Below are positions 1 through 50,605 of a stretch of 50,605 bases of DNA, piece after piece. Numbering within the stretch: the first letter of the stretch is position 1; the number at the start of each line of letters is the position of its first letter. Source of the stretch: Verrucomicrobiota bacterium (lineage in GTDB: Bacteria > Verrucomicrobiota > Verrucomicrobiia > Verrucomicrobiales > Akkermansiaceae); the NCBI GenBank assembly GCA_016871685.1, contig VHCM01000004.1, forward strand, positions 1 through 50,605, given 5' to 3'. The notes beneath the pieces are model-generated. The model was not told the origin of the DNA, did no database searches, and worked only from the letters and a program-made list of their open reading frames with translations. The position numbers were made by a program, and so were the translations under genes.

Positions 1-4
1 GCGG

Positions 5-38
5 TGAAGAACACGGGCGAGCCGCCCGTGCCCCCCTT
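5..38. repeat. Palindromic repeat A, copy 1
   Basis: A 34-bp unit that recurs at 155-188 with one mismatch. Its core at 12-30 is a hairpin with arms CACGGGCG and CGCCCGTG around a 3-base loop, followed by a C run. It lies in the gene-free stretch downstream of gap. It looks like a REP-type intergenic repeat; a terminator role for gap is possible, but no T tract is seen. Confidence 0.7.
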
Positions 39-62
39 GGAAGAGAAAAGAAGTGGGCGAGA

Positions 63-123
63 CGCACGACGACGGCCGGAAAGCCGTCGTTGCCGACCAT
101 GGCGGCTTCAAGCCGCCACTCCA
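63..123. repeat. REP-like repeat B, copy 1 (61 bp)
   Basis: A 61-bp unit found again at 16969-17029 with 59 of 61 bases identical by eye. It holds two hairpins: one with arms ACGACGGC and GCCGTCGT, one with arms TGGCGGCTT and AAGCCGCCA around a single base. It sits between the two copies of repeat A. Paired palindromes in intergenic DNA are typical of REP/BIME elements; mobility is inferred. Confidence 0.75.
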
Positions 124-154
124 GAAAGGGATGCTCCGCACGGATTCATCGCAT

Positions 155-188
155 TGAAGAACACGGGCGGGCCGCCCGTGCCCCCCTT
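155..188. repeat. Palindromic repeat A, copy 2
   Basis: Second copy of the 34-bp repeat at 5-38. The hairpin core is at 162-180, with G in place of A in the loop. It ends about 25 bases before the 3' end of gap, so a gap transcript would run into it. Together with 5-38 and 63-123 it forms a small repeat cluster that fills the first 190 bases. Confidence 0.7.
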
Positions 189-213
189 TTGTGCTTCGCG
201 CGGATCGCTCGCG

Positions 214-1336
<1,123 letters not shown>

Positions 1337-1397
1337 CCCCATCCGGGGAAACCGCGTGCGTTTTCCCCACGTTCGCGTTTGCGGGATGCGGCGGGGC

Positions 1398-2666
1398 TCA
1401 AGATCCGGCGGCGTGGCAGACGAGCACTTGGCCGTCGCGCAGGCCGACGTAGAGCGCGCCCTGCCACAGCGCGAAGCACGAGGCGGGTCGGCGTCCGAGT
1501 TCGAGCACGGTGACCGGCTCGGCCGCGGGATCGTGGGCGACGCGCACGACCGAGTACATCACGCCGTCGCGGACGAGCAGCAGCGACGCGTCGCCTGCGG
1601 GATCCTCGAGATGATCGAGCACTTGGCGTCCGCCGAGTTCGCGGATGTCACGCAGGCCGGATTCATCGACGAGAAACAGTTCGTTCAATCCACCGCGTGA
1701 GGTGTCGGTGCTCGTGGCGATGCCGCGGTTGCCGGAGAGCGGCCAGGTTTTCATGAACAGCAGGCTGGCGATGCGCCCGACATCGGCGTGGGTGACCGGT
1801 TTGAGCGCGCCGTCCGCGAGCATGCGCAAGTGGGTGCCCATGGCGGGTTGGCCGTTGCCTGCGGGGTTGGTGTAGCCGAAGACGTGGAGCACCGGGCCGG
1901 TGGCAAGCAGTCGGGTGAAACGGGTATCGCCCTTGCCGCGGTCGGGGAACATCTCGCGGTGGACCACCGAGAACGATTTGCCGCCGTCGGTGCTTTTCCA
2001 GAGAAAGCGGAAAATTTCGCCGGACTCCCATTCGACGCGGTCCTTCGAGCCCGAGCCGACTGCATAAAGCGCGCCGCCGAAGGACATGACGTCATGCAGG
2101 TGCTCGGCGCCGGGCACCGAGCGGTACTTGTGCCAGACCGGCGCGCCATCGGCAGTATGGCCGAGTTTGAACAAATTGCCCTCGATGAGTTTCGCGGGAG
2201 CGGGCTTGGCCTGGGTCCACGCCTCGTCGGGATCATTGGAATCCACCCCCGCGACATAGAGCACGCCATCGCAGATGCGATACGAATCGATTTGCTCCTC
2301 GCCGGTGTCGTAAGGCGAGCGTTGCGGCGCACCCTGGCCCTCCGCGAGCACGCGCACCGGGACGGCCGTCGGCTTGTCGGGCGACTCGAAGCAGCGGAAC
2401 TCGATCGGCTGCTTGGTGCCGAGGTTGTAGTTGGCGTCGCCGTACCCGATCCACAGGCGTCCATCGAACACCTGCAACGCGCTGATGCCTTGGTTGAATC
2501 CCTGCGGGTGGGTTTCACGGCCTTTCGCAATGTAGTCTTCGATCGGCTTGGCCCACGGCTGCGGCTTGCCGAAGGAGGGAGTCGGCGCGGCGGTCAACGG
2601 CGAGAGCAGATAAGACAGTGAGAACAAACTAAGGGACAACGAGGTCAACGGCAATGCGGCATTCAT
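1398..2666 (-). CDS. Exported Asp-box (BNR-like) beta-propeller protein
   Basis: A 422-residue protein of unknown function. The ATG at 2666 is chosen because a Sec signal peptide follows at once (hydrophobic Leu/Ser stretch to about residue 26, then TAAPTPSFG). The open frame extends far upstream but reads as non-coding there. The mature part has repeated short beta-rich units and one clear Asp-box, STDGGKSF, as in sialidase-type propellers. The catalytic residues of sialidases are not recognisable, so an enzyme name is not justified. On the minus strand a TTGACA box lies at 2762-2767 without a convincing -10. It is transcribed divergently from the DUF1800 gene across a 212-base gap. Confidence 0.65.
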   Translation of the reverse strand: MNAALPLTSLSLSLFSLSYLLSPLTAAPTPSFGKPQPWAKPIEDYIAKGRETHPQGFNQGISALQVFDGRLWIGYGDANYNLGTKQPIEFRCFESPDKPTAVPVRVLAEGQGAPQRSPYDTGEEQIDSYRICDGVLYVAGVDSNDPDEAWTQAKPAPAKLIEGNLFKLGHTADGAPVWHKYRSVPGAEHLHDVMSFGGALYAVGSGSKDRVEWESGEIFRFLWKSTDGGKSFSVVHREMFPDRGKGDTRFTRLLATGPVLHVFGYTNPAGNGQPAMGTHLRMLADGALKPVTHADVGRIASLLFMKTWPLSGNRGIATSTDTSRGGLNELFLVDESGLRDIRELGGRQVLDHLEDPAGDASLLLVRDGVMYSVVRVAHDPAAEPVTVLELGRRPASCFALWQGALYVGLRDGQVLVCHAAGS

Positions 2667-2878
2667 CTGAGGGGTGTAGGTATGGGGGATAGCGAAACCG
2701 CGACGCGGGATTGCCGACAACGCGGATCGGTGTGCACGGGGCCTAGCAGAGCCGCGGGAGGTGTCAATCATGAAAAAAGGGCCGTCATAGATAATGAGGC
2801 GTTCGCCCTCCTCGCTGGATTGGTGGGTTGACTCCGGGGTCGGCGCGGGGAGGATCGGAGAGCTGGTGAATTTGACCC

Positions 2879-5800
2879 ATGCGTGTGCCGCAACTGATTT
2901 TGACCCTCCTCTCGGCGACTCCTCTGGGTGTCTCCGCGATGGATCTGGATGGCGACGGGCTTTGTGACGTCTGGCAGGCGCGATGGCATGCGCTTGCATT
3001 GCCGCCCGACAGCGATGCCGACGGCGATGGGTTCAGTCAGCGCGAGGAAGCCGCCGCCGGGACCGATCCGCTCGATGGCGCATCGCGTCCGCTGGTGTCG
3101 GTCATTGACGCCGGCTCTGCGACCGCGCGATTGCGGATCGTCGCGCAGCCGGGCAAGCGGTATCGAGCTGAATCCGCGGCATCGCCTGCAGGTCCATGGA
3201 TCCCCTCCTCCACCGATCACGCGGCGACCGATGCACTGCTTGAGATCGTGGCTCCGACTCTAGCGACGCATGCCTTTTACCGGGTACGGATTTCGGATGC
3301 CGACAGCGATGGTGACGGCGTGAGCGACTGGGCCGAGCGGCAGCTTGCGGGGTTTGATCCGTTGAATGCGGATTCGTTTGCCCTGCCTGAGGCGAGTGGC
3401 GATGCGGCGGTGGCGGCAGCGATGATCGAGGCTTGGAACCACAACGCGATCAGTGCCGAGATCGTCACGGCGGCAGCCTACGAAAAGGACGGATCTCCGG
3501 CCCAAATCCGTTTGACGAGAAGCGGCGACACCGGTGCGCCCTTCACCTTGTTTTTCAAAGTGGTGCCGGATGCCGACCCGCGACGCGCGACGCCCGGTCG
3601 CGACGAGTACCAGCTGCGCGACGCATCGGGCGCGGTCGTCACCCATGCGTTGGTGATTCCGGCAGGACAATCCTCCGCCAGCCTGATGATGCATCCCGTT
3701 GCGGATGCCTTGATCGAAGTCCCCGAATACCTCGACATCCGCGCTGGCGGATCCATCGGTCCGCTGTCGTTGAGTGTGCGCGATGCCGCGCCGGTGCAGG
3801 CCAACCAGCGGCTGTTCATCGCGTACCTGCTGCCGGCTGCCGGCGTATCCTCCGCGGGATCGGGACTGGCCACCATCCGGCTTTCGGGCGACAACGACAG
3901 CGCGATTGTCTCGCTTTGGTTTTCCAACCTGAATTCCGCGGTCAATTCGACCCAGGTCCAAACCGCCGACGATGCGATCCTGCAATCCATTCCTCCGTTC
4001 GCTTACAATGGTCAAGCTTGGCGGATCCGCGCCAGCCAGTCCTATGCGACCGACCAGTCCGTGCTCGACGCGTTGATCGACGGATCCGTCGAGTTGAGCA
4101 TCTTCACCGAAGCCAACGTCGCGGGAGAACTCAGCGGCGCGTTCAGCCCCGCCGTTGGATTTGTCGATATGCCGGAGCCCATCGAACCTCCTGCCGTCAC
4201 TTCGCTCAGTGGCACGGCGCTCGACCGCGAGATCGTGCGCTTTCTCACGCAGGCGACCTTCGGTCCGACACCAGCGGATCTCGCCGACCTGAGGAGCCGG
4301 GTGGCCGCCGCGGGCGGCGACCGCATCGCCGCGTTCTCGGCATGGATCGACGAGCAGTTCGCCACGCCCTCGCCCGACCTGCTTGATTACACGATGGCGG
4401 CCGACCGCCAGGACATCGAGATCCGGCTCGACCCGGCGAAGAGCTATTACAACCCGGACCACGATCCGGGCCAGGGCAACCGCCGGCGCGGTTGGTGGTT
4501 GCTCGCCCGCCACGGGCCCGACCAGCTCAAGCAGCGCGCCGCGTTCGCGTTTTCCGAGATCTTCGTGATCTCGATCCAGGACACATTGATCGAGAGTCGC
4601 GCGCACGGCAGCGCGCATTACCACGACATGCTGCGGAATGGCGCGACCGGCACCTTCCGCGACCTGCTGCGCAACGTCGCCACCCATCCGATGATGGGCT
4701 GGTACCTCTCGCATCTGCGAAACGCCAAAGCCACCTACGATGCACAGGGAAACCTCTTGGTTTCGCCCGATGAGAACTTCGCGCGGGAGATCATGCAGTT
4801 GTTCTCGATCGGCCTCGTCCAGTTGCACAACGACGGTTCGCTCAAGCTCGGCAGCGACGGACTGCCGCTGCCCACCTACACGCAGACCGACATCACCGAG
4901 CTCTCGCGTGTCTTCACCGGCTGGTCGTTCAGCGTGTACAACAACCCGTCCGCCAGCACCAATGTGGTGGCCAACACTCTGTTCAGCCGCAACAACGGAA
5001 GCGAGCGGTTCGAGGACCGGTGGATGCAACCGATGCGCAACTTCGCCGACTCGCACGACACCGGTGCGAAGCAAGTGCTCGGCTTGCAACTTCCCGCCAA
5101 CCGCAGCGGCGAGCAGGAACTCGACGCCATCGTCGACCACCTCGCGACCCATCCGAACACCGCGCCGTTCATCTGCCGCAGGCTCATCCAGCGCTTCGTC
5201 ACCGCCAACCCCTCGGCCGGCTACCTGCACCGGGTTTCCAACGCGTTCCGCGACGCCGGTGGCAGCATGAACGCGACGATCAAGGCGATCCTGCTCGACC
5301 CCGAGGCCAGGTCGCTCGAATCCGCCGACGCGGTAGCGAGCTTCGGCAAGGTGCGCGAGCCCCTGCTGCGCTACACCGCGTTTGCTCGCGCGTTCAACGG
5401 CACGTCGAAGCTCAAGCTCGCCGACCTCTCCGCCTACGGTTACCCGGCCGACGAGCTGGCGAAATTTCCGGAGAATACCGCCCGCTTCCGGATGCAAAGC
5501 ACCGACACCCAGCTCAGCCAGACCCATTTGTCCGCGCCCAGCGTGTTCAACTGGTTCGTGCCCGACCACAAACCCGCGGGCATGCTCGCCGCCAACGGCA
5601 CCACCTCGCCGGAACTGCAGATCGCCAACGAAAACAGCGTGATCCGCGCCAGCAATTTCGTCTACAGCGACATCTACGAGAGCGGAGGCAACCCGAACAC
5701 CACCGCACTGCCCAACCAGAACGAAGAACCCTGGCTGTACGGCAGCAACGGCGACCACATCCGCATCGACTTCGCCCCGCTCGAGGCGCTCTACCTCGGC

Positions 5801-6109
5801 GTCGTCGATCTCAACCGCGACGGCGTGTTCAACAATCTCGACGTCGGCGCGTTCAATCAGCAGGCCGCATTGCGCGCCGCCTGCGAGGCGGTGCTCGACC
5901 ACGTCGACCTGATGCTCTGCGCCGGAGCCCTCAAGGCCCGCTACGCAGAGACCCCGGGCAAACCGCGACGCAACATTCTCGACGCCGCCGTCTCGATCCG
6001 CTCGTCCAACAACTCCTCCAACACCCAACAGGCATCCGTCATGCGCGACCGCATCGAGGACATCCTCTGGCTCGTCGCCAGCTCGCCGGACGCCGTGGTC
6101 CAGAAATAA
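2879..6109 (+). CDS. Exported DUF1800 protein with Calx-beta and CHRD-like modules
   Basis: A 1076-residue exported protein with a short signal peptide (residues 1-20). Modules in order: thrombospondin type 3-like calcium repeats (DLDGDGLCD, SDADGDG, about 22-66, and a second set about 138-163); a Calx-beta-like domain (about 192-290); a CHRD-like domain (about 308-422); and a DUF1800 domain (about 445-1070) starting DREIVRFLTQATFGPT. The function of DUF1800 is not established. In Planctomycetes and Verrucomicrobia its gene is usually followed by a DUF1501 gene, as here after 4 bases. The DUF1800 family assignment is firm; the Calx-beta and CHRD assignments are by eye. A weak TTGACT box lies at 2828-2833, and no Shine-Dalgarno sequence is evident. 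Confidence 0.85.
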   Translation: MRVPQLILTLLSATPLGVSAMDLDGDGLCDVWQARWHALALPPDSDADGDGFSQREEAAAGTDPLDGASRPLVSVIDAGSATARLRIVAQPGKRYRAESAASPAGPWIPSSTDHAATDALLEIVAPTLATHAFYRVRISDADSDGDGVSDWAERQLAGFDPLNADSFALPEASGDAAVAAAMIEAWNHNAISAEIVTAAAYEKDGSPAQIRLTRSGDTGAPFTLFFKVVPDADPRRATPGRDEYQLRDASGAVVTHALVIPAGQSSASLMMHPVADALIEVPEYLDIRAGGSIGPLSLSVRDAAPVQANQRLFIAYLLPAAGVSSAGSGLATIRLSGDNDSAIVSLWFSNLNSAVNSTQVQTADDAILQSIPPFAYNGQAWRIRASQSYATDQSVLDALIDGSVELSIFTEANVAGELSGAFSPAVGFVDMPEPIEPPAVTSLSGTALDREIVRFLTQATFGPTPADLADLRSRVAAAGGDRIAAFSAWIDEQFATPSPDLLDYTMAADRQDIEIRLDPAKSYYNPDHDPGQGNRRRGWWLLARHGPDQLKQRAAFAFSEIFVISIQDTLIESRAHGSAHYHDMLRNGATGTFRDLLRNVATHPMMGWYLSHLRNAKATYDAQGNLLVSPDENFAREIMQLFSIGLVQLHNDGSLKLGSDGLPLPTYTQTDITELSRVFTGWSFSVYNNPSASTNVVANTLFSRNNGSERFEDRWMQPMRNFADSHDTGAKQVLGLQLPANRSGEQELDAIVDHLATHPNTAPFICRRLIQRFVTANPSAGYLHRVSNAFRDAGGSMNATIKAILLDPEARSLESADAVASFGKVREPLLRYTAFARAFNGTSKLKLADLSAYGYPADELAKFPENTARFRMQSTDTQLSQTHLSAPSVFNWFVPDHKPAGMLAANGTTSPELQIANENSVIRASNFVYSDIYESGGNPNTTALPNQNEEPWLYGSNGDHIRIDFAPLEALYLGVVDLNRDGVFNNLDVGAFNQQAALRAACEAVLDHVDLMLCAGALKARYAETPGKPRRNILDAAVSIRSSNNSSNTQQASVMRDRIEDILWLVASSPDAVVQK

Positions 6110-6113
6110 CCGC

Positions 6114-7691
6114 ATGAGAACCCAATCCCGCGACCGCGATCACCGGCGCAGCCGCCGCGACTTCCTCCGCCAGTCGGCCTGCGCCTCGCTGGGCGTCACC
6201 AGTCTCGTCAACGCGCTGGCCCAGATGCGCCTGATGACCGCTGCGATGGCACAAGGCGAAACCCATGGTTACAAGGCGCTGGTCTGCTTGTTTCTCAACG
6301 GCGGGCACGACTCGAACAACCTGCTGATCCCGATCGGCGATCCCGCGGCCGACGGCTTGCGCGCCGACTACCAGAGCGGCCGCGGCGTGCTGGCCATCGA
6401 CCGCGGCACGGCCATCCCGCTCGTGGTCCCCGACATCTGCCGCGCGTTCCAACGCCACCACGGTTCGGCACTGCCGCCGATGGGCCTGCATCCATCGGCC
6501 TCCGGCCTCGCCGCCCTGCACAACCAGGGCAAAGCGGCGTTCGTCTGCAACGTCGGCACGCTGGCGTATCCGGTCGCCTCGCGCGCGGAATACTCGTCGG
6601 GCAACGTGCCGCTGCCGCCCCAGTTGTTCTCGCACTCCGACCAGCAGACGCAGTGGCAGTCGTCGATTCCCGACCGCCCGTTCACCTCGGGCTGGGGTGG
6701 ACGCGCCGCCGACCTGCTGCACGCCTCGTACAACAACAGCGCGGCGTCAAAGGTCTCGATGTCGATCTCACTCGCCGGCATCAACTCGTTCCAAGTCGGA
6801 ACCGGCGGCGATGTCGTCCAGTATGTCGTCCGCTCCAATGGCACCGTGCCGCTGAGCGGCTTCAGCCAGATTTCGGACAACACGGACAACGATCCGTACG
6901 ACGGCGCGATGAACGCCGCAGGCTATCGGCTCGACCGCGACCAAGGTAAACGGCTCAAGGCGTTCGAGGACATCATGCGGCTGACGCATGCCAACCTGCA
7001 CGAAGAGGAATACAACCGGATCGTCCGGCGCGCTCGGGCCACCGAGGCCACCATCGGCGCGGCGATCACCGCGGCAGCGACCAGCGGTGTCGACCTCAAC
7101 GCGATCTTCGCCAATGCGAACCACTCGCTGGGCGACCAGCTCAAGATGATCGCCAGGCTCATTGCGGGCCGCTCGGCTCTGGGCAACAACCGTCAAATCT
7201 TCTTTTGCCAAGTCGGCGGATACGACACGCATCAGACCCTGCTCACCTCGCACGCAAACCTGATCGACGAACTCTCCACCGGATTGAGCGCGTTCCACGA
7301 CGCGCTGCAGGCACTCGGCATGTGGGAGCAGGTGGTCACCTTCACCGCCTCGGATTTCAACCGCACCTTCACGCCGAACAGCACCGACCCGGCACGCGCC
7401 GGCTCCGATCACGCGTGGGGCGGCCATACGATCGTGATGGGCGGACCCGTGAACGGCGGGAATTTCTACGGGCAGTTTCCGTCGCTCAAGACCGGATCGG
7501 CTTCCGGATCGATCGATGCCGGATCGAGCCGCGGCCGCTGGATCCCGGATGTTTCCGTCGACCAATACGCCGCGGTGCTCACGTCATGGATGGGTGCCGG
7601 ATCGAGTGAGATCCAGGCGATCTTCCCCAACCTGCCGCGTTTCGACGATCCGTTCCAATCCGCATCCGCCAACCTCGGATTCATCGGATGA
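6114..7691 (+). CDS. Tat-exported DUF1501 protein
   Basis: A 525-residue protein of the DUF1501 family, distantly related to sulfatase/alkaline phosphatase-like folds. The N-terminus carries a twin-arginine signal (SRRDFLRQSACASLG, about 13-27), so export of a folded protein is expected. Family blocks LFLNGGHDSNN and SDHAWGGH are clear. It starts 4 bases after the DUF1800 stop, and its own stop overlaps the next start (ATGA at 7688-7691). The three genes are therefore probably translated from one mRNA. The molecular role of the DUF1800/DUF1501 pair is unknown; a surface or export role is inferred from signals and context. Confidence 0.85.
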   Translation: MRTQSRDRDHRRSRRDFLRQSACASLGVTSLVNALAQMRLMTAAMAQGETHGYKALVCLFLNGGHDSNNLLIPIGDPAADGLRADYQSGRGVLAIDRGTAIPLVVPDICRAFQRHHGSALPPMGLHPSASGLAALHNQGKAAFVCNVGTLAYPVASRAEYSSGNVPLPPQLFSHSDQQTQWQSSIPDRPFTSGWGGRAADLLHASYNNSAASKVSMSISLAGINSFQVGTGGDVVQYVVRSNGTVPLSGFSQISDNTDNDPYDGAMNAAGYRLDRDQGKRLKAFEDIMRLTHANLHEEEYNRIVRRARATEATIGAAITAAATSGVDLNAIFANANHSLGDQLKMIARLIAGRSALGNNRQIFFCQVGGYDTHQTLLTSHANLIDELSTGLSAFHDALQALGMWEQVVTFTASDFNRTFTPNSTDPARAGSDHAWGGHTIVMGGPVNGGNFYGQFPSLKTGSASGSIDAGSSRGRWIPDVSVDQYAAVLTSWMGAGSSEIQAIFPNLPRFDDPFQSASANLGFIG

Positions 7692-8215
7692 AACGCCGCG
7701 TGCTCGCCATCGCCGCTGTCGTCGCAGGTGGCGTGATCGTTTGGTTTGCTCGATCGCCGCGCGAGGAGCCCGTCGCACGACCGATGGCATCCACCTCCAG
7801 CGCACCGGCCACCGCTTCATCCGCCGTTCACGCAAGCACGGAGCGCACGTCCATCCCGGACACGCGCACTCTGATGCCAAGCGCCGAAGCCGCCGCGGGC
7901 TTTTACGACCCCGCGGAAAGCGCGCATGAGGATCTGGCGATTCTCGATTTGCTGATCAGCGACTACCGGCGCTGCTGTACGGAGAATCCGGTCGGGGAAA
8001 ACGAGGAGATCACCGCAAGCCTCACGGGCCGGAATCCGAAGGGCCTGGTGTTTCTGCGAAGTGAACACGCGCGTCTCGACCGCGAAGGCAGGCTGCTCGA
8101 CCGCTGGGGAACCCCCTACCGGTTCCATGCGCTCGCGGGCGACCGCATGGAGATCCACTCCGCCGGACCGGATCGCGAACCGCACACCGCCGATGACGTG
8201 ACGCTGGGTGAGTGA
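7688..8215 (+). CDS. Membrane-anchored protein with pseudopilin-like C-terminus
   Basis: A 175-residue protein with an N-terminal membrane helix (about 4-20), a Ser/Ala/Thr-rich linker (about 30-55) and a small C-terminal domain. The tail LLDRWGTPYRFHALAG followed by SAGPDREPHTADDV resembles the C-terminal loop of type II secretion major pseudopilins (DxWGxPY, then 'GxDG...DD'). The N-terminus lacks the prepilin peptidase site and the Glu5-type helix, so it is not a classical pilin. It overlaps the DUF1501 gene by 4 bases and is the last gene of that operon. It may help to assemble or anchor the two exported proteins; this is inference. Confidence 0.55.
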   Translation: MKRRVLAIAAVVAGGVIVWFARSPREEPVARPMASTSSAPATASSAVHASTERTSIPDTRTLMPSAEAAAGFYDPAESAHEDLAILDLLISDYRRCCTENPVGENEEITASLTGRNPKGLVFLRSEHARLDREGRLLDRWGTPYRFHALAGDRMEIHSAGPDREPHTADDVTLGE

Positions 8216-8280
8216 AGATCGCCCTATTGATCATCCAACATTCCCATCATTGCCGGCTTTTCCTCGCGACTTTCAGCGTT

Positions 8281-9567
8281 TCAGCTTTTCAGCTTTTCAG
8301 CATTTACCTTGAGCCTCAGCGCGTTGAGCGCGATGAATCCGGTGGCATCGTCCTGATTGTAGGCCTGCTCGGCACCACCCTCCATCGTCGCGACGGCTTC
8401 TGAGTAGAGACTGTAGGGCGACCTGCGTCCGGCGGCCATGACGTTGCCTTTGTAGAGCTTGACGCGCACTTCGCCGCTCACGCGTTTCTGCGTTTCGGTG
8501 ACGAGGGCCTGGATCGCCTCGCGTTCCGGCGCAAACCAGAACCCGTTGTACACCAGTTGGGCGTATTTGGGGATGAGCGAATCGCGGATGTGCATCGCCT
8601 CGCGGTCCATCACCAGTGCCTCGAGGTCGCGGTGGGCGGCGAGCAGGATAGTTACGCCGGGTGTCTCGTACACGCCGCGCGATTTCATGCCGACGAACCG
8701 GTTCTCGACGATGTCGACGCGGCCGATGCCGTTGCGTCCGCCCAGCAGGTTGAGCACGCGCATGATGCCGTAGGGCGTGAACAGCGCATAGCCGTCCTTT
8801 TCGCCTTGCGGGCGGACGTCGCCGAGCTCCGCGAGCAGCGTGTCGAGCGCCTCGTGGCGCACGCCCACCGCGTCACCTTTCTCAAACAGAAGGCTCACGT
8901 ACTCCGCGCGGTCGGGTGCTTCTTCTGGCGACACCGACAACACATACATGTCGCGATCGGCCCCGGTGGTCGTGTCGTACCACGGATCCTCCATGCTGCC
9001 GGCCTCGAAGGAAATGTGCAGCAAGTTGCGGTCCATCGAATACGGCTTCTTCATCGAGGCCTTCACCGGGATGCGGTTGTGCTCCGCGTAGGCGATCATT
9101 TCCGAGCGGCCGGGAAACTGGCGGCGGAACTCCGCGTCGCGCCATGGGGCGATGCACTTCATCCGCGGCGCGAGCGCTGCGGCGGACAACTCGAAACGCA
9201 CTTGGTCGTTACCCTTGCCGGTCGCACCGTGCGCGATGGCGTCGGCTCCTTCGCGCAGCGCGACCTCGATCATCCCCTGGGTGATGCAGGGCCGCGCGAT
9301 GGAGGTGCCCAACAGGTAGCGACCCTCGTACACCGCGTTGGCCTGCAGCATCGGGAAGATGAAATCGCGGGCAAAGGTCTCGCGCAGGTCGCCGATGAAA
9401 CATTTCGACGCGCCGGTGGTGAGCGCTTTCTCCTCGAGTCCGTCGAGTTCCTCGGCCTGGCCGACATCGGCGCAGTAGGCGATGATTTCGGCTTGGTACT
9501 TCTGCTTGAGCCACAGGAGGAGCACGGACGTATCGAGTCCGCCGGAATACGCGACAAGGATTTTCAT
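8281..9567 (-). CDS. argG: Argininosuccinate synthase
   Basis: Joins citrulline and aspartate with ATP to form argininosuccinate in arginine biosynthesis. The 428-residue product starts [20 protein letters not shown], where SGGLDTS is the PP-loop that binds ATP. Further family blocks include [11 protein letters not shown] and the segment around [13 protein letters not shown]. The ATG at 9567 is chosen because the family begins exactly there. The last codons fall in a run of TTCAGC units (8272-8301), giving an AEKLKS tail. No other arginine gene is adjacent. It diverges from queF across a 136-base gap in which no known riboswitch was recognised. Confidence 0.96.
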
Positions 9568-9703
9568 GGCGGCGCGCAGGGAAGCAGTTGCGGCGGCGCA
9601 CGGCAAGCCGGGTTTGCGCCGACTGGCAAGCGGCAAGAACCCGGAGCGGGAACTTGGCGAAGATTCGGATCGACCTCGGCCGGGATTTGCCAACGATCCG
9701 GGC

Positions 9704-10132
9704 ATGCCCGAGCGCGAGGATTTGAACAAACTTTCCCTGCTTGGAAACGCCGGATCACGCCTGCCCGCCAGTCCCGAGGAGGCGAAACTCGAGGTGTTCC
9801 CGAACCATCGGCCCGGACGCCATTACTGGATCACGCTTGAGGCACCGGAATTTTCATCGCTGTGCCCGGTGACCGGTCAGCCCGACAGCGCGCGCATCGT
9901 GATCCGCTACGTTCCGGACGAAACCTGCGTCGAAACCAAGAGCCTCAAGTTCTATCTCGCCTCGTACCGCAACCAGCCGGCCTTCAACGAGGAAATCGTC
10001 AACCGCATCCTCGACGATCTCGTGCGCGTGCTGCAGCCGCGGGAAATGATCGTGCGCGGCGAGTTCGCCCCGCGCGGCGGCATCCGGCTCACCGCCGAGG
10101 CGACCCATCCCGAACGGCCGTCCGCCCCATGA
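9704..10132 (+). CDS. queF: NADPH-dependent 7-cyano-7-deazaguanine reductase
   Basis: Reduces preQ0 to preQ1, the last step before base insertion into tRNA in queuosine synthesis. The 142-residue length matches the unimodular QueF type. Cys54 in [11 protein letters not shown] is the expected nucleophile, with Asp61 as general acid, and ETKSLKFYL (77-85) is the QueF signature. The ATG at 9704 fits this family; upstream in-frame codons do not look coding. The stop overlaps the queC start (ATGA, 10129-10132), so the two genes are translationally coupled at the head of the queF-queC-queD-folE2 cluster. Confidence 0.95.
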
Positions 10133-10812
10133 AGGTCTGCGTGCTGTTGAGCGGCGGGATGGATTCAGTGACCGCGCTTTACGACGCGCGGATGTCGCAC
10201 GAGGTGGCCGCCTGTTTGTCGTTCGATTACGGCGCGAAGCACAACGCGCGCGAGCTGGAGTTCGCGCGACTGCACGCCCGGCGTCATGCGCTCCGCCACG
10301 AGGTGGTCTCGCTGGAGTTCATCAACCGCTTGTTTCAATCCGACCTGCTCCAGTCCGGCGGCGCCGTCCCCGACGGGCACTATGCCGAAGCATCGATGAA
10401 GCGCACCGTGGTGCCGTTCCGCAACGGCATCCTGCTTGCGGTGGCCACCGGGTTTGCCGAGAGCATCGGCGCGGAAGGCGTCGTGATCGCGGCCCATTCC
10501 GGCGACCACGCGATCTACCCGGACTGCCGCGAGCCGTTCATGGAGGCCATGGGCGCGGCGATGACCACCGGCACCTACGCGGGCATCCGGCTGCTGCGGC
10601 CGTTCCTCACCCTGGACAAGGCGGCGATCGCGAGCCGCGGCGCGGCACTCGGCGTGGATTTTTCCGAAACCTGGTCGTGCTACAAGGGCGGAGCGGTGCA
10701 TTGCGGCGTGTGCGGCACTTGCACCGAGCGCCGCGAGGCGTTCCAGTTGGCAGGCATCGCCGACCCGACCGACTATCTCGCCACCCCGCCACTGCCGGGT
10801 CCGCAGCCGTGA
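10129..10812 (+). CDS. queC: 7-cyano-7-deazaguanine synthase
   Basis: Converts 7-carboxy-7-deazaguanine, ammonia and ATP to preQ0. The 227-residue protein opens with the PP-loop SGGMDS (8-13) and carries four zinc-ligand cysteines near the C-terminus: Cys184, Cys192, Cys195 and Cys198 in CYKGGAVHCGVCGTC. The length is normal. The start overlaps the queF stop; queD follows after a 31-base gap. Its substrate would come from QueE, which is not encoded in the window. Confidence 0.96.
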   Translation: MKVCVLLSGGMDSVTALYDARMSHEVAACLSFDYGAKHNARELEFARLHARRHALRHEVVSLEFINRLFQSDLLQSGGAVPDGHYAEASMKRTVVPFRNGILLAVATGFAESIGAEGVVIAAHSGDHAIYPDCREPFMEAMGAAMTTGTYAGIRLLRPFLTLDKAAIASRGAALGVDFSETWSCYKGGAVHCGVCGTCTERREAFQLAGIADPTDYLATPPLPGPQP

Positions 10813-10843
10813 ACGCGAACCGCCACTCTCCCCCGCCCCAACC

Positions 10844-11302
10844 ATGTACCGGATCTGCAAGACCATCGAAATCGAGAGCGGTCACATGCTTTCGAAGCAC
10901 CCCGACAAGTGCCGGTTCCCCCACGGCCACACGCGCAAGGTCGAATTCGTGCTCGAAGCCGCGGAACTCGATGCCAACGACATGGTCTGCGACTTCAAGG
11001 TGATTAAGGAGGCGGTGGGCTCGTGGCTCGACACCTTCGATCATGCGATGTGCATGAACACGGCCGACCCCGCCTACGCCGATTTCAAGGCGCGCTACGG
11101 CGAGCGGGTGATCGGGTTCGACAACCAGGACCCGACGACCGAGCGCATCGCCCGTGTCGTGTTTGATCATGCCGCATCCGCTCTCGAAGCCTACGCCGCA
11201 CGCGGCGACTCGCGCTATCCGCTCGACCCCGGCGTGCGACTCACTCGCGTCCGCGTCTGGGAAACCACCTCGTCCTGGGCGGAGTACGAACCGACTCACT
11301 GA
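10844..11302 (+). CDS. queD: 6-carboxy-5,6,7,8-tetrahydropterin synthase
   Basis: Makes 6-carboxytetrahydropterin from dihydroneopterin triphosphate, the second step of the 7-deazaguanine pathway. In the 152-residue protein the zinc ligands His14 (SGHML) and His27/His29 (PHGH) and the catalytic Cys23 (DKCRFPHGH) are all visible. The C-terminal WETTSSWAEY block is typical of the 6-pyruvoyltetrahydropterin synthase fold. It sits between queC and folE2, whose product supplies its substrate, with only 4 bases before folE2. Confidence 0.94.
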   Translation: MYRICKTIEIESGHMLSKHPDKCRFPHGHTRKVEFVLEAAELDANDMVCDFKVIKEAVGSWLDTFDHAMCMNTADPAYADFKARYGERVIGFDNQDPTTERIARVVFDHAASALEAYAARGDSRYPLDPGVRLTRVRVWETTSSWAEYEPTH

Positions 11303-11306
11303 TTCC

Positions 11307-12122
11307 ATGTCTCCAGACAACCCCGCACTCCCCGACATCCAGTCATCCCCCGATCCGCGCGGCATCGACATCGACCAAGTCGGCGTGTCCGACCTGCGCT
11401 ACCCGATCCGCGTCACCGATCGCGACGGCCGACCGTTCCCGACGGTCGCGCGCATCTCGATGTCGGTGCGGCTGCCGCACCAGTTCAAAGGCACGCACAT
11501 GAGCCGGTTCCTCGAGGTGCTGAGCCGACACGAGGAGGAAGTGACGTCGCGCACCCTGCCCGCGATCCTGCACGACCTGCGCGACCGGCTCGATGCCGCC
11601 GAGGCCCGCATCGAGGTGGCCTTCACGTATTTCGTGACCAAGCACGCACCGGTCAGCGGCGCACCGGCCAAAGTCGGCTGCGACTGCGTCTTCTCCGGCA
11701 CCTCCAATGGCAAAGAGGACGATCTCGTCTTCAGCGTCACCGTGCCGGTGACCACCCTCTGCCCGTGCAGCCGGGAGATCAGCGAATACGGCGCGCACAA
11801 CCAGCGCGGCTACGTCACCATCGAGGTGAGGCCGCGGAAGAAACCCGGCGGTCACGAGTTCATCCTGATCGAGGAACTCATCGAGGTCGCCGAGAAATCC
11901 GGATCCGCGCCGGTGTACGCGCTGCTCAAGCGGACCGATGAGCGCCACGTCACGATGCAGGCCTACGATCATCCGGTGTTCGTCGAGGATGTCGTGCGCA
12001 ACGCCGCCGCGCTATTGCGCGCCGATGCGCGCATCGCGTCGTTCACCGTCCGCGCCGTGAATCACGAGAGCATTCACGACCACAACGCCTTCGCCGTGCT
12101 GTCCGGATCGAACGACGGCTGA
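11307..12122 (+). CDS. folE2: GTP cyclohydrolase FolE2 (type IB)
   Basis: Opens GTP to 7,8-dihydroneopterin triphosphate, shared by folate and queuosine synthesis. The 271-residue protein has the FolE2 signature TLCPCSREISEYGAHNQRG around the metal-binding cysteine, and HQFKGTHMSRF earlier. FolE2 is the metal-flexible alternative to zinc-dependent FolE. The ATG at 11307, 4 bases after queD, gives a start MSPDNPALPD; longer in-frame starts would overlap queD. The position next to queD implies it feeds queuosine synthesis, though it may serve folate as well. Confidence 0.93.
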   Translation: MSPDNPALPDIQSSPDPRGIDIDQVGVSDLRYPIRVTDRDGRPFPTVARISMSVRLPHQFKGTHMSRFLEVLSRHEEEVTSRTLPAILHDLRDRLDAAEARIEVAFTYFVTKHAPVSGAPAKVGCDCVFSGTSNGKEDDLVFSVTVPVTTLCPCSREISEYGAHNQRGYVTIEVRPRKKPGGHEFILIEELIEVAEKSGSAPVYALLKRTDERHVTMQAYDHPVFVEDVVRNAAALLRADARIASFTVRAVNHESIHDHNAFAVLSGSNDG

Positions 12123-12134
12123 GGCAGCGCCGCC

Positions 12135-12734
12135 ATGCCGACGATCATTCCGCCCGCACTGTTGCTGGAGGCCTATCGGCAGGGCGTCTTCCCGATGGCA
12201 GAATCCTGCGGGATTTCCTGGTTCTCGCCGGAACAACGTGGGATCATCCCTCTTGATGATCGGTTCCACATCCCGCGCGGGCTGCGGCGATCCTTGCGCA
12301 AGCCGGCCTTCGAGATCCGCATCGACAGCGCGTTTCGCGACGTGATGCTCGGCTGCGCCGACCGCGAATCGACTTGGATCGACGAAACCATTTTTGCGAG
12401 CTACTGCGAACTGCACCGGCTCGGCCACGCGCATTCAGTGGAGTGCTGGGACGACGACGGACTGCAGGGCGGACTCTACGGCGGCGCGATCGGCGGCGCG
12501 TTTTTCGGGGAAAGCATGTTCTCCCGCAAACCCGACGCCTCGAAGATCGCACTGGTCTTCCTGGTCGAACGACTGCGCCGGTGCGGCTTTGTACTGCTCG
12601 ACACCCAGTGGCTCACGCCCCACCTCGCCCGCTTCGGTGCTTATGAAATCCCGCGTGAGGACTACCTGACCGCACTGCAAGACGCCATCGCCGTCAACGC
12701 CCGTTGGGGTGGGCCCTCGCCATGCAACAACTGA
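12135..12734 (+). CDS. aat: Leucyl/phenylalanyl-tRNA--protein transferase
   Basis: Transfers Leu or Phe from aminoacyl-tRNA to proteins with N-terminal Arg or Lys, marking them for ClpS/ClpAP (N-degron pathway). The 199-residue protein shows the family blocks AYRQGVFPM, WFSPEQRGIIPL, the LYGGAIGGAFFGESMFS stretch, and LDTQWLTPHLARFGA. The start lies 12 bases after folE2, so it may share the que transcript, although no functional link to queuosine is known. Confidence 0.93.
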   Translation: MPTIIPPALLLEAYRQGVFPMAESCGISWFSPEQRGIIPLDDRFHIPRGLRRSLRKPAFEIRIDSAFRDVMLGCADRESTWIDETIFASYCELHRLGHAHSVECWDDDGLQGGLYGGAIGGAFFGESMFSRKPDASKIALVFLVERLRRCGFVLLDTQWLTPHLARFGAYEIPREDYLTALQDAIAVNARWGGPSPCNN

Positions 12735-12879
12735 CCCGCAATCGCGCCTGCGCGGCATTCTTGATCGTCGTCGCGTCGCCTCCGACATCCCGCATCGGCT
12801 GCGACATTCGGCATTGAAGTACCGGACATACGGAGTACAGGGTTCGCAAGGGCCGCGCAGGTCCGCCGCCCCGCTCCTG

Positions 12880-13773
12880 ATGGAACCGATCCGCTACCTC
12901 AACCGCCACAGCGGCCGAATGGAAACCGAACGCGTCTATGGCGAGGGATTTCTCCGTTGGACTTACCATCATCCACTTGGCGCGCTGGCGCTGGCGTCGT
13001 TTATCAAGCGGCCGTTCTTTTCCGTCTGGTACGGCCGACGCATGGACCGCCCGCAATCCGCGCGGAGGATCGCGCCATTCATCACGCGCTACGGCCTCGA
13101 CGTATCGGAATTCGCGGACACCCCTGAGAGCTTCGCCAGTTTCAACGAATTTTTTTTCCGCAAGCTGAGGCCCGAGTGCCGGCCGATCGACACCGATCCG
13201 GAATCGGCGGTGTTTCCCGCGGACGGCAGGCATTTCGGGTTCGCCGATGCGGCGGACATCCGCGGTGTGTTCGTCAAGGGTCAGCGCTTCGATCTTCCCG
13301 CTCTGCTGGGTGACGCCGCATTGGCCTCCCGCTACGCGAAGGGTGCACTGGTGCTGTCGCGTCTCTGCCCGGTCGATTACCATCGGTTTCACTTTCCGGT
13401 GGCCGGGGTGGTTTCCGAGCCACGCACGATTGGCGGTCCACTCTTCTCCGTCTCGCCCATCGCCCTGCGCAAACGACTTTCCTACCTATGGACCAACCGC
13501 CGCGTGATCAGCGCGATCGATGGTGGGGCGTTCGGTACGGTGCTGGTCCTGCAAGTCGGCGCCACCTGCGTGGGCGGCATCCACCAGACGTTCCGGGCGG
13601 GATCGGCGGTCGCCAAGGGCGGCGAGCAAGGGTATTTCTCGTTCGGCGGATCGTCGGTGATCACCCTGTTCGAGCCCGGGCGCGTGGTGCTCGCGGACGA
13701 TCTGCTCGACGCTTCCGCCCGCGGGGTCGAGTTGTTCGCCCGCTTCGGCTCGGTGATGGCGCGCCTTGCGTGA
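12880..13773 (+). CDS. psd: Phosphatidylserine decarboxylase proenzyme
   Basis: Makes phosphatidylethanolamine from phosphatidylserine at the membrane. It is a pyruvoyl enzyme that cuts itself into two chains. The 297-residue proenzyme has the cleavage motif FGGSS, with the scissile Gly257-Ser258 bond, giving a short C-terminal alpha chain. Candidate triad partners are Asp115 (PADG) and a His at 168 or 171 (DYHRFHFP). GGSS instead of the bacterial LGST or plant-type GSST is a variant. The ATG at 12880 is the best start; the open frame upstream covers a gap without recognisable protein. It is followed by the palindromic element at 13789. Confidence 0.9.
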   Translation: MEPIRYLNRHSGRMETERVYGEGFLRWTYHHPLGALALASFIKRPFFSVWYGRRMDRPQSARRIAPFITRYGLDVSEFADTPESFASFNEFFFRKLRPECRPIDTDPESAVFPADGRHFGFADAADIRGVFVKGQRFDLPALLGDAALASRYAKGALVLSRLCPVDYHRFHFPVAGVVSEPRTIGGPLFSVSPIALRKRLSYLWTNRRVISAIDGGAFGTVLVLQVGATCVGGIHQTFRAGSAVAKGGEQGYFSFGGSSVITLFEPGRVVLADDLLDASARGVELFARFGSVMARLA

Positions 13774-13788
13774 CGCGAAGCGAGCGCC

Positions 13789-13991
13789 AGAGCAGTTTGC
13801 GAAAAAGTGTAGCCGGTGGAGCGAGAAGATGTTGCCCAGGGCAAGGCGTTGCGATGAAGTGGATTGACATCCACGACTGAGCAACAACGCAGCCATGGGC
13901 AGCAGATTCCGCTTTTTTTCAAATCCGGCGAAGCCGCACATTTCCCACACTCACACCCAACCACCGGCTACAGATTTGAGCAAAATGCTCT
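13789..13991. mobile_element. MITE-like palindromic element upstream of glnD
   Basis: A 203-base element bounded by imperfect terminal inverted repeats: 13789-13819 and 13961-13991 match at 26 of 31 positions, including an unbroken TAGCCGGTGG. Inside are nested inverted repeats: TTGCCCA with TGGGCAG, GCGTTG with CAACGC, and the perfect hairpin GTGGAT-TGAC-ATCCAC (13859-13874). The right end also folds on itself (GAGCA-AAA-TGCTC). No protein of its own is likely. Terminal repeats with a folded non-coding interior fit a MITE or long REP element. It ends 26 bases before glnD, so it forms that gene's upstream region. Confidence 0.6.
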
Positions 13992-14017
13992 AAGCTGTAC
14001 CATGGCCGCAGCGCCTC

Positions 14018-16789
14018 ATGATTGATCCTCATCCATCCCTGGCCGAGCGGGCCCGGCAGGCGCTCGAGCCATTGCTCGACGCGGGGCTGGATCAAAGCGC
14101 GCGCCTTGCCGTCTGCCGGTCATTCCTTGTGACGGATGAGGCATCGATCCTCGAGCGTCACCGCGGGGGCGCGGGTGGGCTTGAAACCGCGGGGGCCCGC
14201 GCCGCCCTCATGGACACGGTGATCGCCGCGGTGTTCAGGTCGACGGCCCAGGCACGCGGCAAGGAGCAGGACGCAGGCCCGCCGAATGCCGCGTTGGTGG
14301 CGACCGGAGGATTCGGGCGTGGTCTGCTCAGCCCGCGCTCCGACATCGACCTGCTTTTCCTGATGCCGCGCGCGTCGACGAAGCTGCCGCGCAAGCTGCA
14401 GGCGCTCGTACAGGACGTACTCTACCTGCTGTGGGACATGGGCTTCAAGGTCGGCCACGCGTGCCGATCGGCACAGGAGTGCATCGAGGAGGCGCTGGCC
14501 GACCAGGTGAACATGACTTCGCTGATGGACGCGCGCCTGATCGCGGGCGACGAGGGGTTGTTCCGGAAATTCACTGCGGCGTTCCAGCGCGGATGCGTGA
14601 ACCACCGCCACGAGGAGTTCTTTGAGTTGCGTGTGAACGACAACCGCAGACGCCATGAAAGATATTCGCACACCGTGTTCCTGCAGGAACCAAACGTGAA
14701 AGAGGGCTGCGGCGGCATGCGCGACTACCAGAGCATCGAGTGGGTGACGCGGATGAAAACCGGCGACGGCCGACTGCGCGGACTAGTGGCGAAAAAAATC
14801 CTGACCGCGGCGGCCTGCCGCGAGATGGAGGAGGCCTACGACTTCATCCACCGCGTGCGCAATGAATTGCACTACACCACGGGCAAGGCGACCGACCAGC
14901 TCACGCTCCATCTCCAGGGCGTGGTGGCCACCGCCTTCCGCTATCCTCAGCGCGACATCCTCCGCGGCACCGAGGCGTTCATGCGCGACTACTACCGCCA
15001 TACGCGCCACATTTTCCGGCATTCGACGTCGCTCATGGAGGCGTTCGAGCTCGAGCGCCGCGAGCGGGCCGAATCCGGCATCCGCTCGTTCCTGACCTTC
15101 CGGCTGCGCAAGCGCGAGGAGTTCGACGGCTTTGTCGCGCGGGACGGCAGGCTGTTCCCGGCAAGGCAAGACATCTTCAGTGAGGACCCCCACCGGCTGA
15201 TCGGGCTGTTCCGCCACTGCCAGCAAAGGAATCTCGAACTCAGTCCGCAGCTTCGTCGGTTGATCGCGCAGCACTGGGACGACATCGACCGCGGCTTCCG
15301 CGCGTCGCGCGCCAACCGCGAGGTTTTCGAGTCAATCCTCGAACGCAAGGGCGAAGCCGCGCGGATCCTGCGCCTGATGCACCGCATCGGGTTCCTCGGG
15401 CGGTACCTGCCCGAGTTCGGTGCGCTCGACTGCCTCGTGCAGCACGAGTTTTTCCACCGCTACACCGCCGACGAACACACGCTGCGCTGCCTCGACCAAC
15501 TCGACCGGCTGGTTGCGGAGGACGATTCCGCGCACGCGGTCTACCGTCGGCTGTTCCGCGGGATCGCCGACCCGGTGGCGCTCTACCTCGCGGTGATTCT
15601 GCACGACACCGGCCGCGCCGAGAACATGCGTGAACACATCGACGGATCCGCCATGCTTGCGGCGAAGGTGTGCAACCGGCTGCAGATCCGCGGCGCGCGG
15701 CGCTCGCTGGTGATGTTTCTCGTGGACAACCACCTCGCGTTCTGGCGCACGGCGACCACCCGCAATCTCGACGACCCGGAGGTGGTCGCGGGATTCGCTG
15801 CGATCGTCAAGAGCACCGCCAATCTCGACGCGCTGCTGCTCTTCACCTACATCGATTCGTGCGGCACCTCGCCGGACGGATGGAACGGCTGGAAGGAAAG
15901 CCTGATGCTGCAGCTCCACAAGGCGACGCGCATATTTCTCGAAGAGGGACGCGCCGGATACGAGCGAAGCCTGGATGCGGAGCGCCAGACGCTGCGCGAC
16001 CAGGCGCTCGCCTTGGCCAAAACGGACGAGGCATCCGCGGTGGCTGACCACTTCGACCGACTCCCCGCTTCGGCATTCCACTTTCGCGAGGCGCACCAAG
16101 TGCTCGCACAGGTGCGCGCGGTGGCGGGCTTCCTCGAACGCGAGCGGCAGAGCGTCGCAAACGCGTTCGAGATCCGCTGGATCGACCACCCCGGGAAAGG
16201 CTACACCGAGATGAGCGTTGCAACGCGCGACCGGCCGCTGCTGCTCGAAAAACTCTGCTGTGCGCTTGCATCGGAACAGATCAATGTCCTTTCGGCCGAC
16301 CTCTACACGCGCAGCGACGGCATCGTGATGAACGTCTTCCGCGTGTGCACGACCAACTTCGGCGCAGTCGACCAGGCCTCGGCACGCAAGCGGTTTCTGG
16401 ATACTTTCGGCAGGATCCTGCCGGCCGAGAGTTACGAACCCGCAAAGTTCCTCAAGCGTCGGGACCATTTCCTGCGGCCGCGCACGGATACCAGCATCCC
16501 CGTGCCGGTGCGCGCGCAGGTCAGCAATGATCTGCACCCGACCTGCACGACCGTCGAGATCCAGGCGCTCGACCGCATCGGCCTGCTCCACGACCTGTTC
16601 CACACAGTGAACCGGCACGGACTCGACACCGCGCACGCGCGGATCAGCACCGAGAAAGGCGTCGCGATGGACACCCTTTACATCACCACCCGCGACGGCG
16701 GCAAAGTGGGCGACCCGGAGACGCTCGCATCGCTCGAAGAAGACCTTGCCCTGCTCGTCGGCCGCCAGGAAACGCATGATCGATCCTGA
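14018..16789 (+). CDS. glnD: Bifunctional PII uridylyltransferase/uridylyl-removing enzyme
   Basis: Senses glutamine and adds or removes UMP on PII proteins to control nitrogen assimilation. The 923-residue protein has the full domain order: nucleotidyltransferase (ATGGFGRGLLSPRSDIDLL, metal ligands Asp109 and Asp111), linker, an HD phosphohydrolase domain (ILHDTGRAENMREH, His529-Asp530) and two C-terminal ACT domains (from about 733 and about 848). The length is close to that of E. coli GlnD. No glnB, glnK or amtB lies nearby. The ATG at 14018 directly follows the MITE-like element, which may affect its transcription. Confidence 0.95.
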   Translation: MIDPHPSLAERARQALEPLLDAGLDQSARLAVCRSFLVTDEASILERHRGGAGGLETAGARAALMDTVIAAVFRSTAQARGKEQDAGPPNAALVATGGFGRGLLSPRSDIDLLFLMPRASTKLPRKLQALVQDVLYLLWDMGFKVGHACRSAQECIEEALADQVNMTSLMDARLIAGDEGLFRKFTAAFQRGCVNHRHEEFFELRVNDNRRRHERYSHTVFLQEPNVKEGCGGMRDYQSIEWVTRMKTGDGRLRGLVAKKILTAAACREMEEAYDFIHRVRNELHYTTGKATDQLTLHLQGVVATAFRYPQRDILRGTEAFMRDYYRHTRHIFRHSTSLMEAFELERRERAESGIRSFLTFRLRKREEFDGFVARDGRLFPARQDIFSEDPHRLIGLFRHCQQRNLELSPQLRRLIAQHWDDIDRGFRASRANREVFESILERKGEAARILRLMHRIGFLGRYLPEFGALDCLVQHEFFHRYTADEHTLRCLDQLDRLVAEDDSAHAVYRRLFRGIADPVALYLAVILHDTGRAENMREHIDGSAMLAAKVCNRLQIRGARRSLVMFLVDNHLAFWRTATTRNLDDPEVVAGFAAIVKSTANLDALLLFTYIDSCGTSPDGWNGWKESLMLQLHKATRIFLEEGRAGYERSLDAERQTLRDQALALAKTDEASAVADHFDRLPASAFHFREAHQVLAQVRAVAGFLERERQSVANAFEIRWIDHPGKGYTEMSVATRDRPLLLEKLCCALASEQINVLSADLYTRSDGIVMNVFRVCTTNFGAVDQASARKRFLDTFGRILPAESYEPAKFLKRRDHFLRPRTDTSIPVPVRAQVSNDLHPTCTTVEIQALDRIGLLHDLFHTVNRHGLDTAHARISTEKGVAMDTLYITTRDGGKVGDPETLASLEEDLALLVGRQETHDRS

Positions 16790-16825
16790 AAGCCCGAATG
16801 AAGGCACGAAAGGTGCTGTGTCATG

Positions 16826-16868
16826 GGATCTGCTTCGTGTCTACGAGCGTGACAGACCAAGCAGATCC
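16826..16868 (+). terminator. Stem-loop after glnD, possible terminator
   Basis: A 10-bp perfect inverted repeat, GGATCTGCTT (16826-16835) and AAGCAGATCC (16859-16868), encloses a smaller GTCT/AGAC stem. It lies 37 bases past the glnD stop. No T tract follows, so an intrinsic terminator is only one reading. Confidence 0.4.
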
Positions 16869-16968
16869 GCTGCAGCGCATTCGCAGTCATGGTAGGACTG
16901 GTCGGCTTCGACCGGCCGACTCTCACGGCGCAGCCGACGGGTGGGATGTCACGGACGAGCGGACCAGC

Positions 16969-17029
16969 CGCACGACGACGGCCGGAAAGCCGTCTTTGCC
17001 GACTATGGCGGCTTCAAGCCGCCACTCCA
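16969..17029. repeat. REP-like repeat B, copy 2 (61 bp)
   Basis: Nearly identical to 63-123 (two differences). Both hairpins are kept, although the first has one unpaired base here (CGTCTTTG for CGTCGTTG). The two copies are about 17 kb apart and in the same orientation. Confidence 0.75.
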
Positions 17030-17180
17030 CGCGGCGACAAGCCGCTTGTCCTACGAAGCACACCGCGCGAAGTAGACCGCCCCTCCCTACCGTTCTCGAG
17101 CGCGGGGGGAAGATGCCACGGGTGTCAACGGGCTCATCGCGTGGGTTTCAGTCCGGCATGGGATGGGTAGCATCTCCACC

Positions 17181-18032
17181 ATGATGACCATTGACGAAAC
17201 CCTCGCGACCGCGCGCGAATGGCGCCGGGCGGCAAAACACCGGATGATCAGCTCGATCGAACTCTCGTCCGCAAGGGCCGGGTTGGTCGAATCGCCTGAC
17301 CTCGACGACTTCGAAGTGCGCATGCTCGATCTCGTGTCATTGCGCGTCCACCATCGTGACGGCATGTATCATGGCGATGGCACACATGATCTGGGCGCAG
17401 GCATCTCTGCCCTGCGCTGCATTCGCGAATGCCTGCGTGTCGCGCGGGCGGATCTGCGCTACGGATCGATCCTCGATTTTCCCAGCGGTCACGGACGGGT
17501 GATGCGGTTCATGCGCGCCGCATGGCCGGAAGCCTGCCTCACCGCCGGCGAAATCGACGGGGTCGCAGTGGCATTCTGCATCCGCGAATTTGACGCGCTC
17601 GGACTACACTCGGCGGGGCCGGTGGGCGACTTGCGGCCCGGTGCGCGCTACGATCTGATCTGGTGCGGCTCGCTGCTGACCCATGTCGACGAGGCATCGG
17701 CATTCGAATTCCTGCGGTTTTTCCGGGATCACCTCGCCGACGGCGGTCTTTGTCTCTTTACCACCCATGGAGCCGCCGCGGTGGAGCGTCTGCGTGCAGG
17801 CACCGAGGATTACGGATTGTCGGAGGAAGGGGTGGCGAGGGTGATCGACGGATATGACGACGGCGGCTACGGCTACGCCGATTACCCGAAATCAAAATCC
17901 TACGGGATTTCGGCGGCAGGTCATCCGAAAATGGCGGAAATCGCCGGGAGCATCGACGGCTGGGACGAATGTCATTTCATCGCCGACGGTTGGGACCGTT
18001 CGCAAGATGTGCACGCTTGGCAGGCCGGGTGA
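17181..18032 (+). CDS. Class I SAM-dependent methyltransferase
   Basis: A 283-residue protein with a Rossmann methyltransferase core: motif I ILDFPSGHGRVMRFM (atypical, FPSGHG for the usual GxGxG), then LTAGEIDGVAVAF and YDLIWCGSLLTHVDEASA as the post-motif block. The substrate is unknown. Starts at 17163 and 17184 are also possible; 17181 is chosen because the frame before it lies against repeats. It is the first gene after a long gap and is followed by coaC after 89 bases. A small-molecule or sugar methyltransferase is possible, but nothing shows which. Confidence 0.75.
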   Translation: MMTIDETLATAREWRRAAKHRMISSIELSSARAGLVESPDLDDFEVRMLDLVSLRVHHRDGMYHGDGTHDLGAGISALRCIRECLRVARADLRYGSILDFPSGHGRVMRFMRAAWPEACLTAGEIDGVAVAFCIREFDALGLHSAGPVGDLRPGARYDLIWCGSLLTHVDEASAFEFLRFFRDHLADGGLCLFTTHGAAAVERLRAGTEDYGLSEEGVARVIDGYDDGGYGYADYPKSKSYGISAAGHPKMAEIAGSIDGWDECHFIADGWDRSQDVHAWQAG

Positions 18033-18121
18033 TTTCCGGGACCGGCCCGACGGGGCGTTGCGCGCAGGTTGCCGCGGACTCGGGGATTGCTTCGGCTCGG
18101 GGAATTGCCCAGCATTCCTGC

Positions 18122-18655
18122 ATGAACATCGTGCTTGGCATCGGCGGATCGATCGCCGCTTACAGGGCGGCCGACATCGCATCGCAATTGGTGAAGCTCG
18201 GCCACGAGGTGCATGCGGTGATGACGCGCGCTGCCACCGAATTCATCGCGCCGCTGACGTTGCAGACGCTCACGCGTCATCCGGTGATCGTCACGCTTGA
18301 GGACGAGAAGCAATCGTGGAAACCGGGGCACATCGAGCTGGCGGCACGCGCGGACGTCCTGTTGGTCGCGCCCGCCACGGCGAACCTGCTTGCGGAATTC
18401 GCGCACGGGCTTGCATCCGACCCACTCACCTCGGTGTACCTCGCACTTCCGCGCAGCACCCCTGTGTTCATCGCTCCGGCGATGAACGTCAAGATGTGGC
18501 AGCATCCCGCGACGCTGCGCAACATCGCCTGTTTGAAGGAAGACGGCTGCCGGTTCATCGATCCGGAGGAAGGCGCGCTGGCCTGTGGCGACGAGGGCAT
18601 CGGCCGACTGGCGTCAGTCGAGACCATCGTCGGCCGGATCACGTCAGCGGGTTGA
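18122..18655 (+). CDS. coaC: Stand-alone phosphopantothenoylcysteine decarboxylase (CoaC-type flavoprotein)
   Basis: An FMN-dependent decarboxylase of the HFCD family, which makes 4'-phosphopantetheine in coenzyme A synthesis. The 177-residue protein shows the flavin-binding GIGGSIAAYRA start, the conserved HIELAARAD histidine, APATANLLAEFAHGLASD, the PAMNVKMW motif and the substrate-clamp LACGDEGIGRL with its Cys. Most bacteria have a CoaBC fusion of about 400 residues; here the synthetase half is absent and the frame ends after the CoaC domain. A related HFCD enzyme (EpiD-like) cannot be excluded, but the last motif favours CoaC. Confidence 0.82.
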   Translation: MNIVLGIGGSIAAYRAADIASQLVKLGHEVHAVMTRAATEFIAPLTLQTLTRHPVIVTLEDEKQSWKPGHIELAARADVLLVAPATANLLAEFAHGLASDPLTSVYLALPRSTPVFIAPAMNVKMWQHPATLRNIACLKEDGCRFIDPEEGALACGDEGIGRLASVETIVGRITSAG

Positions 18656-18754
18656 GCCCGCAGGTCGGAACCGCCCCGCCTGTGGTTCATCAGCCCCGGG
18701 ATCCGACCGTATCTCCTTGCCAGCTTCGATGCGCGTGAGCTTACTGAAGCGGAT

Positions 18755-20983
18755 ATGATCCGTCCGCTCCGCATTCTTGCATCCGTCGTTTGCCTGGTCA
18801 TCGCCGCCTGTGGCAAAAAACCATCCCCAGCGGAAACCTCCGCACCACAGACCGAGTCGCCTGCTCCGGTGCCGAAGCCGCTGAGCCCGGCCGAGCGCGC
18901 GGAGAAACTCGGGTTTCTCGCCTATCTTTCGGCCGACACCGAGGCCGTGCTGTCATTCCCGAACAGCCAGTCGTCGTTGACGCGAATCAAGAGCAGCGGC
19001 TTATGGAAATTCATCGAAGCGCAGGGCGGCGGCGGATCGTCCGGGGAGGAGGACGGCGACGGATCGTCCGGAGGTGGAGACGACATCGATGGCAGCTTCG
19101 GCAATGACGGAGTCGGCGACGGGGCGTTCGACGAACCGCCTCAGGCGGATGCAGCATCAGACAACATCGAACTGACGATCGCATTCGGCAAGTCGACCGC
19201 CGGGCAGACCGGCGCGTTGCTCAAACTGAACCAGAAACTCACGACGATCCAGTTCATCCAGTACGTGCGCGTGCTTGCGGAAGCGGTGACGGTCGACGGG
19301 TTGGTCAACCCGTACAGCGGAAACGAGTCGATGGAACAAGACGCGTTCCGCGAACTCCTCGCGGACGAGGACGCCCTGGCGCTCGTTGAATCACTGCGCA
19401 TGCCGCCGTTGTTGATCGCCTTGCGAAATGACAAGGCAGGCAACGCGGAGAGCGCCGCGGGCATCGCCTCGTTGATTTCGATGATTGGCATGATCGGTGA
19501 AGCGGCCGAACCGTTGAGCATCGAACGCGCGGGATCGAACTTCGAAGGGTACCGGATTGCGGGCAGCTCGGTCGCCGAAATGCTCGAGGCACAGCGCGAG
19601 GCCATCGACAGCGTGGTGGGAGAAACCCCGGCGGCGCGCCTGATCGCCGCCGCCGCGTCGCGCGATCTGGTCGTGTTGAGCGGCAGCTTCGGCAGCCACC
19701 TCGTGGTCTTCATCGGCAGCTCCGCGGACGATCTGGTGTTGGTCACCGATCCCGCGCAATCACTTGCGGCAAGCGACAGGCTTGCCTTCACCGATGCTTA
19801 TCGCGATCGCGAGCTGCTCGCGGTGTTTCATGGATCACAGGAATTGCTCGACACGGTGACGCGGACCGCTGCCGGTCTTGGCGGGATGGCCGAGGGCATC
19901 CGCAAGGGGCTTGCGTCGATGGATGGCGACACTGCGGAGCTGCAGGAATGCCTGCGCGGGCTCGCAGCGAACGAGGCGCGGTTGACCGCACGCATCGCCA
20001 ACGAACCGGTCGGCATCGTCGCATTCCACGACGACGGCTGGCGCATCGAGGTGCACGGCGGCGGCGATCAGGGGATGATCGACTGGCAGGCTCCCAACCG
20101 CTTGGGCATGCTTGGCAATGCGAAGGACACCGCGATGTTTGCCAACTTCAGCATCGCGCCGGGCTACCAGGAAGCGGCGAACGCGTATCTGGAATCGCTC
20201 GGCGGCGCGGTCAGCCGGATGACCGGATGGATCGCCGGACTGCCGGTGGACGACCCCGGTTTCCTCCGCTTTCGTGACGGCTTCCGCGTGTTTGATGGAA
20301 TGTTCCGCGAGGATCTTGGTGAGGCGTGGAGTTGCGTGTCGAAGGACTTGGACGCATCACTCGGCGGCGAGCGGGCCTATGTGATCGACTTCAATGGCAC
20401 GGCCCCGATCCTGCCGGATGTGCCGGCCGATGTGCTGCGCGACCTGCCGTTTCCAAGAGCCAGCATCATTGCACCGGTGGCGGATCGCGCGAAACTCGCC
20501 GAATCCTGGACGCATCTCGACACCGTGCTGCAACGGATGATCGGCAAATCCGGCGAGCTGACCGGTCAGCCGATCCCGCGAATTCAGCCGATCGACAGCG
20601 AGCGCAACGGATTCACGACCTGGTTCCTCCCCTTCCCGGTGTTCACCGACGGATTCATGCCTTCGGTGAGCCTCAACGACTCGTGGTTCGCCGCTTCGAC
20701 CTCGCGTGGTCAGGCCCTCGACCTGCTCGCATCGGCGTCCGATCCGTCGGCCATCGAATCACACGGACTGCGGGTCATGATCGGCCTCGACGCGTTGCGT
20801 GACGGCATGCGCAAGGCTTGCGAAGTGATCCGCGCGCACCCGGAGGCGTTCGACACTGATGTGGCGCAACTCGACGAAGTTCTTGCCTTTCTCGACGCGA
20901 CTCGTGAACTCGAGCGCATCGAGGTGATCGGCCGGCGCGAAGCCGACGGCCTGCGCACCAGCATCCATCTTCGCACCCGCTGA
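18755..20983 (+). CDS. Large lipoprotein of unknown function
   Basis: A 742-residue protein with a lipoprotein signal (LVIAAC-GKK, lipidated Cys at about residue 22). A Pro/Thr/Ser-rich linker follows, and residues about 91-130 form an acidic Gly/Ser/Asp low-complexity stretch (SSGEEDGDGSSGGGDDIDG). The rest is a long soluble region with no domain I recognise; a block near the start (AYLSADTEAVLSF) recalls proteins that monitor stress or surface load, but this is not enough to name it. It lies 99 bases after coaC and 8 bases before trmO. Confidence 0.65.
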   Translation: MIRPLRILASVVCLVIAACGKKPSPAETSAPQTESPAPVPKPLSPAERAEKLGFLAYLSADTEAVLSFPNSQSSLTRIKSSGLWKFIEAQGGGGSSGEEDGDGSSGGGDDIDGSFGNDGVGDGAFDEPPQADAASDNIELTIAFGKSTAGQTGALLKLNQKLTTIQFIQYVRVLAEAVTVDGLVNPYSGNESMEQDAFRELLADEDALALVESLRMPPLLIALRNDKAGNAESAAGIASLISMIGMIGEAAEPLSIERAGSNFEGYRIAGSSVAEMLEAQREAIDSVVGETPAARLIAAAASRDLVVLSGSFGSHLVVFIGSSADDLVLVTDPAQSLAASDRLAFTDAYRDRELLAVFHGSQELLDTVTRTAAGLGGMAEGIRKGLASMDGDTAELQECLRGLAANEARLTARIANEPVGIVAFHDDGWRIEVHGGGDQGMIDWQAPNRLGMLGNAKDTAMFANFSIAPGYQEAANAYLESLGGAVSRMTGWIAGLPVDDPGFLRFRDGFRVFDGMFREDLGEAWSCVSKDLDASLGGERAYVIDFNGTAPILPDVPADVLRDLPFPRASIIAPVADRAKLAESWTHLDTVLQRMIGKSGELTGQPIPRIQPIDSERNGFTTWFLPFPVFTDGFMPSVSLNDSWFAASTSRGQALDLLASASDPSAIESHGLRVMIGLDALRDGMRKACEVIRAHPEAFDTDVAQLDEVLAFLDATRELERIEVIGRREADGLRTSIHLRTR

Positions 20984-20991
20984 TCGCGTCG

Positions 20992-21693
20992 ATGCTCATG
21001 GACTTGGGCCTTCGACCGATCGGCATTGTGCGTTCCTGCTTCGGCGGGAAATTCGCCGTGCCGCGTCAGCCCGGACTCTGCCCCTCGGCGTGGGGTGAGC
21101 TGCATTTGCATCCGGAATTCCGTCATGCCGATGGATTGCGCGGCATCGACGGGTTTTCCCACCTATGGTTGATCTTCGGGTTTCATCAGACGGCGCACGA
21201 AGGATGGCATCCGACGGTGCGGCCACCGCGTCTCGGCGGCAACGCACGGGTCGGCGTATTTGCCAGCCGCTCGACCTACCGCCCCAACGCGCTCGGCCTG
21301 TCGCTCGTGCGGTTCGATGGCTTAGCCGACGATCCTGCCGACGGCCCCGTGCTGCGACTCGGTGCAGTGGATCTCGTCGACGGCACGCCGGTGTATGACA
21401 TCAAACCCTACCTGCCCTACGCCGAGTCTGTGCCCGACGCGCGCGCCGGATATGCGGCGGATGCGATGCCGCAGCTCGAGGTGCGGGTGGATGACGCTGC
21501 TGCGGCGGCGTTCGGATCACTCGACGCGAGGTCGCGCGCGGTGATTATCGAAGCGCTCGCGCTAGACCCGCGCCCCGCGGTGCGGCATGCGGATCACGGA
21601 CGCACCTACGGTGCCGATCTCTGCGGAGTGAACGTGAAGTTCAATGTCGAGGGAGCGGTCTGCCACATCACCGCGATCGAACACCCACGGTGA
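20992..21693 (+). CDS. trmO: tRNA (t6A37) N6-methyltransferase TrmO (TsaA-like)
   Basis: Methylates threonylcarbamoyladenosine at position 37 of certain tRNAs using SAM. The 233-residue protein has the UPF0066/TsaA beta-barrel signatures GLRGIDGFSHLWLIFGFH and ARVGVFASRSTYRPNALGLS, and the block VDLVDGTPVYDIKPYLPY. The C-terminal region is present, as in E. coli TrmO. An internal ATG at 20998 is an alternative start. It runs towards obg, whose stop is 18 bases away, so the two are convergent. Confidence 0.92.
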   Translation: MLMDLGLRPIGIVRSCFGGKFAVPRQPGLCPSAWGELHLHPEFRHADGLRGIDGFSHLWLIFGFHQTAHEGWHPTVRPPRLGGNARVGVFASRSTYRPNALGLSLVRFDGLADDPADGPVLRLGAVDLVDGTPVYDIKPYLPYAESVPDARAGYAADAMPQLEVRVDDAAAAAFGSLDARSRAVIIEALALDPRPAVRHADHGRTYGADLCGVNVKFNVEGAVCHITAIEHPR

Positions 21694-21711
21694 TCGCTGC
21701 ACCGGCACAGA

Positions 21712-22764
21712 TCACTGCGCCGCGCGATGGCCGCATTCACGATCGAGCATCGCGCGCAACTCATCGAGTCCATCACCGGTTTCCGCCGATACTGGAAGCA
21801 CCTCGACTTTCGGAAACCTGAGACGGAATTGCTCCAACCGTTCCGCGGCACCCTCGAGATCCGTCTTGTTCGCAACGACCTTCCAGGGAAAGCGCGCGAG
21901 TTCCTCGTCGTACTCGCGGATCTCGCGGCGCAGCACTTCGAGATCCGCGACCGGGTCGCGCCCTTCACTGCCGGCGATGTCGATCACGAACAAGAGCAAC
22001 CGGCAGCGCGTGATGTGACGGAGAAACTCGTGACCCAGTCCGCGGTTCTCGTGCGCACCTTCGATCAAACCGGGAATGTCCGCGAGCGTGCAGCGGCGGA
22101 ATCCGGGAAACTGGACCACGCCCACGACGGGCTGCAGCGTGGTGAACGGATACGAGGCGACCTTGGGTTTCGCGGCGGACAATTTGCCAATGAGCGTGGA
22201 TTTTCCGGCGTTGGGAAATCCGACCAGTCCGGCATCGGCAATGCGGCGCAGCTCGAGATAAAACACGCCCGAGTCACCCGGCGTGCCCAGCGTGTGCTCG
22301 GTGGGGGCGCGGTTGGTCGCCGTGCGGAAATTCCAATTGCCCATGCCCGGCTCGCCACCGCGGCACAGCACGAAGCGCTGACCCTGCTCAGTCAAATCCG
22401 CGATCGGCTCGAGGTCGATCCCCTCGTCACCGCGCTCGAGTCCGACCGCTTCGTGCACCGTGGCGGCGTTGGTTCGGTAAACGACGGTGCCCGGCGGCAC
22501 GCGGCCCACCACATCCTTGCCGCCGCGGCCGGTCTTGCGCGCGCCCGCACCGTTTTTTCCATCCTCAGCGACGAGCTTTGGATCGAAGTGGTATTGGCGC
22601 AGGTTGTCGGTCGACGGATCGACCACCAGCACGACATCGCCACCGGCCCCGCCGTCGCCGCCATCCGGTCCGCCCCTGGGGACGAATTTTTCACGGCGCC
22701 ACGAGACGACGCCGTCGCCACCGTCACCCGCCTTGGCGAAGATCCGCACGTGGTCGATGAACAT
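21712..22764 (-). CDS. obg: Obg-family GTPase (50S ribosome assembly)
   Basis: Essential GTPase linked to 50S maturation and the stringent response. The N-terminal glycine-rich Obg fold (MFIDHVRIFAKAGDGGDG onward, to about residue 158) precedes the G domain with GFPNAGKSTL (G1), DIPGLIEGAHENRGLG (G3) and NKTD (G4). The length of 350 residues is normal, without the longer C-terminal extension of some families. The ATG at 22764 has an AAGG about 8 bases upstream and matches the family start; an ATG at 22785 would add seven residues. It diverges from the exported-protein gene at 22860. Confidence 0.95.
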   Translation of the reverse strand: MFIDHVRIFAKAGDGGDGVVSWRREKFVPRGGPDGGDGGAGGDVVLVVDPSTDNLRQYHFDPKLVAEDGKNGAGARKTGRGGKDVVGRVPPGTVVYRTNAATVHEAVGLERGDEGIDLEPIADLTEQGQRFVLCRGGEPGMGNWNFRTATNRAPTEHTLGTPGDSGVFYLELRRIADAGLVGFPNAGKSTLIGKLSAAKPKVASYPFTTLQPVVGVVQFPGFRRCTLADIPGLIEGAHENRGLGHEFLRHITRCRLLLFVIDIAGSEGRDPVADLEVLRREIREYDEELARFPWKVVANKTDLEGAAERLEQFRLRFPKVEVLPVSAETGDGLDELRAMLDRECGHRAAQ

Positions 22765-22859
22765 GCGCGCAGCCTTGCGATTCATGACGCCGGGGTCAAC
22801 GGCCAATGGGCGGCTTGTTTTTGCTTCCGCATCGGGCGGGATCCGGGTTCACTCGCCTC

Positions 22860-23360
22860 ATGATCCGGTCCGCCTGTCTGGCTTTGTGCGCGCTCGCGCT
22901 TGCAGCTCACGCCGATGCCGCCGGAAAGAACGACAAGTCGCCGGTGGTGAGCTTTCACTTGGAAGGGCACGAAACCGACAATCCGAAGATGATTTTCCCA
23001 CGCGAGACCAAGGCCGGGCGCAAGGTGTTCCGCAGGGTGCCGGACATTTCCGCAGGCGACGTGCAGGCGTTCGCGCCCTTCTTCGGCGAGTCGGGCGCCA
23101 TCGGGATCGTTTTCCAACTCAAGGCGGGCGCAACCCGGAGGCTCTCCGCCATCAGCGGATCAAACATCGGATCGTGGATCCTGCCGCAGTTCAACGGCAG
23201 GCCGATGGAGGCGATGATCATCGACACCCAGGTCAACGACGGCCAAATCGTCATCTGGAATGGCGTCACACCGGCGGAAATCGCGCAGCTCGACGCAAAG
23301 TACCCGCGCATCGGTCAGCAGAAACCCGCCGGCAAGGGCCGCAAACAAAGCGAGGACTGA
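22860..23360 (+). CDS. Small exported protein of unknown function
   Basis: A 166-residue protein with a Sec signal peptide (hydrophobic core about 5-18, cleavage near ADAAG). The mature part includes GIVFQLKAGATRRLSAISG and then MEAMIIDTQVNDGQIVIWNG, a pattern that vaguely recalls the P1 head of SecD, though far too short to be SecD. The C-terminus is basic. Its stop overlaps the next start by one base (TGATG, 23358-23362), so it is coupled to the M23 peptidase gene, and a cell-envelope role is plausible. Confidence 0.6.
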   Translation: MIRSACLALCALALAAHADAAGKNDKSPVVSFHLEGHETDNPKMIFPRETKAGRKVFRRVPDISAGDVQAFAPFFGESGAIGIVFQLKAGATRRLSAISGSNIGSWILPQFNGRPMEAMIIDTQVNDGQIVIWNGVTPAEIAQLDAKYPRIGQQKPAGKGRKQSED

Positions 23361-24394
23361 TGCTTCGGCAGGCATTCATCTCATGCGTAGCGGCCGGCGC
23401 GCTGCATGCCGCGACCGACCTGCGTCTGCCCACGGAGAACGAGCACTTGTTCAGCGGCGAGCCCGACCGCTTCTACATGCATGTCGACCGCACGTTCGAA
23501 GGAGTGGTCAGCAAACCATGGGAAGGCGGCGCTTTCGGATTCGTGCGCACACCGATGCGCATCGGCGGCCGCGTCGTGCTCACCAAATTCCATGAAGGCA
23601 TCGACATCGCGCCGATCCGCCGCGACAAGGCCGGCAATCCGCTCGATCTGGTGTGGAGCATCTCCGCGGGGCGGGTCGTCCACGTGAGCAACACCGCGTC
23701 GCACAGCAACTACGGCAAGTATGTCGTCGTCGCCCATGAGTGGGAGGGGTCCGAAGTTCTCTCGCTTTACGCACACCTCGGCGAGATCACCTGCCGGCCC
23801 GGCGACCGGGTCGATGCCGGATCGGTGCTCGGCCGTCTGGGATACACCGGAGCGGGCATCAACCGCGCTCGCGCCCACCTGCATCTCGAACTCGGCATGC
23901 TGCTCAGTCGCCGCTATCCCGACTGGCATGCGACGACCGGCAAAGGCGTGAACCACCACGGACTCTACAACGGCATGAACATCGCCGGCAGCGACGTCGC
24001 GTCGTTCTATCTCGCCCGCCGCGAGGATCCGTCGCTCACCTTCAGCCGATTTCTCGAAACCAAGCCGGTCCATTTCAAAGTGGCCGTGCCGAAAAAAGGC
24101 GTGCCGGATTTCGTCGCGCGTCATCCGTGGATCGTTCGCGACGGACCCGCTGATGCGCCATCCTGGGAAATCTCGTTCAGCGCCAACGGCCTGCCGCTGG
24201 CCTTCACTCCCCTCTCGCGCGAGAGCGCGCGAACGGTGGTCACGTCGATCCGCCCGGCGGACATCCCGCAGCGCCACCTCACGCGCAATCTGGTCGACGG
24301 CACCGGCAATGAAGCCACCCTCACCCGCAGCGGACTCGAACTGCTCTCGTTGCTGCTCGACGATTTCCCGCAGGCGGCTCCGGCCGCGGACTGA
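23360..24394 (+). CDS. Exported M23-family metallopeptidase (LytM-like)
   Basis: A 344-residue exported protein with a short signal peptide (MLRQAFISCVAAGALHA). The zinc site of M23 peptidases is intact: HEGID supplies His and Asp, and HLHLEL supplies the HxH pair. Between them lies the usual segment with YGKYVVVAHEW, LYAHL and the GRLGYTG turn. These enzymes cut peptidoglycan cross-bridges. A C-terminal region of about 120 residues after the catalytic core has no domain I recognise. The start overlaps the upstream gene by one base; longer in-frame starts run through that gene in another frame and are rejected. Confidence 0.88.
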   Translation: MLRQAFISCVAAGALHAATDLRLPTENEHLFSGEPDRFYMHVDRTFEGVVSKPWEGGAFGFVRTPMRIGGRVVLTKFHEGIDIAPIRRDKAGNPLDLVWSISAGRVVHVSNTASHSNYGKYVVVAHEWEGSEVLSLYAHLGEITCRPGDRVDAGSVLGRLGYTGAGINRARAHLHLELGMLLSRRYPDWHATTGKGVNHHGLYNGMNIAGSDVASFYLARREDPSLTFSRFLETKPVHFKVAVPKKGVPDFVARHPWIVRDGPADAPSWEISFSANGLPLAFTPLSRESARTVVTSIRPADIPQRHLTRNLVDGTGNEATLTRSGLELLSLLLDDFPQAAPAAD

Positions 24395-24464
24395 GCGGCC
24401 ATCCGAATCTAGCCCCTGCATCTCCCCGCTTGCCCGCGCCCGCAGGCCGAGAGAACATCGCTCC

Positions 24465-24926
24465 ATGTCCACGATCCATTCATCGCTCGAGCGTCTCGGC
24501 CTCACCCTTCCCGCCGTTCCAGAACCCGTCGCCGCCTACGTCAACTGCGTGCGCAGCGGCAACCTGCTCTTTCTATCCGGCGGTCTTCCCATCGACGGTG
24601 ACAGGAAGATCCTCGGCAAGGTGCCGTCACAAGTCGGTATCGATGAAGCGCGTGAGGCTGCGCGCATGATCATCCTCAACCGGCTCGCGGTGATCCAGGC
24701 CGAGACCGGATCGCTCGACAAGGTGCGGCGCATCGTCGCGCTGAATGGCTTCGTCAATTGCGATCCGGACTTCACCGGCCACCCGCAGGTGATCAACGGT
24801 GCCTCCGAACTGCTGGTCGAGCTCTTCGGCGAGTGCGGAAAACATTCGCGCACCGCCCTCGGTGCGGCCTCCCTGCCCTTGGGCGTCGCCGTGGAAATCA
24901 ACCTGATCGTCGAGGTCGACGATTGA
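24465..24926 (+). CDS. RidA-family protein (YjgF/YER057c/UK114)
   Basis: A 153-residue protein of the RidA superfamily, whose members hydrolyse reactive enamine/imine intermediates of amino-acid metabolism. Visible blocks are NLLFLSGGLPIDG, a central helix EAREAARMIILNRLAVI, NGFVNCDPDFTGHPQVINGAS and a C-terminal ASLPLGVAVEINLIVEV. It is about 25 residues longer than E. coli RidA, as in a common RidA subgroup. The key Arg of true RidA (in R-x-A-V type motifs) reads RTALGAASLPLG here, which keeps an Arg. The substrate is unknown. Confidence 0.88.
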   Translation: MSTIHSSLERLGLTLPAVPEPVAAYVNCVRSGNLLFLSGGLPIDGDRKILGKVPSQVGIDEAREAARMIILNRLAVIQAETGSLDKVRRIVALNGFVNCDPDFTGHPQVINGASELLVELFGECGKHSRTALGAASLPLGVAVEINLIVEVDD

Positions 24927-24969
24927 GGAAATCCCACCGCAGCGGATTCCCGAATGCCACATAGGGTAA

Positions 24970-25344
24970 AACAATGCGGATGCCTGGGTCGCCGCGAATT
25001 TCACCGAAGCGCAAATCGCGCAAGGCATGGCAGCCGAGGACGTCGATCCGGATGGCGACGGGTTTCCAAATCTCGCGGAATATGCGCTGGGTCTCGACCC
25101 ATCCGTGGCCGACCCGATGATGCAAGCGGTTCGCGATGCCGACGGTTTCTGGTTCGTCTTCCAACGCCCGGCCGGACGCACGGATGTGACTTGCACTGCG
25201 GAAAGCTCGGATGACCTCGGCCTGTGGAATCCGGTGATTCTGGAAAAACAATCGGAGGGCGATCCGGAGCTCTGGCGGGCACGCGATCCGCTGACTTCCG
25301 GCGACCCGGCGAAGCGCTTCCTGCGGCTGCGGTTTTTGAGATAG
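24970..25344 (+). pseudogene. C-terminal remnant of an exported calcium-repeat protein
   Basis: An open stretch of about 125 codons whose frame is closed upstream by a TAA at 24967-24969, with no plausible start of its own except an internal ATG at 25027. It reads DAWVAANFTEAQIAQG and then DVDPDGDGFPNLAEYALGLD, a type 3 calcium-repeat tail common at the ends of large exported proteins in this phylum, and ends in LRLRFLR. The N-terminal part of the parent gene is missing. Most likely it is debris of a deleted gene rather than an active small gene. Confidence 0.6.
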
Positions 25345-25413
25345 CCTTGGGCGCAACCGGGCCTCCGAATCGGATCGACATCGGGCGGTTTCCGGTTGTT
25401 CATTTGATCAGGC

Positions 25414-27540
25414 ATGTCTGTCACCGCGGGTCCGAAACCATTGATCGCATCACCCCACGATGCGCTGGCGGAGCATTTCGGATTTCCAGGATTTCTCGAA
25501 GGGCAGGAAGAAGTGATCGGCCAGATCGTCTCGGGGCGCGACGGGCTCGTCGTGATGCCCACTGGCGGCGGCAAATCACTCTGCTACCAAGTGCCGGCGC
25601 TGTGCTTCGATGGAGTGACGCTCGTCGTATCGCCGCTGATCGCGCTGATGAAGGACCAGGTCGATGCGCTGGTCGATCGCGGCATCGCCGCGACGATGAT
25701 CAACTCGACGCTGTCGTGGCCCGACCAACGGGCACGGCTCGACGCGATGCGGCGCGGCGAGTGGAAGCTGGTCTACGTCGCACCAGAGCGCTTCCGCGCG
25801 GAAAGCTTCCTCAACGCGCTCGACGGCGTGCCGGTCTCGCTGTTCGCCGTCGATGAAGCCCACTGTCTGAGCCAGTGGGGTCATGATTTCCGGCCCGACT
25901 ACCTGCGACTCGGCAAGGCGCTCGACGCGCTCGGCCGCCCGCAATGCGTCGCCCTCACCGCCACTGCAACGCCGGTCGTGCGCGCCGACATCCTCGAGGT
26001 GCTCGGCTTGCGCGACCCGTTCGAGCAGGTCAGCGGATTCGCCCGGCCAAACCTTTCGCTGACCATCACCCAAGCCGACAGCGCGTCGGCCAAGGACGAG
26101 CGGCTGCGCGCGGTCGTCGCCGCCCACCGCACCGGCATCGTGTATTGCGCGACCCGCAAAAAGGTGGATTCCGTTTCGGAAACCCTGGCGAGCTGGGGTG
26201 TCAAGTGCGTGGCGTATCACGGCGGCATGGACGACCGTGAACGCGCGGCCGCGCAGGACCGCTTCATCCGGCGCGAAGCCGATGTCGCGGTCGCCACCAA
26301 TGCGTTCGGCATGGGAATCGACCGCTCCGACGTGCGCTTCGTCGTCCACTACGAGGTACCGGGCAGCGTCGAAGCCTACTATCAGGAAGCGGGCCGTGCC
26401 GGCCGTGACGGCGAACCGGCGGTGTGCGAGCTGTTGTTCAACTATGCCGACACCCGCACGCAGGAGTTCTTCATCGAAGGCGCGAATCCGACGGCCGCGA
26501 TGATCCGCATGGTGTACCTCCACCTGCTCAATGCCGCCGACGGCGACTTCGAGGTTCACCAGACGATCGAGAACATCGCCGCGGAATCCGGATTGAAGAA
26601 CCCGATGGCGGCGGGCAGCGCGCTCACCGCACTGACGCGCGCCGGATTCGTCCAACGCTTCGATGTCCCCGGAAGGCGGATGCGCGGCACGCGGCTGCTG
26701 AGACCGGAGGTCTCGCCTGCCGGACTCGACCTCGACGAGGCCGCGATCGAAGAGAAGGATCGCCGCGATCGCGAGAAGCTGCGGGCGATGATCGAGCTGT
26801 GTTACTCGCGCGTCTGCCGTCAGCGCTGGATCCTCGACTACTTCGGCGAGGCGGGCGATGCGGTGTGCGGCAGTTGCGACGTCTGCCGCGACAGCGGTGC
26901 ATCGGAAGCGCGAACGCTCAACGCGGAGGAACAAACCGTCGTGCGCATGGCGCTGAGCGGGGTTGCGAGAATGTCGCGCCACACCGCCGAGGGCTGGCAG
27001 CCGCGGTTCGGCCGCGGCCGGATTGCGCAGATGCTCGCCGGCAGCCGATCGCAGGAAGTGCTCACCGCCGGACTCGACCGCCTCAGCACCTACGGCATCC
27101 TGCGCGGCACGGGCGCCGGATTCATCCTCAATCTGATGCGATCGCTCGCCGACGCCGGACTCATCGTCACGATCACCGGCGAGTATCCGCTCGTCACGCT
27201 CACCCCGCTCGGCGAACAGGTGATGCGCGGCGAATCCACCGTCCCGCTGGTGTGGCCGGCCGCCGCAGCCGATCCGCCGAAGCCGTCACTCGGAGATCAC
27301 GGATTCGATCCGCAGCTCTACTCGATGCTGCGCGACATCCGCAACCGCATCGCCAAAAAAGAACACCTGCCGCCCTACATGATTTTTTCGAACCGCACGC
27401 TTGAGGCGATCACCCGCTACCGGCCGACGACCACCGAGGAAGCCCTCGAAGTGCCCGGCATCGGGGTCGGCAAACTCCAGCGCCATGCCGCACCATTCCT
27501 CGAGGCCGTGCGCGTCTGGCAAGGCTCGGCCGCGAAGTGA
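25414..27540 (+). CDS. recQ: ATP-dependent DNA helicase RecQ
   Basis: A 3'-5' helicase of superfamily 2 that works in recombination and fork repair. The 708-residue protein has the Q motif region, Walker A (TGGGKS, 50-55), the DEAH box in [14 protein letters not shown], motif VI ([12 protein letters not shown]), the zinc-binding RQC subdomain ([10 protein letters not shown], then CGSCDVC) and a C-terminal HRDC domain (about 630-705, [15 protein letters not shown]). The domain set matches E. coli RecQ, with a longer middle. It is 69 bases upstream of recF on the same strand, so the two repair genes may be co-transcribed. Confidence 0.96.
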
Positions 27541-27609
27541 CGCGCCGCGCCACCCGCCCCGCGCGATGCGCGCTTCCCAGCCGGCGCGATCCCGGCTATC
27601 TCCATCACC

Positions 27610-28680
27610 GTGCTCCGCTCGCTGCGACTCTTCGACTTCCGCTGCTTCGCGCAGATCGACCTCGAAGCATCGCCGCAGGGAGTGATCCTCACCGGCGCGA
27701 ACGCCCAGGGCAAAACCTCGATCCTCGAATCGATCTGCGTGCTCGTGCGGCTGCAGTCGCCGCGTAGCAGCCGCATGAGCAACCTCGCACGCATCGGCGG
27801 CAGCGGAAAATTCGGCATCACCGGCGATCCCTGGGGCAGCGAACGGCAAGTCCGGTCCGCCGGTGCCGGATGCAGACAGTACGTCGATGGCGACGAGCGC
27901 CCGAACCGCTCGGACTACCTCGCCGACGGCGGACTCGTCGTGTGGATAGGCAACGAAGATCTTACGCTCGTGCGCGGACCCGCCGAGGAACGCCGACGCT
28001 ACATCGACTTCATCGGCGCACAGGCCGATCCCACATACCGCAGGTCATGGTCGCGCTACCGCCGCGCGCTGCGCGCGAAAAACCTACTGCTTAAGGAAGA
28101 TCGGCCGCGCGACGCGGAAATCCGCTCCTACGACGAACTGCTCGTCGAACATGGCACGGTGATGATGGCGTGCCGCGCCCGCCTGATCGATCAACTGGCA
28201 CCGCTGGCCGCGGCATCCCAATCCACCATTGCGGGAACCGGCGAGTCGCTGAAGATGCGCTATCAGCCCGCCGCCGGTGATGATCTACGCACCGCCATCG
28301 AGGAAGCCCGCGACCGCGAGGCCCGCCTGCGCCAGGCGGTGGCCGGTCCGCATCGTGACGAGATCACCCTCGAACTCAACGGGATGTCCGCCGCCGATCA
28401 TGCCAGCGAAGGCCAGCAGCGCACAATCGCGCTCGCGCTCAAGCTCGCCCAGGGGAGCCTGCTCGAATCGATCGGCCGCCATCCGCCGCTCTACCTGATC
28501 GACGACATCTTCGGCGAACTCGATCCGCAACGGCGCAACGCGTTGATGCACCACCTGCCCGGCACCGCGCAGAAGTGGATCACCACCACCCACCTCGGCT
28601 GGCTCGCGGAAACACCCGGCCTGAACGATCTCGCCCGGCTGCACGTGAGCCACGGCGGATGTGCCGCCGAGTCATCTTGA
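27610..28680 (+). CDS. recF: DNA replication and repair protein RecF
   Basis: An SMC-like ATPase that loads RecA at gaps with RecO and RecR. The 356-residue protein starts at a GTG (27610) giving LRSLRLFDFRCF, the typical RecF opening. It carries Walker A (GANAQGKT, 29-36), the signature SEGQQRTIALALKLAQ and Walker B LIDDIFGELD. The length is normal. It is placed next to recQ and not in the dnaA-dnaN-recF-gyrB cluster common elsewhere, which suits a shared RecFOR/RecQ gap-repair role. Confidence 0.93.
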   Translation: MLRSLRLFDFRCFAQIDLEASPQGVILTGANAQGKTSILESICVLVRLQSPRSSRMSNLARIGGSGKFGITGDPWGSERQVRSAGAGCRQYVDGDERPNRSDYLADGGLVVWIGNEDLTLVRGPAEERRRYIDFIGAQADPTYRRSWSRYRRALRAKNLLLKEDRPRDAEIRSYDELLVEHGTVMMACRARLIDQLAPLAAASQSTIAGTGESLKMRYQPAAGDDLRTAIEEARDREARLRQAVAGPHRDEITLELNGMSAADHASEGQQRTIALALKLAQGSLLESIGRHPPLYLIDDIFGELDPQRRNALMHHLPGTAQKWITTTHLGWLAETPGLNDLARLHVSHGGCAAESS

Positions 28681-28763
28681 ACGCCAAAGCGCAAGGCCCT
28701 GCGCCAACGCAGCCTAAATTTCCAATCTCCAATTCTCCTATCCCTATTCCTCACCCCCTCCCC

Positions 28764-29126
28764 TCACGCCGCGAAACTCTCGCCGCACGAACAGGTGACC
28801 ACGGCATTCGGATTGCTCACCTTGAATCCACCCTGCTGCAAATCGTCGGAGTAGTCCAGCTCGCTGCCGCCAACAAACAAGGCGCTCTTTGGATCGATCA
28901 CCACATTCACCCCGTTGCTCGCAACGAGGATGTCGCGGTCGCGCGGGCCATCGACCAGATCCATTTTGTATTGCAGCCCCGAGCAGCCACCACCGATCAC
29001 CGCGATTCTCAACGCGCCTTGCGGGCGCCCCTGACGTTCGAGAAGGCCGCCCAAATGGGACGCCGCGCCGTCGAGCACGCGGATCAGCTTCTCATTGCCG
29101 ACCTTGAATCGGGCGATTGAGGTCAC
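28764..29126 (-). CDS. A-type Fe-S cluster carrier (IscA/ErpA/HesB family)
   Basis: A 120-residue carrier that hands Fe-S clusters to apoproteins. The three conserved cysteines are in place: Cys48 in GGGCSGLQY, and Cys112 and Cys114 in the C-terminal CSCGESF. The start is GTG at 29126; no ATG is available before the conserved core. No isc or suf genes lie next to it, so which assembly system it serves is unknown. The symbol is left empty because IscA, ErpA and SufA cannot be told apart here. Confidence 0.92.
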   Translation of the reverse strand: MTSIARFKVGNEKLIRVLDGAASHLGGLLERQGRPQGALRIAVIGGGCSGLQYKMDLVDGPRDRDILVASNGVNVVIDPKSALFVGGSELDYSDDLQQGGFKVSNPNAVVTCSCGESFAA

Positions 29127-29197
29127 GGCTGACGATGAATCAAGACAGCTGCGGAGTCAATCCCGCGACGGTGCCGGCGCATCACGCGCACCGGGAT

Positions 29198-29476
29198 TCA
29201 CGCTTCAGGTGCACCACCGGCGGCTTCCGCGGGAGACTCCGGTTTTTTCGCCGGGGCTTTTTTCGCCGGGGCTTTTTTCGCCGGGGCTTTCTTGGCGGCG
29301 GTTTTTTTCGCCGGAGCCTTCTTGGCAGCGGCCTCCTTCGCGGGTGCCGCTTTCTTCGCCGGCTCCTTTGCAGCCGACCGGCGGACGGTGCCTCCGGCTT
29401 TGGCCTGGGCCTGCTTGCGCTTCAGATAGTTGGCGCGACGGCGGCGCTTGATGACTTTGTTCGATTGCTGTCCCAT
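29198..29476 (-). CDS. Histone H1-like Lys/Ala-rich protein
   Basis: A 92-residue, strongly basic protein. The head MGQQSNKVIKRRRRANYLKR is followed by a tail of KKAPA units (about residues 36-76) like the C-terminal tail of histone H1 and bacterial Hc1/AlgP-type proteins. It should bind DNA or RNA without sequence preference; this is inferred from composition. The DNA of the tail is itself repetitive, near-identical 15-base units at about 29240-29290, so repeat number may vary by slippage. The ATG at 29476 is preferred over an in-frame start five codons upstream. Confidence 0.7.
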   Translation of the reverse strand: MGQQSNKVIKRRRRANYLKRKQAQAKAGGTVRRSAAKEPAKKAAPAKEAAAKKAPAKKTAAKKAPAKKAPAKKAPAKKPESPAEAAGGAPEA

Positions 29477-29778
29477 GGTGGTGCACTGCATGGCTAGGGA
29501 TCCGGCGACATCGCATCAAGACAAAATCCACGGCCCCTCAAGGAATCCAGGAGATCACCACGCATAAGTAGTTGTTTTGAATATTTATGCAACCCTTGCG
29601 GCTGTGAGCCGGATGGCGCAGGCGATGCCGGATTCGATTCAACCAGCTCCGCGTGCGATCACACCCGGCGACGGCTCGATCCGATACTGGCTCAGGCCAC
29701 ACGACAAACGCCCATGGATGCCGACAAATACCGGATTCCCATTCGACAAATCCCGCTTCGCCGGAGCAGATTCGGCGC
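29477..29778. promoter_or_regulatory. Divergent intergenic region with an AT-rich patch
   Basis: A 302-base gap between the H1-like gene (minus) and the RlmI-type gene (plus), with no convincing coding frame. An AT-rich patch at 29561-29592 stands out from its GC-rich surroundings. On the minus strand it offers TTGCAT (29587-29592) and, 17 bases on, ACTTAT (29564-29569), a weak but plausible promoter for the H1-like gene. A TTCGATTC near 29633-29640 recalls a tRNA T-loop, but the flanking arms do not pair. Confidence 0.35.
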
Positions 29779-30939
29779 ATGGCAGGTTTGGTGATCGCCC
29801 CGCGGGCCCGGTTGTTTCACGGGCACGAGTGGGTCTATGCGTCCGATGTCAAAAAGGCCTTCGGAGATCCGAAGCCGGGCGACGTCATCAGCCTCAAGGA
29901 CTGCCGCGACCGCCCGCTCGGATCGGCGATCTACAATCCGCGCTCGCAGATCGTCGCCCGCCGGTTTTCCCGCAGAAGGCAGGAACTCGACCTCGACTTC
30001 TTCATCCGCCGGATCCGTCAGGCCGTCGCTCATCGCGAAGTGCTCGGGCTGGCCGACGCGCCGTGCCGGATCGTGTGGAGCGAATCCGACGGCATCCCCG
30101 GACTGGTGGTCGATCGCTACGGCGCGCACCTCTCTGTGCAGTTGCTCACGCTGGCGATGGACCTGCGCCGCGATCTGATCGCCCAAGCCCTGGTCGAAGT
30201 GTGCGCACCGGAGTCGATCGTGCTGCGCAACGACGCGCCGTCGCGCAAGGCCGAGGGACTCGACCATGAAATCGGCATGCTGGTGGGCGACCCGCCCGGA
30301 TCCATCGAAGTCGAGACCAACGGACTGCGCTTCGTAGTCGATCCCGCCGATGGTCAGAAAACGGGACTCTATCTAGACCAATTGCAGGCACATGCCGAGG
30401 TCGCGGCGCTCGCCCGGGGCAGGCGCGTGCTCGACTGCTTCACCAACCAAGGCGGATTCGCGCTGGCCTGCGCCAAGGCGGGCGCGGCGGATGTGACCGC
30501 GGTCGATCTCTCGTCATCCGCCTGCGCCGCCACCCGCAGGAACGCGGACCTCAACGGGCTCGATGTGCGGGTGATCGAAGACAACGTATTCGACTTCCTT
30601 CGCAAGGCATCGCCGGACTATGACCTGATCATCCTCGATCCGCCCAGCTTCACGCGCAACCGCAAGTCGTTGATGGACGCGATGCGCGGCTACAAGGAGA
30701 TTCATCTGCGCTCGCTCAAGCTGCTCGACAAGGGCGGACTGCTCTCGACGTTCTGTTGCTCCCACCACGCGTCGCGCGAGCAGTTTCTCGGCAACCTTGG
30801 CGACGCCTCGGTGGATGCTAAGAAGTCGCTGCGTCTGGTTCGCGAACACGCGCAGCGGGCCGATCACCCGGTGCTCGTCACCGTGCCGGAGACCAGTTAC
30901 CTCAAAGGATTCACCGCCGAGGTCATCGCCTCGAGGTGA
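29779..30939 (+). CDS. RlmI-type 23S rRNA (cytosine-C5) methyltransferase
   Basis: A class I SAM methyltransferase of the RlmI family, expected to make m5C in 23S rRNA (position 1962 in E. coli). The 386-residue protein has an N-terminal PUA-like domain (PRARLFHGHEWVYASDV), an EEHEP-like linker, motif I VLDCFTNQGGFALACAKAGA and motif IV LDPPSFTRNRKSL, then a Cys-containing block LSTFCCSHHAS. The ATG at 29779 gives the family-like beginning; upstream in-frame codons do not resemble protein. The exact target base is inferred, so no symbol is given. Confidence 0.88.
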   Translation: MAGLVIAPRARLFHGHEWVYASDVKKAFGDPKPGDVISLKDCRDRPLGSAIYNPRSQIVARRFSRRRQELDLDFFIRRIRQAVAHREVLGLADAPCRIVWSESDGIPGLVVDRYGAHLSVQLLTLAMDLRRDLIAQALVEVCAPESIVLRNDAPSRKAEGLDHEIGMLVGDPPGSIEVETNGLRFVVDPADGQKTGLYLDQLQAHAEVAALARGRRVLDCFTNQGGFALACAKAGAADVTAVDLSSSACAATRRNADLNGLDVRVIEDNVFDFLRKASPDYDLIILDPPSFTRNRKSLMDAMRGYKEIHLRSLKLLDKGGLLSTFCCSHHASREQFLGNLGDASVDAKKSLRLVREHAQRADHPVLVTVPETSYLKGFTAEVIASR

Positions 30940-30993
30940 CGCGGCGCGGTTGCCGCTTGCCACCGCGGCGGCAGGCCCGGTAATGACATACCG

Positions 30994-32319
30994 ATGAACG
31001 ATTCCTCCGGCAGCCCGCCACCCGCCACCGTCGTCCCCCGCGCGGTGCTCGTCCCGTTCATCCTCGTCACCAGCCTGTTCGCGCTGTGGGGCTTCGCCAA
31101 CGACATCACCAACCCGATGGTGGCGGCGTTCAAGAACATCCTGCTCATCAGCCACTTCGAAAGCTCGTTGGTGCAGGCTGCGTTCTACGGCGGCTATTGC
31201 GTGATGGCGTTTCCCGCCGCGCTGTTCATCCAACGATGCGGCTACCAGAAAGGACTCGCGGCCGGTCTGCTGCTCTACGCGCTTGGCTGCTTCCTGTTCA
31301 TTCCCTCCGGGTGGCTGATGGATTTTCACGCTTTCCTGGCGGCGTACTTCATCATGACCTGCGGGCTGTCGTTTTTGGAAACCAGCGCGAATCCTTACAT
31401 CATGGCGCTGGGGCCGGAGGAAACCGCCACCCGCAGGTTGAATTTCGCCCAGGCATTCAACCCGCTGGGCTCGATCACCGGCATGCTGGTGGCGAGCCAC
31501 GTCGTCCTCGCCAACCTCAATCCGGCCACCGAAGACGAACGTGGGGCGTTGCGCAGCTCGGATCCCGCGGCATTCGATGCCATCCGCGCGGCAGACCTCG
31601 ACGTGATCGTCGGCCCCTACGCGGTGCTCGGGCTGGTCGTCTTCGCGTTGTTCGTCGTGTTTCTCGTGAAGCGACTGCCCGAAGGCCGCGGCGGAGCCGA
31701 CCACGACCTGCATGTCGGCCGCACGCTCGGCCGCCTGGCACGCACGCCGCATTACCTGTGGGGCGTCGTCGCACAGGCGTTCTACGTCGGCGCGCAGATC
31801 ATGGTGTGGACCTTCATCATCCAGTACGCCGGCAACGAGCTGGGCATGGACAAGAAAACGGCACAGCAGCACAACATCGCCGCGATGGCGATCTTTGTGA
31901 GCAGCCGCTTCATCTGCACCTGGTTGATGAGATTCGTCGCTCCGGGCCTCCTGCTTGCACTGCTCGCCTGCGGCGGCCTGCTTCTCACGCTGGGCACCAT
32001 CCTCATGACCGGCATGCCTGGCCTCTGGTGCCTGATCGGCGTCTCCGCCTGCATGTCGCTGATGTTCCCGACAATCTACGGGATTGCTCTGCAAGGCCTC
32101 GGCGGCGACACCAAGCTCGGCGCGGCCGGGCTGATCTTTGCCATCGGCGGCGGCTGCCTGATGCCGCCGATGCAGGGCGCGATCATGGACCTGCCCGCCT
32201 TCGATTTCGGTGCATTCACGCTTTCTAGCACCCGCGTCTCGTTCGCACTGCCCGCGTTGTGTTTCGTGGTGATCGCGCTTTACGGCGCGTGGATGGCGAA
32301 GCGCCGGGTCACCGCATGA
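30994..32319 (+). CDS. fucP: FucP-type sugar:H+ symporter (MFS)
   Basis: A 441-residue inner-membrane transporter with about 12 hydrophobic segments. The FucP signatures [18 protein letters not shown] (with Asp37) and [15 protein letters not shown] (with Glu128) match the residues that couple protons and bind sugar in E. coli FucP. L-fucose is the likely type substrate, but related members carry other sugars such as glucose or galactose, so the substrate is an inference. It is followed by a DUF1080 protein after 74 bases, and an SDR gene is 1.4 kb downstream, which fits sugar use. Confidence 0.82.
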
Positions 32320-32393
32320 TGGCGGACCCAACGCGATTGCATGCTTGCCATATCCCGCCGCTTCCCATCTGTTTCCTGCATCACCCGCACCCC

Positions 32394-33074
32394 ATGAACT
32401 TCCGCATCCTCCTCGCCATGTCCGTCCTCGCCTCGATCTGTCGCGCAGACGAACCCGCATACAAACCGCTGTTCCCCAAAGACGGCCCGCCCGAAGGCTG
32501 GATCATCCGCCACTGGGCCGATGTCGCGAATCCCGCGGTCGGTGCCCCGGCGTGGATGGTCAAGGACGGCGTGCTGACCAGTGCCGGCGACCGCGGCTGC
32601 TGGTTTCTCAGCGAGAAGGAGTACGGCGACTTCGAGTTGGAGTACGAATTCCGCCTCGGTCCGCAGGGCAACAGCGGTTTTGCATTCCGCGCGCCGGACA
32701 AAGGCGACCCGGCATTCGACGGCATGGAAATGCAGATGGCCGACTTCCGCTACAATCCGCAGGCCAAGGACTCCGAACTCACCGGTGGCATCTACCGCGC
32801 GATCGCGCCGAAACAACAAGTCTACAAACCCGAGGAGTGGAACACCGTGTCGTTCTCGGTGACCGGTACGCGGCTCAAGGTCGTGATGAACGGCGTGCTG
32901 ATCCAGGACACCGATCTCGCCGAACACGAAGAGGAAATCAGCGATCACAAAGGGAACATCGTGCCCAAGATCAAGGACCGACCGCGCAAAGGCCGCATTG
33001 GATTCCAAAACCTCAGCCGCGCCGGTGGCCAGGTCGAGATCCGCAACGCAAAAATCCGCGTGCTGGACAAGTAA
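32394..33074 (+). CDS. Exported DUF1080 (3-keto-glycoside hydrolase-type) protein
   Basis: A 226-residue protein with a Sec signal peptide ([18 protein letters not shown]) and one DUF1080 (PF06439) domain. Family features are [34 protein letters not shown] and GRIGFQNL near the end. The fold is a concanavalin-like beta sandwich; several family members act on 3-keto sugars, but activity here is unproved. Downstream of the FucP symporter it may take part in breaking down carbohydrate outside the cytoplasm. Confidence 0.82.
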
Positions 33075-33100
33075 GCGCGGCCGCGCTTCGATCGGCTGCC

Positions 33101-33643
33101 ATGTCCGACATCAAGATCACCCTCCACACCACCGCCGGCGACATCCACGCGACGTTCTTCGCGACGAAGGCACCGCTCACTTGCGCCAATTTTCTCAACC
33201 TCGCGCGCCGTGGCTACTACGACGGCGTGGCATTCCACCGCGTGATCGAGGGATTCATGCTGCAGGGCGGCGACCCGACCGAAACCGGCCGCGGCGGACC
33301 CGGCTACCGTTTCGCCGATGAATTCCATCCGGACCTCCGTCACAACGCACCGGGCGTCTTCTCGATGGCAAACGCCGGGCCGGGCACCAACGGGTCGCAG
33401 TTCTTCATCACCACCGCCCCCACCCCATTCCTCGACAACCGCCACTCGGTCTTCGGCCAGGTCACCGACGGACTCGACGTCGCGATGAAGATCACCGGCA
33501 AGAACAACACCGGCGAACGCGGATGCAAATCCGACGGCAAGGGCGACAAGATCGTCTCGATCACCATCCACGACGATGTCACCGAGCTGTTCGATTCGCA
33601 GAAGGATCACCTCGAGCATTGGAACTCGATCCTCGACCGTTGA
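33101..33643 (+). CDS. Cyclophilin-type peptidyl-prolyl isomerase
   Basis: A 180-residue cyclophilin that catalyses cis-trans isomerisation of Xaa-Pro bonds. The active-site blocks [33 protein letters not shown] and SVFGQV are intact. No signal peptide is seen, so it is cytoplasmic (PpiB-like). It has a short acidic/His C-terminal tail ([16 protein letters not shown]) beyond the usual fold. It lies 26 bases after the DUF1080 gene. Confidence 0.92.
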
Positions 33644-33672
33644 TCTTCACCTGCGCGCGCAAAACAACGCGT

Positions 33673-33692
33673 CCGCGTCCGCGCGGACGCGG
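33673..33692. terminator. GC-rich palindrome after the cyclophilin gene
   Basis: A perfect 20-bp palindrome (core GCGTCCGC/GCGGACGC, 33675-33690) located 29 bases past the cyclophilin stop and 64 bases before the SDR start. It could fold as a very stable hairpin, but no T run follows, so a terminator role is only possible. Confidence 0.4.
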
Positions 33693-33755
33693 GTGACGCG
33701 AAAAGAATGAACGGATTCTCCCGGGAAATCCGCTACAAAGGCGGACCTTTTCCTC

Positions 33756-34544
33756 ATGAATGTCTCCCCTTATCTCAAGGAACTCTTCGACCTCAGCGGC
33801 AGGACCGCGGTGGTGATTGGCGGCACCGGCCACCTGTGTGGCGCCATCGCCGCCGGACTCGCCCGCGCGGGCGCGGAGATTGTGCTGGCCGGTCGCATCC
33901 CGGACAAGGCGGAGCCGGTCCTGCGCGACATCGCCTCGGATGGCGGCCGCGGATGGTTCGTTCCGGTCGATGTGACGTCGCGCGCGTCGCTGAACCAATT
34001 GCTCGAAGCCACTCTCGCACACGCGGGCAAGGCCGACATCCTCATCAACGGCGCCGGCATCCACTCAGACACCCCGTTTCTCGACATCGACGAAGAGGAA
34101 TACGGCCGCGTGCTCGACACCAATCTCTCGGCAGTGTTCCGCGCCTGCCAGGTCTTCGGCAGCCACTTCATCGCCGAATCACGACCGGGATCGATCATCA
34201 ACATCGGATCCGTCTCCGGCATCTCACCGCTGTCGCGCGCGTTCACCGACTCGCTCGCCAAGGCCGCCGTCCACAACCTCACCCGCAACCTCGCACGTGA
34301 ATGGGCCGACAAGGACATCCGCGTCAACACGCTGGTGCCCGGCTTCTTCGCCGCCGCGCAAAACCCGCGCTTCGTGAACGAGAGCCGCGTGCTCGACATC
34401 CTCCGCCAGACGCCCGCATCCCGGTTCGGCAACGCCGACGAACTCATCGGCGCCACCCTGCTGCTCGCATCGCCACGCGCCGGCTCGTTCATCACCGGCG
34501 CGGAACTCGTCGTCGACGGCGGATTCCACGCCATGACGCTGTGA
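33756..34544 (+). CDS. SDR-family oxidoreductase with catalytic Tyr replaced by Asp
   Basis: A 262-residue short-chain dehydrogenase close to the D-mannonate/gluconate oxidoreductase type. The cofactor loop GGTGHLCG, NNAG-like motif INGAG (about 98-102), Ser152 (INIGSVSG) and Lys169 are in place. The catalytic Tyr of YxxxK is not: the sequence reads SRAFTDSLAKAAV with Asp165 (codon GAC at 34248-34250), one base from a TAC Tyr codon. Either the enzyme has lost dehydrogenase activity or the base is a sequence error. It follows the sugar symporter group and ends 160 bases before secA. Confidence 0.82.
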   Translation: MNVSPYLKELFDLSGRTAVVIGGTGHLCGAIAAGLARAGAEIVLAGRIPDKAEPVLRDIASDGGRGWFVPVDVTSRASLNQLLEATLAHAGKADILINGAGIHSDTPFLDIDEEEYGRVLDTNLSAVFRACQVFGSHFIAESRPGSIINIGSVSGISPLSRAFTDSLAKAAVHNLTRNLAREWADKDIRVNTLVPGFFAAAQNPRFVNESRVLDILRQTPASRFGNADELIGATLLLASPRAGSFITGAELVVDGGFHAMTL

Positions 34545-34704
34545 CCACGGGCCAGCAAGGGATCCTTTGGCTGGATGCAGTCAATTCGTATTCAATTTGA
34601 TTTGCAACGTCCGCGCGCCCGGCTCCTCCGAGGTGCTTGCGCCACGGGGGCGGACGATGTATCACCTCCGCCCCGGAAGCACCCGCCGGGATCCTCCCAT
34701 TCTC

Positions 34705-37887
<3,183 letters not shown>

Positions 37888-37899
37888 CCTCACCAGCCG

Positions 37900-39267
37900 A
37901 TGACCGGCCGCGACATCAGGGAGATCCTCGACCGCTCCGGCGTCACGCCGAGCCGCAAGCTGGGCCAGAATTTTCTCGCCGATCCGAATCTCGCGCGTTG
38001 GATCGTCAGTCAGCTCGATGCGTCAGCGGACGATGCCGTGGTCGAAGTCGGACCAGGCACCGGATCACTCACCAGCCATCTCGTCGGCATGGTGCGACGG
38101 CTGATCCTGGTCGAATTTGACGAACGTCTCGCTGCGGCGCTGGCCGACCGCTTTCGCGACAGGAGCGATGTCGAGGTCCACCACGCCGATGCCGCGCGCA
38201 TCGACAAGCGTCCATGGTTCGCGCATCGGCCGCTCAAGTTTCTCGGCAATCTCCCCTACTCGTCGGGCGGCGCGATCCTCAAGAACCTACTGGACGCGCC
38301 GCATCCCTTCGAGCGCGCTGTCGTGATGTTGCAAAAGGAGGTGGTCGACCGCCTGGCGGCCAAACCCGGATCCAAGGACTACGGCATGCTTTCACTGCGG
38401 ACGCAGGTCAACTGGCGGGTTGATCCGCTGCGCACCGTGCCGCCCGAGGCGTTTCACCCGCGGCCGGCGATCGATTCGACGGTGGCGGTGCTCACTCCTC
38501 GCACCGGACTGCCGCCCTTCGACCGACGGCTCTTCGACGAACTCGTGCGCCGCGGATTCGCACAACGCAGGAAACAGCTCGCGAAGAACCTGCCGCACGG
38601 CACCGCATGGCCGGAGATCGCCGCGTCGCTGGGCGTGCCGGTCACCGCGCGCGCGGAGGAGTTGTCGCTCGACCAGTGGATCGCGCTGACGCGCGACTGT
38701 GATCGGCATCCCTTGAAGGACGTCCCCCAGAATGACGCGGAGCTTTTTGATGTCGTCGATGCCGACGACCGCGTGATCGATCGCAGGCCACGGGGCGAGG
38801 TGCACGCGCAAGGTCTGCTGCACCGCGCGGTGCACGTCTTTGTCTTCAACCGGCATGGCGAGCTGTTGTTGCAGAAGCGCTCGGCTTACAAAGACGCCCA
38901 TCCCGGTGTTTGGGATTCGAGCGTCGCGGGGCACCTCGACGCCGGTGAGGATTACGATCACGCGGCCGTCCGCGAGCTCGATGAGGAAATGGGAATCCGC
39001 GGCGATGCCGCACCCGAGGAAATCAGACGGATCGCGCCATCCCAAGCCACCGGCTGGGAACACGTCCGGCTGTACCGCGCGTTCCATCACGGTCGCGTGG
39101 AATTTCCCGCGGCCGAGATCGAGTCGGTGATGTGGATGCCGCCCGAATCCATCGACGCATGGACCGCCTCCCGACCCGGGGATTTCGCGAGCGGCTTCAT
39201 CGAATGCTGGCACATGTGGAGGAAATGCGGCATCGGAACGGAGTCCGGCCATTCTCCCATCCCATGA
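37900..39267 (+). CDS. rsmA: RsmA (KsgA) 16S rRNA dimethyltransferase fused to a Nudix hydrolase domain
   Basis: A 455-residue two-domain protein. Residues 1 to about 268 are KsgA/RsmA, which dimethylates A1518 and A1519 of 16S rRNA: SRKLGQNFLADPNL, motif I EVGPGTGSLTSHL and catalytic motif NLPYSSGGAIL. Residues about 280-440 are a Nudix domain, like isopentenyl-diphosphate isomerase/YfcD: RAVHVFVFNRHGELLLQKRS and a complete Nudix box starting at Gly344 (GHLDAGEDYDHAAVRELDEE). There is no internal stop or start that would separate them. Starts 12 bases after secA and overlaps the next gene by 4 bases. The Nudix substrate is unknown. Confidence 0.9.
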   Translation: MTGRDIREILDRSGVTPSRKLGQNFLADPNLARWIVSQLDASADDAVVEVGPGTGSLTSHLVGMVRRLILVEFDERLAAALADRFRDRSDVEVHHADAARIDKRPWFAHRPLKFLGNLPYSSGGAILKNLLDAPHPFERAVVMLQKEVVDRLAAKPGSKDYGMLSLRTQVNWRVDPLRTVPPEAFHPRPAIDSTVAVLTPRTGLPPFDRRLFDELVRRGFAQRRKQLAKNLPHGTAWPEIAASLGVPVTARAEELSLDQWIALTRDCDRHPLKDVPQNDAELFDVVDADDRVIDRRPRGEVHAQGLLHRAVHVFVFNRHGELLLQKRSAYKDAHPGVWDSSVAGHLDAGEDYDHAAVRELDEEMGIRGDAAPEEIRRIAPSQATGWEHVRLYRAFHHGRVEFPAAEIESVMWMPPESIDAWTASRPGDFASGFIECWHMWRKCGIGTESGHSPIP

Positions 39268-40019
39268 AAGTCTTGCTGACCATCCTGCTGCTGCCGCTGC
39301 TCGCCTGTTGCCGCGGACCCGAGCTGCTGCACGGCCGGGTCACGGCCGAGCTGCCGCACGATCCAAAGTGCTACACCCAAGGGCTCGAATTCCACGATGG
39401 TCGGCTCTTTGAAAGCAGCGGCGGCTACGGCAGCTCGACGATCCGCGAAGTCGACCCAGCGAACGGAATGGTGCTGCGCACCCGCGCGCTCGCACGCAAC
39501 GTGTTTGCCGAGGGTATCACCCTGCTCCATGACGAACTCTGGATCCTCACCTGGCACGAGAACACCGCGTACGTCTTCAATCTGGACGATTTCTCGTTCC
39601 TGCGATCGTACAAATACACCGGCGAAGGCTGGGGGCTCGCCAACGACGGCAAACAGCTCGTCATGAGCGACGGCACCCACATCCTCAAGTTCATCGATCC
39701 GGAAAATTTTCGCATCGTCAGAACCATCGAGGTGACCGACCGCGGACGCCGCGTCGACCAGTTGAACGAACTGGAATTCGCCGACGGCGCGATCTACGCC
39801 AACGTCTACCTGAAGGATAAGATCGCCCGGATTTCTCCGAACGACGGACGCATCACCGCATGGATCGCCCTCGATGGATTGCGCAAACGGCTGCCGCAAC
39901 CGCACGACGCCGAGGTGATGAACGGCATCGCCCGCAATCCGGCGAACGGCCGCCTGCTCGTCACCGGCAAGAACTGGCCGCGGATGTTCGAGATCGAACC
40001 GGTGCGCGAAGGTCCTTAG
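39264..40019 (+). CDS. Glutaminyl-peptide cyclotransferase, lipoprotein
   Basis: A 251-residue protein of the plant-type glutaminyl cyclase family (a five-bladed propeller), which turns N-terminal Gln into pyroglutamate. Typical blocks are DPKCYTQGLEFHDGRLFESSGGYG, an internal LNELEFADGAIYANVY, and a C-terminal NGIARNPANGRLLVTGKNWP. The N-terminus MKVLLTILLLPLLACC has a lipobox, so it is probably membrane-anchored outside the cytoplasm. The start overlaps the RsmA-Nudix stop (ATGA), implying translational coupling. No functional link between them is known. Confidence 0.87.
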   Translation: MKVLLTILLLPLLACCRGPELLHGRVTAELPHDPKCYTQGLEFHDGRLFESSGGYGSSTIREVDPANGMVLRTRALARNVFAEGITLLHDELWILTWHENTAYVFNLDDFSFLRSYKYTGEGWGLANDGKQLVMSDGTHILKFIDPENFRIVRTIEVTDRGRRVDQLNELEFADGAIYANVYLKDKIARISPNDGRITAWIALDGLRKRLPQPHDAEVMNGIARNPANGRLLVTGKNWPRMFEIEPVREGP

Positions 40020-40060
40020 GGCGTTCCCCATCTGCTCCAAAGCCGCGCGGCGACAAAGCA

Positions 40061-40819
40061 TCAGCCCCAGACCACACCCACCGGACAATGATCCGAGCCG
40101 TGGACGTGCGGCAGGATGTCCGCGGACCGGATCCGGTCGACATGAGCGGAAGAGATGCCGACATAGTCGATCCTCCAACCGACATTGCGGCCGCGCGCAC
40201 CCCCGCGGTAGGACCACCACGAATACGCACCGGCGATGTCCGGATGAAAATGCCGGAACGTGTCGGTGAATCCGGCGTCGAGCAGCTTGCCGAAGCTCTC
40301 ACGCTCCTCATCGGAAAACCCCGGACTGCGGCGGTTCTCCTTCGGACGCGCGAGGTCGATCTCCCGGTGGGCCACGTTGAGATCGCCGCAAAACACCAGC
40401 GGCTTGCGCCGCGCACAGGCTGTGACGTGCGCGCGGAACACCTCGTCCCAGCGAAGGCGGTAATCCAGCCGCCGTAACTCGTCCTGCGCGTTGGGCGTGT
40501 ACACGTTGACCAGGATGAACTCGGAAAACTCCAGCGTGAGCACACGACCCTCGCGGTCGTGTTCATCCATGCCGAAACCCATGCTCACCTCGAGGGGAGC
40601 CTCGCGACTGAACACCGCGACACCGGAATAGCCGGGTTTTTCCGCCGAATTCCAAAACGCATGATACCCGTCGAGCGCGCCGGGAAGCGGCACCTGCTCC
40701 GGCCGCGCCTTCGTCTCCTGCAAGCACAGGATGTCGGGCGATTCCGCCGCGACGAAATCCGCGAAACCCTTGCCCAATACCGCCCGCAGGCCGTTCACAT
40801 TCCATGAAATCAAGCGCAT
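40061..40819 (-). CDS. xth: Exodeoxyribonuclease III
   Basis: An AP endonuclease and 3'-5' exonuclease for base-excision repair. The 252-residue protein begins MRLISWNVNGLRAV with the metal-binding Asn, and has the LCLQETK motif (catalytic Glu), GDLNVAHREIDLARP, and C-terminal GSDHCPV with the catalytic His. The ATG at 40819 is chosen; the frame upstream opens only at a TTG two codons earlier. It converges on the glutaminyl cyclase gene and is divergent from the transposase element, whose left end begins 44 bases upstream of it. Confidence 0.94.
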   Translation of the reverse strand: MRLISWNVNGLRAVLGKGFADFVAAESPDILCLQETKARPEQVPLPGALDGYHAFWNSAEKPGYSGVAVFSREAPLEVSMGFGMDEHDREGRVLTLEFSEFILVNVYTPNAQDELRRLDYRLRWDEVFRAHVTACARRKPLVFCGDLNVAHREIDLARPKENRRSPGFSDEERESFGKLLDAGFTDTFRHFHPDIAGAYSWWSYRGGARGRNVGWRIDYVGISSAHVDRIRSADILPHVHGSDHCPVGVVWG

Positions 40820-40862
40820 GCGCAAACCATCCGCGTCCCACGATCCGCTGGCAAGCCCACTA

Positions 40863-42018
40863 AAATGGGGTCAGGCTGCAAATCTTGACAAATTCCACCG
40901 CCCTCTGCATCTTCAGCCCATGGCAAGAAGCATTCGCATCGAATTCCCAGGCGCTTATTACCACGTCATGGCCCGGGGCAACCGGCGTCATGCGATTTTC
41001 CACGACGACGACGACCGCCGGTTCTTCCTCGCCACGCTCTCGGAAGCTTGTGCGATGACCGGATGGCGCGTGCATGCCTGGGTCCTGATGAAAAACCACT
41101 ATCATCTGTTCATTGAGACGCCCGAGGCCAACTTGGTCACTGGCATGAGCTGGCTGCAGAACACGGTGACCCGGCGTCACAATGTCCGGCACGCGGCCTG
41201 GGGCCGCCTGTTCGGCGACCGCTACAAGGCGGTGCCGGTGGATGGTGCGGACCCTTGGCACTACCGGACACTCGCCGACTACATCCATCTCAATCCGGTC
41301 CGGGCCGGCCTCATCAAACCGAAAGCTCGTGAGAGCATCCTCGACTATCCATGGAGCAGCGTTGCCGGCGGATGGGCGTTGCCTCCGAACAAACGACCGA
41401 AGTGGATGGTGGCACAAGAAGGACTGCGGCGCTTCGATCTGCCCGATTCGGTGGCCGGGCGGCGGCGCTTGGTCGAGCAACTCGACCGCCGCGCGATCGA
41501 GGAGGAGATGAAGAACTGCGGAGTGCCGGTCGTCCCCGCGGAGGTCGATGCACGCAGCAGCCATTTGCGTCGGGGATGGTACTGGGGCGGCCAGACATTC
41601 GCCGCCAAGCTTCAAAAGCTCACGGATCAGATCGCCAAGGGCCACCCGCACCTATCGAGATCCTACCGCAACACACCGCAACTCAGGGCACACAGTGAGG
41701 GACAAGCGGAAGAATGGCTGAAAGAAGGCATTCAGGCCGCAGGCCTTGCGGCCCGTGAGCTGCCGCAATTGAAGGGATCGGACCCCCGCAAACTCGCACT
41801 GGCCGAACTGCTGTGGAAACGGACCACCGTTTCACAGGAATGGATCGCACGGAAGCTGGCCATGCGCAGCGCCGCCAACGTCAGCCAGCAATTGCGGCGG
41901 TTGGATCGAAAGCACGTGCTCTCCAAGGTGCCGCCCGCGATGCGGCGCTTTCTCGGCAATGCCTGGCAGGCGGAGGGTTGAAGGACGTTTTGTCAAGATT
42001 TGCAGCCTGACCCCATTT
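40863..42018. mobile_element. RAYT-type transposase element with 30-bp inverted ends
   Basis: A 1156-base element bounded by perfect 30-bp inverted repeats: left end 40863-40892 (AAATGGGGTCAGGCTGCAAA...), right end 41989-42018 as its exact reverse complement. Between them is one Y1-type transposase gene. No target duplication is evident. The right end overlaps the 3' end of ribD and supplies its stop. A solitary copy of the end sequence is at 47324-47353. The GGGGTCAG motif in such ends is often seen next to Y1-type genes in my memory of these families; this was not checked. Confidence 0.85.
40920..41981 (+). CDS. Y1 (HUH) transposase, REP-associated tyrosine transposase type
   Basis: A 353-residue single-strand transposase of the IS200/Y1 fold (PF01797). 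It has the RAYT-like opening GAYYHVMARGNRR, the HUH metal site His60-Tyr61-His62 (MKNHYHLFIETP) and the catalytic Tyr121 in DYIHLNPVRAGL. The C-terminal half (about 275-345) carries a helix-turn-helix-like segment (ARKLAMRSAANVSQQLRRL). The ATG at 40920 follows directly after the left inverted end. Such enzymes move or spread the short palindromic repeats around them, so its ends and the solo copy are likely its substrates. Confidence 0.9.
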   Translation: MARSIRIEFPGAYYHVMARGNRRHAIFHDDDDRRFFLATLSEACAMTGWRVHAWVLMKNHYHLFIETPEANLVTGMSWLQNTVTRRHNVRHAAWGRLFGDRYKAVPVDGADPWHYRTLADYIHLNPVRAGLIKPKARESILDYPWSSVAGGWALPPNKRPKWMVAQEGLRRFDLPDSVAGRRRLVEQLDRRAIEEEMKNCGVPVVPAEVDARSSHLRRGWYWGGQTFAAKLQKLTDQIAKGHPHLSRSYRNTPQLRAHSEGQAEEWLKEGIQAAGLAARELPQLKGSDPRKLALAELLWKRTTVSQEWIARKLAMRSAANVSQQLRRLDRKHVLSKVPPAMRRFLGNAWQAEG

Positions 42019-43048
42019 GCGTGCGGAGGATGCGGGCGCGCAGCTTGAGGTCGTCGCCGAGCGCCTCGAAGCGGATGTCGGTGAGGCGGTGCGGCGCGGG
42101 CAGGCCGTTTCCCGCAAGCGCCGGCACCGGGCCACCACAGAGCATCGGCGCGTAGTAGACGACGATTTCGTCGATCAGCCCGGCCTCCACCAGGGCCGAT
42201 GAAAACACGCCGCCGGCCTCGACCAAGGCGCAACGCACCCCTTGGTCGGCGGCGAGATTCCGCAAGGACGCCTCAAGATCACCACACGGGCGGATCAAGG
42301 TGCGCTCACACCAACGATCGCTGAACAACGGAGCCTCGCGTGGCAATGACTCCGGCTTGTCCGTGAACACGACTCGCCACGGCTGGTCCCTGCCCCCCGC
42401 GAAATCGGCATCGCGAATCGTCAGCGCCGGATGATCGCGGCGCACCGTTTCACCGCTGGTGAGAACCGCATCCACCTCGGCGCGCAAGCGCTGCACGTCG
42501 GCGCGCGCGGCCTCGCCGGTGAGCCATCGGGATTCGCCCGGCGGCCGCGTGATCCTTCCGTCCAGACTCATCGCGCACTTCCAAATCACCCAAGGCAATC
42601 CACAAGCGATCCACTTCGCAAATGGACGAATCAGCGAGAACGCCTCATCCGCAAGCACTCCCGCGCGCACCTGGATGCCGTGCGCCTCGAGCATCGCGTC
42701 CGCCCGCCCGGAGTGCGCGGGTGCCGGATCCGTGCAGGCGTACACGACCCGCGCCACACCCGCGTCGATGAGGCCCTGGGTACACGGCGGCGTGCGGCCG
42801 AAGGTCGAACACGGTTCGAGCGTGACATAGATGGTGGACCCGCGCGCGGCTTCAGGGCCGTGGCTTCCGAGCACGTTCACAAGCGCCTCGCGTTCGGCGT
42901 GCGGACGACCCGCCGCGCGGTGCCAGCCGGATCCGAGCAGGATGCCGTCCTTCACGACTACCGCGCCGACTGCAGGATTCGGCGCGGTTTTTCCAACTCC
43001 TTTGCACCCCTCCGCAATGGCAAGGCGCATCCATGCCTCGTCATTCAT
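41993..43048 (-). CDS. ribD: Bifunctional RibD (pyrimidine deaminase/reductase), 3' end overwritten by the transposase element
   Basis: Performs the second and third steps of riboflavin synthesis. The 351-residue protein has the zinc deaminase motif HAERE with EPCSTFGRTPPC, and the reductase domain (SLDGRITRPPGESRWLTG, VEAGGVFSSALVEAGLIDEI). The last eight residues, QMGSGCKS, and the stop are encoded by the right inverted end of the transposase element, so the original 3' end has been replaced. Essential motifs are upstream and intact, so function is probably kept. Its start overlaps the mechanosensitive channel stop by 8 bases. Confidence 0.92.
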   Translation of the reverse strand: MNDEAWMRLAIAEGCKGVGKTAPNPAVGAVVVKDGILLGSGWHRAAGRPHAEREALVNVLGSHGPEAARGSTIYVTLEPCSTFGRTPPCTQGLIDAGVARVVYACTDPAPAHSGRADAMLEAHGIQVRAGVLADEAFSLIRPFAKWIACGLPWVIWKCAMSLDGRITRPPGESRWLTGEAARADVQRLRAEVDAVLTSGETVRRDHPALTIRDADFAGGRDQPWRVVFTDKPESLPREAPLFSDRWCERTLIRPCGDLEASLRNLAADQGVRCALVEAGGVFSSALVEAGLIDEIVVYYAPMLCGGPVPALAGNGLPAPHRLTDIRFEALGDDLKLRARILRTQMGSGCKS

Positions 43049-45371
43049 CGGCGGCAGGACGCATGGGTTCAACGCCGATCGGCCGCTCGCTGGCAAGCTG
43101 CATGTCACGCTGCGGGAGGGGAATGCGGATGCCGGACTCGCCCAGCCGCTTGCCGATCATCAACCGCAGGTCGCTCGCGACCACGACCGGATTCGCGCCG
43201 CTGCCGAGTTCAAGCCAGTAGTAGAGCGAAAACACCAGCGCGTCTCTGCCGAAATCATCAAACACCGCGAACGGCGCTGGATCCTTGCACACAAGCCCGT
43301 GACGTCCCGCCGCCTCAGCGAGGATGTCCATGATCAACGCCGGAGGCGTACCGTAATCAACCCCCACACGAAGGCTCTTGCGGATCGTGGACGAGGTGAG
43401 CGTCAGATTCGTCACGCGGTTTTCGAGGAAGATCGAATTCGGCACGATCGACTCCTGATCGTCGGCCGCACGGATCACCGACGAGCGCGTGTTGACCTCG
43501 GTGACGGTGCCGATCACGCCACCGACCTCGACCACATCCCCGACACGAATTTTTCGCTCCACCAGCAGGATGATGCCGCTGATGAAGTTCTTGATGAGCG
43601 TCTGCGTGCCGAAACCGACACCGATGGCCAGCGCGCCGCCCAGGAACGCGAAGATCGTGAGCGGGATGTTGAGATAGGAAAGCGTACCGATCAGCAACAT
43701 CAGGGAGACGAGAAGCATCAGCCACTTGCGCAGCGTGCGGGCCTGTGCCTCGAACAAATAACCGCGGCGGACCAGCGTGCGTTGCACGCGACGCAGGACA
43801 CGGGACGCGAGGAGCCAGCCGACCAGGAAAAAAAGCAAACCTCCGAGCAGCATGCCGAGGGTGACGCTCACCTTGCCGGTGATCGTCTGCCCGTCCACTT
43901 CCACCTGATCCTCGAACGAAAAGATCGTGAGCGACCAGACATTGCCCAGCCATGAGGGAATCGAGGACACGAGAGTGCCGATCCGCTGGCTCAAGTCGGT
44001 GGATCCGGGTGGTGCCGGAGCGTGGTGTTCAATCCATCGTCCCACCTGCTCTTCAAGATTCCTGACCGCCTGGATCGCCCTTCGCTGCATGGCGAGCTTT
44101 TCACTGAGCGCGGCACGTTGGTCGTCGAACTCGTCCGCGCGTGAATCACCGGCGGCCATCGCCGCGGCGCGCGATTCGAGTTTCGCAAGATCCGCAGCCG
44201 AAGCCGCGTTGTCGCTTTCGATCACTTCCCGCCAGACCCGCAGGCGTCCGGCGGTTTTCACGAGCGATTGCGCCAAGGCCCTCGCTTCCGCCGGATCCGC
44301 GGCATTCATCAACACGCGGCGGTCAGCGTAGACCGCACGATACTGGCTTTCCAATTCGACGAGGCTTTCCAGCAGTTGCCGCATCGATTGAAGCGCGTCG
44401 AGACGAATCCCGGCAGTGGCGAGTTTCAGCCGCGCGGGATCGTCATCGGCGGCGACCTGGCCAGTCAGGTCCATTCTCTCCTGCGCCGCCTGACGCGCGC
44501 GCAAGGCGGACTGGATCCGTTTTTCGACTGCCTGGATTTCCTTCGCGACAGCCTTGGCGCGTTCCTGCGAAAGATGATGAATTCGTTGGAGTTCCTCCTC
44601 GGTAAATCCGACGTCGTCGCGCATCGTGCGGATCTTGCGATCGAGAAGGTCCAGATCGGACCTTGCCGCGGCCACCGACTGGCGTAGGTTGGCCATCCCC
44701 GCTTCAACCAGTGCGGCACGCACGGCCTGCAGTCGCGATTTCGCCTTGGCGGTGTCGAGTGCCCATCGTGCGGCCTCCACCGCATCTCCTTGCGCGCCTT
44801 GCAGCGCGGCATTCGCCCGCCCCACGACGTCCGCGTCGGATTTAGCGTCTGTCAGCACACCGGCAAGCACGCGTTCGAAGTTCGCCATCGATGACTCGTG
44901 TGTCGCGAGTTTCGACCGCACGGCTTGCCGCTCGCCGGTGAGTTCATCCAGCCAGAGCACCGGATAGGGCGGCGGCTCCTTGAATCCTGCCCACGCCGAT
45001 GCCGCCGCACGCGACTGCTCGGCCGCCTTGACGGCATCGCCTCGCGCGGACAAGGCCGCGAGCGCGTTGGATGCGTGAATGACGATCTGCCCGAGCGTGC
45101 GTTTGCGCTCGTCGAGATCTGCGGCCGTCACACCAACAGGCAGCGACGCCGGATCGACCCCGTCGAGACGCGTGAGCGCGTCGCGCGACTCACCCAGCCA
45201 TAGCTCGAGGCGCTTCGTGGCATCCTCCGGTGTTTCCGCGGTCTTGGCAGCCTCGGCCGACTGACCACCCAGCGATTTGGGCAATGATGGAAGCTGCGCA
45301 CGCAGCGTGGCCACACAACACAGCACGGCCAGGATGGTCGCGACGGAAAGCCGGGTTGACGACGGGTTCAT
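43041..45371 (-). CDS. MscS-family mechanosensitive channel (large, MscK-like)
   Basis: A 776-residue inner-membrane channel that releases solutes on hypo-osmotic shock. It has a signal peptide (residues 1-25), a long periplasmic region of Ala/Leu/Glu-rich coiled-coil helices (about 40-500), two or three membrane segments, and a C-terminal MscS domain: pore helix GGALAIGVGFGTQTLIKNF and the beta domain VGDVVEVGGVIGTVTEVN. The length and coiled-coil resemble MscK/YjeP, without the extra membrane helices of the largest forms. The ATG at 45371 precedes the signal peptide. It is upstream of ribD, overlapping by 8 bases. Confidence 0.88.
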   Translation of the reverse strand: MNPSSTRLSVATILAVLCCVATLRAQLPSLPKSLGGQSAEAAKTAETPEDATKRLELWLGESRDALTRLDGVDPASLPVGVTAADLDERKRTLGQIVIHASNALAALSARGDAVKAAEQSRAAASAWAGFKEPPPYPVLWLDELTGERQAVRSKLATHESSMANFERVLAGVLTDAKSDADVVGRANAALQGAQGDAVEAARWALDTAKAKSRLQAVRAALVEAGMANLRQSVAAARSDLDLLDRKIRTMRDDVGFTEEELQRIHHLSQERAKAVAKEIQAVEKRIQSALRARQAAQERMDLTGQVAADDDPARLKLATAGIRLDALQSMRQLLESLVELESQYRAVYADRRVLMNAADPAEARALAQSLVKTAGRLRVWREVIESDNAASAADLAKLESRAAAMAAGDSRADEFDDQRAALSEKLAMQRRAIQAVRNLEEQVGRWIEHHAPAPPGSTDLSQRIGTLVSSIPSWLGNVWSLTIFSFEDQVEVDGQTITGKVSVTLGMLLGGLLFFLVGWLLASRVLRRVQRTLVRRGYLFEAQARTLRKWLMLLVSLMLLIGTLSYLNIPLTIFAFLGGALAIGVGFGTQTLIKNFISGIILLVERKIRVGDVVEVGGVIGTVTEVNTRSSVIRAADDQESIVPNSIFLENRVTNLTLTSSTIRKSLRVGVDYGTPPALIMDILAEAAGRHGLVCKDPAPFAVFDDFGRDALVFSLYYWLELGSGANPVVVASDLRLMIGKRLGESGIRIPLPQRDMQLASERPIGVEPMRPAADE

Positions 45372-45490
45372 CTCCTTGCCGGTGGATGGCGGCTTGCGAC
45401 CGGAGACGGTCGCGCGGGATGTACTAACGCGGGGCCGTGCGGGATTCAATGACGAATGAGGGTGGTGCGAGAGGAATGCCACCCGTCGAT

Positions 45491-46588
45491 TCACGGCTCG
45501 CCCCGCTCGTCGCGCTCCAACTGGATGCGATCCTCGAGGTTGCGGGCCTTGACGCGATAACCACGCTTGGACCAACGCTCCACCGCCATGCGGCGCTTTT
45601 CGGCGCGGGCCTTCAACGCCGCAATCTCGCTTTCAAGATTCAGAAATGCCGCGTGCCGCCCGGCATCGAGCGTGCCCGCATCGACCGCGGCGCGCACCGC
45701 GCAGCCGGCATCTCCGCGATGGCGGCAGTCGGCGAAGCGGCATTCCGCCGCGAGCGCCTCTAGATCGGCAAAGCTCGTGCGCAGCGTCGACTCATCGGTC
45801 CACATCTGGATTTCGCGCATGCCCGGATTGTCGATGAGCATTCCGCCGCCCGGGAGCAGCACGAGTTCGCGCGACGTCGTGGTATGCCTGCCCTTGCCCG
45901 TGCGCTCGTTCACTTCCCCCGTCCACTGCCACTCCTCGCCAAGCAATTCATTGACCAAAGTCGATTTGCCAACCCCGCTCGATCCAACGATGCAAAGGGT
46001 GATACCGGGTTGAAGGTGGCGTTTGAGCACCTGCAAGCCGTCGCCGCTCAACGCGCTCGTCACATGCACCTCGGCCGAGAGATCCAATCGGCAAATCTGC
46101 TCCGCCGCGTCACGGTTGCGCGCCGCTTCGTGAAGATCGGCCTTGTTCACCAGAACGAGCGCCTTGGCCCCGCTGCGGCTGATCAGCGTGAAATACCGCT
46201 CCATCCGGCGGAGGTTGAAGTCCGCGCCGGCATCGGTCACGACCGCGACCACGTCGACATTCGCACCGATGACCTGAGCCTGCGCGCTGTTGCCCGGCAT
46301 CTTGCGCATGAAGCAACTTCTCCGCGGCAGACGCGCCCGGATCACCGCATCGCCCTCTCCACGCTCGACCGCCACCCAGTCCCCCACCGCAGGCAAATCC
46401 GCATCGCACTCCGCCTCATGCCAGACACGTCCGCCCAACACGACCTCGATTTCCTCCCCGTCCCCGAGCACCGCCCCGAAATTGATCGGCGTTTCACGCA
46501 CCAGCCGAGCCGGAACCCAGCCCATGGAACGATACCGATCGAAAGCATCATCGAAATGCTTACACCATCCCAAGGACTTCAACTGCAT
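45491..46588 (-). CDS. rsgA: Ribosome small-subunit-dependent GTPase RsgA
   Basis: A circularly permuted GTPase in late 30S assembly. The 365-residue protein has an OB fold, then G4 VNKAD, G1 GSSGVGKSTLVNELLG, G2/G3 (TGKGRHTTTSREL, LIDNPGMREI) and a C-terminal zinc site CRFADCRHRGDAGC. The permuted order G4-G5-G1-G2-G3 is diagnostic. The ATG at 46588 (MQLKSLGW) matches the long YloQ-like form. It is transcribed towards the mechanosensitive channel gene (119-base gap) and diverges from fur over 120 bases. Confidence 0.94.
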   Translation of the reverse strand: MQLKSLGWCKHFDDAFDRYRSMGWVPARLVRETPINFGAVLGDGEEIEVVLGGRVWHEAECDADLPAVGDWVAVERGEGDAVIRARLPRRSCFMRKMPGNSAQAQVIGANVDVVAVVTDAGADFNLRRMERYFTLISRSGAKALVLVNKADLHEAARNRDAAEQICRLDLSAEVHVTSALSGDGLQVLKRHLQPGITLCIVGSSGVGKSTLVNELLGEEWQWTGEVNERTGKGRHTTTSRELVLLPGGGMLIDNPGMREIQMWTDESTLRTSFADLEALAAECRFADCRHRGDAGCAVRAAVDAGTLDAGRHAAFLNLESEIAALKARAEKRRMAVERWSKRGYRVKARNLEDRIQLERDERGEP

Positions 46589-46708
46589 CCGGAAATGATC
46601 CTAGCCGCAAGGACGCCGCTTCGCAATCACCGAGCGCGATGCGGCTCCGGGCGCGCGACCTGTCAAATTCGGCTTTCCGCAGCTGGCCCACCGTGGAAAA
46701 ATCGGCGC

Positions 46709-47206
46709 ATGGAGGCGCAACTCAAAGAGCGGCTCGACGCGTTTCTGCGTGGCAAGGGACTGCGGCGAACCGAGCAACGCGAGCGCATCCTCAAGGCGGT
46801 GTTCTCCAAGGACGAGCATTTCACCGCCGACGAACTCTGCGATCGCGTGCGAAGAAGTGACAGCGGGATATCGCGGGCCACGGTGTACCGCACGCTTGCC
46901 CTGCTGGTGGAGGCCGAATTGCTGAGGGAAATCGATTTGGGCGACCAGCACACGACCTACGATCCGAACTTTCTCGAAAAACCGTCGCACAACCATCTGG
47001 TCTGCATCGACTGCGGCAAGGTCATCGAATTCGAAGACGCGCACATCGACACACTCAACGACTGCGTGACCCGGCGGCTCGGATTCCGCGCGGTGAAACA
47101 GTCGTTGCGCATCGAGGCGACTTGCGAGCAACTCCGCAAGCGCGGCCGCTGCCCCAACCTCATCGCGGCCCGGCTCACCGGCCGCCGACTGCGGCGCAAG
47201 CGCTGA
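46709..47206 (+). CDS. fur: Fur-family metal-responsive transcription regulator
   Basis: A 165-residue winged-helix repressor of metal uptake genes. The DNA-binding half reads RRTEQRERILKAVFS and SRATVYRTLALLVEAELLREID; the metal-binding half has HNHLVCIDCGKVIEFED, with the CxxC zinc pair. The second cysteine pair of canonical Fur (CxxC) is altered to CEQLRKRGRC, so a zinc site may be absent. Which metal it senses cannot be read from the sequence; Fur proper is the first guess, but PerR or Zur is possible. No clear Fur box was found in the upstream gap. Confidence 0.87.
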   Translation: MEAQLKERLDAFLRGKGLRRTEQRERILKAVFSKDEHFTADELCDRVRRSDSGISRATVYRTLALLVEAELLREIDLGDQHTTYDPNFLEKPSHNHLVCIDCGKVIEFEDAHIDTLNDCVTRRLGFRAVKQSLRIEATCEQLRKRGRCPNLIAARLTGRRLRRKR

Positions 47207-47323
47207 TCGGGAAACGACACGTCCCCCAACGGCATGCCCCCGTCACCAGGCATGCGGGAGTCTCGGTCATGCACACGCCAAGAGCGGATCCGGGGCAAAG
47301 CCCGGCCGGATCACCCGGCGGGT

Positions 47324-47367
47324 TTTGTCAAGATTTGCAGCCTGACCCCATTTTCTGACCCCATTTT
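47324..47367. repeat. Solitary transposase-end copy with 13-bp tandem duplication
   Basis: Bases 47324-47353 match the right end of the element at 40863-42018 exactly (30 of 30). The end segment CTGACCCCATTTT is then repeated directly, at 47342-47354 and 47355-47367. No transposase gene is attached. It lies in the 283-base gap between fur and the oxidoreductase gene. It is probably a REP-like unit or the scar of an excised element. Confidence 0.75.
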
Positions 47368-47489
47368 CCGAGGCACTGTCACCGGAATGACAGGATCTTC
47401 ACGTTCATCGGGGCTTTCCGGGCCATTCCCTCTTCTTTGCGCCGGTTTCCGGTTGCCAGCGGCCCCCGCCCCGACTAACTGGATTCGAC

Positions 47490-48884
47490 ATGCACCCGCA
47501 CTCCCGTCGTCGCTTCCTCAAGTCCGCCGCCGCATTCGCCGGCGCGGGTTTCGCCCCGAACCTTCTGCTGCGCGGGCAAGACGCCAGCGCCAAGCAACTC
47601 CGCATCGCCTGCATCGGCGTGGGCGGCCAGGGGCTCAGTGATCTCGTCCAAATCGCCGTCGGCAACCAGATTGTCGCGATGTGCGACGTCGACCGCAGGA
47701 TGGCGGAGCTGACCCGCATAACCGCGCAAGGCGAGGTGCCCGGCGCGATCGCCCGTTTTCCCCAAGCCAAGTTTTTCTCGGACTACCGTGAGATGTTCGC
47801 GCAGATGGCCGACCAGATCGACGTGGTCTCGGTCACCACGCCCGATCACATGCATTTCCCGATCGCGATGGAGGCGATGCGCCGGGGCAAGCACGTCTAC
47901 GTGCAGAAGCCGCTAAGCAATAACCTGTGGGAAACCCGCGTGATGGCGCGCTACGCCGAGAAGAAGGGCGTGTTCAGCGTGATGGGCAACCAGGGCGCCA
48001 CCTACGACGGCACCCGCGTGCTGCGCGAGTGGATTGAGGCGGGTCTCATCGGCGAGGTCAAAGAAGTCCACTACTGGACGAACCGGCCGATCTGGCCCCA
48101 GGGCAAGGGACTGGAGTTCCCGGCGATGCCCGTGCCCGAGCAGCTCAACTGGGATGTGTGGCAGGGATCCTGCGCGACCGAGCGTCCGTACAACGAAAAA
48201 ATCCATCCGTTCGCATGGCGGGGATTCTGGGACTACGGCTGCGGTGCCCTCGGCGACATCGGCTGCCACAGCTTCAACTCGGCGTTCTGGGCGCTCGACC
48301 TCAAGGGCGATTTCGTCGTCGAGGCGAGCAAGGTTTCGGAGTTCGACGATACGCTCGCGCCGAAGCGCTCGACCATTGTCTATCAATTCCCCGGCAAGGG
48401 CGGCCGCACGCCGGTGAAGGTCGTGTGGCAGGACGGCGTGAACGATCCCAACACCGATCCGGAATTCCTGCGTCCGCCGGGCATCCCGGCCGATCTTCAG
48501 TTGAATGCGGAATTCGGTCAGGTCTTCGTCGGCAGCGAGGGGGTGATCTTCTGCAACGATGCGTATTGCCGCCAATCGCCGGTGCTTTACCCCGAAGCGC
48601 TGCGGGAAAAAGCGCGCACGGTCGAGCGCAAGTACGATCGCGTGAAAGGCGGACCTCACCAGGAATTGTGTCGCGCGATCCTCGGCCAAGGGCCCAAGCC
48701 GGTCTCCAACTTCATCGATCATGCCGGGCCGCTCACTGAGATGGTGCTCGCGGGCAACCTCGCCGTGCGTCTCGGCAAGCGCATCGATTGGGACTTCGAC
48801 CGCATGCAGGCGCGAGGACTTCCGGAAGCCACTCCGCTGCTCAAGCGCGTGTACCGCAAGGGCTGGGAGCCGGACCTCTCGTGA
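47490..48884 (+). CDS. Tat-exported Gfo/Idh/MocA-family oxidoreductase
   Basis: A 464-residue NAD(P)-dependent dehydrogenase with a twin-arginine signal (RRRFLKSAAAFAGAG) followed by the Rossmann segment IACIGVGGQGLSDLV. Family features include VQKPLS (the EKP-type motif with Gln) and TTPDHMHFPIAMEAM. The mature region with GALGDIGCHSFNSAFW fits the exported group common in Planctomycetes and Verrucomicrobia. The substrate is unknown; sugars or sugar acids are typical. It is alone in its strand stretch, with the toxin-antitoxin cassette downstream. Confidence 0.87.
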   Translation: MHPHSRRRFLKSAAAFAGAGFAPNLLLRGQDASAKQLRIACIGVGGQGLSDLVQIAVGNQIVAMCDVDRRMAELTRITAQGEVPGAIARFPQAKFFSDYREMFAQMADQIDVVSVTTPDHMHFPIAMEAMRRGKHVYVQKPLSNNLWETRVMARYAEKKGVFSVMGNQGATYDGTRVLREWIEAGLIGEVKEVHYWTNRPIWPQGKGLEFPAMPVPEQLNWDVWQGSCATERPYNEKIHPFAWRGFWDYGCGALGDIGCHSFNSAFWALDLKGDFVVEASKVSEFDDTLAPKRSTIVYQFPGKGGRTPVKVVWQDGVNDPNTDPEFLRPPGIPADLQLNAEFGQVFVGSEGVIFCNDAYCRQSPVLYPEALREKARTVERKYDRVKGGPHQELCRAILGQGPKPVSNFIDHAGPLTEMVLAGNLAVRLGKRIDWDFDRMQARGLPEATPLLKRVYRKGWEPDLS

Positions 48885-48930
48885 TGCTCGGCACCGGCCG
48901 CCGCGGGCGGCGGAGAAGATGTCGGATCCG

Positions 48931-48949
48931 GCCGGATTCGCCACCGCGG
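48931..48949. repeat. 19-bp direct repeat, left of the toxin-antitoxin pair
   Basis: The 19-bp sequence GCCGGATTCGCCACCGCGG occurs here and, identical, at 49583-49601. The toxin-antitoxin genes lie between the two copies, so they bracket a 633-base segment. This resembles the repeats left by recombination or insertion, or short attachment-like sites. Confidence 0.65.
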
Positions 48950-48968
48950 CTTTGGAAACTGCTGACTT

Positions 48969-48982
48969 GCATGGAGCCATGC
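48969..48982. promoter_or_regulatory. Candidate toxin-antitoxin operator palindrome
   Basis: A perfect 14-base inverted repeat, GCATGG-AG-CCATGC, ends 19 bases before the antitoxin start. Type II antitoxins usually bind such palindromes in their own promoter. The position fits autoregulation; binding is inferred. Confidence 0.35.
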
Positions 48983-49001
48983 TCTCTGCCAAGATGACTC
49001 C

Positions 49002-49199
49002 ATGAATCGCATTGCAAAAAAAACCTCGATTAAAAAAGTGGCCGCTCGCTTGGTTCGCGAATTACCCGAGTCCGCGAGTTGGGATGATCTGATGTACGAA
49101 ATCCTCGTTCGTAAGAAAATCGATGCCGGATTGGATGATTTGCGGCTTGGAAGGAAGCACAGCCACGCATCCGTTCGCAACGAGTTTGGATTCGCATGA
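49002..49199 (+). CDS. Antitoxin of a type II toxin-antitoxin pair
   Basis: A 65-residue protein with a Lys-rich head and the pattern LPESASWDDLMYEILVRKK, followed by IDAGLDDLRLGR and a C-terminal VRNEFG. It fits small antitoxins found next to RelE/ParE toxins ('LPDDATWDDIMYELYVR' type). It neutralises the partner toxin by binding. Its stop overlaps the toxin start (ATGA at 49196-49199), as usual for such pairs. Base composition is visibly less GC-rich than the neighbouring genes, which suggests transfer. Confidence 0.8.
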   Translation: MNRIAKKTSIKKVAARLVRELPESASWDDLMYEILVRKKIDAGLDDLRLGRKHSHASVRNEFGFA

Positions 49200-49489
49200 C
49201 CATCACGTGGTCAGCGCAGGCGCTCCGCGATCTACATGCCATCCGTGATTTCATCGCGCGCGATTCCGAGCACTACGCACAGCTGCAGCTCGAGCGCCTC
49301 ATTTCGAGCGCCGAACGGGCCGCCGATATGCCAACGAGGGGACACCCCGTGCACGAGTTTCGCGAATCCGGACTCCGCGAGATTCACGAAGGTTCATACC
49401 TGATCATCTACAATCTCAACGACGATGAGTTTCAGGTGGTGACCATTGTCCACATGAAGCAGCGCGTCACCCGGCGACATTTGAGCTAA
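49196..49489 (+). CDS. RelE/ParE-family toxin
   Basis: A 97-residue toxin with the RelE/ParE-fold sequence pattern: SAQALRDLHAIRDFIARDS, then MPTRGHPVHEFRESGLREI and a C-terminal VVTIVHMKQR. It would either cleave mRNA at the ribosome (RelE-like) or poison DNA gyrase (ParE-like). The sequence cannot settle which, though the RDFIARDS and final VVTIVHMKQR blocks suit the ParE branch. It overlaps the antitoxin gene by 4 bases. Confidence 0.87.
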   Translation: MTITWSAQALRDLHAIRDFIARDSEHYAQLQLERLISSAERAADMPTRGHPVHEFRESGLREIHEGSYLIIYNLNDDEFQVVTIVHMKQRVTRRHLS

Positions 49490-49582
49490 ACCATCCGACA
49501 CGATCCACATCCGCGACCTGGTCGCAATCCCCCCCGCTTCCCGCGGGTCTGGCGCTGGCTGGGCAACCCTGCACCTCCCCCC

Positions 49583-49601
49583 GCCGGATTCGCCACCGCG
49601 G
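49583..49601. repeat. 19-bp direct repeat, right of the toxin-antitoxin pair
   Basis: Second, identical copy of 48931-48949. It lies 94 bases after the toxin stop and 69 bases before the DoxX-like gene. The similarity does not extend far beyond the 19 bases. Confidence 0.65.
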
Positions 49602-49669
49602 ATCGAGTCCGGGTTTGACCTGCGGCGTTCACCGGCGCAGCATTCCGCCGCACCGCATCCGAACCGCCC

Positions 49670-50194
49670 ATGACCGATCAGGAAACCGACCGCGATGAAT
49701 CCCCGCTCGGCCTTGTCTTCGGGGCCTTGCTGCTCCGCCTCTGGCTGGGCATGCGCGCCTTGCAGACGGGCCTTGAGAAATACGCAGGCACCAAGGCGAC
49801 CGATCAGGCGGTGAACATCGACGGCACCCCCAACACCTACGGGCTGAGCGCGACAACCACCGTCAAACACTACGCGCTGGAGAACTACCACGGTCTGCCC
49901 AAGGCGCTGGCGTCCAAATTCGAGGCCGAGCCGCTGATGTCCAAGGCGATGCTTCCGCTTTTCGACAAGCTGCTGGGCCCGGCGATGATCCTGCTGGGCA
50001 TCGCCATTCTGCTGGGTATCGCGCAACGCGTCTCGCTGTTCTTCCTCGGCCTGCTGTTCACCAGCCTCACCTGGGGGCTGATCCTCATCAAGCAAGACGA
50101 CGGCGTTTCCTGGTTGGCGACGCACCTGCTGTTGGTGGTCGCCGCACTCGCTCTTGCGCCGCACAACCGCTTCACCGTTCTGAGAAAATGGTAA
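49670..50194 (+). CDS. DoxX-like membrane protein
   Basis: A 174-residue integral membrane protein with four hydrophobic stretches (about 15-35, 103-125, 120-140 and 145-165), a DoxX/SURF4-like layout. A soluble, non-hydrophobic stretch from about 40 to 95 lies between the first and second. DoxX proteins are small quinone- or thiosulfate-linked subunits, but many have no assigned role, and none can be given here. It lies 19 bases before the next oxidoreductase gene, so the two probably form an operon. Confidence 0.68.
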   Translation: MTDQETDRDESPLGLVFGALLLRLWLGMRALQTGLEKYAGTKATDQAVNIDGTPNTYGLSATTTVKHYALENYHGLPKALASKFEAEPLMSKAMLPLFDKLLGPAMILLGIAILLGIAQRVSLFFLGLLFTSLTWGLILIKQDDGVSWLATHLLLVVAALALAPHNRFTVLRKW

Positions 50195-50213
50195 GCCCGC
50201 CGAAGACGCAGCC

Positions 50214-50605
50214 ATGAATGAGCCATCCGTGATCAGCCGACGCGACTTCCTCGCCAAAGCCGGCATCGGTGCCGGGCTGGTACTCGGCGCGCCGGGCATG
50301 CTTCGCGCCGCCACGCCCGGCGCATCGGACAAGATCCACATCGCACTGATCGGCATGGGCAAGCAGGGCCGCGTCCTGTTCGAGGCGATGGCCAACATTC
50401 CCGGACTTCATTTCCAGGCGGTCTGCGACATCTGGGACTACAATCTCAAGGGTGGAGTCGCCAAGGTGCGCGCGCTGCAAGGGCACACGCCCAACGGGTA
50501 CACCGATATCGACGACCTGCTTGCGAAGGAGAAAGGACTCGACGCCGCGGTGATCGCGACCCCGGATTTCTGGCACTCGCCGCACACGGTGAAATGCCTC
50601 GATGC
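50214..50605 (+). CDS. Tat-exported Gfo/Idh/MocA oxidoreductase (partial, runs off the window)
   Basis: The first 130 codons of an oxidoreductase; the 3' part lies outside the window. It begins with a twin-arginine signal (SRRDFLAKAGIGAG), followed by the Rossmann segment IALIGMGKQGRVLFEAM and VIATPDFWHSPHTVKC, the beginning of the active-site region. It is a paralogue of the gene at 47490. Together with the DoxX-like gene it may form an operon for oxidising a sugar outside the cytoplasm, but the substrate is unknown. Confidence 0.82.
   Translation, partial: MNEPSVISRRDFLAKAGIGAGLVLGAPGMLRAATPGASDKIHIALIGMGKQGRVLFEAMANIPGLHFQAVCDIWDYNLKGGVAKVRALQGHTPNGYTDIDDLLAKEKGLDAAVIATPDFWHSPHTVKCLD

Follow-up and report, generated by a model that had tools for sequence, protein, structure and literature searches.

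This locus raises the question of whether a tyrosine transposase gene enclosed by perfect inverted repeats belongs to a transposon that moves as a unit or is a resident gene of its host. The literature generally treats RAYT-type proteins as domesticated, with a parent element that does not move as a unit.

A transposase gene between identical ends

Within the window (the whole stretch of 50,605 nucleotides that was analyzed, from a Verrucomicrobiota bacterium of the family Akkermansiaceae), the element is 1,156 bp long and is bounded by an exact 30-bp inverted repeat (AAATGGGGTCAGGCTGCAAATCTTGACAAA on the + strand at the left end; Table 1). The chance expectation for this repeat is 0.00 in the window (100 shuffles). 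These exact ends had been reported in a sequence-only reading of the locus and are confirmed, as is its claim that a single Y1/HUH transposase gene fills the element: there is one open reading frame between the terminal inverted repeats (TIRs), its 353-aa product matches the Y1_Tnp profile (E = 5e-12), and the HUH motif and the tyrosine are conserved. The NCBIfam model for REP-associated tyrosine transposases (REP_Tyr_transpos, NF047646) matches with E = 4e-16 and 59.3 bits, which is below its curated cut-off of 80. The alignment of 23 homologues shows no variation at H60, Y121, or H123 and almost none at H62, and the C-terminal third of the protein is conserved. The C-terminus may be helix-turn-helix-like (HTH-like): residues 309-341 have a weak match to LexA_DNA_bind (E = 0.003, below the cut-off), and across the homologues the only matches to HTH models were weak and in single members (LexA, MarR, HTH_20). 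The AlphaFold single-sequence model of the transposase was unusable (pLDDT 38).

Table 1. Coordinates of the element, its parts, and neighboring features in the window.
Feature	Position	Strand	Evidence or remark
Left TIR	40863..40892	+	Head AAATGGGGTCAG outward, tail TTGACAAA inward; exact 30-bp inverted repeat
Right TIR	41989..42018	-	Sequence supplies the end of the ribD reading frame, stop codon included (...MGSGCKS*)
TIRYT gene, 353-aa Y1/HUH tyrosine transposase	40920..41981	+	Y1_Tnp match; NF047646 below cut-off; 23-member alignment
HUH motif H60-Y61-H62	41097..41105	+	Alignment: H60 invariant, H62 nearly so
Putative catalytic tyrosine Y121 in DYIHLNP	41280..41282	+	Invariant in 23 homologues; role by analogy with TnpA-REP/IS200
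C-terminal HTH-like segment, about residues 285-345	41772..41954	+	Weak LexA_DNA_bind match; alignment conservation
Solo TIR copy without transposase	47324..47353	-	30/30 identical
13-bp tandem duplication of TIR head (AAAATGGGGTCAG twice)	47342..47367	-	
ribD	41993..43108	-	Frame enters the right TIR, gaining the tail MGSGCKS
xthA-like exonuclease III gene, left flank	40061..40825	-	Not adjoining ribD in relatives

The RibD proteins of relatives end near LRLRGIIR, so the element entered at or beside the ribD stop codon. The element is beside ribD in 0 of the 29 ribD loci of relatives, and these gave no usable empty site, as the relatives are too distant and their ribD does not adjoin xthA. 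Farther to the left in the window (37900-39267, + strand), a single frame appears, by eye and from its translation only, to fuse an RsmA/KsgA-like rRNA dimethyltransferase with a Nudix-like domain.

RAYT-like genes with GGGGWSAS inverted repeats have been named TIRYTs, and the elements TIRtrons (Di Nocera 2013, PMC3733652). Our element is of this published but little-studied type: both of its ends are headed by GGGGTCAG, which fits GGGGWSAS, and it has a RAYT-like tyrosine transposase between such TIRs rather than palindromic REPs. Also, the TIRs of some TIRtrons are scattered through the genome singly, as dimers, or in groups, and there is a dispersed family here too. The sequence-only reading was out of date in holding that most RAYTs lack neat terminal inverted repeats, as TIRYTs have been known since 2013. 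The examples from that year are mainly from other phyla, and the available text of the paper (PMC3733652) does not report unit mobility, deleted derivatives, or head-anchored truncated copies. TIRtrons in general, and this element with them, are probably the same as TnpAY1 subclass 2.1 (Quentin 2018, PMC6006769), which we assign by description. This subclass has an HTH-type C-terminus (Bac_DnaA_C, HTH_23, or HTH_28), is flanked by GGGG[AT][CG]A[CG], and has no REP-like hairpin (PMC6006769). The long protein, the flanking inverted repeats, and the absence of a hairpin are alike in this element, whose C-terminal extension may be of the HTH type too, with weak matches to HTH models other than these three. 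An HTH C-terminus, the feature that had been singled out as noteworthy, is a known mark of the subclass.

Other known systems are less similar. REPtrons (TnpA-REP or RAYT genes with REPs or REPINs) share the Y1/HUH core with YIHLNP, the presence of one gene alongside numerous scattered cognate repeats, and the co-variation of repeat and protein. However, the ends of our element are headed by GGGGTCAG instead of GTAG and are not palindromic hairpins, the match to REP_Tyr_transpos is below the cut-off, and relatives of the element transpose as a unit. The absence of a GTAG tag and of a hairpin rules out a REPtron. IS200/IS605 elements share the HUH/Y1 transposase and may share the lack of a target duplication (none was visible at inspected flanks), but they have asymmetric subterminal hairpins and no TIR, whereas our element has exact symmetric TIRs and no subterminal hairpins (which rules out this identity), and its kind has one-ended truncated copies. 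The rolling-circle HUH elements (IS91/ISCR and Helitron) resemble it in making one-ended copies from a fixed terminus, but here the Y1 protein is much smaller, the ends are symmetric, and there is no Rep-type or helicase protein. Text matches to GGGGTCAG in the literature were unrelated primers only.

Solo copies of the ends

A 23-bp core of the end (GGGGTCAGGCTGCAAATCTTGAC) is present in 22 copies in the genome, with zero differences among them, and 20 of these copies are away from the transposase gene. A piecewise search of the genome found no further full-length element. The suggestion that the ends or the element might recur in this genome therefore holds for the ends, at 20 more places, and not for the element, which is single-copy. 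In most relatives, copies of the core are rare or absent.

Most of the 22 copies are found at the 3' end of a gene or no more than about 100 bp from it, with the head toward the stop codon. Several provide the final codons, (M)GSGCKS and stop, of a gene (ribD and the genes at C2:33089 and C36:19637), and elsewhere the stop codon finishes at the TIR head (for example, on contigs C31 and C59). By such overlaps with TIRs, unrelated proteins in this genome share the C-terminal tail GSGCKS (C2:33089, C36:19637, C15:24058, and 41993-42014 of the window).

Four pairs of cores are inverted, with their heads outward, and span 115-183 bp overall. We considered whether these pairs were decayed deleted derivatives of the element that share a linker, and rejected this: their linkers are unrelated, being no more alike than the outer flanks are, and are not derived from the element. 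The genome also contains three other Y1 genes, which are more distant from this transposase. Two of these three genes (loci L041 and L043, on contigs C75 and C32) have GGGACAG-headed inverted repeats (ATAAAGGGACAGTCCTTTTATC; CACATAGGGACAGACAA), which are a second end type. Separately, tandem arrays of the 7-mer GGGTCAG, with no obvious link to a transposase, are found in genomes G002 (C1 and C163), G012 (C417), G014 (C52), and G026 (C122).

Mobile and fixed members among relatives

Homologues of the transposase (E < 1e-20) are present in 46 of 99 relatives, and of 289 genomes sampled across the phylum, 99 match the profile with E < 1e-30. (A scan of genome contigs with the single protein found one weak locus; a plasmid search found only distant Y1 proteins, and a phage search found none.) Among 23 homologues, a head of the GGGTCAG/GGGTCGG type was found on the left in 21 and on the right in 20. 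Across 21 elements, the tails of the TIRs co-vary with the transposase (Mantel r = 0.71, p = 0.0002), and the GGGGTCAG head is kept.

For the ten nearest homologues, the alignment to our element runs from TIR to TIR and does not extend beyond; their flanks are unrelated. Some relatives carry more than one copy. The two copies are 96.6% identical over 1,137 bp in G080, where both are full, and 99.6% identical over 1,074 bp in G270; in G284, a complete genome in one contig, they are more than 1 Mb apart and 99.6% identical over 1,101 bp. One of the G284 copies interrupts an IS4-like gene, and comparison with an intact copy of that gene fixes the left junction exactly. In both genomes that allowed a left junction to be compared with an uninterrupted copy (G284 and G270), the sequence on the right did not continue that copy, and the relatives yielded no empty site that retains both flanks. 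At the flanks that were inspected, no target duplication was seen.

In genome G092, there are at least four mini-elements (about 184 bp; 83-95% identical), with a linker that shares about 80% identity with the 3' portion of that genome's transposase gene. Judged by this similarity, these are internally deleted derivatives. Short repeats that share TIRs and take their internal sequence from an autonomous copy, as MITEs do, were found only in this relative. One of the mini-elements (L143, 2934-3120) splits a greA-like gene beside IS remnants. No empty sites were found for the mini-elements of G092; at the greA-like site, the downstream homology is lost.

These comparisons of sequence show that the unit from TIR to TIR changes place over evolutionary time in the relatives. 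The proposal that the element "may be mobile" is thus supported through its relatives, where units have moved and have left internally deleted derivatives. It would have been undermined by ends that occur nowhere else and by relatives with the same element at the same site, neither of which was seen; the empty sites that might also have revealed mobility did not turn up. Because this genome has the full element only once, we infer, rather than observe, the movement of the window's own copy.

The fate of the family was different in genus g21, which is of the same family of bacteria. Each of its 14 sampled species has exactly one homologue, and in 11 of the 14 both flanks are homologous, so this is one resident locus. 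The left GGGGTCAG repeat is present in most of these loci, and we found no GGGGTCAG-headed right TIR adjoining the gene. (Downstream at these loci, L245-L258, there are short head-out GGGGTCAG pairs, with heads 56 bp apart, that are REPIN-like.) As the g21 gene is fixed in at least 11 species, a gene of this kind can be retained without moving, and the g21 locus is in the state that the sequence-only reading called domesticated. That reading had suggested that our element could be an intermediate between IS200/IS605 and domesticated RAYTs. Our comparisons do not establish this placement: the element is of a known kind, the TIRtrons, which includes both mobile and fixed members.

Head-anchored duplications and a possible way of copying

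Exact tandem duplications cover 71 of 280 distinct TIR heads, as compared to 22 of 4000 windows drawn at random from these loci. (Loci that had been picked for their tandem heads were excluded from this count.) The start lies 3-9 nt ahead of the GGGG in 44 of the 50 distinct duplications, regardless of their length (9-59 bp). Large head-anchored pieces also occur, of 313 bp in G284, of 493 bp in G080, and, in two cases, of 836 bp in G237, as does a solo piece of 289 bp at a separate site in G284; all of these start 3 to 12 nt before the GGGG. A partial copy is placed outside the full copy, head first. Overall, truncated and tandem copies, from 9 to 836 bp, almost always begin at the outer head of a TIR.

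Could these pieces arise without the transposase? Replication slippage or unequal recombination can lengthen an array once two heads exist, some genomes do have 7-bp GGGTCAG arrays, and the tandem pieces could partly have arisen in this way. But anchoring at one edge is seen across periods from 9 to 836 bp and also for the piece at a separate site, and none of 16 sites of a control motif had an exact tandem duplication. We consider it unlikely to be the main source of the pieces. We give far less credence to the idea that the dispersed TIRs are host regulatory signals, acting at the ends or in the processing of transcripts, that the transposase gene merely uses. The invariant core, the positions of most copies near gene 3' ends with the head toward the stop, and the stop codons that several of them provide would all fit such a role. 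However, a single TIR folds no better than its shuffles (z about 0; 0.13) and forms no stable hairpin, a scan for promoters and terminators was empty, with no terminator-like site, and most relatives have few copies or none. Tolerated insertions would likewise give intergenic placement at 3' ends.

Another alternative is that the gene in the window is itself a domesticated resident, with a host function, that acts on the dispersed TIRs while the unit no longer moves, as in the classical RAYTs with their REPs. The single full copy with its intact reading frame is compatible with this, the g21 locus, where no GGGGTCAG-headed right TIR was found, is a precedent, and REPtrons are held not to transpose as a unit (PMC6006769). 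Against it, our element has two intact and identical TIRs, it is absent from beside ribD in the relatives, and its close homologues are in unrelated contexts, with copies within a genome and with internally deleted derivatives. On balance, domestication of the window's copy seems improbable, and slightly more so than slippage does for the tandem pieces.

Our preferred reading, to which we assign a probability of about 0.7, is that the element is a TIRtron in the sense of an autonomous transposon: a TIRYT gene between two head-out TIRs that moves as a unit and is copied from one end. The transposase would recognize its own TIR, as the co-variation of the tails with the protein suggests, and would nick the strand immediately 5' of the head, 3-9 nt ahead of the GGGG. 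Y121 would keep hold of the 5' end after the nick. The free 3' end of the flank could then be extended across the element and joined again to the head that the protein holds, which would yield head-anchored tandem pieces. Or, the displaced strand, head first, might be joined elsewhere, which would give a copy that is complete, truncated, or shortened by an internal deletion, with no target duplication. More broadly, we suggest, tentatively and with somewhat less than even confidence, that TIRtrons are active transposons that use one-ended, head-first HUH replication at hairpin-less TIRs to make strands of variable length, which are rejoined or are inserted elsewhere.

Our literature search was limited to open-licence papers, within which the unit mobility of TIRtrons, their deleted derivatives, and the head-anchored footprint appear to be undescribed, so the novelty of the mobility and of the footprint is provisional. 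The footprint may hint at the way in which these elements are copied. If the one-ended, head-first mode is true, it is unlike both the peel-and-paste of IS200/IS605 and the mobilization of REPs, and it would explain the origin of the solo TIR repeats. Within the same phylum and with the same type of end, some TIRtrons are plainly mobile, with near-identical copies, deleted derivatives, and truncated pieces, and others are fixed. Together, the mobile and the fixed members make it possible to test directly how a transposon becomes a resident gene and where small dispersed repeats come from.
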